From: Terriglobia bacterium
GTDB lineage: Bacteria > Acidobacteriota > Terriglobia > Terriglobales > Acidobacteriaceae
DNA length: 64,000 bases
Assembly (NCBI GenBank): GCA_020072585.1
Contig: JAIQGL010000003.1
Coordinates: 124,001 to 188,000 of the forward strand
Reading direction: 5' to 3'
Shown: positions 1 to 64,000 of the stretch, in pieces
Layout: each line of letters begins with the position of its first letter
Position numbering within the stretch: position 1 is the stretch's first letter
Notes under the pieces: model-generated
Database searches by the model: none
Told to the model about the DNA's origin: nothing
The model's input: only the letters and a program-made list of their open reading frames with translations
Program-made: the position numbers and the translations under genes

Positions 1-1087
1 AGCCTTCCATGTTGAAGTCGCCGGAGTGGAGCTGCACTTCATACCACACGCCGGGGACCCGATGAGGCAGGTGCATATCATTCGAGAGCAGCGGCTTGCC
101 GGAAACGGTGTGCGCTCCGGAGATGACCCAGTTGTTCGAGCCGGGCAGGCAGGCTTCGCAGGAGTCGTTATTTACGAAAAGATGATTTGCGGAAAGATAG
201 TTCGGAGAAAAATGATGCTGCGGTGCAAACGCAGGTGCGGCGTGGCTGATTTTTTTAGATGGCGCATTTGCCGGTGCTTTCTGCGCAGGAGCGGTTTGGC
301 TTGCGCTGCCTCCGGCTTCACTGGCCGGAGCATGATCATGCCAGGAGTCGGGAGGATAGAGGTCCGCCATCAGCTCTGGCGTAAGCTTGGCTCCGATTTT
401 TTCCCGCCAGTATTCGGTTTCATATTGCGGGTTGAGCAACTGGCTCATGCCGATCCCGACGAGCAGGGAATCGGTTGCTGTCCATGGTCTGGGCTTGTAG
501 CTCAGAATGCGGAACTCCATGGGCAGATTGTCCTGGTGCTGGTCAATGTAAGCGTTCACGCCTTTGGCATAGGCTTCAAAGAATGCCCGATCGCGCGGCG
601 AGAGTTCACGGGTCACACGTTCGGACACCACGCGCAGACGCATGGTGCGCTGTTGCTTGTCATAGTCCACCCAGGTCTGGCGCGGACGCACGGCAGCCGT
701 GGCGCGCGAGACCGGTTGCGCCGGTGCGCTGGAAGCGGGAAAGATCTCCGCCATCTCACCGCCCACGGCGCGGCGTGTAAGGTCCATCTGCCAGAGGCGG
801 TCCTGCGCGGTCACGTAGCCCTGGGCAAAGAACAGGTCTTCCAGCTTTGCCGCGGTGATATGCGGCACACCCTGGGCGTCGCGGACGACGGAGACGGGCG
901 ACTGAAGGCCGGAGAGGCTGATGGCGCCATCGAGTTGCGGCAGTGCCTTATGCGCGGATGAGTAAAACCAGAAAAACGCCAGCGTTCCGGCAATGATTAC
1001 CAGCAGCAGAATCCAGAAGATGATCCTGAGGAGGACGCCCAAAAGGCTCTTGCGCGGAGCAGATACAGCAACAGTTGTAGTGGCCAT
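1..1087 (-). CDS. Penicillin-acylase-family Ntn hydrolase, N-terminal part (cut by window edge)
   Basis: This reverse-strand gene starts at 1087 and runs off the left edge, so about 362 residues are visible. Residues 12-42 hold one hydrophobic membrane anchor or signal segment after a short basic N-terminus. Next comes the alpha-chain region typical of penicillin amidases, including VRDAQGVPHI and GYVTAQDRLWQMD. A low-complexity Ala/Pro-rich spacer is followed by PGSNNWVISG, whose Ser (about residue 317) matches the autocatalytically exposed N-terminal nucleophile of the beta chain. Family members hydrolyse amide bonds such as those of beta-lactams, acyl-homoserine lactones or N-acylated peptides; the substrate here cannot be told. 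The enzyme is presumably periplasmic or membrane-anchored. The family assignment is firm; most of the beta chain is outside the window. Confidence 0.9.
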   Translation of the reverse strand, partial: MATTTVAVSAPRKSLLGVLLRIIFWILLLVIIAGTLAFFWFYSSAHKALPQLDGAISLSGLQSPVSVVRDAQGVPHITAAKLEDLFFAQGYVTAQDRLWQMDLTRRAVGGEMAEIFPASSAPAQPVSRATAAVRPRQTWVDYDKQQRTMRLRVVSERVTRELSPRDRAFFEAYAKGVNAYIDQHQDNLPMEFRILSYKPRPWTATDSLLVGIGMSQLLNPQYETEYWREKIGAKLTPELMADLYPPDSWHDHAPASEAGGSASQTAPAQKAPANAPSKKISHAAPAFAPQHHFSPNYLSANHLFVNNDSCEACLPGSNNWVISGAHTVSGKPLLSNDMHLPHRVPGVWYEVQLHSGDFNMEG

Positions 1088-1340
1088 GAAGCCACGATTC
1101 TACCCGCACGGTTGCGCCAGCGGCAATATCGCGATCAGCTATTGGCTTGGCGCAGTTCTCCGTGAATTGCCAAAATCGCCGAAATTGCCAAAGACTGACA
1201 ATATTGATTTTCATCGCAAAACTCCAACAGCCTGTAAGCTGTTGAATGTGCCTTGGTTTGTTAAGTAGCAGGGATCTGGGCTCACTTTCGGCGGTTTTTT
1301 GGCAATTTTGGCATTCGTGGCAATGGTATTTGCGTATAAT
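1088..1340. other. Divergent intergenic region with repeated GCCAAAAT motifs
   Basis: The spacer between the acylase and fur (divergently transcribed) holds short repeats. AATTGCCAAAATCGCCGAAA begins near 1164 and is followed at once by a second TTGCCAAA. The reverse complement of the same motif, TTTTTTGGCAATTTTGGC, lies near 1297-1314. A related copy occurs near 28012. No gene is seen here; an open frame antisense to part of this stretch has no ribosome binding site or recognisable product. Confidence 0.5.
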
Positions 1341-1359
1341 GAAAATGAAAATCATTTTC
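1341..1359. promoter_or_regulatory. Fur box upstream of fur
   Basis: GAAAATGAAAATCATTTTC matches the classical 19-bp Fur consensus (GATAATGATAATCATTATC) at 16 of 19 positions. Its outer 8-bp arms GAAAATGA and TCATTTTC are exact inverted repeats. It ends 33 bp before the fur start codon, a position suited to autorepression. Confidence 0.85.
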
Positions 1360-1392
1360 ATTTAGGGCCCGCCGGGGGCCAGCTTACTCACC

Positions 1393-1887
1393 ATGCTGCA
1401 AAGACGGATTGACGATCATGCGCCGCCCTCCCGCGAATCGATGCGTGAGGCCCAGGATATTTTTTACAAGCATTTGAAGCGTGTGGGACTGAAACATACA
1501 GACCAGCGCGATACGATCCTGCGGACTTTTCTGGAAACGCGCGACCATCTCTCCACGGACGAACTGTTCCGGCTGGTGAGAAAGAAAGACGCCAAGATCG
1601 GCTTTACCACAGTCTACCGGACATTGAAGCTGCTGGCGGAGTGCGGACTGGCCTCTGCCGTACCTTTCCCTGATGGCATGGCGCGCTATGAGCACCAGTT
1701 CAACCGCCGCAACCACCATCACATGGTCTGTACCGAGTGTGATGCGTCAGTCGAGTTCTTTTCTCCTGAAGTAAATAAGCTGGAAGAAGAGATCGGCCGC
1801 AAATATCACTTTGACGCCACGCGCCACAACTTCCAGATTTACGGCATCTGTGAAGATTGCAGAAAGCGCACGCGCCGCCCAATCTAA
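1393..1887 (+). CDS. fur: Fur-family ferric uptake regulator
   Basis: The 164-residue product is a Fur-type winged-helix repressor. A helix-turn-helix region (about residues 30-85, including GFTTVYRTLKLL) is followed by the metal-binding dimerisation domain. That domain contains the NHHHMVC histidine cluster and two CxxC pairs, CTEC and CEDC, that form the structural zinc site. Length and residue pattern fit Fur or Zur rather than PerR; the metal specificity cannot be fixed by eye. A near-perfect Fur box just upstream suggests iron-dependent autoregulation. The ATG at 1393 lacks a strong Shine-Dalgarno sequence, so the downstream ATG at 1441 is an alternative start; the conserved core begins after it. 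Confidence 0.93.
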   Translation: MLQRRIDDHAPPSRESMREAQDIFYKHLKRVGLKHTDQRDTILRTFLETRDHLSTDELFRLVRKKDAKIGFTTVYRTLKLLAECGLASAVPFPDGMARYEHQFNRRNHHHMVCTECDASVEFFSPEVNKLEEEIGRKYHFDATRHNFQIYGICEDCRKRTRRPI

Positions 1888-2127
1888 GCTGGGGTCCGGT
1901 TCTGCTGTCGCTGCTGGAATCCTTCCCCCTCAGGTCTCTTTTCGTTCATGCTCTTCTCAAACCAAGGCAAAAAGTATGTGTTTCTGTAGAATTCTGATGA
2001 AAAGTTCAGCCGGGTCGCAATTCTAAGAAAAATCTTAAAGTTGTCTCCAAGAATAATGGGGCTTAGGTGGGGTATGCTTAATGCAACTTTTTTCATTTTG
2101 TGCCCTGTCTGGTCTTTGGAGTTATAA

Positions 2128-4122
2128 ATGCGGCCCCGTTCGCCAAAAGAAGTGCCGCGAGAGGCGACACACACGCTTCCTGCTGGAACGCTTGCGACCG
2201 ATGTTTCAGACACCTCGGTCGATGTTCCAAGCATTATCGGTGAAGCGCAATATCGTAGCGTAATAGACCTGCTGCCCCAGGCGGTGTGGATAGCCGGCCC
2301 GGAAGGCACCGTCATCTATTGCAATCAATATTGGTGTGAGTTCTCAGGGCTGAGTCTTGCGCAAACAGCGGAGAATGGCTGGGTCTCCATTCTGCATCCT
2401 GAGGACCGCCCGCGAGCGTTCGCAAGTTGGCGGCGGGCTATTGCCGCCGGCACGCCGAACCAGGGCGAATATCGCTTCCGCCGCGCCCGCGATGGCGAGT
2501 ACCGCTGGCATCTTACCCAAGGCGTACCGATGAAGGATGCGGGCGGGCGCGTGATGCAACGGATCGGAATTGCCATAGATATCCATGCGCAGAAAGCGAA
2601 CGAGATCGCGCTGAGGGAAAGGGACGAGCAACTTCATCTGGCCATTGAAGCCGCGCGGCTTGGCACCTGGGACTATGTTCTTGAGGGACGCCGATTCAGC
2701 ACGTCCTACCGCGCCAAGGCCATGTTTGGCTCCCCACCCGATGTTGAGCTCACATATGAAGGGTACCTGGCGATCGTGCATCCGGAGGACCGGGGGCTCG
2801 TGCGTGAAGCATATGGCCGGGCCACAAGTCCGAATGGCCTCTCAGAATTTGAAATCCACTATCGAATCATGCGGCCCGATAGCGCGGTGCGGTGGATTGC
2901 GGCACGGGGCAAGGGTGTTTTTTCCGGGGCCGGTTCCCAACGCAAGCCGGTTCGGTTGACGGGTACAGTCCAGGACATCACGGACAAGAAACTGGCTGAC
3001 CAGGCATTGCGGGAGAGCGAAGCTAAATTCCGCGCACTCATCGAAAACAGCTCGGACGCTATCATGTTGCTGGACAGCGGTTCGCGTGTAATGTATGCCA
3101 GCGCCGGCGCGCAACGGATCCTGGGCTATCCCCTCGATGACCTGATTGGCATCAACGGCTTCGAGCTCTGCCATCCGGAGAGCCATGCGGCCGTGCGGCA
3201 ACAGATGGAAGAATGCCTGAGGAAGCCCGGCCAACCGGTGGCGGGTTCGGCGCGCATTCGACACAAGGATGGAACGTGGAGGGTGGTCGAGGGAGTGCTA
3301 ACCAACCTGCTGCATGATCCACACGTCCGGGGCATCGTCAATAATTACCGCGATATTACGGAAAAAGTGCAGGCGGAACAGGCACTGCGCGATTCAGAAG
3401 AGAAATTCCGCAGGGCCTTCCGCTCAAACCCTGACGCCATGACCATCACCACGCTTGCCGACGGGGTATATCTGGATGTGAACGACGCCTTCCTGCGGCT
3501 TACCGCCTTTACCCGCCAGGACGTGGTTGGCCGTAAGTCTCTCGATGTGGGCTCCTGGGTCGAGACTGAAGACAGATCGCGGATGGTTCAGGCCCTGATG
3601 GCAAACGGTCGCCTGGAATCAATGGATACCTGCTTTCGCAAGAAAACCGGCGAGGTTTTGTTCGTGCACCTGTCCGCGGAGTTGATTGAAATAGGCAACG
3701 TTCAATGTGTGCTGGCGACAAGCCAGGACATTACCGAACGCAAACTCGCGGCTGAAGAGCTTCGGCGTTCGGAAGAGCAGTATCGTTCTCTCATTGAGCG
3801 CGCGCCGTATGGAATCTGCCGGATTACGGCGCAGGGACGTTTTCTGCTGGTGAATCCGGCACTGGTGACGATGCTGGGATATGAAAGCGCATCCGAGCTG
3901 ATGGCCCTCAACGTGACCACTCAGGTTTACGAAGTTCCGGAAGAACGCACCCGCGTGACGTTGCATATGGAACAAGAACCAGAACAACAGCCCGTAGAAG
4001 CCCGATGGAAGCGAAAAGACGGCCGGACCATCGCGGTGCGGCTCGCGGGACGTCCCGTCCATGATAGCCAGGGCCGGCTGCTGCACTCCGAAGTGATTGT
4101 TGAACTGGTTTCCAGGCAATGA
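2128..4122 (+). CDS. Multi-PAS sensor protein without a visible output domain
   Basis: The 664-residue product is built from five consecutive PAS/PAC units, roughly at residues 40-160, 165-295, 300-420, 425-545 and 550-660. They are separated by helical linkers of the repeated form ERxxAxxALRxSExxF. No signal peptide, membrane segment, histidine kinase, GGDEF, EAL or HTH domain follows: the frame stops right after the last PAS unit and the next gene is an acetyltransferase. The product is therefore probably a cytoplasmic ligand or redox sensor that acts through a partner protein, or a kinase that lost its catalytic half. RBS GGAG lies 8 bases before the ATG. PAS assignment is confident; the role is unknown. 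Confidence 0.85.
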   Translation: MRPRSPKEVPREATHTLPAGTLATDVSDTSVDVPSIIGEAQYRSVIDLLPQAVWIAGPEGTVIYCNQYWCEFSGLSLAQTAENGWVSILHPEDRPRAFASWRRAIAAGTPNQGEYRFRRARDGEYRWHLTQGVPMKDAGGRVMQRIGIAIDIHAQKANEIALRERDEQLHLAIEAARLGTWDYVLEGRRFSTSYRAKAMFGSPPDVELTYEGYLAIVHPEDRGLVREAYGRATSPNGLSEFEIHYRIMRPDSAVRWIAARGKGVFSGAGSQRKPVRLTGTVQDITDKKLADQALRESEAKFRALIENSSDAIMLLDSGSRVMYASAGAQRILGYPLDDLIGINGFELCHPESHAAVRQQMEECLRKPGQPVAGSARIRHKDGTWRVVEGVLTNLLHDPHVRGIVNNYRDITEKVQAEQALRDSEEKFRRAFRSNPDAMTITTLADGVYLDVNDAFLRLTAFTRQDVVGRKSLDVGSWVETEDRSRMVQALMANGRLESMDTCFRKKTGEVLFVHLSAELIEIGNVQCVLATSQDITERKLAAEELRRSEEQYRSLIERAPYGICRITAQGRFLLVNPALVTMLGYESASELMALNVTTQVYEVPEERTRVTLHMEQEPEQQPVEARWKRKDGRTIAVRLAGRPVHDSQGRLLHSEVIVELVSRQ

Positions 4123-4245
4123 CACTGAACTGCTGAAATTCATTTGACGACGGCCCTGCATGACGCATCCAACGGGATTGACGGGCATCCGTGGATAAGC
4201 CGCGGGCCAGCTCTGTTCGCCCTTTCCACCCGTTACAATGTTTCC

Positions 4246-4704
4246 GTGATCACGCTGCGCCGATATCAGCCGCAGGATTTTCCGCGCCTGGTGGAGATTG
4301 ACGAATCTTGTTTTGTTGAAGGGATCGCCTATTCTCCGGAAGAGATGCGCTACTTCCTGAGTATGCCAACGGCCATCTCTCTGGTCGGCTTGCGGGATGA
4401 AGCGATCATGGGCTTTGTAATCGCGGACCGCTTCCGGTCTCGACGCGCTTCACGCTCCATGGGCAAAATCATCACCATTGACGTTGCGCCGGAGGCACAG
4501 CACAGCGGTCTGGGGACTATGTTGATGGCGTCGGCTGAAAGCGGATTGAAGGATGCAGGTTGCGACTATGTCTCGCTTGAAGTTGCCGTGGACAATGAGT
4601 CCGCCCTCAGGTTTTACAAGAAGCATGGATACTCCGTGCTGAAAGTCCTGCCGCGCTATTACCTGGATTCGATTGACGGGCTGCTCATGGGCAAGAAGCT
4701 GTGA
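4246..4704 (+). CDS. GNAT-family N-acetyltransferase (RimI-like)
   Basis: From the GTG at 4246 the product is about 152 residues, the usual length of RimI-type enzymes, and begins VITLRRYQPQDF. The acetyl-CoA binding region is visible as ITIDVAPEAQHSGLGTMLM (V-x-x-x-x-Q/R-x-x-G-x-G/A type). A C-terminal LEVAVDNESALRFYKKHGY is the standard RimI signature. Such enzymes acetylate protein N-termini or small amines; the substrate is not predictable. An upstream in-frame TTG at 4144 would add 34 residues unlike the family, so GTG 4246 is preferred. The gene lies 123 bp after the PAS gene and 42 bp before the hydantoinase gene. Confidence 0.85.
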   Translation: MITLRRYQPQDFPRLVEIDESCFVEGIAYSPEEMRYFLSMPTAISLVGLRDEAIMGFVIADRFRSRRASRSMGKIITIDVAPEAQHSGLGTMLMASAESGLKDAGCDYVSLEVAVDNESALRFYKKHGYSVLKVLPRYYLDSIDGLLMGKKL

Positions 4705-4746
4705 AGTTCGTTGCATGTTAGAATCGCGAGTTTCACCACATCATTC

Positions 4747-6768
4747 ATGCTCATGCGTACTCCTCTCAGAATCGCCATTGATAGTGGCGGCACTTTCACC
4801 GACTGCGTATGGCTCCATGCGTCTTTGCTCCGCATTCTGAAAGTGTTTTCCACGCCTGCCAATCCGGCGCAAGCCATTGCGGAGGCCGTGCACAAGATTG
4901 CCGGCGACAGTAATGACATAGTTGTGTTGCACGGCACGACTGTTGGCACAAATACGCTTCTTCAGCGCAAAGGCGCTCGCGTGGCATTTGTGACCACGGC
5001 GGGGTTTGAAGATTCCATTGAGATCGGCCGCCAGCAACGGCCAAAGCTTTACGATTTCTTCTTTGAGAAGGACCCCGCGCTGGCGCCGGCGGAGTTGCGT
5101 TTTGGCGTCGACGAGCGGACTTCAGCCGAAGGCGCGGTGCTGCGAGCGCCTGATGCCGTGTCACTGGAGTCGCTGGCGGAGCATGTCGCCGCGCAACAGC
5201 CGCAAGCCATTGCGCTCTCACTGCTTTTTTCTTTTGCTAATCCCGCGAATGAGAGGGCTGTGGCAGAAGCGTTTGCCAGGCTCAAGCTTCCCCTTTCCAT
5301 TTCCCATCAGATTTTGCCGGAGTTCCGCGAATATGAGCGTGCCAGCACGGTGCTGGTGAATGCGTATCTTCAGCCGGTCATGCAGAGCTATCTGCGGAAG
5401 CTACAGGACCGCGCAGGCGCCGGCGGAAAGTCAGCGCGGATTTTTGTGATGCAATCGAGCGGCGGTATCACCGCGCTTGCCACGGCGGCAGAGCAGCCTG
5501 TGCGTACCGTGCTCTCAGGTCCGGCGGGCGGCATTGTGGGTGCTGCGGCGGTTGCCGGGCGCAGCGGATTTGACCGCATCATCACCTTTGATATGGGCGG
5601 CACGTCAACTGACGTTGCGCTGGTGGATGGCCGGCCAACCACCACCAATGAAGCTGATGTTGCGGGACTGCCCGTCCGCGTTCCGGTGCTGGACATTCAT
5701 ACCGTGGGTGCTGGCGGCGGATCGATCGCGCGCTTTGATGCTGGTGGCGCTTTGCGCGTGGGCCCGGAGTCAGCCGGAGCCGATCCCGGCCCTATCTGCT
5801 ATGGCAAAGGCGAACGTCCAACGGTGACGGACGCGAATCTGCTGCTTGGACGCCTGCCTGCCGACCAGTTTCTTGGCGGCGATTTTCAGCTTGACCTGCC
5901 GCGCACGCAGAAGCTGGTGGAGCAGTGGCTCAGGCAAAACGGCAGCAAGCTCAAGTTGGAAGACTTTGCCGCCGGCGTGGTCCGCGTGGTGAATGCCAAT
6001 ATGGAAAAGGCGATTCGCGTGGTCTCGATTGAGCGTGGTTATGATCCCCGGCAGTTTTCGCTTGTTGCTTTTGGCGGAGCGGGAGCCATGCATGCCTGCG
6101 ATCTGGCGCGGGCTTTGCGGATTCCGCGTGTGATTGTTCCGGCGTATCCGGGCGCGCTTTCCGCGCTCGGCATCCTTATTAGTGATGTAGTCAAGGACCA
6201 CTCCCGCACGGTGCTGCTTCGCGTCGCCCCCGGTAACAAGGCGCGGAAAACCGGGAGCAAGGGCCTGGCGGCGCAACTCGATCCCATCTTCGCCGAGCTT
6301 AAGCGCGCCATCGCCACGGAGTTGGAGAAAGAAGACTGGCAGGGAAGAGCGCTCTTTGAGCAGAGTTGTGACATTCGTTATCGCGGACAGGGTTATGAAC
6401 TGAACCTGCCGCATAGCGCGGATGTGCTCTCCCGCTTTCACGCAGAGCATAAGCGCCGCTATGGCTACAGCAGTCCGGGGCGCGACGTGGAGATTGTCAC
6501 GGTCCGCATGCGCGGCCGGGTCCCTTCACCGGAAAAGCTCTCGCGCCTGAAGATCCAGGAAGAGCAGGGCTCGCTCAAAAAGGCAGCGTCAAAGGTCCAC
6601 TTTGGCGGAAGCCGCCACGCGACGCAGATTATCCCCAGAAGTTTCATTCAGGCAGGCAAGCGCTTTCGCGGCCCGGCGATTATCACCGAGTACAGCGCCA
6701 CCACGGTCATTCCGCCGGGGTTTTTCTACCACAAAGACCGCGCTGGAAACCTGGTAATAGAAGTTTGA
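4747..6768 (+). CDS. Hydantoinase/oxoprolinase family protein, subunit A type
   Basis: The product (about 673 residues from ATG 4747; ATG 4753 is equally possible) opens with IAIDSGGTFTDCVW, the ATP-binding beta-hairpin of HyuA/5-oxoprolinase. A central Hydantoinase_A domain includes LSGPAGGIVGA and TFDMGGTSTDVAL, and a C-terminal domain follows. Family members couple ATP hydrolysis to opening of hydantoin or 5-oxoproline rings, or to acetone-type carboxylation. They normally work with a HyuB subunit encoded next door; none is seen here, because the next gene is on the opposite strand. The partner must lie elsewhere or the protein acts alone. Substrate is unassigned. Confidence 0.88.
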   Translation: MLMRTPLRIAIDSGGTFTDCVWLHASLLRILKVFSTPANPAQAIAEAVHKIAGDSNDIVVLHGTTVGTNTLLQRKGARVAFVTTAGFEDSIEIGRQQRPKLYDFFFEKDPALAPAELRFGVDERTSAEGAVLRAPDAVSLESLAEHVAAQQPQAIALSLLFSFANPANERAVAEAFARLKLPLSISHQILPEFREYERASTVLVNAYLQPVMQSYLRKLQDRAGAGGKSARIFVMQSSGGITALATAAEQPVRTVLSGPAGGIVGAAAVAGRSGFDRIITFDMGGTSTDVALVDGRPTTTNEADVAGLPVRVPVLDIHTVGAGGGSIARFDAGGALRVGPESAGADPGPICYGKGERPTVTDANLLLGRLPADQFLGGDFQLDLPRTQKLVEQWLRQNGSKLKLEDFAAGVVRVVNANMEKAIRVVSIERGYDPRQFSLVAFGGAGAMHACDLARALRIPRVIVPAYPGALSALGILISDVVKDHSRTVLLRVAPGNKARKTGSKGLAAQLDPIFAELKRAIATELEKEDWQGRALFEQSCDIRYRGQGYELNLPHSADVLSRFHAEHKRRYGYSSPGRDVEIVTVRMRGRVPSPEKLSRLKIQEEQGSLKKAASKVHFGGSRHATQIIPRSFIQAGKRFRGPAIITEYSATTVIPPGFFYHKDRAGNLVIEV

Positions 6769-6944
6769 AAGGCAGTCGGGCTGTGGGCTGCCCGCACGCG
6801 ATAAAAATCCTGTGCAACTCTTTTTAGTGCTCCGGGTTTCATCTAACGGGCCTGTGAGGGCCCGGAAACTCTCCTTTGGTTGAGGTTGTTCGAAAGCGGG
6901 CGTCTTCTGGCGAGGGCGCCCCTTTTCTGGCGGGGGCATAGCGC

Positions 6945-6969
6945 AAAAAAAGGCGCCTCCAGAGGCGCC
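6945..6969 (-). terminator. Rho-independent terminator of the csbD-like gene
   Basis: An 8-bp perfect inverted repeat GGCGCCTC/GAGGCGCC (6952-6959 and 6962-6969) is followed, reading the minus strand, by seven T residues. It lies 25 bp after the stop codon of the CsbD-like gene. Confidence 0.8.
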
Positions 6970-6994
6970 CTGCGTTCAAGATTGTGGAAGTTGG

Positions 6995-7252
6995 TTAAGC
7001 GACGTCTTTATCGCGCTCAATGACCGGCTTGCGATCTTCTTCTTCTTCCTTTTTGATTCGGTCCTGTTGTAGTTTACCGCTCGCGTCACGGACCTCGTCC
7101 TTGAGCTTGCCCACCAGGTTGCGTGCTTTGCCTTCAGCCTGCTTAGCCAGACCTTCAGCCTGGGCTTTTTCGTCGCCCGTCCACTCACCCACCTGGCGTT
7201 GTACGCGTCCGGCTACGTCTTCAGCTTTCCCTTTGATACGTTCCTTATCCAT
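6995..7252 (-). CDS. CsbD-family stress-response protein
   Basis: This 85-residue, very hydrophilic, charged protein begins MDKERIKGKAEDVAGRVQRQ and continues GEWTGDEKAQAEGLAKQAEGKARNL, the CsbD repeat pattern. CsbD-like proteins are induced by general stress (sigma B in Bacillus) and have no defined biochemical activity. The Lys/Glu-rich tail (IKKEEEEDRK) is typical of acidobacterial members. An AAGGA ribosome binding site precedes the ATG and a strong terminator follows. Related small stress and membrane genes lie next to it. Confidence 0.88.
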   Translation of the reverse strand: MDKERIKGKAEDVAGRVQRQVGEWTGDEKAQAEGLAKQAEGKARNLVGKLKDEVRDASGKLQQDRIKKEEEEDRKPVIERDKDVA

Positions 7253-7398
7253 AAATAAATCCTTCCCTTTGAGTTGTGGATTGTTCTTGCACTGATTTCT
7301 GATATTGATGAACGGAAGTACAAACCATGCTTCTCACCGCTTGGCGGGTCAAGAAACAGATACTTCACGTTCTACCAGTTACGGAACAAAACAGACTG

Positions 7399-7551
7399 CT
7401 AAACTGAGGCGCGTCTGCCGGTAATCAACTGGAAAACCAACGCGATTACCGCCAACACAAGCAGCAGATGAATAAAACCGCCCATGGTGTAGCTGCTGAC
7501 TACGCCTAACAGCCAGAGAACGAGCAAAACCACAAATAGTGTCCAAAGCAT
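7399..7551 (-). CDS. Small lmo0937-type membrane protein
   Basis: The product is a 50-residue hydrophobic protein starting MLWTLFVVLLVLWLLG with two membrane-spanning segments (about 3-20 and 27-43), ending in GRRASV. This is the layout of the lmo0937 family of tiny membrane proteins, often found near CsbD-like stress genes. The ATG at 7551 is chosen because GAGGGTGAC precedes it; the longer open frame upstream has no family features. Function is unknown. Confidence 0.75.
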   Translation of the reverse strand: MLWTLFVVLLVLWLLGVVSSYTMGGFIHLLLVLAVIALVFQLITGRRASV

Positions 7552-7687
7552 GTCACCCTCGCATAACAATTTCGTCAATAACTTGGAAGCTAACAGTGCT
7601 AAGGCGGTTGTAAGGAATCGAGAGTTGCTGAAAATCAGGGACGCGCTGCATGGATGACAGCTTCCGCGTAGCCCGCCCCCATATTTT

Positions 7688-7972
7688 TTAGTGTTTAGGC
7701 CGCAGCGCTCGCGCTTTGCCAAACCTTACTCTGCCGAACCTAGCCGAATTGCGGGCTTCAATCTTTTGCAGGGTTTCAAGCAACCGGTGGTTTGCGTTTG
7801 CCTTAAGTTCTTTTGACAGGCTGGAAAGGGTTTTCATTGTCGTGGGGCTGAAGATGCGTGTCTGCTCCAGCGCAAACAGGTTGCGGCTGACGCGCGAGAA
7901 AGATGAATTCAGGCGGCTCAGCAGATCATAGACGTGGGGTTTTTCTACACTGTTAGAATTCTTGGCAGCCAT
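7688..7972 (-). CDS. Conserved-looking small protein of unknown function (cargo of HTH module 1)
   Basis: The 94-residue product is basic and helical (MAAKNSNSVEKPHVYDLLSRL...), with a middle segment rich in Leu, Ser and Lys and a basic tail ending RALRPKH. No domain is recognised. It has a near-perfect Shine-Dalgarno (AAGGAGG, 5 bases from the ATG). It is preceded by a 63-bp leader that recurs almost unchanged in front of an unrelated gene at 29650. It lies 68 bp downstream of the HTH gene at 8041-8316 and could share its transcript. The shared leader suggests joint regulation; no function is proposed. Confidence 0.65.
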   Translation of the reverse strand: MAAKNSNSVEKPHVYDLLSRLNSSFSRVSRNLFALEQTRIFSPTTMKTLSSLSKELKANANHRLLETLQKIEARNSARFGRVRFGKARALRPKH

Positions 7973-8035
7973 GTTGCCTCCTTATTAGGCGATTTGGTTA
8001 GGGGCGCGTTCGGTGCTGGTTACACCGGCGCGTCC
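7973..8035 (-). promoter_or_regulatory. Conserved 63-bp leader, copy 1
   Basis: Read on the minus strand, this leader carries GGACGCGCC, then CACCGAACGCGCCC, then CTAACCAAA, TCGCCTAA and the Shine-Dalgarno AAGGAGGCAAC. The last ~43 bases match the leader at 29587-29649 apart from one substitution and two single-base indels. It holds two direct copies of ACGCGCC. It could be a protein-binding site or an RNA element controlling translation. Confidence 0.7.
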
Positions 8036-8040
8036 TGTGG

Positions 8041-8316
8041 TTATGGGTTTGACTTCCTCGTCTTTTTCTTTGGTTTGGCCTGTTTCTTCTTTTCGGACTC
8101 TCGTTGCTTTTGCCACCGGGTCTTTCGTCCGTTGGCAATCCTGGGCAGGAGCTTGCGGACTTTCTCGACTTCGTCCTCGCTCCAGATATGGACCGTGGTA
8201 CCGCCGCTCGTAATCGAGCGCGGGGCGGGCACTTTTCCAAGCCGGATATATTTCGCCAGTGCACTGTGAGATAGCCCCAGTTTTTTGGCGGCCTCCCGGG
8301 TTGAGATATTCGTCAT
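8041..8316 (-). CDS. Small helix-turn-helix (excisionase/MerR-like) DNA-binding protein, module 1
   Basis: The 91-residue product from ATG 8316 begins MTNISTREAAKKLGLSHSAL, a winged-HTH of the MerR/excisionase type that selects a site through AAKKLG...LAKYIRLGKVPAP. An HxWSEDEVEKVRKLLP segment and a Lys-rich tail follow. It is clearly paralogous to the protein at 29260-29535, sharing STxxxAKKLGL, the LPxIANGRKTR block and the basic tail. A palindrome overlapping the start codon and a TTGACA hexamer 33 bases upstream suggest autorepression. A longer frame starting at that TTGACA is rejected because it would use the -35 element as start codon. Its target is probably its own operator or the adjacent leader. 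Confidence 0.8.
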   Translation of the reverse strand: MTNISTREAAKKLGLSHSALAKYIRLGKVPAPRSITSGGTTVHIWSEDEVEKVRKLLPRIANGRKTRWQKQRESEKKKQAKPKKKTRKSNP

Positions 8317-8340
8317 ATCGTTTCCAGTGTGGACGATATG
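8314..8340. promoter_or_regulatory. Palindromic operator candidate overlapping the HTH start codon, copy 1
   Basis: The inverted repeat CATATCGT/ACGATATG has 8-bp perfect arms and an 11-bp spacer. On the minus strand its last three bases are the ATG of the HTH gene. A TTGACA hexamer lies at 8355-8350 just upstream. The second HTH gene has the same arrangement with a different palindrome. Confidence 0.65.
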
Positions 8341-8355
8341 TTTGCGCTTTGTCAA

Positions 8356-8970
8356 GCGGATTCTGCAAGGGCGAAGGTGAGACCGTGAGAAAGGCCCTCA
8401 GGGGCTAAAGCCCGCATTTTTATAGCAGCGAAACCGCAGGCCTCCGCCCCAGCAAGCCAAAAACGGGCTTGCCGGGGGCCACTAAAGGCCTGTTCCACTC
8501 CCGTGATGGTCTACATTTACTCCGAACCAGGACTAGGTAAGCGGCGCAAAGAACGGATATCTGTTCGTTGTTGCCAACTATCAACTACGAAATACCAAAT
8601 ATCCAAATTATCAAATATAAGAGCGCCATGCTCGATCTTAATAGTTATCTTAGTATTTAGGGAGATATAAGTTAAATCTTAGCTACTAGCGCCGCAGACT
8701 AGCTAAGATAAACCTCAATGAATATGCGGCTAAATGAGTTTTTTAACTACGGTGCGAGCGTATTAAGTTAAAACTTACTTAGCTATTCAGCTATAGAAAA
8801 TAATCCAACTATCACTCCTGTGCGTGACGCGTGTCACATCAAGTAGCCCGCTCACTCCCATAGTCTGCAATGAAAGCCTTGCACGTTCCCCGTTACCTGC
8901 AAGCCCGTCTTCTAGATTGAACCGCCCTCCAACTCATAATCCCAGGATGAGCTGAAAGGCGCGAGTAAGG
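8356..8970. other. Long AT-rich intergenic region with palindromes
   Basis: No gene is seen. The left part (about 8395-8500) has GC-rich REP-like sequence, including GGGGCTAAAGCCCGC and CGGGCTTGCCGGGGGCC. The middle is AT-rich and carries a 10-bp inverted repeat ATCTTAGCTA/TAGCTAAGAT (8676-8685 and 8700-8709, 14-base loop). More TTAGCTA or CAGCTATAG half-sites lie near 8650 and 8779-8795. This could be an operator cluster or a foreign segment. Confidence 0.5.
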
Positions 8971-9089
8971 AGAAGGAAGGCCCTTCTGGCAGTCATCTGA
9001 CCTGGAGCATCCAGATAGTTCGACCGTCAAAAGGTCCCAGGCCCCGCAAGGGGAAGGCACCGCTCTGTCGTTCCGCCTTCCTGTTTTTT
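8971..9089 (+). promoter_or_regulatory. Structured leader ending in an intrinsic terminator before the YVTN/PKD gene
   Basis: Five small hairpins can be drawn in series: AGAAGG/CCTTCT (from 8971), CTGG/CCAG (9002-9014), GACC/GGTC (9022-9036), CCCC-GCAA-GGGG with a GNRA-type loop (9042-9053), and GGAAGGC/GCCTTCC (9052-9058 and 9075-9081). The last is followed by TGTTTTTT, a rho-independent terminator 59 bases before the ATG. The last two share bases at 9052-9053, so they could be alternative pairings. This fits an attenuator or riboswitch leader, or the end of a small RNA. I did not recognise a known riboswitch core. Confidence 0.45.
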
Positions 9090-9147
9090 CAAGTGTTGGT
9101 CCGCCGAGATTCGGCAAGACCCGTTACCTAAGAAAGGTTGAAAGTTC

Positions 9148-11070
9148 ATGTCAGTACAAGCATTCTTCAAAAAAATCCTGGCCCTCAGCGCGCTGCTGGC
9201 GGCCTTTGCCTGCACCCAACTCCACGCGCAAACCGTGGCTTATGTAACCAATCTCGCCAATAACACGGTTTCGGTGATCGATACCGCCAGCAACACCGTC
9301 ACCGCAACTATCCCTGTGGGAAACACGCCGGTTGGGGTGGTATTTTCGCCCAACGGCAGCCGCGCCTATGTCACAAACAACGCAGACGGGACCGTTTCCG
9401 TGATTGACACCGGGAACAATACGGTGGTCGCGACAATTTCCCTTGGAGCGGGCACATTTCCAATATTTCCGGCCATTACTCCGGACGGCAGAAGCCTCTA
9501 TGTGCCCATGGCGCAAGGCAACGCCATTGTCATTATCGACACCGCCACCAACACCATCCGCGACACAATTGCCCTACAGGGATTTAGCTCGCCCGACTCC
9601 GTAGCCATCACGCAGGATGGCCTGCTGGCGTATGTGCTCAGTTTGGGGTTGAATGGAGTTGGGACTGTTACCGTTCTTGACACCGCCACCAATACGCAGC
9701 AGGGGGACCCCATTGTCACCAACTTACTCTTCGCCAGCCCCATCTTTCCCATGTCGATTGCGATAGGCGCCCCTGGAATGTTTGGACTACCAGGACACAT
9801 CTACATACCCGGCGGCGCTAATAGCGAAGTCGAATCGATTGCGGACGGCGCAGCAACGTCAATTCCGTTGCCGGACTGTTCCTTTCCTCAGGGGGCCGTG
9901 TTCACTCCCGACGGCGCGCGGGCCTATGTAACGTGCTCAGGCACCGGCGACGTCGCCGAGTTCCTTGCCAATGTTCCTCCGCCTTTTAGGGATCCGACCT
10001 ATATCCACGTGGGTGGGGGGCCGGCCGACCAGATCGGAAATGCCGCAGTTACGCCTGACGGCGCTTTTGTCTATGTCATAGACTTTAGTGGGAGCGAAGT
10101 TGCGGTGATTGACACCGCCAGCAATACCCAGACGCGGCAAATTGGCGTGGGCGGCTTCCCCTTTGGCATCGCCATCGCCACGCTGCCGACTCCTCCGACC
10201 GCCGTGGCCGGCGCCAACCAGACAATTACCGTGGGCCAGACGGTGCATCTTGACGGCAGCGGCTCTTTTGCGCCCAACACGCCGCCCGCGAACCTGCAAT
10301 ATGCGTGGAGCTTTGTCTCCCAGCCCACCGGGAGCACGGCCATACTGAACAACGCCAACACAGCGACGCCCAACTTTGTTGCCGACGCCGTCGGCGACTT
10401 TGTGGCGCAGCTTGTGGTAACCGACCCCGCGACCAGTCGGGCCAGCCAGCCGTCGCAGGTCACTATTTCCTCCATCTGGTCACCGCCCACGGCGAATGCG
10501 GGCGCGGCGCAGTCAGTACTGACCGGCGCGCTTGTCCAGCTCAACGGAACCGGCAGCAGCGATCCCAACGGCTTGCCGCTGACGATCTATGACTGGAGCT
10601 TCACGGCCAGGCCGGCCGGCAGCGCCGCAACCATCACGCCTGGGACACTTGGGCTGGCTTCATTCACCGCGGACGTAGCGGGACTTTACACCGTGCAGCT
10701 TGTGGTGAGCGATGCCTTTGGCAGCTCGCAGCCGGCCACGGTAGACATCACGGCCATCACGCCCGAAACCTCACAGGAGCTCTTGCAGGACGTGATTAAC
10801 TTTATCTCCACCCTTTCGGCCTCGAGTTTTGATGCGGCCGGACATAGCCAATCCCTGACGAACCAATTGCAGCAGGCGATCATTGATATCCAGAAAGACA
10901 AGATCAGCCAGGCTATCGTCAAAATTAACAACGCCATCATCCGCACCGACGGCTTCCCGGTGCGCGGCGCGCTGGATGGCCCCGGCCCGACTATGGACTG
11001 GATCATCAACGCAAGCGACCAGAACTTTGCTTATCAGAAACTGACTGCGGCACTGAACTCGCTGCAGTAA
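9148..11070 (+). CDS. Secreted YVTN beta-propeller protein with two PKD-like domains
   Basis: The 640-residue product starts with a signal peptide (MSVQAFFKKILALSALLAAF...HAQ). About seven YVTN-type repeats follow, such as VAYVTNLANNTVSVIDTASN and AYVTNNADGTVSVIDTGNN (residues 30-345), predicted to form a beta-propeller. Two PKD-like Ig folds follow (about 350-440 and 445-530, with ANQTITVGQTVHLDGSGSF and AAQSVLTGALVQLNGTGSS). A C-terminal helical domain begins PETSQELLQDVINFI and ends LNSLQ. The architecture suggests an extracellular or surface binding protein. The C-terminal PETSQ domain recurs as a truncated fragment at 11859-12065. A structured leader with a terminator lies upstream. Confidence 0.85.
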   Translation: MSVQAFFKKILALSALLAAFACTQLHAQTVAYVTNLANNTVSVIDTASNTVTATIPVGNTPVGVVFSPNGSRAYVTNNADGTVSVIDTGNNTVVATISLGAGTFPIFPAITPDGRSLYVPMAQGNAIVIIDTATNTIRDTIALQGFSSPDSVAITQDGLLAYVLSLGLNGVGTVTVLDTATNTQQGDPIVTNLLFASPIFPMSIAIGAPGMFGLPGHIYIPGGANSEVESIADGAATSIPLPDCSFPQGAVFTPDGARAYVTCSGTGDVAEFLANVPPPFRDPTYIHVGGGPADQIGNAAVTPDGAFVYVIDFSGSEVAVIDTASNTQTRQIGVGGFPFGIAIATLPTPPTAVAGANQTITVGQTVHLDGSGSFAPNTPPANLQYAWSFVSQPTGSTAILNNANTATPNFVADAVGDFVAQLVVTDPATSRASQPSQVTISSIWSPPTANAGAAQSVLTGALVQLNGTGSSDPNGLPLTIYDWSFTARPAGSAATITPGTLGLASFTADVAGLYTVQLVVSDAFGSSQPATVDITAITPETSQELLQDVINFISTLSASSFDAAGHSQSLTNQLQQAIIDIQKDKISQAIVKINNAIIRTDGFPVRGALDGPGPTMDWIINASDQNFAYQKLTAALNSLQ

Positions 11071-11285
11071 GAGTAATTTCTGGTTGGTTTGCCAACGCAC
11101 GAAACTGGGGACGCGCTTCAGCGCAGGCGCGTCCCCGATCTTCACGCTAAGTATTCGGTATTTAGCAAGCCCAACCCCACACCATTAACCATTCCCCAGG
11201 TGAGGAACGCACCACCTAACGGACTGAGTTACACCGCAATTTGGTGTTCACACTTAATGCAACGAACCGGAAAATGAGGAACAAT

Positions 11286-11840
11286 ATGAAGCTGAAATCA
11301 CTCGCACCCATACTCGTAGCGGTATTGGCATTCACCGTGGCAATGCCGGCTTTCGCACAGAAAGTCCAGGACTGCCACAGAAGCAAGAACGGCGACTTCC
11401 ACTTGATAACGATAGATATCAAAGCTCTGCCGGCACACGTGGCCCACGGCGACGGACAACCTGGAGATCCGGTCCCGGACTTGAGCGGGTTCATCTTTGG
11501 CCCTAACTGCACCCCCACCGTGGCCCCGCCCCCTGAACTCGCCATTGGCTGTTACACGCTTGCCCTTCCTGGTTCTCGCCCAGAGGACATGTTCTACGCC
11601 GGGCCAATCGATGTACTCGGAAACTTGACTATATTTTTTGACAGCAGCGATGGAACTTGCTCCGGGAATCCGAGGCAAGACCTGCAAGACGGCATTATTG
11701 CGGCGGGCAACGCAACTGACGCCCAAAACAAATGTGATGCACTCACTGCATCTGCCGGGTCTGGGGCCCTGGTTTTTGATCTCGGTCCCTTCTTCACTCC
11801 AAGCGCGCCTGGGTTCTGGATCTGCCTTGGGCCTGTATAG
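11286..11840 (+). CDS. Secreted protein of unknown function
   Basis: The 184-residue product has a clear signal peptide (MKLKSLAPILVAVLAFTVAMPAFAQ). The mature part is small and disulfide-capable, with cysteines at DCHRS, NCTP, GCYTL, GTCSGN, NKCDAL and WICLG. No domain is recognised. The ATG at 11286 is preferred over the one at 11274 because GAGGA lies 7 bases upstream of it. It sits between the YVTN/PKD gene and a truncated paralogue of that gene's C-terminus, and may belong to the same extracellular module. Confidence 0.7.
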   Translation: MKLKSLAPILVAVLAFTVAMPAFAQKVQDCHRSKNGDFHLITIDIKALPAHVAHGDGQPGDPVPDLSGFIFGPNCTPTVAPPPELAIGCYTLALPGSRPEDMFYAGPIDVLGNLTIFFDSSDGTCSGNPRQDLQDGIIAAGNATDAQNKCDALTASAGSGALVFDLGPFFTPSAPGFWICLGPV

Positions 11841-11858
11841 AAACTAGGGGTCCGATTC

Positions 11859-12065
11859 GTGGTAGGAAGGCTCTTGCGGGCCTTCCTTTCCGCTCTGGTG
11901 GCCGTTTTTGTTCTCGCGACCACGCCCGAAACTTCCCAGCTTATCCAGGATGCCATTAACTATATTGCGGCCATTCCATGTTCGCATTTTGACGCGTGCG
12001 GGCACCGCAAGAAGCTGACCAATTTCCTGCAACACGCGAACATCCAGCATGAGAAGATTCCGTGA
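11859..12065 (+). pseudogene. Truncated copy of the PETSQ C-terminal domain
   Basis: From the GTG at 11859 this frame encodes a hydrophobic, signal-like N-terminus. It continues PETSQLIQDAINYIAAIPCSHFD...HRKKLTNFLQ, closely matching PETSQELLQDVINFISTLS...SQSLTNQLQQ in the YVTN/PKD protein. Similarity stops at HEKI, where the intact protein reads QKDKISQAIVKINN; the frame then ends two codons later, next to the IS1595-type transposase. The missing part is not found on the far side of the transposase. This looks like a gene cut by insertion and deletion, although a short secreted protein cannot be excluded. Confidence 0.65.
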
Positions 12066-13056
12066 TTATGCACTTGACACGGATGGCCCTCTTTCGGTAC
12101 CCTTAAGAGTAGGGAAAGGGCTGAAAATGAACCTCATAGACGTAACCCGGACTTACAAAACCGACGCTGAATGCCTTGCCTATTTAGAGGCTCGCCGCTG
12201 GCCCCAAGGTGTCCGCTGCGTCACCTGTGGTGGAGATAAAATATCCAAGATCGCCCGCCGGAAAGAGTCCAAGAATAAGCGCAGCCAGTATTACCAGTGT
12301 TTAGAGCCAACTTGCAAACAGCAGTTCTCTGCTACGTCCGGTACGATCTTCCACGATTCCCATTTGCCACTGCTCACCTGGTTCTCTGCCGTGTCCCTAC
12401 TTGTGGACGCGAAAAAGAGCATGAGCGCAATGCAACTTCAGCGTCACCTTGGAATCGGTTCATACCGGACGGCATGGTACATGGCTCACAGAATCCGCAA
12501 AGCGATGGAAGAGACAAACCCGACACCACTAAGCGGCACCGTGGAAGTTGACGAGACTTACATCGGCGGGAAATATGACAAACGTCGCAAGCGTGGCCGG
12601 AATGAAAAACAGGGTGTCATGGGCCTCATTGAGCGCGGCGGGCGGGTCCGCGCTATGAAGATCCCGACTTCAAGCAAAACCGTTCTTGTTAATGCCATCA
12701 AAGAGCACACAGCACCGGACGCCAAGATTTACACGGATGAGTACGTTGCTTACAAGTCAGTTGCAAAAATCAGAAAACATGCGACAGTGGCTCACGGAAA
12801 AGAAGAGTGGGTGCGCGGAGACGTTCACACGAACACGGTAGAGTCTTACTGGTCGCTTTTCAATCGCGCACTCGTTGGCAGCTTCCATCAGGTCAGCGTT
12901 AAACATCTCGACCGCTACCTGCAGGAATCAGAATACCGCTTCAATGCCAGGAAAGAACGCGGCCTCTTTGACCGCACGATCTCTCGCATGTGCAACACGG
13001 CAAAGATGGAATACAAGCAGCTTACCGCCAGAGTGGAAGAAGCATTTTAAACTTGC
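12066..13056 (+). mobile_element. IS1595-family insertion sequence (ends not resolved)
   Basis: A single transposase gene occupies almost the whole interval, which is bounded by a truncated gene on the left and an unrelated minus-strand gene on the right. I could not identify terminal inverted repeats or target duplications by eye, so these ends are limits, not measured borders. Confidence 0.5.
12127..13050 (+). CDS. IS1595-family transposase
   Basis: From ATG 12127 (after AGGGAAAGGGCTGAAA) the product is 307 residues. The N-terminal zinc-ribbon is visible as CVTCGG...YQCLEPTCKQQFS, matching IS1595 transposases. The DDE-type catalytic domain (ISXO2-like) contains TVEVDETYIGGK (first Asp), IYTDEYVAY (second Asp) and TNTVESYWSLFNRALVGSFHQVS, ending the triad with Glu. 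The frame is intact and all catalytic residues are present, so the element may be active. A longer upstream frame (from 12049) overlaps the truncated PETSQ gene and is not used. Confidence 0.92.
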   Translation: MNLIDVTRTYKTDAECLAYLEARRWPQGVRCVTCGGDKISKIARRKESKNKRSQYYQCLEPTCKQQFSATSGTIFHDSHLPLLTWFSAVSLLVDAKKSMSAMQLQRHLGIGSYRTAWYMAHRIRKAMEETNPTPLSGTVEVDETYIGGKYDKRRKRGRNEKQGVMGLIERGGRVRAMKIPTSSKTVLVNAIKEHTAPDAKIYTDEYVAYKSVAKIRKHATVAHGKEEWVRGDVHTNTVESYWSLFNRALVGSFHQVSVKHLDRYLQESEYRFNARKERGLFDRTISRMCNTAKMEYKQLTARVEEAF

Positions 13057-13500
13057 CTAAACTGTAGTGCCAGCGTCGCTTGATTTACTCGGCACAGCAT
13101 AATCTGTTTGTTTAGTTCCCTTGGCGAGATCGGCAATGAAGTTTTCTGGAGATGCGCTTCTTGATTGCCACGCTTTCTTAATCTCCCAAATGAGCCATAC
13201 CCAAGAGACTACGAGAAATGTGCTGCACATTCCTCGTAGAGTTCCGGCGCTAATCCACGAAAAATCTTTAAAAGTAGAAGTTAGGAGCGTCACAGTCAAG
13301 GTGGCGACAAATGCCAATGGAGTGTGCCACGCTGATTTACCTTTAATCCTCTCTTGCCACTCATGAAACACTAAACATGCTCGATCTCTATGAACCATGA
13401 TGTACTCCTGACTGAGAGGAGAATGCAAAGATACTTTTCCTACAAAGTCGTGAAATTGCTCAACTGATAGCACTTTTGAAGGTTCGTTAGGCAAGGCCAA
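13057..13500 (-). CDS. Putative two-helix membrane protein of unknown function
   Basis: From TTG 13500, just after GGGGGAT, the product is 147 residues. A soluble N-terminal half (SVEQFHDFVGKVSLHSPLSQEYIM) is followed by two hydrophobic segments, WHTPLAFVATLTVTLLTSTF and STFLVVSWVWLIWEIK, and a charged tail. The start overlaps the end of the upstream zinc-ribbon gene by 14 bases, suggesting translational coupling. The same frame stays open to 13815, but that part lies opposite a better-supported gene in another frame. Start uncertain; no family recognised. Confidence 0.55.
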   Translation of the reverse strand: MALPNEPSKVLSVEQFHDFVGKVSLHSPLSQEYIMVHRDRACLVFHEWQERIKGKSAWHTPLAFVATLTVTLLTSTFKDFSWISAGTLRGMCSTFLVVSWVWLIWEIKKAWQSRSASPENFIADLAKGTKQTDYAVPSKSSDAGTTV

Positions 13501-13768
13501 GATCCCCCAGCGGTACCAGTGTTCCAACAAGGTGATGGTATAGCGCACCACAATTCGTACAAGCGACAGCGATTGTCGGGAATGATTGTGTTGATGGCAG
13601 GGTAGCTCTACCACTTGAATTGTTCGTGAAAACAATATCGAGAATGGCGAATTGGGGATGATTGCAACGAGCGCAAGGTCGCAGCGCTCCTTTTTTCTCA
13701 AGCTCTGAAATAATTCGACTTTTTTGGGATTGTGTAAGAATGGGTTGACCAGTGAAAATAAAAGGCAA
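13487..13768 (-). CDS. Small putative zinc-ribbon protein
   Basis: The 93-residue product starts at a TTG preceded by AGAGGTGAT. It contains two cysteine pairs, CARCNHPQF and CTNCGALYHHLVGTLVPLG, separated by about 35 residues, the layout of a treble-clef or zinc-ribbon fold. Its stop overlaps the start of the downstream membrane-protein gene, so the two probably form a two-gene unit beside the IS element. Another Cys-rich protein is encoded at 14722-15207. No function is proposed; the pair could be a defence or accessory module, but nothing here proves it. Confidence 0.6.
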   Translation of the reverse strand: MPFIFTGQPILTQSQKSRIISELEKKGALRPCARCNHPQFAILDIVFTNNSSGRATLPSTQSFPTIAVACTNCGALYHHLVGTLVPLGDLGLA

Positions 13769-13941
13769 TTATCACCTCTTGGTTCTATGATCTGCTGCGT
13801 AGTCTCATATTGCATTTCTTGGGCACACCCCTGTATATTCTTGAGTGCGTCCCAAAAATGTTCGGCATAAACCGCTCCCGCACGGAGCGATTTTTGCTTT
13901 ATAGCTTAGATTGTCTCGTACATGCTAGCATGAAGCCGCTT

Positions 13942-14157
13942 TCACACCCCTCTGAGTAATTGCGCCGTTGTCATATCGAAAGAGATGGCGAGAATTTCCA
14001 GCGATCTCAGGCACGGCTCTTTGTTGCCCAGCTCCACGTCAGAGATGAAAGAGCGGCTCAGCCCCGTATGCACCGATAAATACGTCTGCGTCCATCCTCG
14101 CGCCTTGCGCAGCCGACGAACCTTCAATCCCAGCCGTTCACAGATATCGCTTGCCAT
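13942..14157 (-). CDS. XRE-family HTH transcriptional regulator
   Basis: This 71-residue protein is a single Cro/CI-type HTH: LGLKVRRLRKARGWTQTYLSVHTGLSRSFISDVELGNKEPCLRSLEILAISFDM. The recognition helix and the ExGxxxP turn typical of XRE regulators are visible. It has no other domain. Upstream, CCTCTATAG occurs twice (near 14159 and 14202), as possible operator half-sites or -10 elements shared with the divergent gene at 14216. Confidence 0.85.
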   Translation of the reverse strand: MASDICERLGLKVRRLRKARGWTQTYLSVHTGLSRSFISDVELGNKEPCLRSLEILAISFDMTTAQLLRGV

Positions 14158-14215
14158 CTATAGAGGATGGCTGTATTCTTCGCATCAAATTCCAACTATA
14201 GAGGTCAAACCGCAA

Positions 14216-14476
14216 ATGAAGATCGCCGCGATATTAACGCTTGTTCTGGCGCTACTAACTGGCATTTGGGTAATTGCTGATTATTCTGAAAATGAACGGA
14301 ACAGATCGCGGCATGGAACCGAAGCACTAGGTAGCCTTAGCGATTACTCAATAGCGCAACTCGACCGCGACAATGACCTTGAGCGGCAAGATGGGTTTGT
14401 GGGCGTTGCCGCGATTGGATTCCTTATTGCTTCGCTTGTGATGTTTTCAAAGACTAAAAAACAGCCTGCCTCTTAG
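14216..14476 (+). CDS. Small two-TM membrane protein of unknown function
   Basis: The 86-residue product from ATG 14216 begins MKIAAILTLVLALLTGIWVI, a membrane segment. A charged loop of about 45 residues (NERNRSRHGTEAL...) and a second hydrophobic segment VGVAAIGFLIASLVMF precede a short basic tail. GAGGT lies 11 bases upstream. It is divergent from the XRE gene with a 58-bp spacer and may be regulated by it. No homologue is recognised. Confidence 0.6.
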   Translation: MKIAAILTLVLALLTGIWVIADYSENERNRSRHGTEALGSLSDYSIAQLDRDNDLERQDGFVGVAAIGFLIASLVMFSKTKKQPAS

Positions 14477-14652
14477 TCGTTGCCTGATTTCTGAATCAGG
14501 GGCCGTGGCGCTTGCCCTTTGGCCCGAACTCGCGCTCGTGGCATCGGCGCGGACTGGAGCAACCTGTCCATCACATTATCGAATTCTGCTTTGCTCACCG
14601 CTGGCACGGGCGGGATTTCCTTGCGGCCTTTGCTTGATCTGCGTGTCTTCAT
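14473..14652 (-). CDS. Very small basic protein of unknown function
   Basis: From ATG 14652 the product is 59 residues, strongly basic, with the central helix AVSKAEFDNVMDRLLQSAPM, resembling small antitoxin or helicase-associated peptides but not assignable. A perfect TATAAT lies 6 bases before the ATG with no Shine-Dalgarno, so the mRNA may be leaderless. The stop overlaps the convergent gene at 14216-14476 by 4 bases. Confidence 0.45.
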   Translation of the reverse strand: MKTRRSSKGRKEIPPVPAVSKAEFDNVMDRLLQSAPMPRARVRAKGQAPRPLIQKSGND

Positions 14653-14721
14653 AAGCCTATTATATTTCCACTTGACGCTGGTTGGTATTTTTTTTCCGCT
14701 TGATGCTTGCCAGGGAGGCTT

Positions 14722-15207
14722 ATGGCTAAGGCTGAGCGTGATCCTTTTGGGGATGTGGCGATATATTGTCGCTGCCATAATTTTTTATTGCCCATTCTTC
14801 ACCGCAATTCCATCCTTCGAAGAATAGTCGAAGGTTCAAAGCGTTTTGGTCTACCCCTAAAAATTCCGGCCGGAATATTCTTTGCATGTCCTGTCTGCGC
14901 TGCTGTGTACGCTTGCAGATTTGATGACCTCCTAGGCAAGGCTCCGCAAAAGGACCTAGTACAAAATCTCCGCGATAGCCGTTACGGTATTCTTCCGATA
15001 CGAGCGCTAGGTGTATGCGGTACGCAAAACTGTTGCACTCAAGTAGAAATACATACAGCCGTGGGTGTCGGAGCGTCCAAGGCAGAATTAAACCGATTAG
15101 CCGCGAGATGGGATTTAGGTTCAGCTGTATGTCCCGGCTGCCTGCGTTTTCTACGGGATTGCTTGAATAGGAATTTTTCCTTTGAAGGTTTTGACCTCGC
15201 ACAATAG
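14722..15207 (+). CDS. Cysteine-rich putative zinc-binding protein
   Basis: From ATG 14722 (AGGGAGGC 4 bases upstream) the product is 161 residues. It has several paired cysteines: CRCH near the start, FACPVCAAVYACRF, GVCGTQNCCTQVE and VCPGCLRF. These suggest two or more zinc ribbons. No catalytic motif is seen. It shares its Cys-pair style with the small protein at 13487-13768 but not its sequence. It lies in a run of short unrecognised genes beside an IS element, so recent acquisition is likely. Confidence 0.55.
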   Translation: MAKAERDPFGDVAIYCRCHNFLLPILHRNSILRRIVEGSKRFGLPLKIPAGIFFACPVCAAVYACRFDDLLGKAPQKDLVQNLRDSRYGILPIRALGVCGTQNCCTQVEIHTAVGVGASKAELNRLAARWDLGSAVCPGCLRFLRDCLNRNFSFEGFDLAQ

Positions 15208-15660
15208 CGGCATCCCCTGTCACGGCAGGCTTGATTTTCCCGTTTTGTCGTTTACGTGTCAAGTGTATAGTCACCGAAGATTCCCCTTGACAGCAAACAA
15301 AAAGGGAAGTAACATAGATCGATTTGGGTAAAAATCTTACCGCTGATTAACGCTGATAACGTAGGATCGCTGTCATCGCCGACATCGCACGTCATCGCCG
15401 TAATCGGAAACCCAAAAACACACCGCCGAGGGCGCGGTGCCACATGAGCATCGCCGGAATCGCCGTGATCGGAAAGGCAAAACCTCACCACGGATAACAG
15501 GGATGACACGGATCAGGAATCGATTGATCGGAGTTGCACCGCCGAGGGCGACGGTGCCACATGAGCATGGCGCGGGATAGCGCCTCGGGATGTTCCGGGG
15601 AGCTAAGCATGTAAGTACTTTAGAATCCTAGTTGACGGGGAGGGGGAGGGGTAGGTAAGG
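15208..15660. repeat. Intergenic repeat region with duplicated hairpin units
   Basis: A 31-32-base unit, CACCGCCGAGGGCG(A)CGGTG followed by CCACATGAGCAT, occurs at 15421-15451 and 15537-15568. Each copy has complementary ends CACCG/CGGTG. Nearby are low-complexity ATCGCCG runs (15371-15411 and 15450-15475) and GCTGATTAACGCTGATAACG (15343-15362), typical of eroded intergenic repeats. No gene is seen. Confidence 0.6.
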
Positions 15661-16479
15661 ATGAAGGTAGCCATCCAGGGCGAGCGCGGAGCGTTCAGCC
15701 ATCAAGCAGCGTTGCATCTTGTGCGCGGGGCTGAGGTGCTGGCGTGTGCCACGTCGATCCAGGTGTTTGACGCGCTGGAATCACGCCGTGCCGCGGCTGC
15801 GGTGATTCCAGTGGAGAACACGCTTGCCGGCCCCGTGGGTGAGCACCTTGATCTTCTGCTTGAGCGCGACGTTTTTATTCACGCCGAGATGCGGCTGCGC
15901 ATCGCGCACAACCTGATTGTCGCGCCCGGGACCAAGCTGAAGGAAGTTCGACAGGTGCTTTCGCATCCGGTGGCGCTCGATCAGTGCAGGAACTTTTTTC
16001 GCCGCCATCGTGGAATCTCCGCCGTGCCGTTTTATGACACTGCCGGAAGCGTAAAGCACATTCTGTCTCAAGGCCTTCGCGATACCGCGGCCATCGCCAG
16101 CAGCCAGGCAGCAAAAGAGTACGGCGGCAAGGTGCTGATGTCCGGTCTGGAGGACGACAAACGGAACTTCACCCGCTTTTTCCTCATCGATAAAAAGAAA
16201 GGAATCTCCTCTAAAGCCGATAAAACCTCAGTGGTCTTTTCGCTCAAAAACGTCTCTGGCGCATTGTTTAAGGCCCTGAGCGTCTTTGCTTTGCGGGACC
16301 TCGATCTGAGCAAGATTGAGTCCCGGCCGGTGCGGGGAAAGCCGTGGGAATACTGTTTTTATGTGGATGTGCTGCGGGGTGACGATCCGGCCATGCGGCT
16401 GGCGCTCAAGCATCTGGAAGAGATTGCCGGATTCGTAAAAGTGCTGGGTGTGTATCCCCGGGCAAAAGTCAGCAAATAA
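15661..16479 (+). CDS. pheA: Prephenate dehydratase
   Basis: The 272-residue product is a monofunctional prephenate dehydratase, converting prephenate to phenylpyruvate in phenylalanine biosynthesis. The bi-lobed catalytic domain starts VAIQGERGAFSHQAAL, includes VIPVENTLAGPVGEHLDLL, and contains the catalytic Thr-Arg-Phe (NFTRFFLI, residues 171-173). The C-terminal ACT domain (about 188-268) carries ESRPVRGKPWEYCFYVD, the phenylalanine-binding regulatory motif. No chorismate mutase domain is fused. GTAAGG lies next to the start codon. It sits alone upstream of lon. Confidence 0.93.
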   Translation: MKVAIQGERGAFSHQAALHLVRGAEVLACATSIQVFDALESRRAAAAVIPVENTLAGPVGEHLDLLLERDVFIHAEMRLRIAHNLIVAPGTKLKEVRQVLSHPVALDQCRNFFRRHRGISAVPFYDTAGSVKHILSQGLRDTAAIASSQAAKEYGGKVLMSGLEDDKRNFTRFFLIDKKKGISSKADKTSVVFSLKNVSGALFKALSVFALRDLDLSKIESRPVRGKPWEYCFYVDVLRGDDPAMRLALKHLEEIAGFVKVLGVYPRAKVSK

Positions 16480-16523
16480 TGTAGATTGAAGGACTTTGAA
16501 ACAAAATATTACTTAACAGTTAT

Positions 16524-16553
16524 TTGCCGCCGGTTTGCTTCTTCGAGTACAAT
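16524..16553 (+). promoter_or_regulatory. Possible lon promoter
   Basis: TTGCCG (16524-16529) and TACAAT (16548-16553), separated by 18 bp, lie 88 bp upstream of the chosen lon start. No heat-shock sigma motif was obvious. Confidence 0.35.
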
Positions 16554-16641
16554 CCGCGCGGTGCTAAAAAGGGGTAAAGCTGCAACTTTCCGTGCATCTT
16601 GGTCATCAAATGTGAGCGTACTTATATCAAGGATGAACTTT

Positions 16642-19092
16642 ATGGCGTCTGACACAACTACTACGAACATTGAGCCTATCGGAGCGACGCCTGAACAGCG
16701 CCTGGCACTAACAGAAGAGCAGCAGAAAAGCATACCGGTCCTGCCGGTGCGCGATACCGTTCTGTTTCCGCACGCGGTCCTGCCTCTTACTGTAGGACGT
16801 GAAAGCTCCATTCAACTGATTAACTCACTGGGAGAAGAGAAAACCATCCTGGTTGTAGCCCAGCGGGAAGCCCGCGTGGATGCTCCCCAACCGACTGATT
16901 TATATAGCATTGGAACGCTGGCGACCGTGCATAAGGTCGTAAAGATGCCGAACCAGAGCCTCTTTGTGTTTACTGAGGGGCTGAGCCGCGGCAAACTGGA
17001 GGATTTTACCCAGCTAACGCCTTTTCTGCGCGCCAACGTTGAGCCCATTCCTGACGCGGAACCGGAGATGTCACCGGAAATCGAAGCGTTGCAGCGCAAC
17101 GTGCTGACATTGTTCCAGCAGATTGTTGCCGGTTCTCCTACGCTTTCTGACGAATTGCAGACCGTAGCCATCAATATTGAAGAGCCGGGCCGGCTAGTGG
17201 ACTTTGTTGCGTCGTCGCTCCCATTCCTCTCCACCAAAGACAAGCAGGAGATCCTTGAAACGCCGGACGTAAGCCGACGGCTTCAGGCCATCAATCATCA
17301 CTTGGCCAAGGAACTGGAAGTCCAGCAACTGCGCAACAAGATCCAGAATGAAGTTCAGGACCAGGTGCAGCAGTCGCAGCGCGAATATTATTTGCGCGAG
17401 CAGATGAAAGCCATCCAGAAAGAGCTGGGTGAGCAGGACGAAACTCAGCGCGACGTGGAAGAGCTGCGGCAGAAGATTGATGCCGCCGGCATGCCGGAAG
17501 AAGTAAAGAAGGAAGCCACCAAGGAGCTAAACCGGCTGGCGCGCATGTCTCCCATGGCAGCGGATTATTCCGTTACGCGCAACTACATTGAATGGCTGGC
17601 GGTGTTGCCGTGGGCCAAGTCCAGCGGCGTTGTTGTGGACATACCCAAAGCTGCTGAGGTGCTGGATTCTGACCACTACGATCTAAAGAAGGTCAAAGAC
17701 CGCATTCTGGACTACCTCTCAGTCCGCCGGCTCAAGCCGAGCATGAAAGGACCGATCCTGTGCTTTGTTGGACCTCCTGGAGTGGGAAAGACCTCTCTGG
17801 GACGCAGTATTGCCCGCGCTCTGGAGCGGAAGTTTGTCCGCCTCTCCTTGGGTGGCGTGCACGATGAAGCGGAAATCCGCGGTCATCGCCGTACGTATAT
17901 CGGCGCATTGCCAGGGCAGATCATGCAGGGGTTGCGCCGCGCGGAAACCAACGATCCCGTCTTCGTCCTGGATGAAGTGGACAAACTCGGACGCGACTTC
18001 CGCGGCGATCCTTCATCGGCGCTGCTGGAAACGCTTGATCCCGAGCAGAACTCCACTTTCCGTGATAACTATCTGGACGTGCCGTTTGATCTTTCAAAAG
18101 TACTCTTCATCTGCACCGCCAACATGCTCGATACGATTCCTGAGCCTTTGCGCGACCGCATGGAGATCATCGAACTTCAGGGTTACACCGAAGACGACAA
18201 GACGCACATCGCCGAGCGCTATCTGGTTCCGAAGCAGATTGAAGAAAACGGTCTGAAGAAAGAGCAGATTGAGATTCCGGAAGATGCAGTTCGCTTCATC
18301 AGCCGGCATTACACGCGTGAGGCCGGCGTCCGCAACCTGGAACGCAACATTGGCACCATCTGCCGCAAGCAGGCGCGTCGGATTGCCGAAGGCAAGGAAG
18401 ACAAGCTGGTGGTGACGCCGGAGATCGTGCAGGAGTTTCTGGGCGGAATCAAGATCCGCATCGATACGGAGATTGCCGAGCGCACCAAGCGCCCCGGTGT
18501 GGCCGTTGGCCTTGCCTGGACGCCCGCGGGCGGCGACATTCTCTTCATCGAAGCCAACAAGATGAAGGGAAAGGGCGGCTTTACCATGACCGGACAACTC
18601 GGCCAGGTGATGCAGGAGTCAATGCAGGCAGCTCTTACCTGGGTACGTTCAAATGCGGACAAACTCTCCATCCCTGAGGAGTTTTTCAAGGACCACGATA
18701 TTCATATTCACGTGCCAGCCGGAGCTATTCCAAAAGATGGTCCCTCAGCCGGTGTGACCATGGCCACGGCCCTGGTTTCACTGTTGAAGGATACGCCGGT
18801 GCGTCCGTTGACCGGAATGACCGGCGAGATCACGCTGAGCGGCAACGTATTGCCGATTGGCGGCGTGAAAGAGAAGTTTCTGGCCGCGAAACGCGCGGGC
18901 GTGAAAGACATTCTCTTCCCGGCGGACAATCGTATGAACGTGGAAGAAGACCTGCTTCCGGAACAACTGGAAGGCGTGAAAGTGCATTTTGTCAGCACCA
19001 TTGAGGACGTTCTGGGTATCGCACTCCCAGGCTCGCGTCAGGAAGAACGCCAGGACGCAGAGACCCGCGAGCGGGTGCTGAGTAACGCTTAA
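16642..19092 (+). CDS. lon: ATP-dependent protease La (Lon)
   Basis: From ATG 16642 the product is 816 residues, the normal Lon length. The start is chosen because AAGGATG lies just upstream and because residues before it are unlike Lon; ATG 16633 is an alternative. Domains: LON substrate-binding domain (starting IPVLPVRDTVLFPHAVLPL, residues 31-220), coiled coil, AAA+ module with Walker A GPPGVGKTS (about 377-385) and Walker B VFVLDEVDKLG, and S16 protease domain. The protease domain has Ser702 in KDGPSAGV and Lys745 in GGVKEKFLAAKRAG forming the dyad. It degrades misfolded and regulatory proteins in the cytoplasm. A strong terminator follows. Confidence 0.96.
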   Translation: MASDTTTTNIEPIGATPEQRLALTEEQQKSIPVLPVRDTVLFPHAVLPLTVGRESSIQLINSLGEEKTILVVAQREARVDAPQPTDLYSIGTLATVHKVVKMPNQSLFVFTEGLSRGKLEDFTQLTPFLRANVEPIPDAEPEMSPEIEALQRNVLTLFQQIVAGSPTLSDELQTVAINIEEPGRLVDFVASSLPFLSTKDKQEILETPDVSRRLQAINHHLAKELEVQQLRNKIQNEVQDQVQQSQREYYLREQMKAIQKELGEQDETQRDVEELRQKIDAAGMPEEVKKEATKELNRLARMSPMAADYSVTRNYIEWLAVLPWAKSSGVVVDIPKAAEVLDSDHYDLKKVKDRILDYLSVRRLKPSMKGPILCFVGPPGVGKTSLGRSIARALERKFVRLSLGGVHDEAEIRGHRRTYIGALPGQIMQGLRRAETNDPVFVLDEVDKLGRDFRGDPSSALLETLDPEQNSTFRDNYLDVPFDLSKVLFICTANMLDTIPEPLRDRMEIIELQGYTEDDKTHIAERYLVPKQIEENGLKKEQIEIPEDAVRFISRHYTREAGVRNLERNIGTICRKQARRIAEGKEDKLVVTPEIVQEFLGGIKIRIDTEIAERTKRPGVAVGLAWTPAGGDILFIEANKMKGKGGFTMTGQLGQVMQESMQAALTWVRSNADKLSIPEEFFKDHDIHIHVPAGAIPKDGPSAGVTMATALVSLLKDTPVRPLTGMTGEITLSGNVLPIGGVKEKFLAAKRAGVKDILFPADNRMNVEEDLLPEQLEGVKVHFVSTIEDVLGIALPGSRQEERQDAETRERVLSNA

Positions 19093-19112
19093 TTGCACAG
19101 CAATTACTGCTT

Positions 19113-19144
19113 GGGCAGGGAGCAATCCCTGCCCTTCCTTTTTT
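19113..19144 (+). terminator. Rho-independent terminator of lon
   Basis: GGGCAGGGA/TCCCTGCCC (9-bp perfect stem, GCAA loop) is followed by TTCCTTTTTT. Confidence 0.9.
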
Positions 19145-19253
19145 GCTTGAGAAAATCGCACCCTAGTTCCAGCCTAGAGCGGCCTTTTCGGCCAGCAGCA
19201 GCTTGGCTGGCGGCATCCTACTCAGCTGATTTCCCAATCATCGTGAGGGCCCC

Positions 19254-20957
19254 ATGTTGGAGAACGTAACTTCCAGGCGTGACTCCGGCTATCCAGAGTG
19301 GCTGACAGAGCTTTGGCAGAACAGAGATTGGCGGCCAGGCGGTTGGCGGTCAGGCAAAAGACCGGCACGCCATTGCGCAGTTATTCTTGTTCTGCTTGCT
19401 GTCAGCATTTGTGGCGTGCGGGCCCGCGCCCAGTCGGCGGAGACGAACAGTGTGAGCGCCTATGCAGAAGCTATCCAACAGTCCACGATTTCTGAGCGCA
19501 TCAGCGGGCTGGAACGTTATCTGACGCTCTCCGGCAGCGGAACTCTGAGGATTGACGCGCTGGAGTTTCTGATCTGGGACCACTCGCGCCTTGGACATCA
19601 GACACGAAGCGCGCAACATGCCCAGGAACTGCTGCGGATTTCACCGGGGAATCCAATTGCGATTGCCATTCTCAACCAGACCGTTAAGGCTGAATCCAAT
19701 CAATATTCTGCACAGAATCGGCTCACAATGCTGGCCTCGGCGCTGGCGCGACTTGACCAGTTGAGCAAACCGGAGGGCATGCTGCCCAGAAACTTTGCTG
19801 TGCTGCGGCAGCAGGTAGCAGAAATATTGAACGGCGAGCAGGGACTGGCTTATCTGGAGTTGAAAGACTATGCCAGTGCGCGGGCCCATTTACAGCCGGC
19901 TGTCGCCTCTGACCCGAACAATGCCCAGTTGGTATATGCTCTGGGTCTGGCACTGCTGGAAGGCAAGAATCCAGACCTATACAACGGCTATTGGTATCTG
20001 GCGCGGGCCGCGAATCTTTCTGGCGGCACCCCTGCCGGTCAACAGATCTCAGAGTACGCACGAACCAGATACCGTAAAGATGGCGGCAAGGATGCCGGAT
20101 GGAACCAGTATCTTGCCAGCGCAGCTGCTCTGGACGCGCCACCAGCAATCGGCGCCACGCCTCGCGTCGCTCAGCCGACCAACGCCGTTGCGGCCAGTAG
20201 AACCAATCCTTCTTCGGCATCGCCCATGGCAGCAAACCAGGCTAATAAAGCTCCCGTCAATAAGGCAAAGACCGATTCAGTTACCGCCTCGGCTGCCACA
20301 GGCAGCAAACACGAGAAGAAACGATCAGATTTTGGCTTTGAGGACACTCTGCATGAACCAATCAGGTCCGCTTCGGTTCCCGTTCGCCCGCCAACCGGGC
20401 CCAAAGGAATAGCCGCTCCTGATAAAGCGATTTCGTTGGGAATACTGATTGAAACCGCGCTGCTCACCAATACAAACAGGCCGGCGATTGTCGCAACTCT
20501 AAGAGATATCGTCAGGGGCTTGCGGCTGAATGACGAAGCCTGCATTCTGGTCTTCAGTGACCAACTGGATTTCGAGCAGGACCTGACCGCCGATGACCAT
20601 TTGCTGGAAGATGCGGTGAACCAGATTCAAGCCAAGCCGGGCAGGGCGCTGCTTTCTGGGATTGCTTTTGCCGCCGGCCATCTTAAACGGATTGGCAAAA
20701 ACGCCAATCGTGTCTTGCTGGTGATCTCAGATGGGCGCGCGCTTCAGACTGAAACCGATACTCTTGCATTTCGCAGCCAGGTAAGCGGAGTGCGCATTGA
20801 TACCCTTGGCATGGATGTAGACGGACAAGCACAGCGGGAGCTTCTCTCACGGCTGGCGTCTTATTCCGGTGGAAAGGCATCATTCGCTTCAAATCCCGGA
20901 GAATTCCGGACGGCCGCGTTGCAGATTACGCAAAGCCTGGGAATTGCGGTGCCATGA
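19254..20957 (+). CDS. Secreted TPR-like plus VWFA-related domain protein
   Basis: This 567-residue protein has about 40 leading residues, then a hydrophobic export segment (CAVILVLLAVSICGV...ARAQ). A helical TPR-like region follows (about 120-270; GLAYLELKDYASARAHLQPAV, AQLVYALGLALLEGKN). An Ala/Ser/Asn-rich linker (285-350) leads to a C-terminal von Willebrand A-like domain of the Acidobacterial VWFA-related type (395-560; LLVISDGRALQTETD). The metal-site DxSxS is replaced here (SLGILIETALLTN), so metal-dependent adhesion is doubtful. A second vWA protein is encoded 950 bp downstream. Function unknown; probably periplasmic or surface. Confidence 0.75.
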   Translation: MLENVTSRRDSGYPEWLTELWQNRDWRPGGWRSGKRPARHCAVILVLLAVSICGVRARAQSAETNSVSAYAEAIQQSTISERISGLERYLTLSGSGTLRIDALEFLIWDHSRLGHQTRSAQHAQELLRISPGNPIAIAILNQTVKAESNQYSAQNRLTMLASALARLDQLSKPEGMLPRNFAVLRQQVAEILNGEQGLAYLELKDYASARAHLQPAVASDPNNAQLVYALGLALLEGKNPDLYNGYWYLARAANLSGGTPAGQQISEYARTRYRKDGGKDAGWNQYLASAAALDAPPAIGATPRVAQPTNAVAASRTNPSSASPMAANQANKAPVNKAKTDSVTASAATGSKHEKKRSDFGFEDTLHEPIRSASVPVRPPTGPKGIAAPDKAISLGILIETALLTNTNRPAIVATLRDIVRGLRLNDEACILVFSDQLDFEQDLTADDHLLEDAVNQIQAKPGRALLSGIAFAAGHLKRIGKNANRVLLVISDGRALQTETDTLAFRSQVSGVRIDTLGMDVDGQAQRELLSRLASYSGGKASFASNPGEFRTAALQITQSLGIAVP

Positions 20958-21142
20958 CGGGCAGCAAAAATTCCGGAGTGGTTGCGTGATCCACCCCGGA
21001 TGAGTTCGTAAACTGTGCTTTCAGTCTCATTGACTGATACGTATTTGGACTCACAAAAGTTGCTGAAAGTTAGTGCTACTCACCCCGGCGCGCCATTTTT
21101 TCCTCCAGCATATTCGGCAGGGTTTCCGTTATCCTTATACGT

Positions 21143-21853
21143 ATGCGTGTGAGAGTGCTGCTCTTTGGGCAGCTCAAAGACATTGTCGGACGCCAGGAAG
21201 ACTCGCTCGACCTGCCGTCGGGCTCAAGCCTTTCCGCTGTGATGGCCCACTATGCGGATCGCTATCCCAGGTTCCAGGGATTGAACAGCTCGATTGCGTG
21301 CTCAATTAACCAGGAATATGCTCAGGGCTCGGCGGTGCTGAAAGAGGGCGATGAGGTGGGTCTGTTGCCGCCGGTCAGTGGCGGCAAAGCGAAGGTTGAG
21401 GAACTCCGTTCTGAGCACTGCGCCATCGTCCGCGAGCCCATTGATCTGCAAGCGATCAAGAAAAGCCTGGAGCATCCTGAAGATGGAGCGGCGCTGCTGT
21501 TTGAAGGAGTAGTGCGCAATAATACCAGGGCCAGGCGTACGCTTTACCTGGATTACGAAGCATATGAGACAATGGCCCTGAATGAGATGGAGAAGCTTTC
21601 TCAGGTAGCACTTGAGCGTTTCAAGGTACGTGACGTACGTCTTGTTCATCGCCTGGGCAGGCTGGAGATTGGCGAGACCAGTGTCCTGATTGGGGTGGCG
21701 TCAGCACACCGTGCGGCGGCATTTGAGGCATGCCGCTGGCTGATTGACACCCTGAAGAAGACCGTTCCCATATGGAAAAAAGAGCATTTTGAAGACGGCG
21801 CCGTCTGGGCCGATGGTGAACCTTTTCCTGAAGAAATTCGCGCAAGCAAATAA
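21143..21853 (+). CDS. MoaD-MoaE fusion, molybdopterin synthase
   Basis: Residues 1-81 form a MoaD ubiquitin-like sulfur carrier (MRVRVLLFGQLKDIVGRQED ... LLPPVSGG) ending in Gly80-Gly81. Residues 85-236 form MoaE (VREPIDLQAIKKSLEHPEDGAALLFEGVVRN ... IGVASAHRAAAFEACRWLID ... PIWKKEHFEDG). The pair makes molybdopterin from precursor Z (cPMP). MoaD must end in a free Gly-Gly to carry the thiocarboxylate, so this fusion should need cleavage after Gly81, as described for mycobacterial MoaX. No other moa gene lies nearby. The frame is continuous, so the fusion is real in this assembly. Confidence 0.9.
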   Translation: MRVRVLLFGQLKDIVGRQEDSLDLPSGSSLSAVMAHYADRYPRFQGLNSSIACSINQEYAQGSAVLKEGDEVGLLPPVSGGKAKVEELRSEHCAIVREPIDLQAIKKSLEHPEDGAALLFEGVVRNNTRARRTLYLDYEAYETMALNEMEKLSQVALERFKVRDVRLVHRLGRLEIGETSVLIGVASAHRAAAFEACRWLIDTLKKTVPIWKKEHFEDGAVWADGEPFPEEIRASK

Positions 21854-21905
21854 CTCTTTGCCGCCGTTTGCATCTAAGCATTTCAGAATACCCGTTGATA
21901 TAACT

Positions 21906-22883
21906 ATGAAACTGGCTCGCGCTTTACCGCCGTGGTTTAGCTTATTGTGTCTGCTCTGCGTGCTGGGTGCTATTGCCCTGGCACAGGGGCCGCAGCAGGG
22001 AAATCGTCTGTTGCAGGGTGCACAATCCCAGAAAGACGAATCCACTTTCCGGGTGAATGTCCGGCTGGTGAATGTGTTTACCACCGTGACCGATTCCCGA
22101 GGCGCTCCTGTGGCCGACCTGACGAAAGACGACTTCAAGCTGCTGGAAGACGGCGTGCCACAGACCATCAAGGTATTTGAAAAAGAGTCGGCCATCCCGT
22201 TGAGCATCGCTCTGGCCATTGATACCAGCCCCAGCACCATGCGGGACTTTAAGCTGGAGCTTTCATCGGCGCACAAGTTCGTCCATTCCATCCTGCGGAA
22301 TGAGGACCGTCTCTCGGTTTTCGAGGTCACGGAGAACGTTGATCAGATCACCGGATTTACCTCAGATCTCAGGAGGATTGAGCATGGCATTGACAGCTTG
22401 CGCACCGGCCCCGGGACCTCCATCTATGACGCAATTTTTCTCTGCTCAGACGCTCTTTTGGATCGGGAAGGCCGCAAAGTTCTGGTGCTGATTACTGACG
22501 GTGGCGACACCACCAGCAAGTCCGACTACAACAATGCCCTGCGCCGCGCCCAGCAGGCTGAGGCCATTGTGTACAGCATTATTGTGGTGCCGGTGGAGGC
22601 CGATGCCGGCCGAAATCTGGGCGGCGAGCACGCGCTTATCCAGATTTCCAAGGACACGGGTGGCAAGTATTATTACGCTGAGGGCGAACAGCAACTGGAC
22701 GCAGCCTTTCGCAAGATCAGTGATGAGTTGCGTACTCAATACCTGATTGCTTTTTATCCCAACCGCAAGGTTTCTGACTCGTCTTTCCGGCGGCTTCAGG
22801 TGGAATTGAGCAAGAAAGATCCGGAAGGCCGGCCGTATCAGGTACGGCATCGTGCGGGATACTACACGTCGCCGGCAAAATAG
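21906..22883 (+). CDS. Secreted VWFA-related Acidobacterial domain protein
   Basis: From ATG 21906 the product is 325 residues with a signal sequence (SLLCLLCVLGAIALAQG). A short beta domain (FRVNVRLVNVFTTVTDSRGAPVADLTKDDFKLLEDG, typical of the family) precedes a vWA domain with an intact metal-site motif, AIDTSPSTM (DxSxS), and LVLITDGGDTTSKSDY. A C-terminal segment DELRTQYLIAFYPN...VRHRAGYYT is also diagnostic. Such proteins are abundant in Acidobacteria; their ligands are unknown. An in-frame upstream start at 21789 would overlap the moaD-moaE coding end and is not preferred. Confidence 0.85.
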   Translation: MKLARALPPWFSLLCLLCVLGAIALAQGPQQGNRLLQGAQSQKDESTFRVNVRLVNVFTTVTDSRGAPVADLTKDDFKLLEDGVPQTIKVFEKESAIPLSIALAIDTSPSTMRDFKLELSSAHKFVHSILRNEDRLSVFEVTENVDQITGFTSDLRRIEHGIDSLRTGPGTSIYDAIFLCSDALLDREGRKVLVLITDGGDTTSKSDYNNALRRAQQAEAIVYSIIVVPVEADAGRNLGGEHALIQISKDTGGKYYYAEGEQQLDAAFRKISDELRTQYLIAFYPNRKVSDSSFRRLQVELSKKDPEGRPYQVRHRAGYYTSPAK

Positions 22884-23052
22884 ATGACTACGCTGGGCTC
22901 TTGATCCGCAGCTCACCAGCCCGGGAACCGTCCACCCTGCCCAAAGTACTTGTCCGTTTGGGTGCACGCTCTTTACAAAACAGTTTTCCGGACTAGTTGT
23001 AGGTGGTTTTTTGTTTTAAGGGCTGGCGGGTTTTTACGCTACAATATTTGGC

Positions 23053-23328
23053 ATGTCTTTCCGTGCCGCAGCTCCAGCCTTTGCTAAAAAGACCACTAAA
23101 ACGCCACCCCCGGAAGATACGGGTATGGAGTCTTCTTACCTGAAGGGCCTGGGTGAGAAACAGACGCCGGTAACCGTGAAACTGGTCTGTGGTGAGGCTT
23201 TCCACGGCTGGATCGAATATTACGACGTCAACATGGTCCGTCTTACTCGGGATGGTGAGCCCAATCTATTCATCTTCAAGCACGAGATCATGTACATTGC
23301 TGAAGACAACGGGCGCCGCGCCCGCTGA
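23053..23328 (+). CDS. hfq: Divergent Hfq-like RNA chaperone
   Basis: The 91-residue product has an LSm/Hfq core in its C-terminal two thirds. YLKGLGEKQTPVTVKLVCGEAFHGWIEYYDVNMVRLTRD corresponds to Sm1, and LFIFKHEIMYIAE to Sm2 with the Hfq-type K-H signature. The N-terminal 24 residues are basic and Pro/Thr-rich; an internal ATG at 23125 preceded by GGAAG could be the true start. Hfq binds small RNAs and mRNAs as a hexamer. Its stop codon overlaps the suhB start (TGATG), so the two are translationally coupled. TACAAT lies 7 bases before the ATG with no Shine-Dalgarno. Confidence 0.75.
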   Translation: MSFRAAAPAFAKKTTKTPPPEDTGMESSYLKGLGEKQTPVTVKLVCGEAFHGWIEYYDVNMVRLTRDGEPNLFIFKHEIMYIAEDNGRRAR

Positions 23329-24161
23329 TGTCTCCCAGAGAAGACTATGTCCATCCCATGCAGGATCTGGCCCGCGAGGCCGGAATGCTGCTGCTGTCGT
23401 TTTTCGGCAAAGTTTCCATTGAATACAAAGGCGACGCTGACCTGGTCACCAAGGCAGACCGCGCTTCAGAACAATTGATTGTTGAGCGCATCCGCAAGCA
23501 GTGGCCGGAGCATGATCTCATTGGAGAAGAAGGCAGCCGCCGTGAAACCGGAAGCGACTTTCGCTGGTACATTGATCCGCTCGATGGCACCACCAACTTC
23601 GCTCATGGCTTCCCGGTATTTTGCGTCTCCATTGCGCTTGAGCATAAAGGCCAGCTCATCGCCGGGGTGGTTTATGATCCGACCCGGGACGAGATGTTTG
23701 CCGCGGAAAGGGGCAGTGGATCGCGGCTGAACGGCCGTCCAATACATGTTTCCGCCATTGGCCGCCTCAAAGAGAGCCTGGTGGCCACGGGCTTTCCCAG
23801 CCATAAGCGGCATAAGAACCCGAATATCCACTTCTATCACCAGATCACTCTGCGCTCCCATGGAGTGCGGCGCGCCGGTTCTGCCGCGCTGGACCTTTGC
23901 TATCTGGCTTGCGGACGCTATGACGCTTATTGGGAGTTCAATCTCAACGCGTGGGACACGGCTGCGGGCGTCCTGCTGGTGGAAGAAGCTAGCGGTAAAG
24001 TTACGAACTTCACCGGCGGCCCTTTCAATATTGATAGCCGTGAGGTCCTGGGCAGCAATACATTGCTGCATGATGAGTTGCTCAAGGAATTTCAGGCCAT
24101 CATCGCCGGGCGCGTGGAAGGCCTGCCCAACGTGCCTGAATATTTTCCTTCTAATCGCTAG
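23328..24161 (+). CDS. suhB: Inositol monophosphatase family protein (SuhB-like)
   Basis: The 277-residue product has the family metal-binding motifs in order: GEEGS (after LI), WYIDPLDGTTNFAHGFP, and C-terminal WEFNLNAWDTAAGVLLVEEASG. It would dephosphorylate inositol-1-phosphate or related sugar phosphates using Mg2+. In enterobacteria SuhB also joins rRNA antitermination complexes. The start overlaps the hfq stop by one base, an unusual pairing with an RNA chaperone. Length and motifs are normal and complete. Confidence 0.92.
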   Translation: MSPREDYVHPMQDLAREAGMLLLSFFGKVSIEYKGDADLVTKADRASEQLIVERIRKQWPEHDLIGEEGSRRETGSDFRWYIDPLDGTTNFAHGFPVFCVSIALEHKGQLIAGVVYDPTRDEMFAAERGSGSRLNGRPIHVSAIGRLKESLVATGFPSHKRHKNPNIHFYHQITLRSHGVRRAGSAALDLCYLACGRYDAYWEFNLNAWDTAAGVLLVEEASGKVTNFTGGPFNIDSREVLGSNTLLHDELLKEFQAIIAGRVEGLPNVPEYFPSNR

Positions 24162-24326
24162 AGGCAGGCGTTGACAACGTTTCTTTTCCCCTGATATTTT
24201 TTGAGACGGCGTCGCAGGGCGCACCCCGTCCGCGGGAAGGGATTATCCCACCTGGGTTTTTGAGCATTTCAACATCAACTCTCTTCTGCCCGAATAGCGG
24301 ACGCGGGCCACAAAGAAGGGGGTTTC

Positions 24327-25817
24327 ATGCCTGCAGAATTACCAGCCAATCCAAATCTTGAATATTTGCGCAAACAAGCCAAGGCTTTGCTGCGCGACTT
24401 CCGAGTGAAGGAGCCGAAAGCCGTTGAGAAATTCAGCGTGCTCAAACTGAAAGCTGCGCCAAAACTCTCTGACGCGCAACACCTTGTGGCCCGCGAATAT
24501 GGCTTTGACAGCTGGGCAAAGCTGAAAAACCATGTTGATGCAGCAACCGCCGCAATGAATGAGGCTGTTGGGCTGGCCCGAAAAGCGTTTCGCGAAGATG
24601 ATGTGGCAGCGTTTCACCGCGTGCTCCAGCAGTATCCGGTGCTCAAGGCAAGAATCAATGAGCCGGTTGGCGCCTTTGGCGCACCGCTGATCAACCATGT
24701 TCGCAGCCGGGCCATGCTTGACGCCTTGCTCGATGCCGGCGCCGACATCAACGCCAGAAGCGATTGGAAACATGGCAGTTTCGGATTACTTGATTCCGCT
24801 CCGCCAGAGGTGGCATCCCATGCCATACGGCGCGGTGCTATTGTTACGGTCCATGCGGCGGCGCGATTGGGCATGATGGAAAAACTCAAAGAGCTCATCA
24901 GCGCCGATCCGGAGCTGGTCCATGCCCGTGGCGGTGATGGACAAACGCCGCTGCACTTCGCCTCTACCGTGGAGATCGCGGAGTATCTCCTGGACCATGG
25001 TGCTGACATAGAATCGCGTGATCTCGATCACGAATCTACGCCGGCGCAATACATGTTGTGCGAACGTGACAAAGTTGCGCGCTATCTGATTCGCCGCGGC
25101 TGCAACACCGATATCCTGATGGCCGCGGCGCTGGGCGACAGGGAACTGGTGGAAGAACATCTTCGCAGAGATACTGAATGCATTCGCATGCGCGTGAGTG
25201 ACGAATACTTTCCCCTGATTAGTATGGGCAGCGGCGGGACGATCTATCAGTGGAAGCTGGGGTGGTATGTCTCTGCTGTCCAGGTGGCGAAATCATTCGG
25301 CCATCAGGCTATCTTTGATCTCTTGATGGAGCGGAGCCCCGCTGAGGAAAAACTGCTGAATGCCTGCTGGCTCCATGATGAGGCGATGGTAAATGACCTG
25401 CTTGCTCAGCAGCCTGACCTTGCCGCGTCGCTTTCACCTGCTGGCCGTCGGCACGTGGCTCATGCCGCAAGAAACGGCGACGTGATCGCGGCTCGCCTGA
25501 TGGTGCTGGCGGGCTTGGCTGTAAACACGTTCAGTCAGCACCATGCAAGCTCTCTCCATTGGGCTGCATTTCACGGCCAGGCTGAACTGGCCAAGTTGCT
25601 GATCGATCATGGTGCCGCACTTGAGAACGCTGACAATGAATTCAAGGGCACGCCACTGAACTGGGCCATGTATGGCTCGCAGAATGCCTGGCATCCGGAA
25701 CTGGGAGACTATCCTGCAACCGTTGAAGTGCTGCTTGCGGCGGGCGCTGGTCTTCCGCGTGAAATTGGAGGTACCGAAGCAGTGAAGGATGTCCTGCGAC
25801 GCCATGGAATGAAATGA
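24327..25817 (+). CDS. Ankyrin-repeat protein
   Basis: The 496-residue cytoplasmic-looking protein starts with a helical region (LEYLRKQAKALLRDFRVKEPKA...), followed by LVAREYGFDSWAKLKNHV, a short motif common in front of ankyrin arrays. Ankyrin units are visible at DALLDAGADINARS, GQTPLHFASTVEIAEYLLDHGADIESRD, HHASSLHWAAFHGQAELAKLLIDHGAALENAD and TVEVLLAAGAGLP. No signal peptide or catalytic domain is present. It probably mediates protein-protein contacts; the partner is unknown. Confidence 0.85.
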   Translation: MPAELPANPNLEYLRKQAKALLRDFRVKEPKAVEKFSVLKLKAAPKLSDAQHLVAREYGFDSWAKLKNHVDAATAAMNEAVGLARKAFREDDVAAFHRVLQQYPVLKARINEPVGAFGAPLINHVRSRAMLDALLDAGADINARSDWKHGSFGLLDSAPPEVASHAIRRGAIVTVHAAARLGMMEKLKELISADPELVHARGGDGQTPLHFASTVEIAEYLLDHGADIESRDLDHESTPAQYMLCERDKVARYLIRRGCNTDILMAAALGDRELVEEHLRRDTECIRMRVSDEYFPLISMGSGGTIYQWKLGWYVSAVQVAKSFGHQAIFDLLMERSPAEEKLLNACWLHDEAMVNDLLAQQPDLAASLSPAGRRHVAHAARNGDVIAARLMVLAGLAVNTFSQHHASSLHWAAFHGQAELAKLLIDHGAALENADNEFKGTPLNWAMYGSQNAWHPELGDYPATVEVLLAAGAGLPREIGGTEAVKDVLRRHGMK

Positions 25818-25828
25818 GCCTGTGTGAA

Positions 25829-25866
25829 AGCCGAGTGAGCTGTTCGCAGCCCACTCGGCTCACGGC
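25829..25866 (+). terminator. Terminator-like hairpin after the ankyrin gene
   Basis: AGCCGAGTG/CACTCGGCT (9-bp perfect arms, 25829-25837 and 25852-25860) forms a hairpin 11 bp after the stop codon. Only weak T runs follow. Confidence 0.5.
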
Positions 25867-25906
25867 TTTTCCGCCTGCATAATCCGCCACAGATGACCAG
25901 CGCGTC

Positions 25907-26173
25907 TCATTTCAGCTTCTTGGCGATCATTTTGGTGATCAGCTCCAGCTCGAGCATGATGTCGTCTTCAATATTGAGTCCGGCGGCGCGCATGGCGTTC
26001 AGAGGGTCGCGGCGGAACTGCGCCGCGTTCTTCGGCGATTTGGCGATCCACTCTTGCAACTGGTTTTCGACCTTGCCCAACTGATCAAGCAGGGGATCTG
26101 GTCCACCGGGAGGGGCGTTGCGTCGGCGCAAATCTATACCTCGCGTAGCATGATGGGTCAATACTACGCGCAT
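25907..26173 (-). CDS. Small acidic-tailed protein of unknown function
   Basis: The 88-residue frame has a variable basic N-terminus and a conserved-looking helical part: LLDQLGKVENQLQEWIAKSP, then AAQFRRDPLNAMRAAGLNIEDD, then IMLELELITKMIAKKLK. The FRRDPLNAMRAAG segment weakly recalls the DP-x-x-A-x-x-x-x-G core of NHLP-type leader peptides, but no modifying enzyme lies nearby. The start is uncertain: a TTG preceded by CGAGGT about 15 codons in would give a shorter product. It is convergent with the ankyrin gene and lies 81 bp downstream of the aminotransferase on the same strand. Confidence 0.5.
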   Translation of the reverse strand: MRVVLTHHATRGIDLRRRNAPPGGPDPLLDQLGKVENQLQEWIAKSPKNAAQFRRDPLNAMRAAGLNIEDDIMLELELITKMIAKKLK

Positions 26174-26254
26174 TCGCGAAAGAATTGTCCCAAGGGTTAG
26201 TCTACTCTCTTCTAATAACTTAAAAAGAGAACTCCATCAGATCTGCTGAGCCAG

Positions 26255-27574
26255 CTAACTTCGACTCGCCGCGCCAGCCATCGCCGGTGAGATCGCCATG
26301 AGCGCCTGGTCCATGATGCGAATGGCTTCATCCACATCGCTCTTGGTAATATTCAGTGGCGGTGAAGTCCGTATCACATTCCCAAACAGGCCGCCTTTGC
26401 CCACCAGCAGACCGCCTTTGCGGCATTGCTCCATGAACTGGTTTGTGGCTTCCGGCGCGGGCTCTTTCGTGGTGCGGTCTTTCACCAGCTCAATCGCCTG
26501 CATCAGGCCCATGCCGCGCACATCGCCGATCACATCGTATTTTCCTTTCAGCATTTCCAGCCCATCACGATAATACCGGCCGACCGTGTCCGCGTTGTCC
26601 ATCAGGCGGTCTTCTTCAATGATGTCAATCGTGGCTTTGGCCGCAACCGAGGTCACCGGATTTCCTCCGAACGTCGAGATATGCATGCCCTTGAAGCTGG
26701 CGGCAATCTCCGGGCGTGTCGCCGTGAGTCCAATCGGCACGCCATTGCCCAGCCCTTTAGCGGCGGTAATAATGTCCGGCGTTACTTCCCACTGCTCGAT
26801 CCCGAACCAGCGTTTGCCTGTCCGTCCCCAGCCCGTCTGCACTTCGTCGGAGATGAAGAGCCCGCCGTAGTCTTTTACGATTTTGAATACGATTTTGAAA
26901 TATTCCTTCGGCGGCGTAATGAATCCGCCCACGCCCTGGATCGGCTCGGCAAAGAAGGCCGCGATCTGCCCTGAAGTCGAGGTCTGGATCACCGCTTCCA
27001 CGTCCTTCGCGCAAGCCACCTCGCAGCTCGGATACGTCTTGCCCAGCGGGCAGCGATAGCAGTACGCATTCATCGCATGCACCACGCCCGGAGCCGGCAC
27101 CGGCAGTGATTTCCTCCAGGTGCCGTGCGCGGTCATCGACTGCGCCAGCTGTGAGCGGCCGCTATAGCCATGCCGCAGCGCCACGATTTCAAAGCGTCCG
27201 GTGAACATGCGCGCCAGCTGCACCGCGAACTCATTGGCCTCCGTGCCGCTGTTGGAGAAAAAACTCTGGCTGATCTCGCCCGGAGTGATCTGCGCAATCT
27301 TTTCCGCCAGCGCCACCACCGCCTCATTGGGAAAGACCGTTGAGGCGTGCTGGAGCTTGTCCACCTGCGCCTTGATCTTGCCGGTCACGCGCGGGTTCGC
27401 ATGCCCCACTGAGATGGTCACAATTCCGCCAAAGAAATCCAGATACTTGTTGCCTTCCACGTCCCACAGGTGCTGCATGCTGGCATGGTCAGTCACCAGC
27501 GGATCAGCGTAATAGGTGGAGATGGAAGGGAAGAGATATTGCTTGTGTTTTTTGAGGATCTCGTCTTTGGTCAT
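26255..27574 (-). CDS. Class III PLP-dependent aminotransferase (AGXT2-like)
   Basis: The 439-residue product has the fold-type I class III pattern: VEGNKYLDFFGGIVTISVGH, SNSGTEANEFAVQLAR, LFISDEVQTGWGRTGKRWF and the PLP lysine at K273 in ITAAKGLGNGVPIG. The closest match by pattern is the alanine-glyoxylate aminotransferase 2 or omega-amino acid transaminase group. The insert YCYRCPLGKTYPSCEVACAKD, with four cysteines, is common in that subgroup and may bind metal or form disulfides. Substrate cannot be fixed. GGAG precedes the ATG. No operon partner is evident. Confidence 0.88.
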   Translation of the reverse strand: MTKDEILKKHKQYLFPSISTYYADPLVTDHASMQHLWDVEGNKYLDFFGGIVTISVGHANPRVTGKIKAQVDKLQHASTVFPNEAVVALAEKIAQITPGEISQSFFSNSGTEANEFAVQLARMFTGRFEIVALRHGYSGRSQLAQSMTAHGTWRKSLPVPAPGVVHAMNAYCYRCPLGKTYPSCEVACAKDVEAVIQTSTSGQIAAFFAEPIQGVGGFITPPKEYFKIVFKIVKDYGGLFISDEVQTGWGRTGKRWFGIEQWEVTPDIITAAKGLGNGVPIGLTATRPEIAASFKGMHISTFGGNPVTSVAAKATIDIIEEDRLMDNADTVGRYYRDGLEMLKGKYDVIGDVRGMGLMQAIELVKDRTTKEPAPEATNQFMEQCRKGGLLVGKGGLFGNVIRTSPPLNITKSDVDEAIRIMDQALMAISPAMAGAASRS

Positions 27575-27777
27575 GGCGTGCTCCAGTAAGGATTGCTCAG
27601 GGAGATTGTAAAGCCTTCGGGGGTGGTTAAGAGCAACAAATCAATTTCCACCATGGAGGGCACGGAAAAACCAACTCCTTTTTTGAAACACAGAGGAAAC
27701 GAGGAATGCGGAGCTGTGCCGCCAAATTTCTTCTAAGCAGGTTTTAAGCAATTTAGACAAATGCCGTAATTCGTCTA

Positions 27778-27806
27778 TTGACATTGTCATTTGTGTACGC
27801 TATATT
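27778..27806 (+). promoter_or_regulatory. Strong sigma-70-type promoter for a structured RNA
   Basis: TTGACA (27778-27783) and TATATT (27801-27806) with a 17-bp spacer. The expected transcription start is about 27813, at the base of the first hairpin described in the RNA entry. Confidence 0.75.
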
Positions 27807-27812
27807 GAAATT

Positions 27813-27995
27813 GGCTTCTGCCGGGGAGCGGCGTCGGCGGAGGCGCAGCCAGCAATAAAAGCTGGCTGACCGGGGAAACCCGAAACGGCCTGCAACCCTA
27901 CAGTCTGGGGGCCCTCGTATCGTTCCCAGTTACCGTAGCCCCGCTTATACAGAGACTTAATATCTCTGGTAGTGCCTGCGGCTTGGGGCTATAGG
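27813..27995 (+). ncRNA. Candidate structured RNA of unknown class
   Basis: After the promoter the sequence folds by eye into many perfect short stems. TCTGCC/GGCGGA lies at 27817-27822/27836-27841. CAGCCAGC/GCTGGCTG has an AATAAAA loop (27846-27868). CGGG-GAAA-CCCG is a GNRA tetraloop hairpin (27871-27882). A domain closed by ACGG/CCGT (27885-27936) contains CTGGG/CCCAG. TAGCCCC/GGGGCTA (27936-27942/27985-27991) encloses CAGAGA-CTTAATA-TCTCTG (27950-27968). No open reading frame fits. I looked for tmRNA, SRP, RNase P, 6S and common riboswitch cores and did not recognise any. It could end near 28000 or continue to the terminator at 28115-28138. Confidence 0.6.
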
Positions 27996-28114
27996 TGTGT
28001 CCGGGTGAGATTGCCAAAATCGCCGGAACTGCCAAAATTGGAAATTGAAGAGCTTCGGCGGTAAGTCCCAACTAGACGCGCAGATTCAGCAATCCAAAAA
28101 GTTGAAAATCACAG

Positions 28115-28138
28115 AGCCACCCATGGGGTGGCTTTTTT
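28115..28138 (+). terminator. Rho-independent terminator between structured RNA and nuclease gene
   Basis: AGCCACCC-ATG-GGGTGGCT (8-bp perfect stem) is followed by a T run. It ends 14 bases before the start of the next gene, so it either ends the upstream RNA or acts as an attenuator for that gene. Confidence 0.85.
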
Positions 28139-28152
28139 ATTGGAGAAAAAGC

Positions 28153-28974
28153 ATGACAAAAGAAGAAATCAAGTCAGTCATCGTGGCGTGTGCCGAGAAG
28201 CTGGGGCATGTGCCAAGCCATAGCGAAATAACGCGTGAGGCGCTGCTGAGCCGGCGGCAGATCCGGCGGCACTTTGGAACGTATACGCGGGCACTGCGGG
28301 AATGTGATATGGAAAGGCGCGGCGGCGGTCATCGATATCCCCTGGGAAAATTGTTTCAGGACTGGGCGATGGTGGTGAGAACACTAAAAAAAGTTCCCAG
28401 CATTGCTGAATACGAACTGGTCAGCAGCCATACCCAGGGACCGCTTACCAGACGCTTTGGGAGCTGGCTGAACGTGCCGCAAGGAATGAAAGAGTTTGCA
28501 GAGAAAGAGGGATGGGCGGATGACTGGAAGGATGTGCTGGCGATTGTTGGCGAAGCGAACGGCGCGAAGGACGGGACGGCCAGATCAATCAGGCCAGCGT
28601 ACGCGTCCGTAATGGGGCCAAGGGCACAGTCAAAGGGGCCGGTCTATGGGCCATGGATGGGGCCTTTGATGCGTTCGCCCGCGATGGCGTACGGTCCGGT
28701 GAACGAGGCCGGAGTGGTGTACCTGTTTGGGACGCTGGCGGAACGATTGGGTTTTATGATGATGCGCATGCAGTCCGATTTTCCCGATGGCGAGGCGATG
28801 CGCCGGATTGAGGAAGAAAGATGGGAGCGGGTGCGGATTGAGTTTGAATATGAAAGCCGCAATTTCCTGAAGCACATGCACGACGCACACGAATGCGATT
28901 TGATCGTATGCTGGAGGCACAACTGGCCGGAGTGCCCTCTGGAAGTTTTGGAGTTGAGGAGCATTCAGCAGTGA
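28153..28974 (+). CDS. Homing-endonuclease-associated repeat protein with nuclease-like C-terminus
   Basis: From ATG 28153 (TTGGAG upstream) the product is 273 residues. Two N-terminal repeats match the homing-endonuclease-associated repeat. The first has VIVACAEKLGHVPSHSEIT...SRRQIRRHFGTYTRAL; the second has WAMVVRTLKKVPSIAEYE...GPLTRRFGSWLNV (about 3-55 and 70-125). These are thought to bind DNA. A linker leads to a C-terminal domain with DFPDGEAM, RVRIEFEYESRNFLKHMHD and CDLIVCWRHNW. This D...ExE pattern resembles PD-(D/E)XK-type nucleases and is a family I have seen with such repeats; catalysis is inferred. A structured RNA and a terminator lie directly upstream. Confidence 0.7.
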   Translation: MTKEEIKSVIVACAEKLGHVPSHSEITREALLSRRQIRRHFGTYTRALRECDMERRGGGHRYPLGKLFQDWAMVVRTLKKVPSIAEYELVSSHTQGPLTRRFGSWLNVPQGMKEFAEKEGWADDWKDVLAIVGEANGAKDGTARSIRPAYASVMGPRAQSKGPVYGPWMGPLMRSPAMAYGPVNEAGVVYLFGTLAERLGFMMMRMQSDFPDGEAMRRIEEERWERVRIEFEYESRNFLKHMHDAHECDLIVCWRHNWPECPLEVLELRSIQQ

Positions 28975-28995
28975 GGAAGGATGAGGCAGTTATGC

Positions 28996-29185
28996 AGGGC
29001 TTCAGCTTCTGAAGGTATCAGGGCACGGATTTATCCGTGCTGTTCAGACACAAACGAGAATTCCTTGCGCCGCAGGCCCGCGCGGAGCGAAAGCGGACGC
29101 GAAAAGAATCTTGTGCCGCACCTACGGCGCTCATCGTCATCCTCAAGTCTGCCCAGGGCTCACGCCCTGGGCTCAATAATCCCGC
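28996..29185. repeat. REP-like intergenic repeats
   Basis: GGGCTTCAGCTTCTGAA is followed by TATCAGGGCACGGATTTATC, with inverted arms GCACGGAT/ATCCGTGC (29023-29040). A further inverted repeat, GCCCAGGGC/GCCCTGGGC, lies near 29152-29173. The first two modules also occur together at 42056-42120. No gene is seen between 28975 and 29259. Confidence 0.6.
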
Positions 29186-29239
29186 CCTGCGGGCTGCGTT
29201 ATGCAAAAGCTCAGAAAAACACTTGACATGCTTCGATCT

Positions 29240-29261
29240 ATCTGTAACCATAGTTACAGAT
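29240..29261. promoter_or_regulatory. Palindromic operator candidate overlapping the HTH start codon, copy 2
   Basis: ATCTGTAAC-CATA-GTTACAGAT has 9-bp perfect arms and runs into the ATG of the HTH gene (A at 29260). A TTGACA hexamer lies at 29223-29228, 31 bases before the ATG. The layout is the same as at 8314-8355. Confidence 0.7.
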
Positions 29262-29535
29262 GGATAGACTCTCCACAAAACAGGTTGCCAAGAAGTTAGG
29301 TCTGACTGGCGCAAGCTTGAGCCGCTATATCAAGGCCGGCAAAATCACAGCTCCACCGGAAACAATGGCTGGGGGAATCAAGCTCCGCCTGTGGAGCGAA
29401 ACTGACATCGAACGACTGCGGGAGGAACTGCCCAAGATCGCCAACGGCAGGAAAACCCGTTACCAGAAACTTCATGCAAAACAAAAGGCACAGGGCAAAT
29501 CGCCTGTGCCCCACAAAACTAAAAAGAAGAAATAA
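29260..29535 (+). CDS. Small helix-turn-helix (excisionase/MerR-like) DNA-binding protein, module 2
   Basis: The 91-residue product begins MDRLSTKQVAKKLGLTGASL and continues SRYIKAGKITAPPETMAGGIKLRLWSETDIERLREELP, then KIANGRKTRYQKL and a Lys-rich tail. It has the same length and layout as the protein at 8041-8316, including the LPxIANGRKTR block. The two differ most in the recognition region, in line with their different palindromes. A perfect palindrome overlaps its start codon. The downstream cargo gene (29650) follows a conserved leader after 114 bp. Confidence 0.8.
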   Translation: MDRLSTKQVAKKLGLTGASLSRYIKAGKITAPPETMAGGIKLRLWSETDIERLREELPKIANGRKTRYQKLHAKQKAQGKSPVPHKTKKKK

Positions 29536-29586
29536 CCACAACCCTTTGGCTAATTGCTATTTGCCAATTGCTAATTGCTTCAAAAC

Positions 29587-29649
29587 GGACGCGCCCAGTG
29601 CTGTAACACCGAACGCGCCCTAACCAAAGTCGCCTAAAAAGGAGGCAAC
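29587..29649 (+). promoter_or_regulatory. Conserved 63-bp leader, copy 2
   Basis: GGACGCGCCC, then CACCGAACGCGCCC, TAACCAAAG, TCGCCTAA and AAGGAGGCAAC occur in the same order and total length as at 7973-8035. It ends immediately before the cargo ATG. Confidence 0.7.
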
Positions 29650-30042
29650 ATGGCTGTTACTGAAAGTAAACGCTCTTCCGCCCACGCGCAACCCGCCACA
29701 ACCTCAACCGCAAAACACCGCAGCTCCACCCGCAGACGGCAGCAGCTCCCGGATTCCCTACGCTCCACCGTTACCAAGCGCGGCAAGACCACCATCCGCC
29801 GCTTTCCCGGACGCAGCTTCCACCGCTTTGAAGAAGCCAAAGGCAAGGCCATCGACTACATCGAATTCTTTACCTCTGACGGCTTTCACAACATTGATAT
29901 CGCCTTTGAAGACAGAACCGCCATGCACTTCGTCATTGAGCCCAGTTTTAACCTGGAAACCGACTACGCCGACTGGAAGACCGGCAACTGGCGTTCGCTC
30001 AAACGCTGGCCGCCCATCCGCAGCGCAGGATCTAATTCCTAA
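29650..30042 (+). CDS. Small protein of unknown function (cargo of HTH module 2)
   Basis: The 130-residue product has a basic, Ser/Thr/Arg-rich N-terminus (about 1-55). A compact acidic and aromatic domain follows: FHRFEEAKGKAIDYIEFFTSDGFHNIDIAFEDRTAMHFVIEP, then YADWKTGNWRSLKRWPP. No known domain is recognised. It is not similar to the cargo of module 1 (7688-7972) although its leader is. AAGGAGG precedes the ATG. A perfect hairpin lies 9 bases after the stop. Confidence 0.65.
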   Translation: MAVTESKRSSAHAQPATTSTAKHRSSTRRRQQLPDSLRSTVTKRGKTTIRRFPGRSFHRFEEAKGKAIDYIEFFTSDGFHNIDIAFEDRTAMHFVIEPSFNLETDYADWKTGNWRSLKRWPPIRSAGSNS

Positions 30043-30044
30043 AA

Positions 30045-30079
30045 TGCAAAAAGGCGGACGCGCTCGCGGCGTCCGCCTT
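30045..30079 (-). terminator. Hairpin terminator, probably bidirectional
   Basis: AAGGCGGACGC/GCGTCCGCCTT (11-bp perfect arms, 30051-30061 and 30069-30079) sits between convergent genes. Reading the minus strand, TTTTTGCATTTT follows, so it best serves the beta-barrel gene. Confidence 0.7.
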
Positions 30080-30188
30080 GCTGCGCCATTGAGGGACCTT
30101 GCGTTACTCAAAACATCCAAACTGTACCACTACCAAAAATCCCCGGTGTTGCCCGTGGCTACGCTTCTGCCCCCATAGATCTAGAGGC

Positions 30189-30803
30189 TCAGAACCGCCA
30201 CACCACGCCGCCTGAATACCTAAAACTATTCTGGTGATTGCCGGTGGTGGTGGAAAGTCCGGACGCCAATGCGTCAATGGAGTTGAAATTCGTATATAGG
30301 TAATCCACCTGGGCGGCGCGGATAGCAAAGTGCCGGCTCAGGCCGATATCGACACCGCCGCCGAAGGCCATGGCAAACGCAGTGGCGCTGGTGATGGGCG
30401 CGGAGATTCCGCCGAGAATCGGTACGCTCACTCCGGCCGACAGTTTGGAATGCGCCGCGCCGAACAGTGCGTGCCCGAAGACCGAGCTCTTGCCAAAGTA
30501 AGCGGTTGCCGTGGGGCCGAACAGGAAGTTATAAAGGCTCTGGTCGGCGGAGACGGAGAACCCCAGGCCTGAAATGGAGGCCAGAGTGTGATAGCTGCCG
30601 CTCACGTCAGCGGTGAAGCCAAAATGCGGCGTGAAGTTGAAGGTGCCCTGGCCGTTCCATCCGTTGAAGTTGTTGCTGTTGTTGCGAACCAGGGAATATC
30701 CGCCGAAAATCGTGCCGCGGGTAGCAACATCGTTGCTGTTCTGGGCCATGGCCATGAAGGGTAGACACAAAAAGACACATATTGAAATCACAAGTCTGCG
30801 CAT
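30189..30803 (-). CDS. Outer-membrane beta-barrel protein
   Basis: From ATG 30803 (AGGAGG 6 bases upstream) the product is 204 residues with a signal peptide (MRRLVISICVFLCLPFMAMAQ). The mature part is an eight-strand-like barrel with alternating aromatic and polar residues, e.g. GTIFGGYSLVRNN, GTFNFTPHFGFTADVSGSYH and ALFGAAHSKLSAGVS. It ends in a terminal aromatic (GGVVWRF), the usual outer-membrane insertion signal. It resembles OmpA-like porin-family proteins of Acidobacteria; the ligand is unknown. A longer frame to 30863 has no export signal and is not used. Confidence 0.8.
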   Translation of the reverse strand: MRRLVISICVFLCLPFMAMAQNSNDVATRGTIFGGYSLVRNNSNNFNGWNGQGTFNFTPHFGFTADVSGSYHTLASISGLGFSVSADQSLYNFLFGPTATAYFGKSSVFGHALFGAAHSKLSAGVSVPILGGISAPITSATAFAMAFGGGVDIGLSRHFAIRAAQVDYLYTNFNSIDALASGLSTTTGNHQNSFRYSGGVVWRF

Positions 30804-31093
30804 GCTCGCCTCCTGAAGAGGAATTCTCATATATGTGAGATGCGGGGTTACGAGCGCACGCAATGGTTATATGGTGTCAAGAAATGTATTGCTCAGAGTG
30901 GGATGCATTGAAGAATTGTAATGATTGGCGGTGGTCAGTTCCGTCCCGCAAAGCATCAGGCCTTTCTTGGCGCAATCGGCGCTGCGTCATCGTCCGAGAC
31001 CAGCAGACTGATACAATCTGCCCAACGAGTTGTTGACACTTAACCTGACTCAAGACGAGAAATCTTGCAGCCCCACAAGGAGGAAAAAATCCA
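30804..31093. other. Divergent intergenic region, nothing assignable
   Basis: The spacer between the divergent barrel and cupin genes holds no gene or clear structured element. A TTGACA-like hexamer near 31032 has no good -10 at 17 bp. Confidence 0.5.
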
Positions 31094-31534
31094 ATGTATA
31101 GGAAAGCGTTTTCGGTCCTGGTATTGGCGCCTTTGCTGGCGGTCAGCGCCGGCTTGGCGCAAGATCCCACCAAGGTGGAATCGACACACTACAGGTTAGG
31201 CTTTGAAAACGAGCGAGTGCAGGTTGTTTATATCCACTATGGACCGCACGAGAAGTCAACAATGCATGACCACCCCGGCGGCGTTGTGGTGAACCTCACC
31301 AACGGCCATCTGAAATTTACCGACCCAAAAGGGAGTGTCCAGGACATACGGGCGATTCACGGTGAAGCAAGGTGGTTTCCGCCGTTCAAGCACAAGGTTG
31401 AGAACCTGAGCGACACTGCCTATGACGGCATTTACATTGCAGTCAAGGGGAATGCCGGTTCAACCGCAAACGCGCAGGGCATGGATGAAATGACAGCGCA
31501 GATCGTGCTTGCCGCATTGCGGTCCCAGCATTGA
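31094..31534 (+). CDS. Secreted cupin-domain protein
   Basis: The 146-residue product carries a signal peptide (MYRKAFSVLVLAPLLAVSAGLAQ) and a single cupin barrel. YGPHEKSTMHDHPGGVVVNLTNG matches cupin motif 1 with metal-ligand histidines, and GEARWFPPFKHKVENLSD supplies motif 2. Members bind a divalent metal and may be oxygenases, isomerases or binding proteins; this one is unassigned. AAGGAGG lies 10 bases upstream of the ATG. Confidence 0.8.
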   Translation: MYRKAFSVLVLAPLLAVSAGLAQDPTKVESTHYRLGFENERVQVVYIHYGPHEKSTMHDHPGGVVVNLTNGHLKFTDPKGSVQDIRAIHGEARWFPPFKHKVENLSDTAYDGIYIAVKGNAGSTANAQGMDEMTAQIVLAALRSQH

Positions 31535-31655
31535 ACCCTACGTGTACCCCGTCACACTAAGGCAAGAGAAAAACAAATCAAAAAGATGGGCGGTGCAGAG
31601 CGCCGTAAAGACTTCCTTTGTTTTCTCCGCGGCTCCGCGGTGAAAAATTCCTGGT

Positions 31656-32192
31656 CTACCCCGGTATTGCGGCCAGAATATCTTTGGGCGCGGCGTTGTC
31701 ACCAAACGTCTCACTCACGTGGACGAAGAGGTCTTTGTTTCCTGGCGCAAACACAAAACTGCCGCCGAGTTGCAATGGGTCTTTTCCCAGTTTGTGTTGT
31801 TTGTGGCCGCCGGCCTTGGCGCGGCGGCGGGCCTGCATGTTGTCGCGCCGCAGAAGGTGGAGCAGGGAAGCGTGCTTCAGGCCAACGGTCTTGTAGGCTT
31901 CGCGCTTCTCGTCAATCAGGAGCGGGAACTTGATGCCGGTTTTTTCGCGGAAGAACTTGGCATAGCTGACGTCGCCCAGACCAACCACGGCGATCCGCGC
32001 GCCTTTGCTGCGGAACTGCTCCTCGAATTCGCGCAACTGCGCGACGTGTTCACCGCAGAAAATTCAACCGTAATGGCGGAGAAAGACCAGCACTGCCGGA
32101 CCGCTTTGCCACAGAGAGCCCAGGCGCATTGACTTGCCCTCTGGGTCGGGCAGGGTAATTCCCGCAAGCTTGCTGCTGAATGATTCAGCCAT
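31656..32192 (-). CDS. Peroxiredoxin-like (AhpC/TSA-type) protein, probable selenoprotein with in-frame UGA
   Basis: Read from ATG 32192 on the minus strand, the frame gives MAESFSSKLAGITLPDPEGK ... AVLVFLRHYG, then UGA (32066-32064, codon 43). It continues IFCGEHVAQLREFEEQFRSK ... RIAVVGLGDVSYAKFFREKTG to a normal stop at 31656, 178 residues in all. This is a complete thioredoxin-fold AhpC/TSA_2-type protein in which UGA replaces the first Cys of the RHYGCxFC redox motif. A stem-loop suited to a bacterial SECIS follows. The simplest reading is selenocysteine in a UxxC motif. An ATG-initiated frame starting inside the gene (32036) would lack the active site. A nonsense mutation cannot be excluded without selA/selB/selC evidence. 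Confidence 0.8.
32029..32044 (-). promoter_or_regulatory. Candidate bacterial SECIS stem-loop
   Basis: Downstream of the UGA, UCGCGC-AGUU-GCGCGA forms a 6-bp stem with a 4-base loop. The loop starts 26 bases after the UGA and has G at its second position. This agrees with the published bacterial SECIS pattern (small apical loop with an early G, about 16-37 bases from the UGA). Confidence 0.6.
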
Positions 32193-32365
32193 GCCGACAT
32201 TCTCTTGGGTGCTGGCAAGGCTGTCAAGCCAATGCACTGATTATGGCGGCAGATGTCAGCCTGCCCATGTTGAGACATATATATAAGGAGGAAAGAAGCC
32301 GGATTTTCAAATTTAAAATTGGAAATTTAAAAATAACTTCAAGGATTTGTTATGCTTGCCTCGGT

Positions 32366-33226
32366 ATGCGAGAAATCCGTGGTGCAGTTGCAGTTGTAAC
32401 CGGAGCGGCGTCAGGAATCGGCCGCGCCCTGGCGGTGGATCTGGCAAAACTTGGCGCTCAGCTTGCTCTGGCCGATTTGAACACCGTCGGGCTGGAAGAG
32501 ACGCGCAAGCTTCTGGGGCCGGCTATCGCCCGTACTTATTCGGTGGACGTCTCTCAGGCCGCGGCGGTGGAAGACTTTGCGCGCAGGGTGCAACAGGATT
32601 TTGGCCGCGCATCACTACTGGTGAACAATGCCGGCGTGGCGTTGATGGGGACATTTGCTGAAGTCTCACTGGAAGACATGCAGTGGCTGATCGGCATTAA
32701 TTTCTGGGGCGTGGTCCACGGATGCAAGTTTTTTCTGCCGCTGCTGCAACGTGAACCCGATGCGCACATCGTGAACGTCTCAAGTATCTTTGGTCTGATT
32801 GGCCCGCCGGGACAGACGGCGTATGCGTCGAGCAAGTTTGCCGTTCGCGGGTTCAGTGAGTCGCTGCGCGAAGAGCTGCGCGCAGGCTCGGCGATTAAGG
32901 TTACATCCGTTCATCCGGCAGGAATCGCTACGCCGATTGCACACAACGCGCGGGCTTTCAGCGGCGCCACAGCGGCAGTCAGGCAGGAAGCCGAAGAATA
33001 CTTCAAGAAAGTTGCCGTGATTACGCCGGAAGAAGCTGCGCGCGTGATTGTGAAAGGGATTCTGGGAAACAAGAACCGTGTGCTGATCGGCGCGGACGCT
33101 TACAGGATTGACCGGATACAGCGTCTTTTTCCCGCCCGCGCCAGCGCCATGTTTGCCAACTGGCTGGAGAAACGCCGGGGGAAGAAAGAGCCGGAGCCGG
33201 TGGCAAGCGTCTCCAAAACCGTATAG
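32366..33226 (+). CDS. Short-chain dehydrogenase/reductase
   Basis: From ATG 32366 the product is 286 residues with a classical SDR layout. VVTGAASGIGRAL is the cofactor glycine motif, LVNNAGVALMG the NNAG motif, and NVSSIFGLIGPPGQTAYASSKFAV gives the Ser-Tyr-Lys active site (YASSK). The segment ADLN after the second strand suggests NAD(H). It lies divergent from the selenoprotein-like gene. The C-terminal 50 residues (RIDRIQRLFPARASAMFANWLEK) resemble acetoin or lipid-related SDRs. Substrate unknown. Confidence 0.88.
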   Translation: MREIRGAVAVVTGAASGIGRALAVDLAKLGAQLALADLNTVGLEETRKLLGPAIARTYSVDVSQAAAVEDFARRVQQDFGRASLLVNNAGVALMGTFAEVSLEDMQWLIGINFWGVVHGCKFFLPLLQREPDAHIVNVSSIFGLIGPPGQTAYASSKFAVRGFSESLREELRAGSAIKVTSVHPAGIATPIAHNARAFSGATAAVRQEAEEYFKKVAVITPEEAARVIVKGILGNKNRVLIGADAYRIDRIQRLFPARASAMFANWLEKRRGKKEPEPVASVSKTV

Positions 33227-33716
33227 CGCACGCCACGCTTGATCGAACGGAATGGGATGGAGCTAGGATTAAGTATTTTGCCCGAAGAAGGCCCGCCGCA
33301 TGCGAATATGGCCGTTTTTTTGACAATTCTTGCCTGCCGGGACATAATTCCACGCGGCTCTACTCCGTCGATCGTGCGTTGGCTGGTTCGCCTGATAAAA
33401 AAATCTGATGCATGAATGGCGATTTTGCCATAGAGTTGTCCCGGATCTTTCGAGCGCCCGAATTTTTGGCCTCATGGCTGGAACGGTATTGAGTCTTCGT
33501 TCATGGGCGTTTTACACAAGCAATAAGGTTTTAGTTTGAATAAGCCGTTAAGCGCGATCATGTGGGATAATACTCGGCCAATGAAGGGCGTTAGTACTAT
33601 TCGTCTCATGAATGAGCACTCATTCACGCATCTGCTGGCGTTTTCGGTCGTCTCACTCGAGCGAAAACACCGGACCAATCTCCCAACGTTTCGCCACTTG
33701 CCATCTTGGAGGGTTT
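33227..33716. other. Intergenic region upstream of TonB-dependent receptor
   Basis: No gene is seen in these 490 bp. A palindrome lies at 33608-33625 (separate entry) and GATAAT at 33566-33571 may be a -10 element. Confidence 0.5.
33608..33625. promoter_or_regulatory. Palindromic operator candidate upstream of the receptor gene
   Basis: TGAATGAG-CA-CTCATTCA has 8-bp perfect arms and lies 91 bp before the ATG. Operators of this form are common for TetR-family repressors; the cognate regulator is not in the window. Confidence 0.5.
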
Positions 33717-36700
33717 ATGAGGTCTAGAATCCATCTGTTCAGAATTGTTCTTGCGTGCCTGCTGTTTACCGGCATGGTTTACGCGCAGGGTGTCGGCGCT
33801 TCGGGTGACATAAAAGGCACTGTCACAGATCCGTCTGGCGCCGTTGTCGGAAATGCGACAGTCACGGCTACAGATGTGGCCAAAGGAATCAAGCACACGG
33901 TGAGCACGGATAACAATGGCCAATTTCGCTTGACCGGTTTACCTCCGGCCACATACAGCGTGGGGGTCGCAAAAGCGGGCTTCCAGTCTGAGATCGCGAA
34001 AAATGTAGTGGTGAATATCGGCCAGACCAGCACAGTCGATTTCCCCATGAAGGTCTCGCAGGTTTCCGAACAGATTGAAGTCACCGCTGAACCACCGGTG
34101 GTCGAGACTGAGAGAGGCGGGCAGGCAAACGTTGTCAATGAGCAATATATTCGCGAATTGCCCATCAATCGTCGCGACTATCTGACATTCACCCTGCTGG
34201 CGCCGGCAGTGTCTGATTCAACCCGGCTCGCTTCCGACCAGGACTACCGCGTGAAGCAGACCCCGCAGAGCGGCCTCTCCTTCTATGGCAGCAATGGCCG
34301 TGGCAACAGCGTAACCGTCGACGGCGGAGAAGTGAATGATGATGCGGGCGGCGTCAGACTGAATATGTCCCAGGATGCCGTGCAGGAATTCCAGATCAAC
34401 CGCAGCAACTACGGCGCTGATCTCGGCGGAGCCAGTGGCGCGACGATTAACATCGTGACAAAATCCGGCGGCAATGACGTTCACGGCACGCTCTTCGGTT
34501 ACTTCCGCAATGACGCGGTGGATGCAGCCAACCCGTTCTCCATCAGCCAGGCCCTCGCTCCAGGACAGACATTTAATCCTGCTGCACCGGATGTGCACGG
34601 CTCGCATGTTAAGGACACATTGACGCGCGAACAATTTGGCGGTTCCATTGGCTTTCCCATCACCAAGGACAAAACCTTCCTGTATAGCTCTTTTGAAGGC
34701 TTGTTGGGTGATGCACAGAACGCTGTTCCGCTGTTGACCAGCACCAGCATCTTCCGGCCTCAGGCCACTTCAGGAAATAATCAGCAGGCGATTTTGACCG
34801 GATTGGCTGGCCTTGCGGGCAACCCGCCGGTTCCATGTCTTACCGGTCAGCCGGCCCTGCCGGCGGCGACTTGCGCGGCGATCCTGACGAATATTCTTAC
34901 CGTCAATCCCGCCACTAGCCCGTTGAACAAGTTTCTTGTGAATCAGTTTGAAAGCAATGGCGGTCTTTTTCCTTATAACAACCGCCTCTACCTGGCCTCT
35001 ACTCGATTTGACCACCAGTTCAGTGATCACAATCAAATTGCCCTGCGCTATAGCTTTGGGCATGATCTGGAAGAGAATCCTGACGTGACCTCTCTCACCG
35101 GCTTCTCGCGCGGAAGTTCCGTGAAAGCCTTTGACCATACATTGCTGGCGTCATGGTTTCACCAGTTCAGCGGCAAGACGCTGAATGAGGCGCGCGTCCA
35201 GTGGAATTATTCGAATTTTGACGTGATTCCCAACACTCCCGGGGAAGTCGGGCTGGATATCCCGGGTTTTGGCAACCTCGGCACACAAATCTTCCTGCCC
35301 AGCTTTACCATCATGCGCCGCTATGAATTTGCCGACAACGTGAGCATGGTTCGCGGCAAGCACAACATCAAGTTCGGCGGCTATGAACTGATTCGTGGCA
35401 ACCACTCTGAGTCTCACACGTTCTTCCCCGGACGTTTTGTCTTCGGCAACTTGCCTGGCGGACTTCTAAGCCCCTGCCTCCAGGTTCCTGCTGCATGCGG
35501 ATTAACCACCGCTGCCGCCACTCTTACCTCGCTGCAATCCGCATCGCTCGGGTTGCCCCAGTTCTATCAGCAGGGTTTCGGCAATCCCAATTACAACTAT
35601 CCGCGGCCTTTCACAGCGGCCTTTGTCCAGGACCAATGGTCCATGACGCCCAACTTTACCTTGAATGTGGGCGTGCGCTATGAACTGGATGCACAATATG
35701 GCGCGTTAAGCACAGACAAAAACAATTTTGCTCCCCGCGCCTCATTTGCCTGGGACCCGTTCAAGGACCACAAGACCGTAATCCGCGCCGGCTATGGCAT
35801 CTTCTACTCGTCTGTCTATGGCCAGATTGCTGACGTGGTGCAGACACTTGGTGTCGTCAACGGCAACCGTCAAATTGCTCAAACCTTCGTGCCGCTTACC
35901 GGCGCTCCGGGCAATCCGGCTTTGACTTCGGCTGCGATCTTCCAAACCTTGTTTGCTCAGGGCAAAGTGCAGTGCACCACGCCCGCCGCGGGTAATGCAG
36001 CCTGCATCACGCCGGCAGACCTGACCCAGTTCGGCATCAACATCACGCACACCGGCCCGGTTCCTCCGCTCAGCGTGGTATTTAGCGGCCAGTCGGACTA
36101 TAAGAACCCATACTCGCAGCAAGCTGAAGTTGGCATTGAGCGTGAGATCGCTAAAGGCTGGTCTGTAGCGCTCAGTGGTATCTACGTTCACACTATCGGG
36201 CTGCCGGTTGCAATTGATATCAACGACTTGTCCACGGCTCCGACTTCCAACATCACTTTGTCCAACGGCGTTGTGGTTCCTGTTAGGAACTTCAATACCA
36301 GCACCAGCAATCCGCTCACTCCCGGTTTGGCTCCTTGCGGCGGCGCGGCGATTGTCACCTGTTTTGGCAACCCGTTGCTGCTCCAGGGCGATCAGTATTC
36401 TTCCAAGGGCGCGTCCCTCTATGAAGGCGCGATCCTGGAAGTCAAAAAGCGCTTCAGCAGTCACTTCTCTGTGCTGGCGAACTATACCCTGAGCAAGGCG
36501 TTCGATACCACGACCGATTTCAACAGCGACTTTGGTCCGCAGAACAACACCAACCTCGCTGCCGAACGTGGCTTGTCTAACTTCGATCAGCGCCACAAGG
36601 TCGTGATCGCCACGGTCGTCGATACGGGAAACTCCGGTGGACGCATTTTCTCCGGCTTCCAGTTGGCGCCGATCTTCCGCTATAACAGCGGCCACCCGTT

Positions 36701-37073
36701 CAACCTTCTGGCCGGTGGTGATGTGAACGGCGATCGCCATTCCACCAATGATCGGCCAGTCGGCGCAGCGCGCAATACCGGTCAAGGCCCGGACTTCATG
36801 GACTTTGACATGCGCATTACCCGCCGCTTCAAGATGGGTGAGCGCGCCAACCTTCAGCTCCTGGTGGAGGGATTCAATCTGGCGAACCGGACGAATTACG
36901 CCAGCGTGAACAACATTGTTGGCCCAAGGTTTGATCTTACGCCCGGGTTCAGCACGTTCAATGTGAAAGGCAGGGCTGTGGATGCTGCAACCACCTCTCT
37001 TGCCACACCGCTGGTCTTCACCTCGGCCTTCCCGATGCGCCAACTGCAATTCGGCGTTCGCATCGGCTTCTAG
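33717..37073 (+). CDS. Oar-type TonB-dependent receptor with carboxypeptidase-regulatory-like domain
   Basis: From ATG 33717 (GGAGG upstream) the product is 1118 residues with a signal peptide (LFRIVLACLLFTGMVYAQG). Residues 30-115 form the carboxypeptidase-regulatory-like Ig fold (GDIKGTVTDPSGAVVGNATV, GQFRLTGLPPATYSVGV). A TonB plug follows (VNEQYIRELPINRRDYLTF, GNSVTVDGGEVNDD, ATINIVTKSGGNDVHGTLF). A large 22-strand-type barrel ends in the aromatic MRQLQFGVRIGF. Acidobacteria encode dozens of these; they are thought to import large ligands or polysaccharides. An antisense frame of 703 codons across the 3-prime half is a shadow of biased codon use. Confidence 0.9.
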   Translation: MRSRIHLFRIVLACLLFTGMVYAQGVGASGDIKGTVTDPSGAVVGNATVTATDVAKGIKHTVSTDNNGQFRLTGLPPATYSVGVAKAGFQSEIAKNVVVNIGQTSTVDFPMKVSQVSEQIEVTAEPPVVETERGGQANVVNEQYIRELPINRRDYLTFTLLAPAVSDSTRLASDQDYRVKQTPQSGLSFYGSNGRGNSVTVDGGEVNDDAGGVRLNMSQDAVQEFQINRSNYGADLGGASGATINIVTKSGGNDVHGTLFGYFRNDAVDAANPFSISQALAPGQTFNPAAPDVHGSHVKDTLTREQFGGSIGFPITKDKTFLYSSFEGLLGDAQNAVPLLTSTSIFRPQATSGNNQQAILTGLAGLAGNPPVPCLTGQPALPAATCAAILTNILTVNPATSPLNKFLVNQFESNGGLFPYNNRLYLASTRFDHQFSDHNQIALRYSFGHDLEENPDVTSLTGFSRGSSVKAFDHTLLASWFHQFSGKTLNEARVQWNYSNFDVIPNTPGEVGLDIPGFGNLGTQIFLPSFTIMRRYEFADNVSMVRGKHNIKFGGYELIRGNHSESHTFFPGRFVFGNLPGGLLSPCLQVPAACGLTTAAATLTSLQSASLGLPQFYQQGFGNPNYNYPRPFTAAFVQDQWSMTPNFTLNVGVRYELDAQYGALSTDKNNFAPRASFAWDPFKDHKTVIRAGYGIFYSSVYGQIADVVQTLGVVNGNRQIAQTFVPLTGAPGNPALTSAAIFQTLFAQGKVQCTTPAAGNAACITPADLTQFGINITHTGPVPPLSVVFSGQSDYKNPYSQQAEVGIEREIAKGWSVALSGIYVHTIGLPVAIDINDLSTAPTSNITLSNGVVVPVRNFNTSTSNPLTPGLAPCGGAAIVTCFGNPLLLQGDQYSSKGASLYEGAILEVKKRFSSHFSVLANYTLSKAFDTTTDFNSDFGPQNNTNLAAERGLSNFDQRHKVVIATVVDTGNSGGRIFSGFQLAPIFRYNSGHPFNLLAGGDVNGDRHSTNDRPVGAARNTGQGPDFMDFDMRITRRFKMGERANLQLLVEGFNLANRTNYASVNNIVGPRFDLTPGFSTFNVKGRAVDAATTSLATPLVFTSAFPMRQLQFGVRIGF

Positions 37074-37087
37074 TGCTTTAACCTTTA

Positions 37088-37120
37088 ACGACGGAGGCGG
37101 CTCGTGCCTCCGTCGTTTTT
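37088..37120 (+). terminator. Rho-independent terminator of the first TonB receptor
   Basis: ACGACGGAGGC/GCCTCCGTCGT (11-bp perfect arms) is followed by TTTTT. Confidence 0.9.
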
Positions 37121-37202
37121 CTCTTTTGAACGCATGAATCAGCGGCATTCCCTGGTCAGACGATTGTCTGACTTGCCTTACGCATGCCATGGCCTTCATA
37201 CC

Positions 37203-38903
37203 ATGCCCGAGGTCAACCCGACGCCCAGCCCCACACCCATCGTCCAGAAGACTGGCGCACAGATGACCGGCGCCCAGGCCGTGGTCGCCTCCTTGTTGCG
37301 GCACGGCATTACCACAGGTTTTGGCATACCCAGTATCCACAACATCGCGCTTTATGAAGCGCTCCGCCAGACATCTGAATTTCATCATTGGGTTGTTCGG
37401 CATGAGCAGGCTGCCGGCTTCGCCGCGGACGGCTTCTATCGGCGTAGTGGCAAAATCGCCGTGATATTTGCCTCCACCGGCCCGGGAAATCTCTTCACCC
37501 TGGTTCCTCTTCTTGAAAGTCTGCAGACCGGCATTCCGGTCCTTCTTATCGGAACCAACATTGCTTCTTCGCTGCTCGCAGGTACCGGCGGGGCGTTGCA
37601 TGAAACCCCGGAACAGTTGGAGATCATCCGTCCGCTGACTCGATTTGCCCGCCGCGTGACTCGCCCGGACGAGATCGGTGAAGTCTTTGCCCAGGCTGCG
37701 GAGATACTTCGCGGTCCATTGCCCGGACCGGCATTTATTGAGATACCGCATGACTTCTTGCTTGCTCCGGTGAACGCGAGCTTGCCTGAAGCCGAGGCAA
37801 CGGCAAAGCCGGACCACGTTGCTCCGGCCCCGGAGACAGACCGTGCCGCGCAACTTATTGCGGAGAGCCGCAAGCCCACAATTCTTCTCGGCTCAGGAGT
37901 GCGCGCTGCTATCGCTGCCGTCCGCCAATTCGCTGAACTCCTACACTGTCCCGTGTTCACCACCACCAGTGGAAAGGGAATGTTTCCCGGCGATCATCCA
38001 CTCTCACTTGGCTGCATCTCCCGGCTGGGTGCGGTGCAGGAGATGTTCCTCGAAAGCGATTTGTTGATTTCCTTCGGTGCTCGCCTGACCGAGTTTGATA
38101 CGGGCCGGTTTGGACTGAAGCTGCCGCCGCAGCATATTCAAGTAGTCGAAGACTCGCGCTATCCTGGTGATCGGGTTCCTTCCACGCGGGTCGTTGGCGA
38201 TATCGCTGCGACCGCAAAGGCGCTGGCCCAGCGAATTCAGCCGCGTGCGCTCTGGTGTGACATTGCCGCAATCAAAGCCCGGGAAGCACAACGGCTGGAA
38301 GCGTTATTGCAAGAGAGCTATACGGCGCTCAAACTGGTTCGCGCGTCCATGCATCGCAATGATGTGCTGGCGAATGATCAATCCATTCTCAACTACTGGG
38401 CCTCCGCTTTTTTCCCGGTGTTGGAGCCGGGAACATTTTTATACCCTCTGGGATCAGGGACGCTGGGGTATGCGCTTCCAGCCGCCATTGGAGCTGCATG
38501 TGCCATGCGACAGGCCAATGATGCCCGGAAGGTCGTGTGTATCGCCGGTGATGGCGGCTTCCAGTACACGCAGCATGAACTGGCCACGCTGGCGCAGTAT
38601 GGATTGCCGGTCAAGATTCTTCTGGTAAACGATGAGTCTTACGGTGTGATCGCTTTTCTTCAGCGCTCAATGTTTGGCCAGACGCATGAAATCACCCTCA
38701 AGAACCCTGACTTTTGCCGCGTGGCTGAAGCCTATGGGATCAGGGCTGAGCGCGTTACCTCAATTGCCGCGCTTGAGCAGCGAATGCCTGACTGGCTCAA
38801 TGCCCCGGGTCCTGCGCTGCTGGAGTGGCGCACAGTCCTCAAAGCGCCATGGGAGACGGGAGCCATCCCACGGCCAACCGGCATTGCCCCAAAAAGCTCC
38901 TAG
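37203..38903 (+). CDS. Thiamine-diphosphate-dependent enzyme (acetolactate synthase/decarboxylase-like)
   Basis: The product is about 566 residues from ATG 37203; ATGs at 37134 and 37263 are alternatives, since none has a clear Shine-Dalgarno. The three domains of the AHAS/pyruvate oxidase superfamily are present. The N-terminal PYR domain has the catalytic Glu in VVRHEQAAGFAADGF. A central domain (RKPTILLGSGVRAAI) follows, then the C-terminal PP domain with the ThDP motif GDGGFQYTQHELATLAQYGL ending in NDESYG. No regulatory subunit gene is adjacent, so classical acetolactate synthase is unlikely. A 2-keto acid decarboxylase or acyl-CoA lyase role is possible. It heads a lipid-metabolism-like gene group. 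Confidence 0.82.
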   Translation: MPEVNPTPSPTPIVQKTGAQMTGAQAVVASLLRHGITTGFGIPSIHNIALYEALRQTSEFHHWVVRHEQAAGFAADGFYRRSGKIAVIFASTGPGNLFTLVPLLESLQTGIPVLLIGTNIASSLLAGTGGALHETPEQLEIIRPLTRFARRVTRPDEIGEVFAQAAEILRGPLPGPAFIEIPHDFLLAPVNASLPEAEATAKPDHVAPAPETDRAAQLIAESRKPTILLGSGVRAAIAAVRQFAELLHCPVFTTTSGKGMFPGDHPLSLGCISRLGAVQEMFLESDLLISFGARLTEFDTGRFGLKLPPQHIQVVEDSRYPGDRVPSTRVVGDIAATAKALAQRIQPRALWCDIAAIKAREAQRLEALLQESYTALKLVRASMHRNDVLANDQSILNYWASAFFPVLEPGTFLYPLGSGTLGYALPAAIGAACAMRQANDARKVVCIAGDGGFQYTQHELATLAQYGLPVKILLVNDESYGVIAFLQRSMFGQTHEITLKNPDFCRVAEAYGIRAERVTSIAALEQRMPDWLNAPGPALLEWRTVLKAPWETGAIPRPTGIAPKSS

Positions 38904-38958
38904 TTTGCCGCAAGATGTCAGTTAAAGACGTTAAAGTTTCAAGGAGACCAGATCGCTT

Positions 38959-39750
38959 ATGTTTGCTCAGCAAGCGTCAAAGACGATACAACAACTTTTC
39001 GACCTGACCGGCCGAGTCGCCATCATTACCGGCGGATCCATCGGGCTTGGCCGTCAGATGGCGGAGGCGCTGGCTGAAGCCGGGGCCAATTTGGTTTTAT
39101 GCGCACGGAAAAAAGAGCGCTGTGAAGAAGCGGCGCATGCCATGGAAAAGCTCGGCGTCCGCGCGCTGGCCCTTGCCTGTGATGTAAAGGACCAGGCCAG
39201 CGTCGAACAGCTGATTGCCGCCACCGTTTCAGCATTTGGACGGATTGACGTTTTGATCAATAACGCCGGCATCTCCTGGGGAGCGCCCACGGAAAAGATG
39301 ACGCTGGCCGAGTGGAACAAGGTAATAGAAACCAACCTTACAGGGACTTTTCTGTGCGCTCAGGCCGCCGGTAGAATCATGCTCAAGCAGCAGAGCGGCA
39401 AGATCATCAATATGGCTTCGGTTTCCGGTCTGAAAGGGGCTCCTCCTGAAGCGGTGGAGGCAATCGCCTATCATGCCAGCAAAGGTGGAGTGATCTCATT
39501 TACGCGCGATCTTGCCGTGAAATGGGCGCGGCATAACATTCAGGTCAACGCAATTGCCCCAGGCTGGTTTCCCACGCATATGTCGGACAAAGTCATCGAG
39601 CACAAAAGGGATTATCTGCTCAGTCACATTCCGGCGCGCCGCTTTGGTACTGACTATGATCTGAAAGGGGCCGCTGTTTTTCTGGCTTCGGACGCATCCT
39701 CCTACGTGAACGGTCACGTACTGGTGGTGGATGGAGGCCAATGCTCCTGA
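38959..39750 (+). CDS. SDR-family oxidoreductase (gluconate 5-dehydrogenase/3-oxoacyl-ACP reductase-like)
   Basis: This 263-residue SDR has VAIITGGSIGLGRQMAEAL (cofactor), NNAGISWGAP, and an active-site Ser in NMASVSGLKG with YHASKGGV. After the second strand VLCARKKER favours NADP(H). The C-terminus ASSYVNGHVLVVDGG is typical. It may reduce or oxidise a 3-hydroxyacyl or polyol substrate. CAAGGAGAC precedes the ATG. The acyl-CoA ligase gene begins 16 bp after its stop, so they share an operon. Confidence 0.88.
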   Translation: MFAQQASKTIQQLFDLTGRVAIITGGSIGLGRQMAEALAEAGANLVLCARKKERCEEAAHAMEKLGVRALALACDVKDQASVEQLIAATVSAFGRIDVLINNAGISWGAPTEKMTLAEWNKVIETNLTGTFLCAQAAGRIMLKQQSGKIINMASVSGLKGAPPEAVEAIAYHASKGGVISFTRDLAVKWARHNIQVNAIAPGWFPTHMSDKVIEHKRDYLLSHIPARRFGTDYDLKGAAVFLASDASSYVNGHVLVVDGGQCS

Positions 39751-39766
39751 GTACATTGAGGTCATC

Positions 39767-41374
39767 ATGATTATTCCTCTTACACCTCTGCGGTTTCTCC
39801 GCTATTCCAGCCAGCAGTTTCCTGGCCGGACCGCCGTGGTCTGTGGCGATCAACGCTTTACTTACGCCCAATTCTCTGACCGTACCGCCCGCCAGGCGGG
39901 AGCGTTGCGCTCCCTTGGCTTGCAGCCGGGAGAACGGGTTGCTTTTCTGGGCGCTAACTGCCATCGTCTGTTGGAAGGCTATTACGGTGTTCCTGAAGCA
40001 GGCGGCGTGCTCCTGCCTCTCAATATAAGGCTTGCCCCGCAGGAGCTGGCCTACATATTGAATGATTCTGAAGCCTCGGTCCTTTTCTTTGAAGAACAGT
40101 TCACGCCGTTAGTGGAATCGTTCCGGCGGGAGCTGAAATCGGTCCGGTCATTTATTCCACTGGACTTCACTCCCGGCGCCTCCTGGATGGTGCAGCAGAA
40201 CTATGAAGACTTGCTGGCTACAGCCACGCCCTATCGCACGGATGTCATGCAGGTGGATGAAAACTCGCTGGCCGAGCTTTTTTATACCAGCGGGACCAGC
40301 GCCAACCCAAAGGGCGTGATGCTGACGCATCGCAATATCTATCTGCATGCGCTGAACGTGGCCATTACATTTCACACCACAAGTGAATCCGTGGAACTGC
40401 ATACCATTCCTTTGTTTCATGCCAATGGCTGGGGCGTGGCGCACTCGCTGACATACGTCGGCGGCAAGCACGTGATGATACGCAAATTTGAGACCACGGA
40501 AGTGTTCCGCCTGATTGAGCGCGAGGGAGCGCAGTCTTTGAGCGTGGTGCCGGCCATGGCTACGGCGCTGGTCAACTGTCCCGAGCGTCCTAAATTCAAT
40601 TTGAAAAGCCTACAGCGCATGAGCATCGGTGGCGCGGCATCTTCACCCACGCTGGTGCGTGAGGTGGAAGAAAAGCTGGGTTGCGCCTGTTACTCCGGCT
40701 ACGGGCTTACGGAAACTGCTCCTGTCCTGACCACGGCGCGTATGAAGGCCGGGCTTGATTGGCAAGGCCAACTCCGTTATGAAAAGCTGGCAAGTACTGG
40801 TCATGCCGTTCCCGGCGTCGAGGTGCGCGTGGTTGATCCTGAGGGCAATGACGTTCCGCGCGACGGCAAGAGCATTGGTGAAATCGTGGCCCGCAGTGAT
40901 GGTGTGATGGAAGGATATTGGAAACAGCCGGAAGCCACCGCGGAAGTCATGCGGGGCGGCTGGTTCCATACCGGTGACATGGCCACCATGGACGAAAACG
41001 GCTACGTCCTGATTGTTGATCGCAAAAAAGACATCATCGTGAGCGGCGGCGAAAATATTTCTTCTTTGGAAGTTGAGAAGGCGCTGCTGGCGCATCCCGG
41101 CATCTATGAGGTCGCCGTGATTCCCGTGCCTGACGATCGCTGGGGAGAGGTTCCGCGCGCGCTGGTAGTAATGAAACCCAGCGTAAATCTTACCGAAAAT
41201 GAAGTGCTGGAATTTTGCCGTGGCCGCCTGACCCATTACAAATGCCCGCGTTCCGTTGAGTTCCTTGAAACACTGCCGCGGACCGGTACGGGGAAGGTCC
41301 TGAAAAAAGAGCTGCGCAAAAAATACTGGTCGGGAACGGAAAATATTCGACCGGAATTTGCGACCAAGAAATAG
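39767..41374 (+). CDS. Long-chain-fatty-acid CoA ligase (AMP-binding)
   Basis: From ATG 39767 (TGAGGT 4 bases upstream) the product is 535 residues of the acyl-adenylate-forming superfamily. The AMP motif is LAELFYTSGTSANPKGVML. Further signature blocks are YSGYGLTETAPVLT, GWFHTGDMATMDENGYVLIVDRKKD and the C-terminal catalytic Lys in PRTGTGKVLKK. The pattern fits medium- or long-chain fatty acyl-CoA synthetases. It activates a carboxylic acid for the downstream hydratase and neighbouring enzymes. Confidence 0.92.
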   Translation: MIIPLTPLRFLRYSSQQFPGRTAVVCGDQRFTYAQFSDRTARQAGALRSLGLQPGERVAFLGANCHRLLEGYYGVPEAGGVLLPLNIRLAPQELAYILNDSEASVLFFEEQFTPLVESFRRELKSVRSFIPLDFTPGASWMVQQNYEDLLATATPYRTDVMQVDENSLAELFYTSGTSANPKGVMLTHRNIYLHALNVAITFHTTSESVELHTIPLFHANGWGVAHSLTYVGGKHVMIRKFETTEVFRLIEREGAQSLSVVPAMATALVNCPERPKFNLKSLQRMSIGGAASSPTLVREVEEKLGCACYSGYGLTETAPVLTTARMKAGLDWQGQLRYEKLASTGHAVPGVEVRVVDPEGNDVPRDGKSIGEIVARSDGVMEGYWKQPEATAEVMRGGWFHTGDMATMDENGYVLIVDRKKDIIVSGGENISSLEVEKALLAHPGIYEVAVIPVPDDRWGEVPRALVVMKPSVNLTENEVLEFCRGRLTHYKCPRSVEFLETLPRTGTGKVLKKELRKKYWSGTENIRPEFATKK

Positions 41375-41554
41375 ATTTTATCTTCTGAAATCTCGAGCGC
41401 AGCGAGAAAACCCTGCGATCTTGATGGCTTATTCGGCGCGATAAAATATCAAACAATGTATTCGGTTGAGCCCGAACCACATCATTGCCATAGGGATCCC
41501 GCTATGCTTCGAGATTTAAGAAAATAGACTATGAAAGCGGCAAAAATTTAGATA

Positions 41555-42013
41555 ATGCCCATACTCGACTCCCCCGATGCGCTCAAAGACCTTCTCGGCC
41601 AGGAAATTGCCGTCACCTCATGGTTCAACATTACACAGGAACGGATCCAGCAGTTCGCCGATGCCACGCTCGATCACCAGTGGATACACGTTGACGTTGA
41701 CCGCGCACGGCGTGAATCACCGTTCAAGGCGCCCATCGCTCATGGCTTCCTCACGCTCTCACTACTGCCTCATTTCATGCATGAAGCACTCGAGATCAGG
41801 CAAGGCGTGCGTCTGGGCGTGAACTACGGCTTGAACCGTCTGCGTTTTGTTTCGCCGGTGCCGGCAGGATCGAACATTCGCGCCCGCATCGTGCTGCAAT
41901 CGCTAAAAGATGTTCCCGATGGGATGGAGGCGGTTTTCAATATTACTGTTGAGTTGGAAGGCGCACCCAAGCCCTGCTGCGTGGCTGAATGGGTGGTGCG
42001 GTATTACCGCTAG
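41555..42013 (+). CDS. MaoC-like (R)-specific enoyl-CoA hydratase
   Basis: The 152-residue product is a single hot-dog MaoC domain. The hydratase catalytic pair is visible in FADATLDHQWIHVDVDRA (Asp and His). The overhang segment SPFKAPIAHGFLTLSLLPH follows, and NYGLNRLRFVSPVPAG is also conserved. It would hydrate 2-enoyl-CoA to (R)-3-hydroxyacyl-CoA. It lies 180 bp after the CoA ligase on the same strand. Confidence 0.9.
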   Translation: MPILDSPDALKDLLGQEIAVTSWFNITQERIQQFADATLDHQWIHVDVDRARRESPFKAPIAHGFLTLSLLPHFMHEALEIRQGVRLGVNYGLNRLRFVSPVPAGSNIRARIVLQSLKDVPDGMEAVFNITVELEGAPKPCCVAEWVVRYYR

Positions 42014-42055
42014 AATGTTTGCTTTTTTGACAGAGTGTTCTTGAACAAGACAAGT

Positions 42056-42120
42056 GTCAGGGCACGACTTTTTAGTCGTGCCGTAAGATCCTGCCATGTT
42101 GCCGGGCTTCAGCTCCTGAA
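42056..42120. repeat. REP-like repeat, second locus
   Basis: GGCACGAC-TTTTTA-GTCGTGCC (8-bp perfect arms, 42061-42082) is followed by GGGCTTCAGCTCCTGAA (42104-42120). Both modules match those at 28996-29040. The site lies between convergent genes. Confidence 0.6.
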
Positions 42121-42123
42121 AAA

Positions 42124-43221
42124 CTACAGGCCCGTTCTCTTGCTCGCTGCCAATCCTACCTTCATCAACGTGCTTGCAACCTCGCCCAATGCAGCAAAGC
42201 GTTCATCTTTGGTGAAGCCGTGAAAGTAGCGGTAATAAATCTGCTGGATAATGACCGCCAGCTTGAACATGGCGAAGGCATAGTAGAAAACGATATTGGA
42301 GAGATCGCACCCCGTTTTCTCAGCATAGCGTTGCGCCAGTTCAGCGCGCCGCAGCATTCCTGGGGCAATCGTCGGTCCCCACCGTACCATTTGCATTTCA
42401 GCGGTGTCATCGGGATCAATCCAGTAAGCCAGCGCGGCTCCCAGGTCAGTCAGCGGATCGCCCAGCGTGCACATCTCCCAGTCCAGCACGGCCTTGATGT
42501 GCGTAATGTCGGCCGGATCAAGCACCATGTTGTCAAACTTGTAGTCGTTATGGACGAGCGTGGCGTCGCTTCGTGCCGGCATATGCTCGCGCAGCCATGC
42601 TGAGAGCGGCTCCACTTCTGGCAGGTCATGCGTTTTGGATCCCTGATAGCGTTCCATCCAGCCGCGTACCTGACGCTCCAGATAACCTTGTGGTTTGCCC
42701 AGTTCGGCCAGGCCAAGCGCCGCGTAGTCCAGGCCGTGCAGCGCTGCCAGATTATCGATGAACGATTCGCTGAGCTTCCGCGCTGTTTCGGGCGGCAGTT
42801 CCAGACCGGGCGGCAAATTTCTGCGCAGGATCAAGCCCCGTACGCGCTCCATCACATAAAACGGCGCTCCCAGAAGAGATTCGTCAGTGCAGTAAAGCAG
42901 CGGCTGCGGCGTGGGATAGGCAGGATGCAGCTTGGCCAGCACATGATATTCACGCCCCATGTCATGCGCGGATTTTACCTTGCTTCCAAAGGGCGGACGC
43001 CGCAAAACCATTTCTTTGCCGCCGAGTGAAACTGAATAGGTGAGGTTGGAATGGCCGCTGGGAAACTGCGTGACCACCAGCGCGCCGCCAAGGTCAGGAA
43101 AATGGCTGCGAAGGTAGGGCTCTAAACGAGCCAGATCCAGTTCTTCTCCATCACGGATCGGCTTTGGCCCGTCCTGCAAAGCGTCGGCGACGGAGAAATT
43201 TTTTGTGGCTTCGGCAGACAT
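42124..43221 (-). CDS. APH-type phosphotransferase family protein (ACAD10/11 kinase-like)
   Basis: The 365-residue product has a protein-kinase-like aminoglycoside phosphotransferase fold: GHSNLTYSVSLGGKEMVLRRPP (nucleotide-binding lobe), LVHNDYKFDNMVLDP (catalytic HxDxxxxN loop) and AVLDWEMCTLGDPLTDLG (metal-binding Asp). This subgroup matches the kinase domain of mammalian ACAD10/ACAD11 and bacterial relatives such as LvaA. Those phosphorylate 4-hydroxyacyl-CoA during catabolism; antibiotic resistance is not implied. It is followed on the same strand by a histidine phosphatase and faces the acyl-CoA ligase/MaoC genes. Confidence 0.85.
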   Translation of the reverse strand: MSAEATKNFSVADALQDGPKPIRDGEELDLARLEPYLRSHFPDLGGALVVTQFPSGHSNLTYSVSLGGKEMVLRRPPFGSKVKSAHDMGREYHVLAKLHPAYPTPQPLLYCTDESLLGAPFYVMERVRGLILRRNLPPGLELPPETARKLSESFIDNLAALHGLDYAALGLAELGKPQGYLERQVRGWMERYQGSKTHDLPEVEPLSAWLREHMPARSDATLVHNDYKFDNMVLDPADITHIKAVLDWEMCTLGDPLTDLGAALAYWIDPDDTAEMQMVRWGPTIAPGMLRRAELAQRYAEKTGCDLSNIVFYYAFAMFKLAVIIQQIYYRYFHGFTKDERFAALGEVASTLMKVGLAASKRTGL

Positions 43222-43259
43222 GGATGCGCGACCTTGTTCAACCCTCGAAAGTTAACTAC

Positions 43260-43979
43260 TTACCGATGCGTGAGAAACTCCGGATCAGTAAAATGCGGAG
43301 TCGCATTGTACGTGCTTAGGGTAAATCGTCCGGCAGAGAAAAGGAACTCACTGTAGGAGCAGTTGCGCACCATCCACGCGGCCTTCAACGTGGCCTCCGT
43401 GGAGAGATCAAGCGCCTTCTGCATGGCCACTCCCACGGGGCCGCCGGAGCTGAAAATTGCGATCTGCTGCCCGCTGCTTCCATTCTCTGAAAGTTGGGCA
43501 AGGCCCCCCTGTACACGCGCGCTAAAATCCTCCCATGGTTCGATTCCTTCCAGCGGCAGCTTACCCTCCGCCCACCGGCCAATCACGACCTCAAAAATCT
43601 GCTGAAACGTCTTGAACTGCTCCGGGCGAGTTCGCGCATTCTGAAAAGCCCGGTGCATCACTCTTATGTCAGCATCCGCTTCCACCAGGCGGGGCAGGCA
43701 GCGTTCCATAACTGCCTCAGCCTGAAATTCGTCAAACGCCTCCAGCACAGTTGGTTCGGGCCAGGGAAGGCCGGCGGCCTTGTAGGTCTCGCCCGCGATT
43801 CGGGCAGTCTCTCTCTGCCGCACTTTGGGGCCACAATAGACGCGGTCAAAACACACGTTGAGGCCGACCCAGTACTTTCCCAGAATACGGCTTTGCTCTT
43901 CGCCCTTGGCAGAGAGCTTGTCATAGTTGCGTTCAAGAAAAGATGCTTGACCGTGCCGGACCAGGAAGATGCTGCTCAT
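43260..43979 (-). CDS. Histidine phosphatase family protein (phosphoglycerate-mutase-like)
   Basis: The 239-residue product begins MSSIFLVRHGQASFLERNYD with the catalytic RHG motif, and YCGPKVRQRETARIAGETYKAAG supplies the second conserved Arg. The place of the usual second catalytic His reads IAIFSSGGPVG, where Ser-Ser-Gly-Gly stands instead, so activity may be altered. It sits upstream of the APH-type kinase on the same strand, 38 bp apart. Kinase and phosphatase may act on the same hydroxyacyl intermediate (inference). Confidence 0.85.
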   Translation of the reverse strand: MSSIFLVRHGQASFLERNYDKLSAKGEEQSRILGKYWVGLNVCFDRVYCGPKVRQRETARIAGETYKAAGLPWPEPTVLEAFDEFQAEAVMERCLPRLVEADADIRVMHRAFQNARTRPEQFKTFQQIFEVVIGRWAEGKLPLEGIEPWEDFSARVQGGLAQLSENGSSGQQIAIFSSGGPVGVAMQKALDLSTEATLKAAWMVRNCSYSEFLFSAGRFTLSTYNATPHFTDPEFLTHR

Positions 43980-44080
43980 TTGGAATCTATAGGGTGAACG
44001 CAGAGGATATCACGCGTATCATTTCATTGCGAGCGAAGCGCTCTGGGTTTCCGCGCCAGCGCTCCACATCGTTACAGGAG

Positions 44081-45937
44081 CTATGGTTTCTTTTCCTGCG
44101 GCGTGGATTGCTGGCCTGCGGCCAGGGCCGGTACCGTCGCGCTGCCATTCGCGGTTCCTATAAGGCCGTTGGTGTTGTCGCGCACAGCAAGGCGCAGAAT
44201 GTATTCGCCCGGAGAAAGATCCAGGGTCTGATTGCAGGGAAAGATCATCTGCATCACTTTCTGGTATTGGTCCGCGGTAAGAGCGGCATTGAACGCATTG
44301 CCCTGAATGCGCACCGATTCGCCGGTTTTAGTGTAGACCCTTACGCCACAATCGATCGCCGCATGCTGCAATCCGTCATCTCTCAGCTCAAAGCTAATCG
44401 CGTGCGGGTCAACTCCAAAATTGATCTGCACCTTATTTCCATTTTGTGCTGAGGGTGGCACCACAACAGCCTGGAAGGGAAGCGCCGTGGAGATAGGATT
44501 GTTCAGGTCCAATGCGGTTCCCAGATCGACCGCCAGAATTTTAGGGTCCTGCTTGATGTAGTCTTTCGGTTCAACAGCGAAGAATCCCTGGCGGTAGTGC
44601 AGCTTTGCTCCCGGCCGATTGACCTTGACAGCGATCTTGCGGAAACGTCCGTCCCAGGCTTTGTTCTCCGGATAGTAGCCCAGCGTGTAATACGTTGAGC
44701 CGTCGTCCATGCTTTCGCGAATGGCTTTTTCAAGGTTGTTGGTGTTGTAGAACGCCTTGCCGCCGGTCTGGTCAGCCACCGAATTCATGGTGGAGTGTGC
44801 GTCGATTCCTGCTTCAGTTGAGCGGCTGATCTCGCTGGCCTGTTGCGATCCTAGTCCGACTCGGCCTGCTCCACGAGCACTCCGTCCCAGGTACTGGCCG
44901 TTGCTGTCACTATTGCTGAGCGACGAATAAGCGTCTCGATTTGTCAGCGTAGTGGCGTCTACAGGATAAACAGCCACCTGGGCATTCGAAAGCAGGTCTG
45001 CTGCGTGGTCAATCTGCGTTTGATAGGTCTTGATGAGCGGTTGGATTGTTGCGGCAATTCCGCTGCTGCCGCCCACAGCCGGGTTTGACGGAACAAGATA
45101 TGCCGGAAATGCCTCAGAAAGCCAGATCAAGTTCTTGCGTCCTGGGTATCTGGCAAGATTGCCGGCCAGAGCGCCTAGTTGCGCCAGCGTCAGGCTCACG
45201 CGCTCATCCATCTGGTTGATGGCCTGGTCCTGCCCAAAGCGCAAAATTGACTGCAGCATCGCGTCAGGCATCTGCTCTAACAGGCCGGGCGGAAGATCAG
45301 CCGCATTGGAAGTCTCGGTCCTCACGCCCATGGCGTTATCCTTGGCTTTTTTCACAGCCGCTTTCAGGAGTGCGGGATCGGTCGTAAAATCCTGCAGCAT
45401 ACGCAGCCTGGAGCCCAGCGCATAGACAGCAATCGGCTGGCCCGCCGGAAGCTTTTCCAGAAATTTGAGCATCTGTTCGCGCGCATATTTCTGGTTCTGG
45501 CTGGTTACATTAATGCCGTCAAGCAGCACGTTCAAAGTGCTATTGGTCTTGAACCGTGGCATGTTGGTGATGCGGCTTGGGGGCAGCGTTGCTGCTGCCA
45601 GGGTAGCCGGCTGACCCTGCGACTGGCTGGGCTGCTGGAAGCTAAAAACACGGATTTTCTGTTCGGCGCCTTCCTCGCGTAAAGTGAAATCTTCTGCCTT
45701 GAGATCGGTAACCGGAACTCCCTTGTGGTCCACAACAACCACATCCACCACCACGAGCCTTGTCTTAACCTTCAGGACTGCGGCAGTGCCTCCCTGGGTC
45801 GTTAGCTGTGGCTGAGGCTGTGCTTGCGGTGAAGCGGGAGCTACAGTGGCGGGCGCTGTTTGTTGTGGCACAGCAACAGCTGCAAAAATTACCAGCAGAA
45901 CGATGATGAAAATAAGACCGCGAGAAGTATTACCCAT
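44081..45937 (-). CDS. Secreted VWFA-related protein, tandem copy A
   Basis: This 618-residue protein starts with a signal peptide or anchor (GLIFIIVLLVIFAAVAVPQQ) and a Pro/Gln-rich stretch. The family beta domain follows (KTRLVVVDVVVVDHKGVPVTDLKAEDFTLREEG), then a vWA-like domain (135-400). STLNVLLDGINVTSQ stands where DxSxS is expected, so the metal site is not canonical. FYNTNNLEKAIRESMDDGSTYYTLGYYP and a C-terminal beta domain (QTLDLSPGEYILRLAVRDN) complete it. It is a close paralogue of the next gene upstream on the same strand, 117 bp away. Function unknown. Confidence 0.82.
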   Translation of the reverse strand: MGNTSRGLIFIIVLLVIFAAVAVPQQTAPATVAPASPQAQPQPQLTTQGGTAAVLKVKTRLVVVDVVVVDHKGVPVTDLKAEDFTLREEGAEQKIRVFSFQQPSQSQGQPATLAAATLPPSRITNMPRFKTNSTLNVLLDGINVTSQNQKYAREQMLKFLEKLPAGQPIAVYALGSRLRMLQDFTTDPALLKAAVKKAKDNAMGVRTETSNAADLPPGLLEQMPDAMLQSILRFGQDQAINQMDERVSLTLAQLGALAGNLARYPGRKNLIWLSEAFPAYLVPSNPAVGGSSGIAATIQPLIKTYQTQIDHAADLLSNAQVAVYPVDATTLTNRDAYSSLSNSDSNGQYLGRSARGAGRVGLGSQQASEISRSTEAGIDAHSTMNSVADQTGGKAFYNTNNLEKAIRESMDDGSTYYTLGYYPENKAWDGRFRKIAVKVNRPGAKLHYRQGFFAVEPKDYIKQDPKILAVDLGTALDLNNPISTALPFQAVVVPPSAQNGNKVQINFGVDPHAISFELRDDGLQHAAIDCGVRVYTKTGESVRIQGNAFNAALTADQYQKVMQMIFPCNQTLDLSPGEYILRLAVRDNTNGLIGTANGSATVPALAAGQQSTPQEKKP

Positions 45938-46054
45938 GAAAAATGCCGCTCCCAGGGAAATCCAACTGCTTAACTGCAGGGGTACTATATCTCAGCGATA
46001 GATGATCGTCATAGATTTCTTTAGAAGCAATCTCTCAACACAATCACGATTTAA

Positions 46055-47893
46055 CTATGGCTTTTTCTCCGCAGGCTGAACTTCACCATTCGGCGCGGGC
46101 GCCGCTACAGTGACCGGCGCATTGAGAGTGCCGACCACTCCCGTATGAGTGTCCCGAACACCCAGCCGGAACAGATATTGTCCTGGCGCCAGATCAAGGG
46201 TCTGCCGGCAAGGAAAGGACTTCTGCATTACGCGTTGATATTCCTCCGGCTTGAGCGCTGCGATCATGGTATTGCTCTGTGCCTGTACGCTTTCGCCTTT
46301 CGCTGAGTAGACAACCACAGCGCAATCCACACTGGCGTGCTGCAATCCGTCATTTCCCGCTTCAAAGGTAAGTCCATGGGGATCGACGGCATAGTTGACG
46401 AGTACCTTGTTCTTGTTCGCCGCTATTGGCTGCACGATCGCCGCCTGAAAAAGCAAAGCCGTTGACACGGGAAACTCCAGGCTCATCGCCTTCGCCAGCT
46501 CATTGGTCTTCTGGGTTTGATCCAATGCCGCAAACGATTGCGGCTCCACGGCGTAGTATCCCACGCGATAATGCAGCTTGATGCCGGGTGGCGCCGCCTT
46601 GACCGTGATGCGGCGGAACTTGCCGTCCCATACTTTATTTTCCGGGTAGTAGCCCAGCGTGTAGTATGTGGAGCCGTCATCCAGGCTTTTCCGGACCGCT
46701 CCTTCAAGGTTGTTCGTATTGTAGAAAGCCCGCCCGCCGGTCTTCTCCGCAAGGTCATTCATTGTGCTGCGTGAAGCCAGACGCTCTTCCGCTTCACGGT
46801 TCATGTTCTTGCCCGTGTCACCGTCCAGGGTTGATGACATGATTGCGGGCTTCCCGATAGGGTTGGGATCACTGCCGACACTAAAGTCGGTGTTGCCCAC
46901 AAGCGCTCGTGCATCAACCGGATAAATTGCGACCTGGGCATTGCTAAGGGCGCTGCCAGTCGCCGCGACCTCGCGGGAAAAATCACGATTATTCCGTGAC
47001 GTAATATCGTCCAGTACGATGCTGAACGGAAACGTTTCAGAAACCCAGACCAGATTTTTTCTGCCTGGATATCCAGAGAGAGTGCGGGCAAGGGAATTGA
47101 GCGCGTCCAGGGTAAAACGGACGCGGAAATCCGCCTGTGCCGCGGTATGCTGGTCACGGAACTCTTCCAGTTGGGCCATGATCTGGGGCACATCCATCAT
47201 CGTATAAAGCGCCACGCTACCCACTGGCATATCGGCCATGCGCGTTGTTCCGGCGGCGTTGTCCAGTGCTTTGGAGCCCTGTCTCTTAACGCTGACAATG
47301 GCTTTGCGCAGCAGTTCCGGATCGCTGGTGAAATCCTGAATCAAGGCGAGCTTGCTACCCAGCAGATAGATCGCAATGGGCTGGCCGGCAGGAAGCTTTT
47401 CCAGGAACTTGATCATGGCGTCACGCATAGATGCCTGATTGAGCAGCGTGCTGTTTAGAGAGTCCAGCAGAAGTACATTCAATGCGCCGTTGGTTTTGTA
47501 TTGGGGAGTGTTGCTGAAATAGCCTTCTGGAAGCTTGGGGCGAGAACTTGTAGCAGGAGAAGCGTCCATTGATATCTGTTCAGGTTGGTGAAAGCTGAAG
47601 GCGCGAATGGATTGCTCCTGTCCCTCTTCCTGAACGGTGAAATCGCCAGCTTTCAAATCAGTTGCCGGCACCCCTTTGCTGTCAGTGGCTACAACGTCCA
47701 CCACAACCATTCTTGTCGTCACTCTCAGGGACGAGGTGGACTGGTTTGCCGCAGGGGCGGCTGAAGACTGGCTGGCAGGCGCCGCCGGTTTCGAGCTTTG
47801 CTGCGTGCTTGCGCCTTGCTGCGCCATAGCCAGGGCTGGAAATACAAGCATGAAGAATGCAAAGGAAGAGTAACGAGGGCACCATATCAACAT
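46055..47893 (-). CDS. Secreted VWFA-related protein, tandem copy B
   Basis: From ATG 47893 the product is 612 residues: signal peptide (YSSFAFFMLVFPALAMAQQ), Gln/Ser/Ala-rich spacer, and TRMVVVDVVATDSKGVPATDLKAGDF. In the vWA-like domain the metal-site region reads NVLLLDSLNSTLLNQ. It shares with copy A the blocks MxKFLEKLPAGQPIA, LxxYPGRKNLxWxSExFP, RAFYNTNNLE and STYYTLGYYPENKxWDGxFR. The two clearly arose by tandem duplication. A TTG-initiated extension to 47929 is not used. Probably an envelope protein; ligand unknown. Confidence 0.82.
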   Translation of the reverse strand: MLIWCPRYSSFAFFMLVFPALAMAQQGASTQQSSKPAAPASQSSAAPAANQSTSSLRVTTRMVVVDVVATDSKGVPATDLKAGDFTVQEEGQEQSIRAFSFHQPEQISMDASPATSSRPKLPEGYFSNTPQYKTNGALNVLLLDSLNSTLLNQASMRDAMIKFLEKLPAGQPIAIYLLGSKLALIQDFTSDPELLRKAIVSVKRQGSKALDNAAGTTRMADMPVGSVALYTMMDVPQIMAQLEEFRDQHTAAQADFRVRFTLDALNSLARTLSGYPGRKNLVWVSETFPFSIVLDDITSRNNRDFSREVAATGSALSNAQVAIYPVDARALVGNTDFSVGSDPNPIGKPAIMSSTLDGDTGKNMNREAEERLASRSTMNDLAEKTGGRAFYNTNNLEGAVRKSLDDGSTYYTLGYYPENKVWDGKFRRITVKAAPPGIKLHYRVGYYAVEPQSFAALDQTQKTNELAKAMSLEFPVSTALLFQAAIVQPIAANKNKVLVNYAVDPHGLTFEAGNDGLQHASVDCAVVVYSAKGESVQAQSNTMIAALKPEEYQRVMQKSFPCRQTLDLAPGQYLFRLGVRDTHTGVVGTLNAPVTVAAPAPNGEVQPAEKKP

Positions 47894-47967
47894 GGTGTTA
47901 TTCTGCTCCAGAGCGGAGACATGCCGCAACCATCAAGATCATTTACGGTCAGTTTTAGGCCGCTGAA

Positions 47968-48888
47968 TTAATGCCTGGGTTCAGGAACGCGGAACTCCAC
48001 CCCATTGGCCGCATTGGCCTGTTCCGTCGCTGAGGCATCCAGATCAGCCATCTGTAACTTTCGCGCGGCATGTTCGTCAAAGATCCACAGCGTCTGGCCG
48101 GTAATAGCGTAGCTTTGGGCCGAGATGCGGTGGCCATCACGGAAAACAAAAACCGTGGCCACGGCCGGGGCCTTGGCGGAGAGTGATGCGCCTGAACCGG
48201 CTGCCGCGCGGTCTTCGGCATAGCGCCTTTGGCGTTCCTCGTTGCGCAAGTCTTCCACTTCATCAGAGAGCCGCTGGACGTCAGCCGAAAGCTGAACGTC
48301 ATTTCCATTGTCAGTGTTCACGACGACAGGTGGGGCAGAATATCCGCCATAGTAATCACCCGGATAGTAAGGGTAGTAGGGATAGTATGGCGAGCCCAGA
48401 AAGAAGCCACCGCTGAAGAAGAAAGGAGAGAAGCATCCAAAACATCTATCAAAGAACCCAAACGGTCTGTGACCAAAGCGGCGAAATCCGAATGAGACGA
48501 ACCTATGTCTGCTACCCACAAACCCTGAGCGGAACGGGCCTCTGACCGGGGAAAATACTCGCAAGCCACTCGAACGTTGAACCGGTCCAAATGTGTGGAA
48601 GCTTGAGCTCGACCTGAATCCAGACGGGCCTGACGAACGGAAACCAGACGGACCAGCAGATCGGAAACCGGACGGGCCAGACGAGCGAAATCCAGAAAAG
48701 CCAGGTGAGCGAAACCCAGAAGGGCCGGCAGATCGGAAGCCGCCTGAGGACCGGAAACCGCTGGGGCCTGCGGAGTGAAACCCTCCGGATCCGCCGCGTC
48801 CAGACATTCCGCGCATCTGCGCGCCAAGCAAGGAGGGCCAAAGAAGAGCAGCCGTTCCTAATACGACGAGGGAAGCCAGCCGTTTCAT
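47968..48888 (-). CDS. Repeat-rich secreted protein (GFRS-type repeats)
   Basis: The 306-residue product has a signal peptide (MKRLASLVVLGTAALLWPSLLGA) and then a tandem array of about eight units of the form S-G-P-S-G-F-R-S (residues 30-95). A Phe/Arg-rich stretch, a Tyr/Pro run (PYYPYYPYYPGDYYGGY), a short coiled-coil-like segment (DVQRLSDEVEDLRNEERQRR) and a C-terminal beta domain (VATVFVFRDGHRISAQSYAITGQTLWIF) follow. The repeat array is low-complexity at DNA level too. It may be a surface or matrix protein; no function is assigned. Confidence 0.7.
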   Translation of the reverse strand: MKRLASLVVLGTAALLWPSLLGAQMRGMSGRGGSGGFHSAGPSGFRSSGGFRSAGPSGFRSPGFSGFRSSGPSGFRSAGPSGFRSSGPSGFRSSSSFHTFGPVQRSSGLRVFSPVRGPFRSGFVGSRHRFVSFGFRRFGHRPFGFFDRCFGCFSPFFFSGGFFLGSPYYPYYPYYPGDYYGGYSAPPVVVNTDNGNDVQLSADVQRLSDEVEDLRNEERQRRYAEDRAAAGSGASLSAKAPAVATVFVFRDGHRISAQSYAITGQTLWIFDEHAARKLQMADLDASATEQANAANGVEFRVPEPRH

Positions 48889-48987
48889 GCTTTTATTTTA
48901 GTCCTTCCGCAAGGGCTCAGGCGCAGATATTTCCCCAATGTTTTCAATCATCTGCTGCGGTTGACAGCCACAACTATAATTCTCCGC

Positions 48988-49995
48988 ATGAAAAGGACTG
49001 TTCTTGCATTGCTCATCGCGCTCGTATCCATAACAACGTTTGCTCAGACCAGGAAACCTAAAACTGCTCCTGCCTTGCCGGCAGCTTCCAACATCTATCA
49101 AGTGCAGGAAGGTTATGTTGATGCTCACGGTGTCCTTATCTATTACCAGATCATTGGCCACGGAGCGCCATTGATGGTCGTTCATGGTGGGCCGGGCGTT
49201 GCACATGACTACCTCATGCCTCACCTGCTGCCGCTGGCGCGAGGCAACCAGCTTATCTTTATCGACGAACGGGGCTCGGGCCGGTCAGAAAAGCTGGAAG
49301 ACGCAGCTCAATACACAGTGGAAAACATGGTTGAAGATGTGGAGAGCGTGCGCCAGGCGTTGCATCTGGGAAAGATCAGCCTGATGGGACATTCCTTTGG
49401 CGGCGTGCTGGCGCAGGCCTACGCCTTCAAGTATCAGCAGAACCTCACGCACCTTGTGTTGGGTGGAACTTTTTACAGCAGCTCAGAGATGAATAAGGTG
49501 TTGGCCGAAGAGAAGCGCAGCATGCCGCCGGAAGCGCTGGCAAAGCTGGAGGCGCTGGAGAAGGCGGGCCTCTTCGGCAAAGGTAAAGATTGGGAGAAGG
49601 GCCGCTATCCTGACGACTACGCCAAGCTGGCCTGGGGCGATGGCTACTTCCCCTATCTCTACCAGAGGCGGCCCGACGCAAACTACGATCCGGCGTCCGG
49701 CAACACCGCAGTCTCCTGGGACCTGTATCGCGAGATGTGGGGCTCGGATGGCGAGTTCGTGATCGATGGCAATCTGAAATCAGTGGAGTACCTGGACAAG
49801 CTCTCCAGCATTCACGTGCCTACGCTGGTGATCTGTGGTGACCATGATGAATCGAATCCACGGCTTTCACGGACCATGCATGAAAAAATCGCCGGATCAA
49901 AATTGGTGATCCTGCCGCAGTCCGGGCACATGGCGTTTGTGGACCAGCCGAATATGTATATCAAGGCGGTGGCGGAGTTCCTAAAGGGAATGTAG
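48988..49995 (+). CDS. Secreted alpha/beta hydrolase (proline iminopeptidase-like)
   Basis: From ATG 48988 the product is 335 residues with a signal peptide (TVLALLIALVSITTFAQ). The hydrolase fold has LMVVHGGPGVAHDYL (oxyanion HGGPG, typical of prolyl iminopeptidases), the nucleophile in LMGHSFGGVLAQAYA, Asp in LVICGDHDESN and His in LPQSGHMAFVDQP. It probably removes N-terminal proline or hydrolyses a related amide or ester outside the cytoplasm. TATAAT lies 7 bases before the ATG with no Shine-Dalgarno, so the mRNA may be leaderless. Confidence 0.85.
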   Translation: MKRTVLALLIALVSITTFAQTRKPKTAPALPAASNIYQVQEGYVDAHGVLIYYQIIGHGAPLMVVHGGPGVAHDYLMPHLLPLARGNQLIFIDERGSGRSEKLEDAAQYTVENMVEDVESVRQALHLGKISLMGHSFGGVLAQAYAFKYQQNLTHLVLGGTFYSSSEMNKVLAEEKRSMPPEALAKLEALEKAGLFGKGKDWEKGRYPDDYAKLAWGDGYFPYLYQRRPDANYDPASGNTAVSWDLYREMWGSDGEFVIDGNLKSVEYLDKLSSIHVPTLVICGDHDESNPRLSRTMHEKIAGSKLVILPQSGHMAFVDQPNMYIKAVAEFLKGM

Positions 49996-50099
49996 GGACT
50001 CCATGCGTGAAACAGAGTGCGAGGGGGTTATGAACGCGACCCCGGAATGCAAATAGGCACATGAAACCAGGAAGAAAGGTTGGGAAGAAGGGAGGATAC

Positions 50100-50501
50100 A
50101 TGGCGGACAACAAGACCAAACCCACCAAACTAAGTGTGGCGGCATTTATTGACGCGCTCGCGGACCAGAGCAGGCGCGCAGACGCCAAGGCGCTCGTCAA
50201 GCTGATGCAAAACGCGGCCGGGGAAAAGCCGAAGATGTGGGGACCGTCAATCATAGGCTTCGGCAGCTACCACTATACGTATGACAGCGGGCGCGAGGGC
50301 GACATGCCGCTTGTCGCGTTTTCGCCGCGCAAGGCCGCAACAGTCTTGTACGGATTCAGCGATTCCAAGGCGCTCCTGGCAAAGCTAGGCAAGCACACCA
50401 AAGGCAAGGGCTGCCTCTACATCAAGAAGCTCGCGGATGTGGACCAAAAAGTGTTGGAGGCCATGGTCATCCAATCGCTCGCCGCAAAGCGAGAGCGGTA
50501 A
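50100..50501 (+). CDS. DUF1801-type protein
   Basis: From ATG 50100 (GGGAGG upstream) the product is 133 residues. Its core, SVAAFIDALADQSRRADAKALVKLMQNAAG ... PKMWGPSIIGFGSYHYTYDSGREGDMPLVAFSPRKAATVLY, is the DUF1801 (YdhG-like) pattern seen in small cytoplasmic proteins of unknown function. The upstream in-frame ATG at 50061 is less likely. It ends 42 bp before the convergent GMC gene. Confidence 0.8.
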   Translation: MADNKTKPTKLSVAAFIDALADQSRRADAKALVKLMQNAAGEKPKMWGPSIIGFGSYHYTYDSGREGDMPLVAFSPRKAATVLYGFSDSKALLAKLGKHTKGKGCLYIKKLADVDQKVLEAMVIQSLAAKRER

Positions 50502-50543
50502 CGAGCTGGGAGGCAAGTCACACGCTCCTCGGTTGCCGGTGTT

Positions 50544-52157
50544 TCACCGCGACGCCAGGCTGCCGGCGTAAGTTTCTGCGGGTCGCGAATTGGCCCCGCT
50601 CTTGATCAAATCCGCGGCTTTCTCCGCGATCATGATCGTCGGAGCATTCGTGTTCCCGCCGATAACGTTTGGCATGATCGAGGCATCCACTACGCGCAAA
50701 CCTTCCACGCCATGAACGCGCAGTTCAGAATCGACCACAGCCGCCGCATCCTGGCCCATTTTGCATGTGCCAACCGGGTGATACAAGGTCTCAGTAAACT
50801 TGGCGATGTGCGCTCGCAGGGCGTCATCATCCTTCGCTGCCGGGCCGGGATGCAGCTCGGTTCCACGATAAATGTCGAATGCTTTTGTCGCGGCGAGAGT
50901 TCGAGCCAGCTTCACGCCCTCCAGCATCACATCCAGGTCGCGTGAATCCGCATAATAGTTGGCATGGATCAGAGGCGCATCCAGCGGGTTGCTGGAGCGC
51001 AGCCGGATTTCGCCCCGGCTGCGTGGATGGAGAAGCGTTGGCCCAAGGGTGAAGGCGTGTCCTTGGATCTGCTGAAATCCGTGCTCAACAAAATAGCCGA
51101 CGCCAAAGTGAAATTGCAGGTCAGGAACCTGGCCGTGGGCATCCGTTTTAATGAAAGCGCCGGCCTCCGCCACGTTGGATGTGAGCGGGCCTTTCTTGAA
51201 CATCAGGTAGCGCATCATGTTGGCGTATTCTTCCGCGTTGGCCAGACTGACAGGCTTGGTGCATTCGTACACGACTGCGCACGCCGGGTGGTCCTGTAGG
51301 TTCTTACCAACGCCCGGCAGATCGCAGACAACAGGGATATCCATGTGGCCCAGATTTTCCGCGGGCCCCACCCCGGAGAGCATCAGCAACTGTGGCGAGC
51401 CCACCGCTCCGGCGCACAGAATGATCTCGCGCTCAGCCCGCTCCTGCACGCTTCCGCTGCCCTGCTGAAAGCTGACGATCGCAGCCCGTTTGCCTTCAAA
51501 ATAAATACCAAAGACGTGAACGTCTGTGCGCACCGTAAGGTTTTTCCGTGACATTACAGGATGCAGAAATGCCGCGGCAGCACTGTGACGCTTGCCTTCG
51601 CTTTGCGTGACTTGGTAGAGGCCAAAGCCCTCTTGCCCAGCGCCATTGAAATCACGGTTGCGCTGAAATCCGGCGTTCTCTCCGGCGGCAATAAACGCCT
51701 CTGACAGTGGATTGACCGTGCGCAGATCGCTCACACAGAGCGGCCCTGAAGCGCCGTGGTATTCCGATGCTCCGTGCTCCTGTTTTTCTGATTTCCTGAA
51801 GTAGGGGAGCACGTCAGAGTATCCCCATCCGGGATTTCCCAGGTCGCGCCACTGATCGTAGTCAGCGCGATGGCCGCGAATGTAGATCATCGCGTTGATG
51901 GAGCTGCTGCCGCCCAGCACCTTGCCGCGTGGCCAATACAGGCTGCGATTTCCCAGCTGCGGTTCCGGCTCAGTGAAATATGTCCAATCGCATGGCCCCT
52001 TGAATAGCTTAGAAAACGCCACGGGAACATGGATCTCTTTTATATTGTCTCGCCCTCCGGCTTCAAGCAGAAGCACTTTTACCGCAGGATCTTCACTCAG
52101 GCGGTTGGCAAGAACGCATCCGGCGGACCCGGCGCCAATGATGATGTAGTCATACAT
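50544..52157 (-). CDS. GMC-family FAD oxidoreductase (choline dehydrogenase-like)
   Basis: From ATG 52157 (AGGAG upstream) the product is 537 residues. It opens YDYIIIGAGSAGCVLANRLSEDP, the FAD-binding Rossmann motif. The GMC signatures WPRGKVLGGSSSINAMIYIRG and CAGAVGSPQLLMLSGVG follow. The C-terminal active site has YHPVGTCKMG (catalytic His) and GGNTNAPTIMIAEKAAD (Asn). It probably oxidises an alcohol such as choline or a medium-chain alcohol. No betaine genes lie nearby, so substrate is open. Confidence 0.92.
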   Translation of the reverse strand: MYDYIIIGAGSAGCVLANRLSEDPAVKVLLLEAGGRDNIKEIHVPVAFSKLFKGPCDWTYFTEPEPQLGNRSLYWPRGKVLGGSSSINAMIYIRGHRADYDQWRDLGNPGWGYSDVLPYFRKSEKQEHGASEYHGASGPLCVSDLRTVNPLSEAFIAAGENAGFQRNRDFNGAGQEGFGLYQVTQSEGKRHSAAAAFLHPVMSRKNLTVRTDVHVFGIYFEGKRAAIVSFQQGSGSVQERAEREIILCAGAVGSPQLLMLSGVGPAENLGHMDIPVVCDLPGVGKNLQDHPACAVVYECTKPVSLANAEEYANMMRYLMFKKGPLTSNVAEAGAFIKTDAHGQVPDLQFHFGVGYFVEHGFQQIQGHAFTLGPTLLHPRSRGEIRLRSSNPLDAPLIHANYYADSRDLDVMLEGVKLARTLAATKAFDIYRGTELHPGPAAKDDDALRAHIAKFTETLYHPVGTCKMGQDAAAVVDSELRVHGVEGLRVVDASIMPNVIGGNTNAPTIMIAEKAADLIKSGANSRPAETYAGSLASR

Positions 52158-52285
52158 TTGCGTTACTCCTGGGAAGGAACAAACAGGATGGAGGGATTGT
52201 AGCGCGAAAATCCCGGTGGCCGCAGTCAATTAGGCAATGCCATTCTTACCGGGACACTTTTGCCGTCCGCATGGGACGAATGGCA

Positions 52286-52855
52286 CTAGGCCTTGATGAC
52301 CTTAAATGTCATCTCGGTGGCTTTGCTTTTCGTCCGGCGTTTCCAAGCCGCGAATAGCTCTGCGTAAGACTCCTTGAGATAGTGGTCTGCTGAAATCTCG
52401 AGGAGCCGGGCGGTGGTATCTATCCATTTGGGCGGCCCCTCAATCTCGCCAAAGATTCCGATGGGCGTTTCGTCGATCACCACATGGCCGCTTGCGTCGC
52501 TCCACTCCGTCCGGTACTTCTCATAGCGGAAGCTGGGTTTGAAGCCAAGCTCCTCAATGATCTGGGCCATGGCTAGGCCATTTTCCACCACTGTCTCAAT
52601 CTCCCGGCGGGACTTATGCCGGTCGGTTTGCGGTCCGGCTTTGTCCTTATACGTGAGGGTCCATTTGGGGCCATATTCGCGCAGGCGGAGCAATGCGCCT
52701 CTCTGCCTGAGCTTTGCTCCTGGCTGGTCATAAAGGGTGTTCATTTCATGGGTGCGGGAGGTGACCAGACGGAAGCCCACTTTTTGAAGGCTGGCAGTGA
52801 GGGTATGAATGTCATTGATCCGGAACTTGATCTCGACTTCGCGGTTCAGAGGCAT
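52286..52855 (-). CDS. cyaB: CYTH-domain protein (class IV adenylate cyclase-like)
   Basis: The 189-residue product begins MPLNREVEIKFRI, containing the CYTH ExExK triphosphate/metal motif. It continues with the tunnel-fold strands LRQRGALLRLREYGPKWTLTYK, SRREIETVV and DASGHVVIDETPIGIFGEIEGP. The family includes CyaB adenylate cyclases, thiamine triphosphatases and inorganic triphosphatases. Length fits the CyaB group, but which reaction is catalysed cannot be decided from sequence. Confidence 0.85.
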   Translation of the reverse strand: MPLNREVEIKFRINDIHTLTASLQKVGFRLVTSRTHEMNTLYDQPGAKLRQRGALLRLREYGPKWTLTYKDKAGPQTDRHKSRREIETVVENGLAMAQIIEELGFKPSFRYEKYRTEWSDASGHVVIDETPIGIFGEIEGPPKWIDTTARLLEISADHYLKESYAELFAAWKRRTKSKATEMTFKVIKA

Positions 52856-53264
52856 AAGTCGCCAGTATAAAGAAGGCCGACAAGGGTTTGTGATGGCGAG
52901 GGCGACTGGTGGGGCGCTGAAGGTTGGGAAAGGCAGGCTTACCTATGAGGAGAGACCTTTTTCACACTCCGTCGTCAAAAAAAATACTGTTTTTTTGGCA
53001 AACATATGAAAATGAACAGTTTATTGTGCAACTCAATGGTAATCCCCTAAACAACAGGTTTATGGAGACAGGCATCCAACTTCGGATACACTCGTTAAGG
53101 TAAGTCACTTAGCTCGTGCATTTTAGGGAGTTGCTAGAAGTGGTAAAAAAGACACGGAAGGACTTTTAGGGGAACATAAGGCGATTGCTATTTCTCCTTA
53201 TGATTCATAAAATTACCGTCAGTGTCTTAGGGGATCCCAGATTTCTATATGTCAAGGAGTTTGC
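52856..53264. other. AT-rich intergenic region before rlpA
   Basis: About 400 bp with no gene. It holds A and T runs near 52978-52998 and an inverted repeat CATAAGG/CCTTATG near 53175-53203, about 60 bp before the rlpA start. It is a possible promoter or mRNA leader region; no clear -35/-10 pair was found. Confidence 0.5.
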
Positions 53265-53765
53265 ATGAACCGAGTACTGTCCATTCTGGCGGCGGCCTTA
53301 TGTCTGGCTGCCAACGTGGGGGCGGCTACAGTTCCAAACCACCAACAGCCCCAGGTAAAACCCAACGCCATCCCCATGGCCCCGAAAGCAGTCAAAACAG
53401 CGCCGAAATCGCAAAAAATTGCAAAAACTGAACATAAACCCTACCAGGTTGGAAATGCTTCCTGGTACGGAAAACAATTCCACGGCAAGACCACAGCCAG
53501 CGGCGAGGATTTCGATATGTTCGAGTTCACAGCCGCACATCGGAAGCTCCCTTTGGGGACCTTTGTTAAGGTGACGAACCTCAAAAATGGCAAGTGGATC
53601 ATTGTCCGGGTCAATGATCGCGGTCCGTATGTTGGCGACCGGATCATGGACCTGAGCTACAGCGCAGCCAGAATGCTCAATTTCCGCGATGGCGTGGAGC
53701 GGGTCAGAATTGACCTGATCCAGCCGGAACACGTGGCATTAAATCAGGGCTATAGCGCACAATAA
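53265..53765 (+). CDS. rlpA: RlpA-like septal ring lytic transglycosylase / DPBB protein
   Basis: The 166-residue product has a signal peptide (MNRVLSILAAALCLAANVGAA) and a Pro/Lys-rich linker (25-58). The RlpA double-psi beta-barrel follows: QVGNASWYGKQFHGKTTASGE, LPLGTFVKVTNLKNGKW, VRVNDRGPYVGDRIMDLSY and ARMLNFRDGVERVRI. The catalytic Asp of DPBB glycosidases lies in VNDRGPY. RlpA cleaves peptidoglycan glycan strands lacking stem peptides; there is no SPOR domain here. CAAGGAG precedes the ATG; pyrF begins 25 bp after the stop. Confidence 0.9.
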   Translation: MNRVLSILAAALCLAANVGAATVPNHQQPQVKPNAIPMAPKAVKTAPKSQKIAKTEHKPYQVGNASWYGKQFHGKTTASGEDFDMFEFTAAHRKLPLGTFVKVTNLKNGKWIIVRVNDRGPYVGDRIMDLSYSAARMLNFRDGVERVRIDLIQPEHVALNQGYSAQ

Positions 53766-53790
53766 GCGAAAAAAGAATATACTTGTGGGC

Positions 53791-54546
53791 ATGGCGGCCC
53801 GTACCCCTGAATCTGTAGCCTCGCCCGCATCTTCCACGTTGATGGAGATGCGGGACCGGCTTATTGTGGCCCTGGATGTCTCTACCGCCGCTGAGGCGCA
53901 GCAACTGGTCCAGCGCATTGGTGACGCGGCTGGTATTTATAAAGTTGGATTGCAGCTTTTTACCGCTGAAGGTCCCCAACTGGTACGGAACCTTGTTTCT
54001 TCCGGACGGAAAGTCTTTCTAGACCTCAAACTCCACGACATTCCCAATACAGTGGGTCATGCCGTGAAAGCTGCGGCGGAGCTGGGAGTGTATATGCTCA
54101 CAGTTCACGCAAGCGGCGGAGCCGCCATGCTTGGAGCGGCGGCTGAAGCTTCGGCAAATCGAATTAACCTGCTGGCTGTAACGGTATTGACCAGCCTGAG
54201 CACAGATGATCTGCACCAGGTTGGCATACCAGATCAGGTCGCAGACCAGGCTTTGCGAATGGCCGCGTTGGCCAGGAGCGCCGGATGCCAGGGAATTGTT
54301 AGCTCTCCGCGCGAGCTTGTACCATTGCGAAATCTGCTTGGTGAAGACTTCATGATTGTCACGCCCGGTATACGTCCGGCGGGGGCAGAAACCCACGATC
54401 AGCAGCGCACGGCAACTCCAGCCCAGGCGATCAGCAATGGAGCCAGCCACATCGTGGTTGGACGGCCGATTACCCATGCTTCAGACCCCGTCAGGGCCGC
54501 CCAGGGCATTATTCGGGAAATGGAGCAGGCAAGAATCAACAGGTGA
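53791..54546 (+). CDS. pyrF: Orotidine 5-phosphate decarboxylase
   Basis: From ATG 53791 the product is 251 residues, the normal length for the PyrF type 1 group; a downstream ATG 20 residues later is also possible. The TIM barrel shows RLIVALDVSTAAEA, the catalytic KxxDI in FLDLKLHDIPNTVGHAVKAA, and the phosphate-binding VTPGIRPAG ... HIVVGRPITHASDP. It makes UMP from OMP in pyrimidine biosynthesis. A short extension to 53785 begins with GTG and is less likely. Confidence 0.95.
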   Translation: MAARTPESVASPASSTLMEMRDRLIVALDVSTAAEAQQLVQRIGDAAGIYKVGLQLFTAEGPQLVRNLVSSGRKVFLDLKLHDIPNTVGHAVKAAAELGVYMLTVHASGGAAMLGAAAEASANRINLLAVTVLTSLSTDDLHQVGIPDQVADQALRMAALARSAGCQGIVSSPRELVPLRNLLGEDFMIVTPGIRPAGAETHDQQRTATPAQAISNGASHIVVGRPITHASDPVRAAQGIIREMEQARINR

Positions 54547-54591
54547 CTGCGTTCTAGGAATAGCTCTACAATGCTTAAGTGAGGTGCTCTC

Positions 54592-55350
54592 ATGCGCGCT
54601 CTACTTTCCTTCCTGTTTGTAGTTGCACTCGGTGCAATGGCACAAACGCCAGCCACAACTGCCGACAATTCCAGTGATCCGGCGGCGGCCAGGCAAATAG
54701 TTGTGCCTGCGGGAACGCAGGTATTGCTGTACCTGAAGAGCCCCATCGATACCAAGAGCGCGCGCGTTGGTGACGGCGTCTACTGCCAGACCAGCTTCCC
54801 CGTGACCCAGGATAACGTAGCGGTGATTCCCGCCGGCACTTATGTGAAAGGACAGATCGCCGAGGTGCGTCGCGCCGGAAGAATCAAGGGCCGCGCGGAA
54901 ATTCTCTTCCACTTCAACACCATGATTTTCCCGAATGGATATACCGTTGACTTGCCAGGGTCCCTGGGGAATGAACCTGGCGCCCAGAACCATACCGTTT
55001 CTGATAAAGAAGGCACCATTCAGGCCAACGGCCAGAAGGGTAAAGATGCTGGCACGGTGGCAAAGACGGGCGCAACCGGCGCCGTAATCGGCACAGTCGC
55101 TTCCGGTAGCGCAAGAGGCGCGGGGATCGGTGGACTTGCCGGCGCAGCAATCGGTTTGGGACAAGTGTTGCTTACCCGGGGACAAGATGTCAGAATCGAT
55201 CAGGGGACGGCGCTGGAAATGGTGTTGCAGCGTCCACTCACAGTGGACGTGATGCACACGGATTCTGCCAGGGCAGAAAATGATGTCACGCCGCGGCCAA
55301 CGAATCATGTGCGTCTACCCATTCCAACAGGCCCAGCCAATCCAAAGTAG
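54592..55350 (+). CDS. Secreted glycine-zipper-like protein of unknown function
   Basis: The 252-residue product has a signal peptide (MRALLSFLFVVALGAMAQTP). A beta-rich domain follows (residues 34-130: VPAGTQVLLYLKSPIDTKSARVGDGVY ... AVIPAGTYVKGQIAEVRRAGRIKG), resembling the periplasmic part of VirB10/TraB-like or DUF-type proteins. A Gly/Ala zipper (GATGAVIGTVASGSARGAGIGGLAGAAIGLG, about 160-190) is a likely membrane-associating segment. TRGQDVRIDQGTALEMVLQRPLTV closes the domain. Common in Acidobacteria; role unknown. Confidence 0.72.
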   Translation: MRALLSFLFVVALGAMAQTPATTADNSSDPAAARQIVVPAGTQVLLYLKSPIDTKSARVGDGVYCQTSFPVTQDNVAVIPAGTYVKGQIAEVRRAGRIKGRAEILFHFNTMIFPNGYTVDLPGSLGNEPGAQNHTVSDKEGTIQANGQKGKDAGTVAKTGATGAVIGTVASGSARGAGIGGLAGAAIGLGQVLLTRGQDVRIDQGTALEMVLQRPLTVDVMHTDSARAENDVTPRPTNHVRLPIPTGPANPK

Positions 55351-55796
55351 GCTCGTGCCGAGGGTAGGTCTTCCGATTTGCGCGCAAAAGAATTACATGC
55401 GTGATGCAGCGTCCTTTCCATTTTTGGGGCGAAAGGCTTTCTCTAAGGCGTGCACGGATTGGTTTTTAAGTTGTTTTAAGCGCTCAAATCGCAGTTAAAA
55501 AATCCTTTTTCCTCTTTTCGATCGGTCCAGTTCAATGTTTTCCAAATTCAGTAGTCGACTGCTTAGACCTCTATGTATTTTGGAATCCATCTGCGATAGT
55601 ATCGCCATAAATTACTTCTTTTCAGTTGTTTGTGCTAATCCTATAAATGGAACTCAGAATGCACGAAACAAATTAAGCTTCGCGTATTGATCCGCCTGAA
55701 GGCTATTAAGAAAAAGCGAAGATTTCTATTGATTTATATGTCTTAATTGTTCGTTCTCTGTGCATAGCATTGCCGTTTCCTTAGGAGGGAGATGAG
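55351..55796. other. AT-rich intergenic region before the second TonB receptor
   Basis: About 445 bp without a gene. It contains small inverted repeats GCGATA/TATCGC near 55593-55605 and CTTCGC/GCGAAG near 55678-55722. The Shine-Dalgarno TTAGGAGGGA precedes the next ATG. Confidence 0.5.
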
Positions 55797-58700
55797 ATGT
55801 TAAGAAAGGTAGCTTTGTCCCCACGCATGCTGCCGCTGCTGATTTTGCTGTTTGCTGCGACCGCATTTGCCCAAACCACCGCGAGTATTCAAGGAACTGT
55901 GACCGACCAAAGTGGCGCTGCCGTTGTTGGCGCCAAGGTAACGGTCAAGAACACGTCTCTGGGAATTGAGCGCACTGCCCAGACGAGCTCAACCGGCTCC
56001 TATGAAATTCCTGCGCTACCGCCGGGTGTCTACAACGTTCAAGTACAACAGGCAGGTTTTGAGACCCAGTTGGCTAAAGATCTGCTGCTGGAAGTAAGCA
56101 AAAACTCTGTCCAGAATTTCGGTTTGAAAGTAGCCAGCACCACGGAAGTGGTCACCGTTGAAGCAACAGCTCCGGTGATTGAAACCACCACGATGACCGT
56201 GGGCCAGACCATCAATCAGCGCACCGTCCAGGAGATCCCGCTCAACGGCCGCCACTTTGTCGACCTAGGACTCCTGATCGCCGGTTCCGTAACCCCCCCG
56301 CAGAACGGCTTTCTTACGGCTCCGCTGCGCGGTCAGGGCTCGTTCGCGTTTAACACCGCTGGCAATCGGGAAGATACTGTCAACTTCATGGTGAACGGCA
56401 TCAACCTGAATGACATGGTGCAGAACCAGATCACGTTCCAGCCTTCGATCAACACCGTTTCCGAGTTCAAGGTTGACAACTCCACCTACAGCGCTGAATA
56501 CGGCCGCAACTCTGGCGCCATCGTAAATATCGCCACGCGCTCGGGGACCAACAATTACCACGGCGAGTTGTTTGAGTTCATCCGCAACAACGCTTTGGAC
56601 GCAAGAAACTTCTTCAACCCGGTTGGAACGCAGATGTCGCCGTTCAAGCGCAATCAGTTCGGAGCCAACTTCGGTGGCCCGATCAAGAAAGACAAGACCT
56701 TCTTTTTCCTGAGCTATGAAGGATTGCGCCAGCGCCAGGGAATTACTCTCAGCACGACCGTGCTTCCAAGTACTGGGCCCAACAGCCGCGCCACGGTGAC
56801 GGCAGGCGGAAATGCGGTGAGCCAGAAGATTCTGGCCTTGATTCCGGTGGCAAATGATCCAACGGGCACCAAGTTCCTGGGTTCGGCTACGGCGCCGGTC
56901 GATATCGATCAGGGAACCGCGGATATTAGCCACAACTTCAGCAACAACTTGCGCCTGCACGGCTATTATGCGGGTCAGCATGATCTGCGTCAGGAGCCTA
57001 CGCTCCAAGGGAACAACATTCCTGGGTTTGGCGATACGCGTGAATCGAAGCGCCAAATCGCTACCGTCAGCCTCGACCAGACTCTCTCATCGAGTATTGT
57101 GAATGAAGCGAGAGTCGGCTTCAATCGTATTCACATCACGTTTTCGCCCAATGATAAAACCAATCCGGTTGCGTTCGGCATACTCAACGGTAACAACTTC
57201 AATGCAGGCTTGCCGCAGATCACGATCAACGGTCCGGGCATAAATCTGGGCGGGCCGGCCGGGTTCCCGCAAGGACGCGGAGACACTACAGCTGTGTTTT
57301 CAGACACGCTGAGCTACATCCGCGGCAGACACTCATTCAAGTTTGGGGGCGAGTTCAGGCGCTTCTACAATAATAACTTTAACGGCGACGCCGGCACTCT
57401 AGGCTTTCTGAATGTCGCCGATTTCGCTAGTGGTCAACCCAATGCCTTCACAATCTCGCCCGGTAACCTGCCCAGCCGCATTGCCGCTGGTGAACTGGGT
57501 TTCTTCGGACAGGATAGCTGGAAAGTATCACAGCGCTTGACTCTTGAGCTTGGGCTTCGTTATGACTGGAACCAGACGCCTACTGAGGCCCTTAACCGCT
57601 TCACGAATCTGATTATTACAGGCGGACAACCCAATCTAGTGAACGTAGCCTCGCCTTACAACCAGAACAACATGAACTTCCAGCCTCGTGTTGGGTTCTC
57701 ATTTGATGTGTTCGGCACAGGCAAGACCATACTGCGTTCCGGTTTTGCTGTCCTGACAGACCAGCCGATTACAAACCTGGTGACTCCGTTGACCGGAAAC
57801 CCACCCTTCGGCAATCCGCAGGCCTTCGCTGGAGGCACGACGGCGAAGAGCACTTATACGGGGCTCCTGACGAGCGCAGGAGCAAGCGGCTTGGCGCCTA
57901 CTATTCTTGATCCGAACTTCAAGAATGGTTATGTTGAGTCCTACAATCTCAACATTCAGCAGCAACTCTCAAAAAATTGGAGCTTGATGGCTGGGTATTT
58001 CGGGTCGGAAGGGCATCACCTCCGCACGCGAGTGAATCTGAACCAATTCAACGCATTTGGACCTTCCCCGACTTTCACCGGGATACGGCCGTTCCCGAAG
58101 CTTTCACCCACCAGCCCGATTCCACCCCCGAATCCTCTGAATCCGAATCTGGGTAATATTTCCGATAACGTCAGCATTGGCAACTCGAACTACAATGCGT
58201 TGTGGATCAGCTCCAGCATGCATCCGTGGCACGGATTCCAATTCAACGCTTCGTATACCTACTCCAAGTCCATAGATTTCACCTCACAGAATGGACAAGG
58301 TGTGGTGATTCAGGACAGCACAAACCCGCGGGGTGACAGGGGTCTCTCTGACTTTGATGCTCGCAACCGATTCTCGATGAACTTCATCTATGACCTGCCA
58401 GCCTTGCGGCATAATCGCCTGTTTGAAGGATGGCAAATTGGAAGCATCATCTCTGACCAGGGTGGTAATCCCGTCAATCTCGTGCTGAATGGTGTAACCG
58501 GCTTTACTGGCTTAGGAACGCTACGGCCTGACCTGCTCGGGCCGGTGCAATACGTCAACCAGCCCTTGCCGAATGGCAATATTCAATGGTTCGCACCATC
58601 CGTGTGCGTCGAACCGTGCTCAGGGGCAACATTCGGCCTTGCCACAACCCCGGGAACTCTCCATTTCGGCAATCTGGGCCGGAATGCCATCATTGGTCCT

Positions 58701-58931
58701 GGCTTCAACAATGTGGATTTCTCGCTGATCAAGAAGACCAAGGTCAACGAGCGGTTTTCACACGAGATGCGTTTTGAGGCCTTTGATCTGTTGAACCATC
58801 CCAACTTTGGGCAGCCGGGCCGGTTGGCGCCAGGAAGCAGCTTGTTCGGCGTGATCAGCAACACCCGTTTCGCTACTGGAGACTCTGGCTCTTCGCGGCA
58901 GTTGCAGTTTGCGATGAAGCTCGTGTTCTAG
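55797..58931 (+). CDS. Oar-type TonB-dependent receptor with carboxypeptidase-regulatory-like domain, second
   Basis: The 1044-residue product has a signal peptide (MLPLLILLFAATAFAQ). The regulatory Ig-like domain (28-115) includes ASIQGTVTDQSGAAVVGAKV and GSYEIPALPPGVYNVQVQQAGF. A plug domain (INQRTVQEIPLNGRHFVDLGL, GAIVNIATRSGTNNYHGELF) and a large outer-membrane barrel end in SRQLQFAMKLVF. It shares family architecture with the gene at 33717 but only moderate identity by eye. GGAGGGAGATGAG precedes the ATG. A strong terminator follows. Probable role: import or binding of large substrates; ligand unknown. Confidence 0.9.
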   Translation: MLRKVALSPRMLPLLILLFAATAFAQTTASIQGTVTDQSGAAVVGAKVTVKNTSLGIERTAQTSSTGSYEIPALPPGVYNVQVQQAGFETQLAKDLLLEVSKNSVQNFGLKVASTTEVVTVEATAPVIETTTMTVGQTINQRTVQEIPLNGRHFVDLGLLIAGSVTPPQNGFLTAPLRGQGSFAFNTAGNREDTVNFMVNGINLNDMVQNQITFQPSINTVSEFKVDNSTYSAEYGRNSGAIVNIATRSGTNNYHGELFEFIRNNALDARNFFNPVGTQMSPFKRNQFGANFGGPIKKDKTFFFLSYEGLRQRQGITLSTTVLPSTGPNSRATVTAGGNAVSQKILALIPVANDPTGTKFLGSATAPVDIDQGTADISHNFSNNLRLHGYYAGQHDLRQEPTLQGNNIPGFGDTRESKRQIATVSLDQTLSSSIVNEARVGFNRIHITFSPNDKTNPVAFGILNGNNFNAGLPQITINGPGINLGGPAGFPQGRGDTTAVFSDTLSYIRGRHSFKFGGEFRRFYNNNFNGDAGTLGFLNVADFASGQPNAFTISPGNLPSRIAAGELGFFGQDSWKVSQRLTLELGLRYDWNQTPTEALNRFTNLIITGGQPNLVNVASPYNQNNMNFQPRVGFSFDVFGTGKTILRSGFAVLTDQPITNLVTPLTGNPPFGNPQAFAGGTTAKSTYTGLLTSAGASGLAPTILDPNFKNGYVESYNLNIQQQLSKNWSLMAGYFGSEGHHLRTRVNLNQFNAFGPSPTFTGIRPFPKLSPTSPIPPPNPLNPNLGNISDNVSIGNSNYNALWISSSMHPWHGFQFNASYTYSKSIDFTSQNGQGVVIQDSTNPRGDRGLSDFDARNRFSMNFIYDLPALRHNRLFEGWQIGSIISDQGGNPVNLVLNGVTGFTGLGTLRPDLLGPVQYVNQPLPNGNIQWFAPSVCVEPCSGATFGLATTPGTLHFGNLGRNAIIGPGFNNVDFSLIKKTKVNERFSHEMRFEAFDLLNHPNFGQPGRLAPGSSLFGVISNTRFATGDSGSSRQLQFAMKLVF

Positions 58932-58954
58932 TTTTGTAATAGTTCCAAATTGAA

Positions 58955-58984
58955 ATGCACCGGCTTCGGCCGGTGCATTTTTTA
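58955..58984 (+). terminator. Rho-independent terminator of the second TonB receptor
   Basis: AATGCACCGG-CTTCGG-CCGGTGCATT (10-bp perfect arms) is followed by a run of six T. Confidence 0.92.
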
Positions 58985-59432
58985 TCGTTGAATCGCTACG
59001 TGTACGTACTGGACAATCCACTTATCATGAATGATCCAGAGGGGCTGATGCCGGGATGCGAGTCTGATGAACCAATATGTGATCTTTTTTTGGCCAGGAT
59101 GCTCTGGAGGCGGGCGGATCCAAGAAGAATGGTTTTCTGGATTGGCTGCGCCGGGCCATCGGCGCAATTCTTCATTGTCCCAACGACGATTGTGACCCCA
59201 ATGAGACGCGTAGAGGGTGGGGGCGGGCAACCGGTTTGCTTTCGGACTTCCTCGATGGCAAAGGAGGCGACGTCGTGCATGGTCCTGATGACCCCTACAC
59301 AGCAAACCTGAGACGATCAATTTCGGCCCAAAACATATTGAAAGACATAGCCAAAAATTGCTCTCTGCAGAAATCGCCCCGGATCGTGGAGTTAGTACAC
59401 CTAAAGCAGCCAGACGGCTATCTTCGGATGTG
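58985..59432 (+). pseudogene. RHS-family C-terminal remnant (frameshifted)
   Basis: Immediately after the terminator the frame reads LNRYVYVLDNPLIMNDPEGL, the RHS core end motif (RYV.N.P....DP.GL), without any upstream RHS repeats. The same frame then degenerates. After a run of seven T (near 59085) the neighbouring frame gives a protein-like stretch, GQDALEAGGSKKNGFLDWLR ... HCPNDDCDPNE ... ATGLLSDFLDGKGGDVVHGP, to a stop at 59432. This suggests a one-base frameshift in the variable C-terminal tip. RHS tips are often toxins; this fragment has no 5-prime part and is presumably dead. Confidence 0.6.
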
Positions 59433-59497
59433 ATTAATTCTCCAGCCGCCGCCCAGGTCGGGCATTTACCTATAGCTGGCAACAACAGGGCAGCACG

Positions 59498-59704
59498 GTG
59501 AATATAACCGTTACAAATGATTTGACCGCCAACTCTCTGCTTTATCACGCCATGAGCGGCGCGAATAATGTAATCCAGAACTCTATGGTAATGATGCCCA
59601 TGGGAATGCCTGGAAACGGCACGAGTCTGGGCGTTTCGGCCGATTCCCGAGCAGTGGTCCAAAGGACCTATGGCGACAATCCACCAAACGTTCAATTGGT
59701 CTGA
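59498..59704 (+). CDS. Short unassigned frame, possibly a fragment
   Basis: From GTG 59498 the frame encodes 68 residues (MNITVTNDLTANSLLYHAMS ... TYGDNPPNVQLV). The open frame extends upstream to about 59438, giving AFTYSWQQQGSTVNITV, so this may be a fragment of a larger gene linked to the RHS remnant. No family is recognised and there is no clear Shine-Dalgarno. Confidence 0.35.
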   Translation: MNITVTNDLTANSLLYHAMSGANNVIQNSMVMMPMGMPGNGTSLGVSADSRAVVQRTYGDNPPNVQLV

Positions 59705-59757
59705 ACCAAATCCTTGCGCACATTGATAGATGAACAAATGGATATGATTTGGAAAAT

Positions 59758-60279
59758 ATGTTGAGGTCGAGGGCCCATTGGAATCCATCAGCCGCTTTGT
59801 TCGTTGTGGTACTTACTGTGCTGGGACTCGGAGGATGTGCCAGATATGTGCAAATAGATGATCCGGTGTTAAAACCGTTTCAGAGTATGTATGCAGTTCT
59901 TCGCGACCAATATGGAATGACTCCTCTGCCAAGTCACGCAGAAGTATTCGTTGAGAAACACAATGCAGACTATATCCAGAGCCACGGGTACAACATCATT
60001 TTGCATGTCTATGGCAAGTCATTTCATCACGTTACTTTTCGTCTGGAGAACGGTTTTTATAAATGGGTAGGTGAGCAGGAGCAATGCTGGGGACCTCGGG
60101 AATATAGCACAGTTGATGGGCGATTCAAGGAGGTAGTAACCATCAGTTACTATCAAAATGTGCAATACCAGAGAAATGGTCTCCGCATATCTTATAGTGG
60201 GCCAGATCGAGCTTTAAGTTCGCAAGAGCTTACCATAACCCAGGCACGGCGGATGCTGAAAGAGTGGGGCTGTACTTAG
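59758..60279 (+). CDS. Lipoprotein of unknown function
   Basis: From ATG 59758 the product is 173 residues with a lipoprotein signal (SAALFVVVLTVLGLGGCARYV, lipobox LGGC). The mature part is soluble, with PLPSHAEVFVEKHNADYIQSHGYNIILHVYGKSFHHVTFRLENGFYKW and QCWGPREYSTVDG, and a Cys near the end (WGCT). It follows the RHS remnant, so it might be an orphan immunity or accessory gene, but it matches no known family by eye. An in-frame TTG at 59749 is an alternative start. Confidence 0.65.
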   Translation: MLRSRAHWNPSAALFVVVLTVLGLGGCARYVQIDDPVLKPFQSMYAVLRDQYGMTPLPSHAEVFVEKHNADYIQSHGYNIILHVYGKSFHHVTFRLENGFYKWVGEQEQCWGPREYSTVDGRFKEVVTISYYQNVQYQRNGLRISYSGPDRALSSQELTITQARRMLKEWGCT

Positions 60280-60298
60280 TAATTGTCTGGACGCAAAC

Positions 60299-60326
60299 AA
60301 AAAAAGCCCCGCATTTCTGCGGGGCT
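60299..60326 (-). terminator. Rho-independent terminator of groEL
   Basis: AGCCCCGCA-TTTC-TGCGGGGCT (9-bp perfect arms) is followed on the minus strand by seven T. Confidence 0.9.
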
Positions 60327-60351
60327 CTGGAGTTTGGAGCGCTAACTTAAC

Positions 60352-62031
<1,680 letters not shown>

Positions 62032-62103
62032 CTATCGGATTCTTTCCGCTCATTGCGGTATGTATTCTTTTGAAAACTTGTCTTGGTGGCTGGGAAAGCA
62101 ATC

Positions 62104-62159
62104 AGCAATTAGTGCTAGCACCTGTACCATCGGTCCGGCTAATGCCCGTGCTAATTGCT
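62104..62159. repeat. Inverted repeat between groES and groEL
   Basis: AGCAATTAG/CTAATTGCT (9-bp perfect arms) encloses a further short palindrome GTGCTAGCAC (62113-62122). It may be an mRNA processing or stability hairpin separating the two cistrons. It is not a second CIRCE. Confidence 0.5.
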
Positions 62160-62171
62160 AAAACTGCAGGT

Positions 62172-62513
62172 TTACCGTTTGCCGGCTCCGGCTTTTTCCA
62201 GCTTCTCGGCGGGTTTACCTGTGCCGCTCAGGATTCCGAGGATTTCGTCTTCCTTCATGATCAGCAGCTCTTCGCCGTCAATCTTGATTTCTGATCCGGA
62301 ATATTTGCCAAACAGGACGCGGTCGCCTTCTTTCACTGCCAAGGGAACAGTCTGGCCTTTTTCAAACTTGCCGGTTCCAGCAGCGATCACGATACCTTCC
62401 TGGGGTTTCTCTTTTGCGGTGTCAGGGATAATAATGCCACCACGAACGGTCTCCGCTTCCTGGATCCGGCGGATGACGACGCGGTCATGCAGAGGTGTCA
62501 GCTTCTGTGCCAT
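62172..62513 (-). CDS. groS: Co-chaperonin GroES
   Basis: The 113-residue product starts [20 protein letters not shown], contains the mobile loop [20 protein letters not shown] and [33 protein letters not shown]. It carries a 15-residue basic extension ([17 protein letters not shown]) beyond the usual ~97. It caps GroEL as a heptamer. AAGGAG precedes the ATG. Transcription should start at the CIRCE-overlapped promoter about 100 bp upstream. Confidence 0.97.
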
Positions 62514-62590
62514 TGCGAACTACTCCTTTCAAAATGTGCTTCTAAAAGTGGGATTTACTATGGCTGCCTTGCGGGCGACAAGAAATTTGC

Positions 62591-62616
62591 TAGCACTCTT
62601 TCCTGTCGAGTGCTAA
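62591..62616 (-). promoter_or_regulatory. CIRCE operator (HrcA-binding)
   Basis: On the minus strand TTAGCACTC-N9-GAGTGCTAG matches the CIRCE consensus (TTAGCACTC-N9-GAGTGCTAA) except for the last base. It overlaps the -10/start region of the groES promoter, predicting heat-shock control by HrcA. Confidence 0.95.
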
Positions 62617-62645
62617 TTATGGGGTAAACGCCGTAGGTTTGTCAA
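62616..62645 (-). promoter_or_regulatory. groES-groEL promoter
   Basis: TTGACA (62645-62640) and CATAAT (62621-62616) are separated by 18 bp on the minus strand, directly upstream of and touching CIRCE. Confidence 0.8.
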
Positions 62646-62762
62646 GTCTAAAGTTGAGCGACTTACGCTCATGTAATAATAAAAGATGTTAGCCTTAGTA
62701 CGATGGGAAAGATGAGGTAAACTGCTGAATCCGTGTAGTTTACCCCAACCTATTCAAGGTAC

Positions 62763-64000
62763 CTAAGCCCTTGCCGGGTCCATTTTTTCCACATTCACAC
62801 CTAGATCGGTGAATGCTTTTTGCGCCTTTTTCGGATCAAATTTGCCGTCCCTGGCCAGCCGCGACAGCGCTGCGGTGGCAATGGACTCCGCATTGATCTC
62901 AAAGTGGCGGCGCAGGTGTTCGCGATTGTCACTGCGTCCAAAGCCATCTGTCCCCAGTGTTACCAGCCGGGTGCCGAGCCAGGGTGCCAGTTGGTCAGGA
63001 ACCGCCTTCATATAGTCAGAGGCGGCGATGATGGGGCCATCAGATTTTTCCAGCGCTGTGAGTACATAGGGCTGTTTCTGTTTCTCCGCCGGGTGCAGGC
63101 GGTTCCAGCGTTCGGTGGCCAGGGCCTCACGGCGCAGTTCGTTGTAGCTGGTTACGCTCCACACATCGGATTGAACGCCGTATTTCTCCGCCAGGATTGA
63201 CTGGGCACGAAGTGCTTCATTGAGGATTGGTCCGCTGCCGAAGAGTTGCACGGAAGCCTTTTTGCCTTCGGCGGGCTTGAGTTTGTAAATGCCCTTGATG
63301 ATTCCTTCTTCGCAGCCGGCGGGCATTTCCGGCATTACATAATCTTCGTTGTACAGCATGATGTAATAAAAACGGTCTTCGCCTTGCTGATACATGCGGC
63401 GGATGCCGTCCTGGATAATGACCGCGATCTCATAAACATAAGACGGATCGTAGGTAGCGCACGTGGGCACGGTGGAAGAGACCACAACGCTGTGGCCGTC
63501 CTGGTGCTGTAGTCCTTCACCAGCCAGCGTGGTACGGCCGCCGGTTCCGCCCATTAGAAAGCCTTTGCCGCGGGCATCGGCAAACGCCCAGATGAGATCT
63601 CCAACGCGCTGGAAGCCGAACATGGAGTAATACGTGAAGAAGGGAATCATGGGGACGCGATAATTGGAATACGCGGTGCCGGCCGCCGTCATTGACGCCA
63701 TGGAGCCGGCTTCAGTGATTCCTTCTTCCAGAATCTGTCCATCTTTTGCTTCGCGATAATAAAGCAGCATGTCGACATCGTGCGGCTTATAAAGCTGTCC
63801 CTGGCTGGCATAAATTCCAACCTGTCGAATAATCGATTCCATGCCGAAGGTGCGAGCTTCGTCAGGAATAATGGGCACCACCAGCTTGCCGACTTTCGGG
63901 TCTTTCATCAGGTTGCGCAGCATGCTCACAAAGCCCATGGTCGTCGAGACGGCGCGGCCTTTTGATCCTTCCAGTGATTCCTTGAAAGCATCAAGACCGG
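62763..64000 (-). CDS. aceE: Pyruvate dehydrogenase E1 component, C-terminal part (cut by window edge)
   Basis: The gene runs off the right edge. The visible C-terminal ~412 residues are typical of the homodimeric AceE: GRAVSTTMGFVSMLRNLMKD, VVPIIPDEARTFGMESIIRQVGIY, VPMIPFFTYYSMFGFQRVGD, GGTGGRTTLAGEGLQHQDGHS and RLVTLGTDGFGRSDNREHLRRHFE. It would decarboxylate pyruvate and acetylate the lipoyl group of E2, feeding acetyl-CoA to the TCA cycle. The ATG at 63938 is internal, because the frame continues upstream with GLDAFKESLEGSKG. No E2 or E3 gene is visible. Confidence 0.96.
   Translation of the reverse strand, partial: GLDAFKESLEGSKGRAVSTTMGFVSMLRNLMKDPKVGKLVVPIIPDEARTFGMESIIRQVGIYASQGQLYKPHDVDMLLYYREAKDGQILEEGITEAGSMASMTAAGTAYSNYRVPMIPFFTYYSMFGFQRVGDLIWAFADARGKGFLMGGTGGRTTLAGEGLQHQDGHSVVVSSTVPTCATYDPSYVYEIAVIIQDGIRRMYQQGEDRFYYIMLYNEDYVMPEMPAGCEEGIIKGIYKLKPAEGKKASVQLFGSGPILNEALRAQSILAEKYGVQSDVWSVTSYNELRREALATERWNRLHPAEKQKQPYVLTALEKSDGPIIAASDYMKAVPDQLAPWLGTRLVTLGTDGFGRSDNREHLRRHFEINAESIATAALSRLARDGKFDPKKAQKAFTDLGVNVEKMDPARA

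Follow-up and report, generated by a model that had tools for sequence, protein, structure and literature searches.

Human prostamide/prostaglandin F (PGF) synthase has endoperoxide-reducing activity, and the motif of the selenoprotein SelL is UxxU. SelL is a Prx-like protein with a diselenide that occurs in fish, invertebrates and marine bacteria, according to the accessible portions of its descriptions (PMC2397514, PMC2398784). In the accessible portions of the tables of prokaryotic selenoproteins, a PF00578 group with UxxC or UxxU is termed 'Prx-like thiol:disulfide oxidoreductase' (PMC13188914, PMC9312934), a selenoprotein peroxiredoxin with the motif TxxU is likewise placed under PF00578 (PMC13188914 / PMC9312934), and the table of 2022 gives a UxxS form under AhpC-TSA_2 (PMC9312934). 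A UxxC subfamily of AhpC-TSA_2 is without a separate entry in these portions of the tables (PMC13188914, PMC9312934), and neither SelL nor the NCBIfam family NF040769 appears in the accessible main text of PMC13188914. Among the papers listed in searches of open-access literature, we found neither an acidobacterial form of the protein described here nor a 'SelL-related redox protein' by that name.

The gene under study is encoded on the minus strand of the window, i.e., the whole stretch of 64 kb of DNA that was analysed, and comprises four features.

31656..32192, minus strand: coding sequence of a predicted UxxC SelL-related / AhpC-TSA_2 selenoprotein of 178 aa, with ATG start and TAG stop (translation with TGA as U; Pfam and NCBIfam matches).
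32064..32066, minus strand: in-frame UGA, predicted to be read as selenocysteine, codon 43 (translation; the same codon is UGA in relatives).
32055..32057, minus strand: UGC codon for Cys46, which presumably acts as the resolving residue of the UxxC motif (translation; all 20 aligned sequences have Cys or Sec here, the Sec being that of UxxU forms and read as Cys).
32029..32044, minus strand: predicted bacterial SECIS hairpin UCGCGC-AGUU-GCGCGA, stem 32044-32039 with 32034-32029, loop 32038-32035 (folding, covariation, synonymous constraint and published bSECIS constraints).

We consider it highly probable (roughly 0.94) that this gene encodes a selenoprotein, in which decoding of codon 43 by SelB and Sec-tRNA-Sec would yield a Sec43-x-x-Cys46 redox protein with thioredoxin fold that belongs to the SelL-related (AhpC-TSA_2) group. 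Translation bears out the ORF, its strand, the site of the UGA (32066-32064, codon 43) and the UxxC spacing that a first-pass annotation had read from the sequence: the minus-strand frame from the ATG at 32192 to the TAG at 31656 is interrupted solely by this UGA, and with the UGA translated as Sec the read-through product comprises 178 residues with the motif RHYG-U-IF-C. The same annotation had held that read-through restores a full-length AhpC/TSA-like domain, and the product indeed matches Pfam AhpC-TSA_2 (PF13911) with 67.6 bits at a gathering cut-off of 27. It also matches AhpC-TSA (PF00578, 46.8 bits) and Redoxin, and passes the curated cut-off of 120 bits of the NCBIfam model NF040769.1 (SelL_rel_redox) with 133.6 bits. 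The ATG at 32192 is the probable start of the gene, given that the window reads NVG-MAES where relatives L010 and L011 read MSG-MAES, an apparent one-base difference. As foreseen in the first-pass annotation, automatic procedures truncate the gene; in this frame the mechanical ORF list has just a 126-aa ORF whose TTG start lies past the UGA (32036-31656). A plain ORF list thus reduces to its last 126 residues what our analysis supports as a selenoprotein gene. A mechanical scan of the 64-kb window for read-through frames with UxxC or CxxU returned 11, including the one at 32066.

The predicted protein resembles the SelL-related family NF040769 in its score above the cut-off, its AhpC-TSA_2 domain and the position of Sec as first active-site residue. 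It is, by its sequence, a new UxxC member of an established selenoprotein kind, for which an NCBI family model exists. SelL in the strict sense differs in its UxxU motif, which is UIFC here. As only one Sec is encoded, a diselenide inside one chain is impossible, and the expected bond, with UxxC in place of UxxU, is a selenenylsulfide. The PF00578 UxxC/UxxU group, as described in the accessible portions of the tables, shares with our protein the UxxC motif in an AhpC/TSA-like domain and the match to PF00578, whereas the best Pfam match here is PF13911. The TxxU peroxiredoxins of the same tables are similar in their related fold and presumed peroxide chemistry, but here His instead of Thr is located three positions before Sec (H-Y-G-U), and a second active-site Cys follows three residues past Sec.

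The AlphaFold2 model of the protein (pLDDT 94.3, pTM 0.90) has its best PDB matches in human prostamide/PGF synthase (9usa and 9us9), with a TM-score by query length of 0.81 and 25% identity for 9usa, followed in the structure ranking by Bcp-type peroxiredoxins and ResA. Human prostamide/PGF synthase also comes first in the sequence search (E 1.5e-10). The Cys pair of the human protein has its counterpart here; Cys44 and Cys47, as named in the title of the PDB entry, align to Sec43 and Cys46, with the difference that the human protein has Cys where our protein would have Sec. Fold and motif together suggest that the protein is likely a UxxC selenol/thiol oxidoreductase or peroxidase with Sec43 as attacking and Cys46 as resolving residue. 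Briefly, SelB with Sec-tRNA-Sec would bind the hairpin that starts 20 nt past the UGA, and selenocysteine would be inserted at codon 43 to give the 178-residue thioredoxin-fold protein with its Sec43-x-x-Cys46 active site. The substrate attacked by Sec43 might then be a peroxide or of disulfide type; Cys46 might resolve the Sec43 intermediate as a selenenylsulfide, and a thioredoxin-like partner could reduce the latter again.

One alternative concerns the role of this same selenoprotein, which could be thiol-disulfide exchange, as reductase or isomerase, and not reduction of peroxides. The UxxC motif mirrors the CxxC seen in thioredoxin-like oxidoreductases, and structures of the ResA type come shortly after PGF synthase in the ranking. 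The 'Prx-like thiol:disulfide oxidoreductase' of the tables, in their accessible portions, covers the PF00578 proteins with UxxC or UxxU (PMC13188914, PMC9312934). On the other hand, the closest match in both fold and sequence is a human enzyme that reduces endoperoxides, and Bcp-type peroxiredoxins also stand high in the structure ranking. We therefore give a role in thiol-disulfide exchange a substantial chance, at somewhat below even odds. The gene neighbourhood was surveyed through 612 flanking ORFs of at least 90 aa, taken from the 3-kb flanks of 37 relatives and from the window, and no group among them spanned more than three loci; the two groups that spanned three consisted of the window and its near kin L070 and L108. 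Neighbouring genes are common to near kin only and are without help on function.

The first-pass annotation had proposed a search of the genome for selA, selB, selC and selD, and all four are present. Matches were obtained for tRNA-Sec (73.9 bits; tRNA-SeC with anticodon tca according to ARAGORN), SelA (542.7 bits), SelB (385.2 bits) and SelD (371.5 bits), the last with one in-frame TGA inside the match. Among the nine genomes of the genus, cut-offs were passed by selA in nine, selB in eight, and selD and tRNA-Sec in seven each. The gaps fall on genomes that are fragmented, i.e., G008 (850 contigs; without selB, selD and tRNA-Sec), G006 (360 contigs; without selD) and G005 (590 contigs; without tRNA-Sec). 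SelD of the genus is itself UGA-coded, with KAAGUASK in L032, L033 and L034 and a strong hairpin directly past the UGA (G000:C72:81590-82516). In addition, G001 has two selA matches above cut-off (C53, C176) and G002 two tRNA-Sec matches above cut-off, one of them at G002:C190:14815-14909.

Contrary to the expectation that examples in Acidobacteria are few, the Sec trait is common in the phylum, with selA in 192 of 297 sampled genomes, as against the four selenoproteins in three families that a 2006 survey, in its accessible portion, credited to the phylum (PMC1794560). All 21 sampled genomes in which a U-form was read have selA. Presence of selA also follows presence of TGA; selA was found in 61 of 64 genomes with TGA in a listed match and in 26 of 49 without (Fisher p 1.2e-7, with kinship ignored), where the comparison covers the 113 of 145 matching genomes with matches listed and a genome is TGA-bearing if TGA occurs anywhere in any listed match. 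The three genomes with TGA in a listed match in which selA was not found (G112, G148, G234) are in 750 contigs, in 650 contigs or 77% complete.

Bacterial SECIS elements have, according to the accessible portion of PMC13188914, a loop of 3-9 nt with a G within its first two positions, a stem of 4-16 bp, a distance from UGA to loop of 16-37 nt and an energy of -7.5 kcal/mol or lower. The hairpin past codon 43 lies within all of these limits, with a 4-nt loop in which G is second and followed by U, a 6-bp stem, a UGA-to-loop distance of 25 nt and an energy of -9.6 kcal/mol, which agrees with the bacterial SECIS geometry that had been claimed for it. The 6-bp stem and the AGUU loop are also as first described. 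The statement that the stem starts 26 bases after the UGA needs correction, as the stem begins at the 20th nucleotide (32044) and it is the loop that begins at the 26th (32038). Taken alone, the hairpin (17 nt) has an energy of -9.6 kcal/mol with a z of -2.49, whereas the 40-nt stretch around it is only as stable as its shuffles (z -0.04), and stability alone is thus insufficient as proof. An Rfam scan of 30000-34000 gave three matches, all below the family cut-offs and with no SECIS among them.

Comparison among relatives is more informative on the hairpin. Across 28 loci with a U-form, 27 of them distinct, 78.4% of cells are paired (shuffled mean 65.2), both sides have changed in 17 cells (mean 6.8) and the covariation score is 0.327 (mean 0.157); none of 500 shuffles reached any of these three values. 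Two-sided changes occur in all six pairs, a count that 22 of 500 shuffles match or surpass, and the further pair types number 12, which 30 of 500 shuffles match or surpass. Controls slid along the sequence score below the real position for paired cells, for cells with both sides changed and for the covariation score; for the number of pairs changed on both sides and for further pair types, slides by +2 and +3 are level with it or above it. Seven of the 28 U-form loci of the phylum have four or fewer of the six pairs at the hairpin site, and in two of these (L048, L052) another hairpin folds a few nucleotides earlier.

A second set is made up of 74 U-form relatives from the best 80 of at least 535, among which six pairs are formed in 60, five in 12 and four in two. 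The codons within this stretch are strongly biased in the 74 relatives, a set that is without L096 and L122 and was found partly via the amino acids of the hairpin stretch, in degenerate codons: Leu at +10 is UUG in 74 of 74, compared to 10.6% of the 1018 Leu codons in the rest of the genes, Ala at +8 is GCG in 72 of 74, compared to 33.4% of 1019 Ala elsewhere, Val is GUC in 65 of the 69 that have Val, compared to 47.8% of 496 elsewhere, and Gln of the hairpin region is CAG in 74 of 74. In the 28 loci, which were obtained by protein search alone, 20 of the 23 that encode Leu at +10 use UUG, so this codon is not universal in distant U-forms. These comparisons confirm that the hairpin is real and covarying and that its codons are under constraint at the RNA level. 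A near-invariant hairpin with one loop codon fixed in 74 of 74 relatives across several phyla also provides a data set on the demands that SelB makes on a SECIS. The hairpin is not exclusive to U-forms; among the best 80 of at least 535 relatives, four Cys-forms retain three, four, five and six of the six stem pairs. Three of these Cys-forms, L125, L147 and L148 from Actinomycetota, with four to six of six pairs, constitute one group in the tree, and their hairpin is possibly the remnant of a SECIS after a change from Sec to Cys.

The codon could in principle be read through as a residue other than Sec, such as near-cognate Trp or Cys, given that some stop codons leak and that Sec is predicted here from sequence. 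The complete Sec system of the genome, the SECIS-type hairpin under RNA-level selection and the homologues with Cys at the UGA column all argue against such read-through, which we regard as very improbable, and favour insertion of selenocysteine.

The position of the UGA is conserved together with the frame around it. All nine genus genomes examined, including that of the window, have an orthologue that aligns with Sec at the same column; in eight of them it is whole and has exactly one stop, which is TGA, and in G005 it is divided between two contigs with TGA in the N-terminal half. Beyond the genus, the nearest U-forms are those of G254, G196, G245 and G023 (56-67% identity), with more distant ones elsewhere among the 297 phylum genomes. 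In 41 loci, including the window's own, the codon-43 column has TGA in 28 and TGC or TGT in 13; these loci are the 45 fetched minus L017, which has the C-terminal half only, and L022, L024 and L025, which are remote or short. The alignment of Cys homologues that had been recommended thus gave Cys at the UGA column in 13 of 41 loci, and the claim that the UGA takes the place of the first Cys of the motif holds, as CxxC homologues have Cys at this column. Codon 43 is TGA in 75, TGC in three, TGT in one and GGA in one of the best 80 of at least 535 relatives from named genomes, with L096 (GGA) and L122 (TGA) outside the motif pattern and read separately. There is overlap between the sets, as at least nine of the 80 records also belong to the phylum and genus genome set. 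Of the two patterns used in the search, one covers the second half of the motif and misses codon 43, and the other requires Cys there; the set of relatives is therefore unbiased towards UGA. The Sec site is thus retained throughout one genus and beyond.

An ordinary stop at codon 43, which would imply a pseudogene or two short proteins, could be read from the ORF list, in which the downstream TTG ORF of 126 aa would be one of the two. Yet seven other members of the genus, at 67-85% identity, retain the frame over its full length; their codon 43 is likewise UGA, and no further stop occurs. A stop there would moreover split the active-site motif, of which R39, H40 and residues 43 and 46 are, together with F37, invariant in 20 of 20 aligned sequences (Sec read as Cys). 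We reject a pseudogene or ordinary stop on this conservation of frame, UGA and motif, and leave it only a slight residual chance. Although one genome by itself could not exclude a sequencing or assembly error with TGC or TGT (Cys) as the true codon, which the first-pass annotation had named as grounds for refutation, TGA in nine of nine genus genomes removes this worry, and the TGA shared with these and with 75 of the best 80 of at least 535 named-genome relatives already refutes an error, whose probability we take to be negligible.

A tree of 107 sequences places the protein of the window within a group of 42 rows that consists of UxxC rows only (SH-aLRT 99), and requires eight changes among the UxxC, UxxU and CxxC states compared to a mean of 19.1 in shuffles; the tree is from a quick search, contains several long branches and omits L018, L054, L060, nine duplicates, L096 and L122. 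It is tempting to propose a distinct UxxC AhpC-TSA_2 selenoprotein subfamily in Acidobacteriota, Myxococcota and some Actinomycetota, in which Sec would nearly always be kept over Cys and a near-invariant SECIS be shared across phyla, and which may be a main use of selenium in Acidobacteria. We regard this proposal as tentative and, taken as a whole, rather unlikely to hold.

Several relatives depart from the common pattern. In L096 from Terriglobia, GGA (Gly) replaces the UGA, the SECIS hairpin is intact and some three residues are missing shortly past the motif. An assembly error could account for this, as could a recent loss or decay of the copy. L043, L044 and L046, from genomes G016, G180 and G156 of the same phylum, have two UGA codons and a UxxU motif, as is typical of SelL. 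The distant L054 and L060 (genomes G107 and G278) have one TGA at the codon-43 column in the motifs WUPFC and WUPYC. The frame of L060 continues into a long repeat region that resembles a beta-propeller by eye, and L060 is perhaps a Sec-containing Prx-like domain fused to a beta-propeller.
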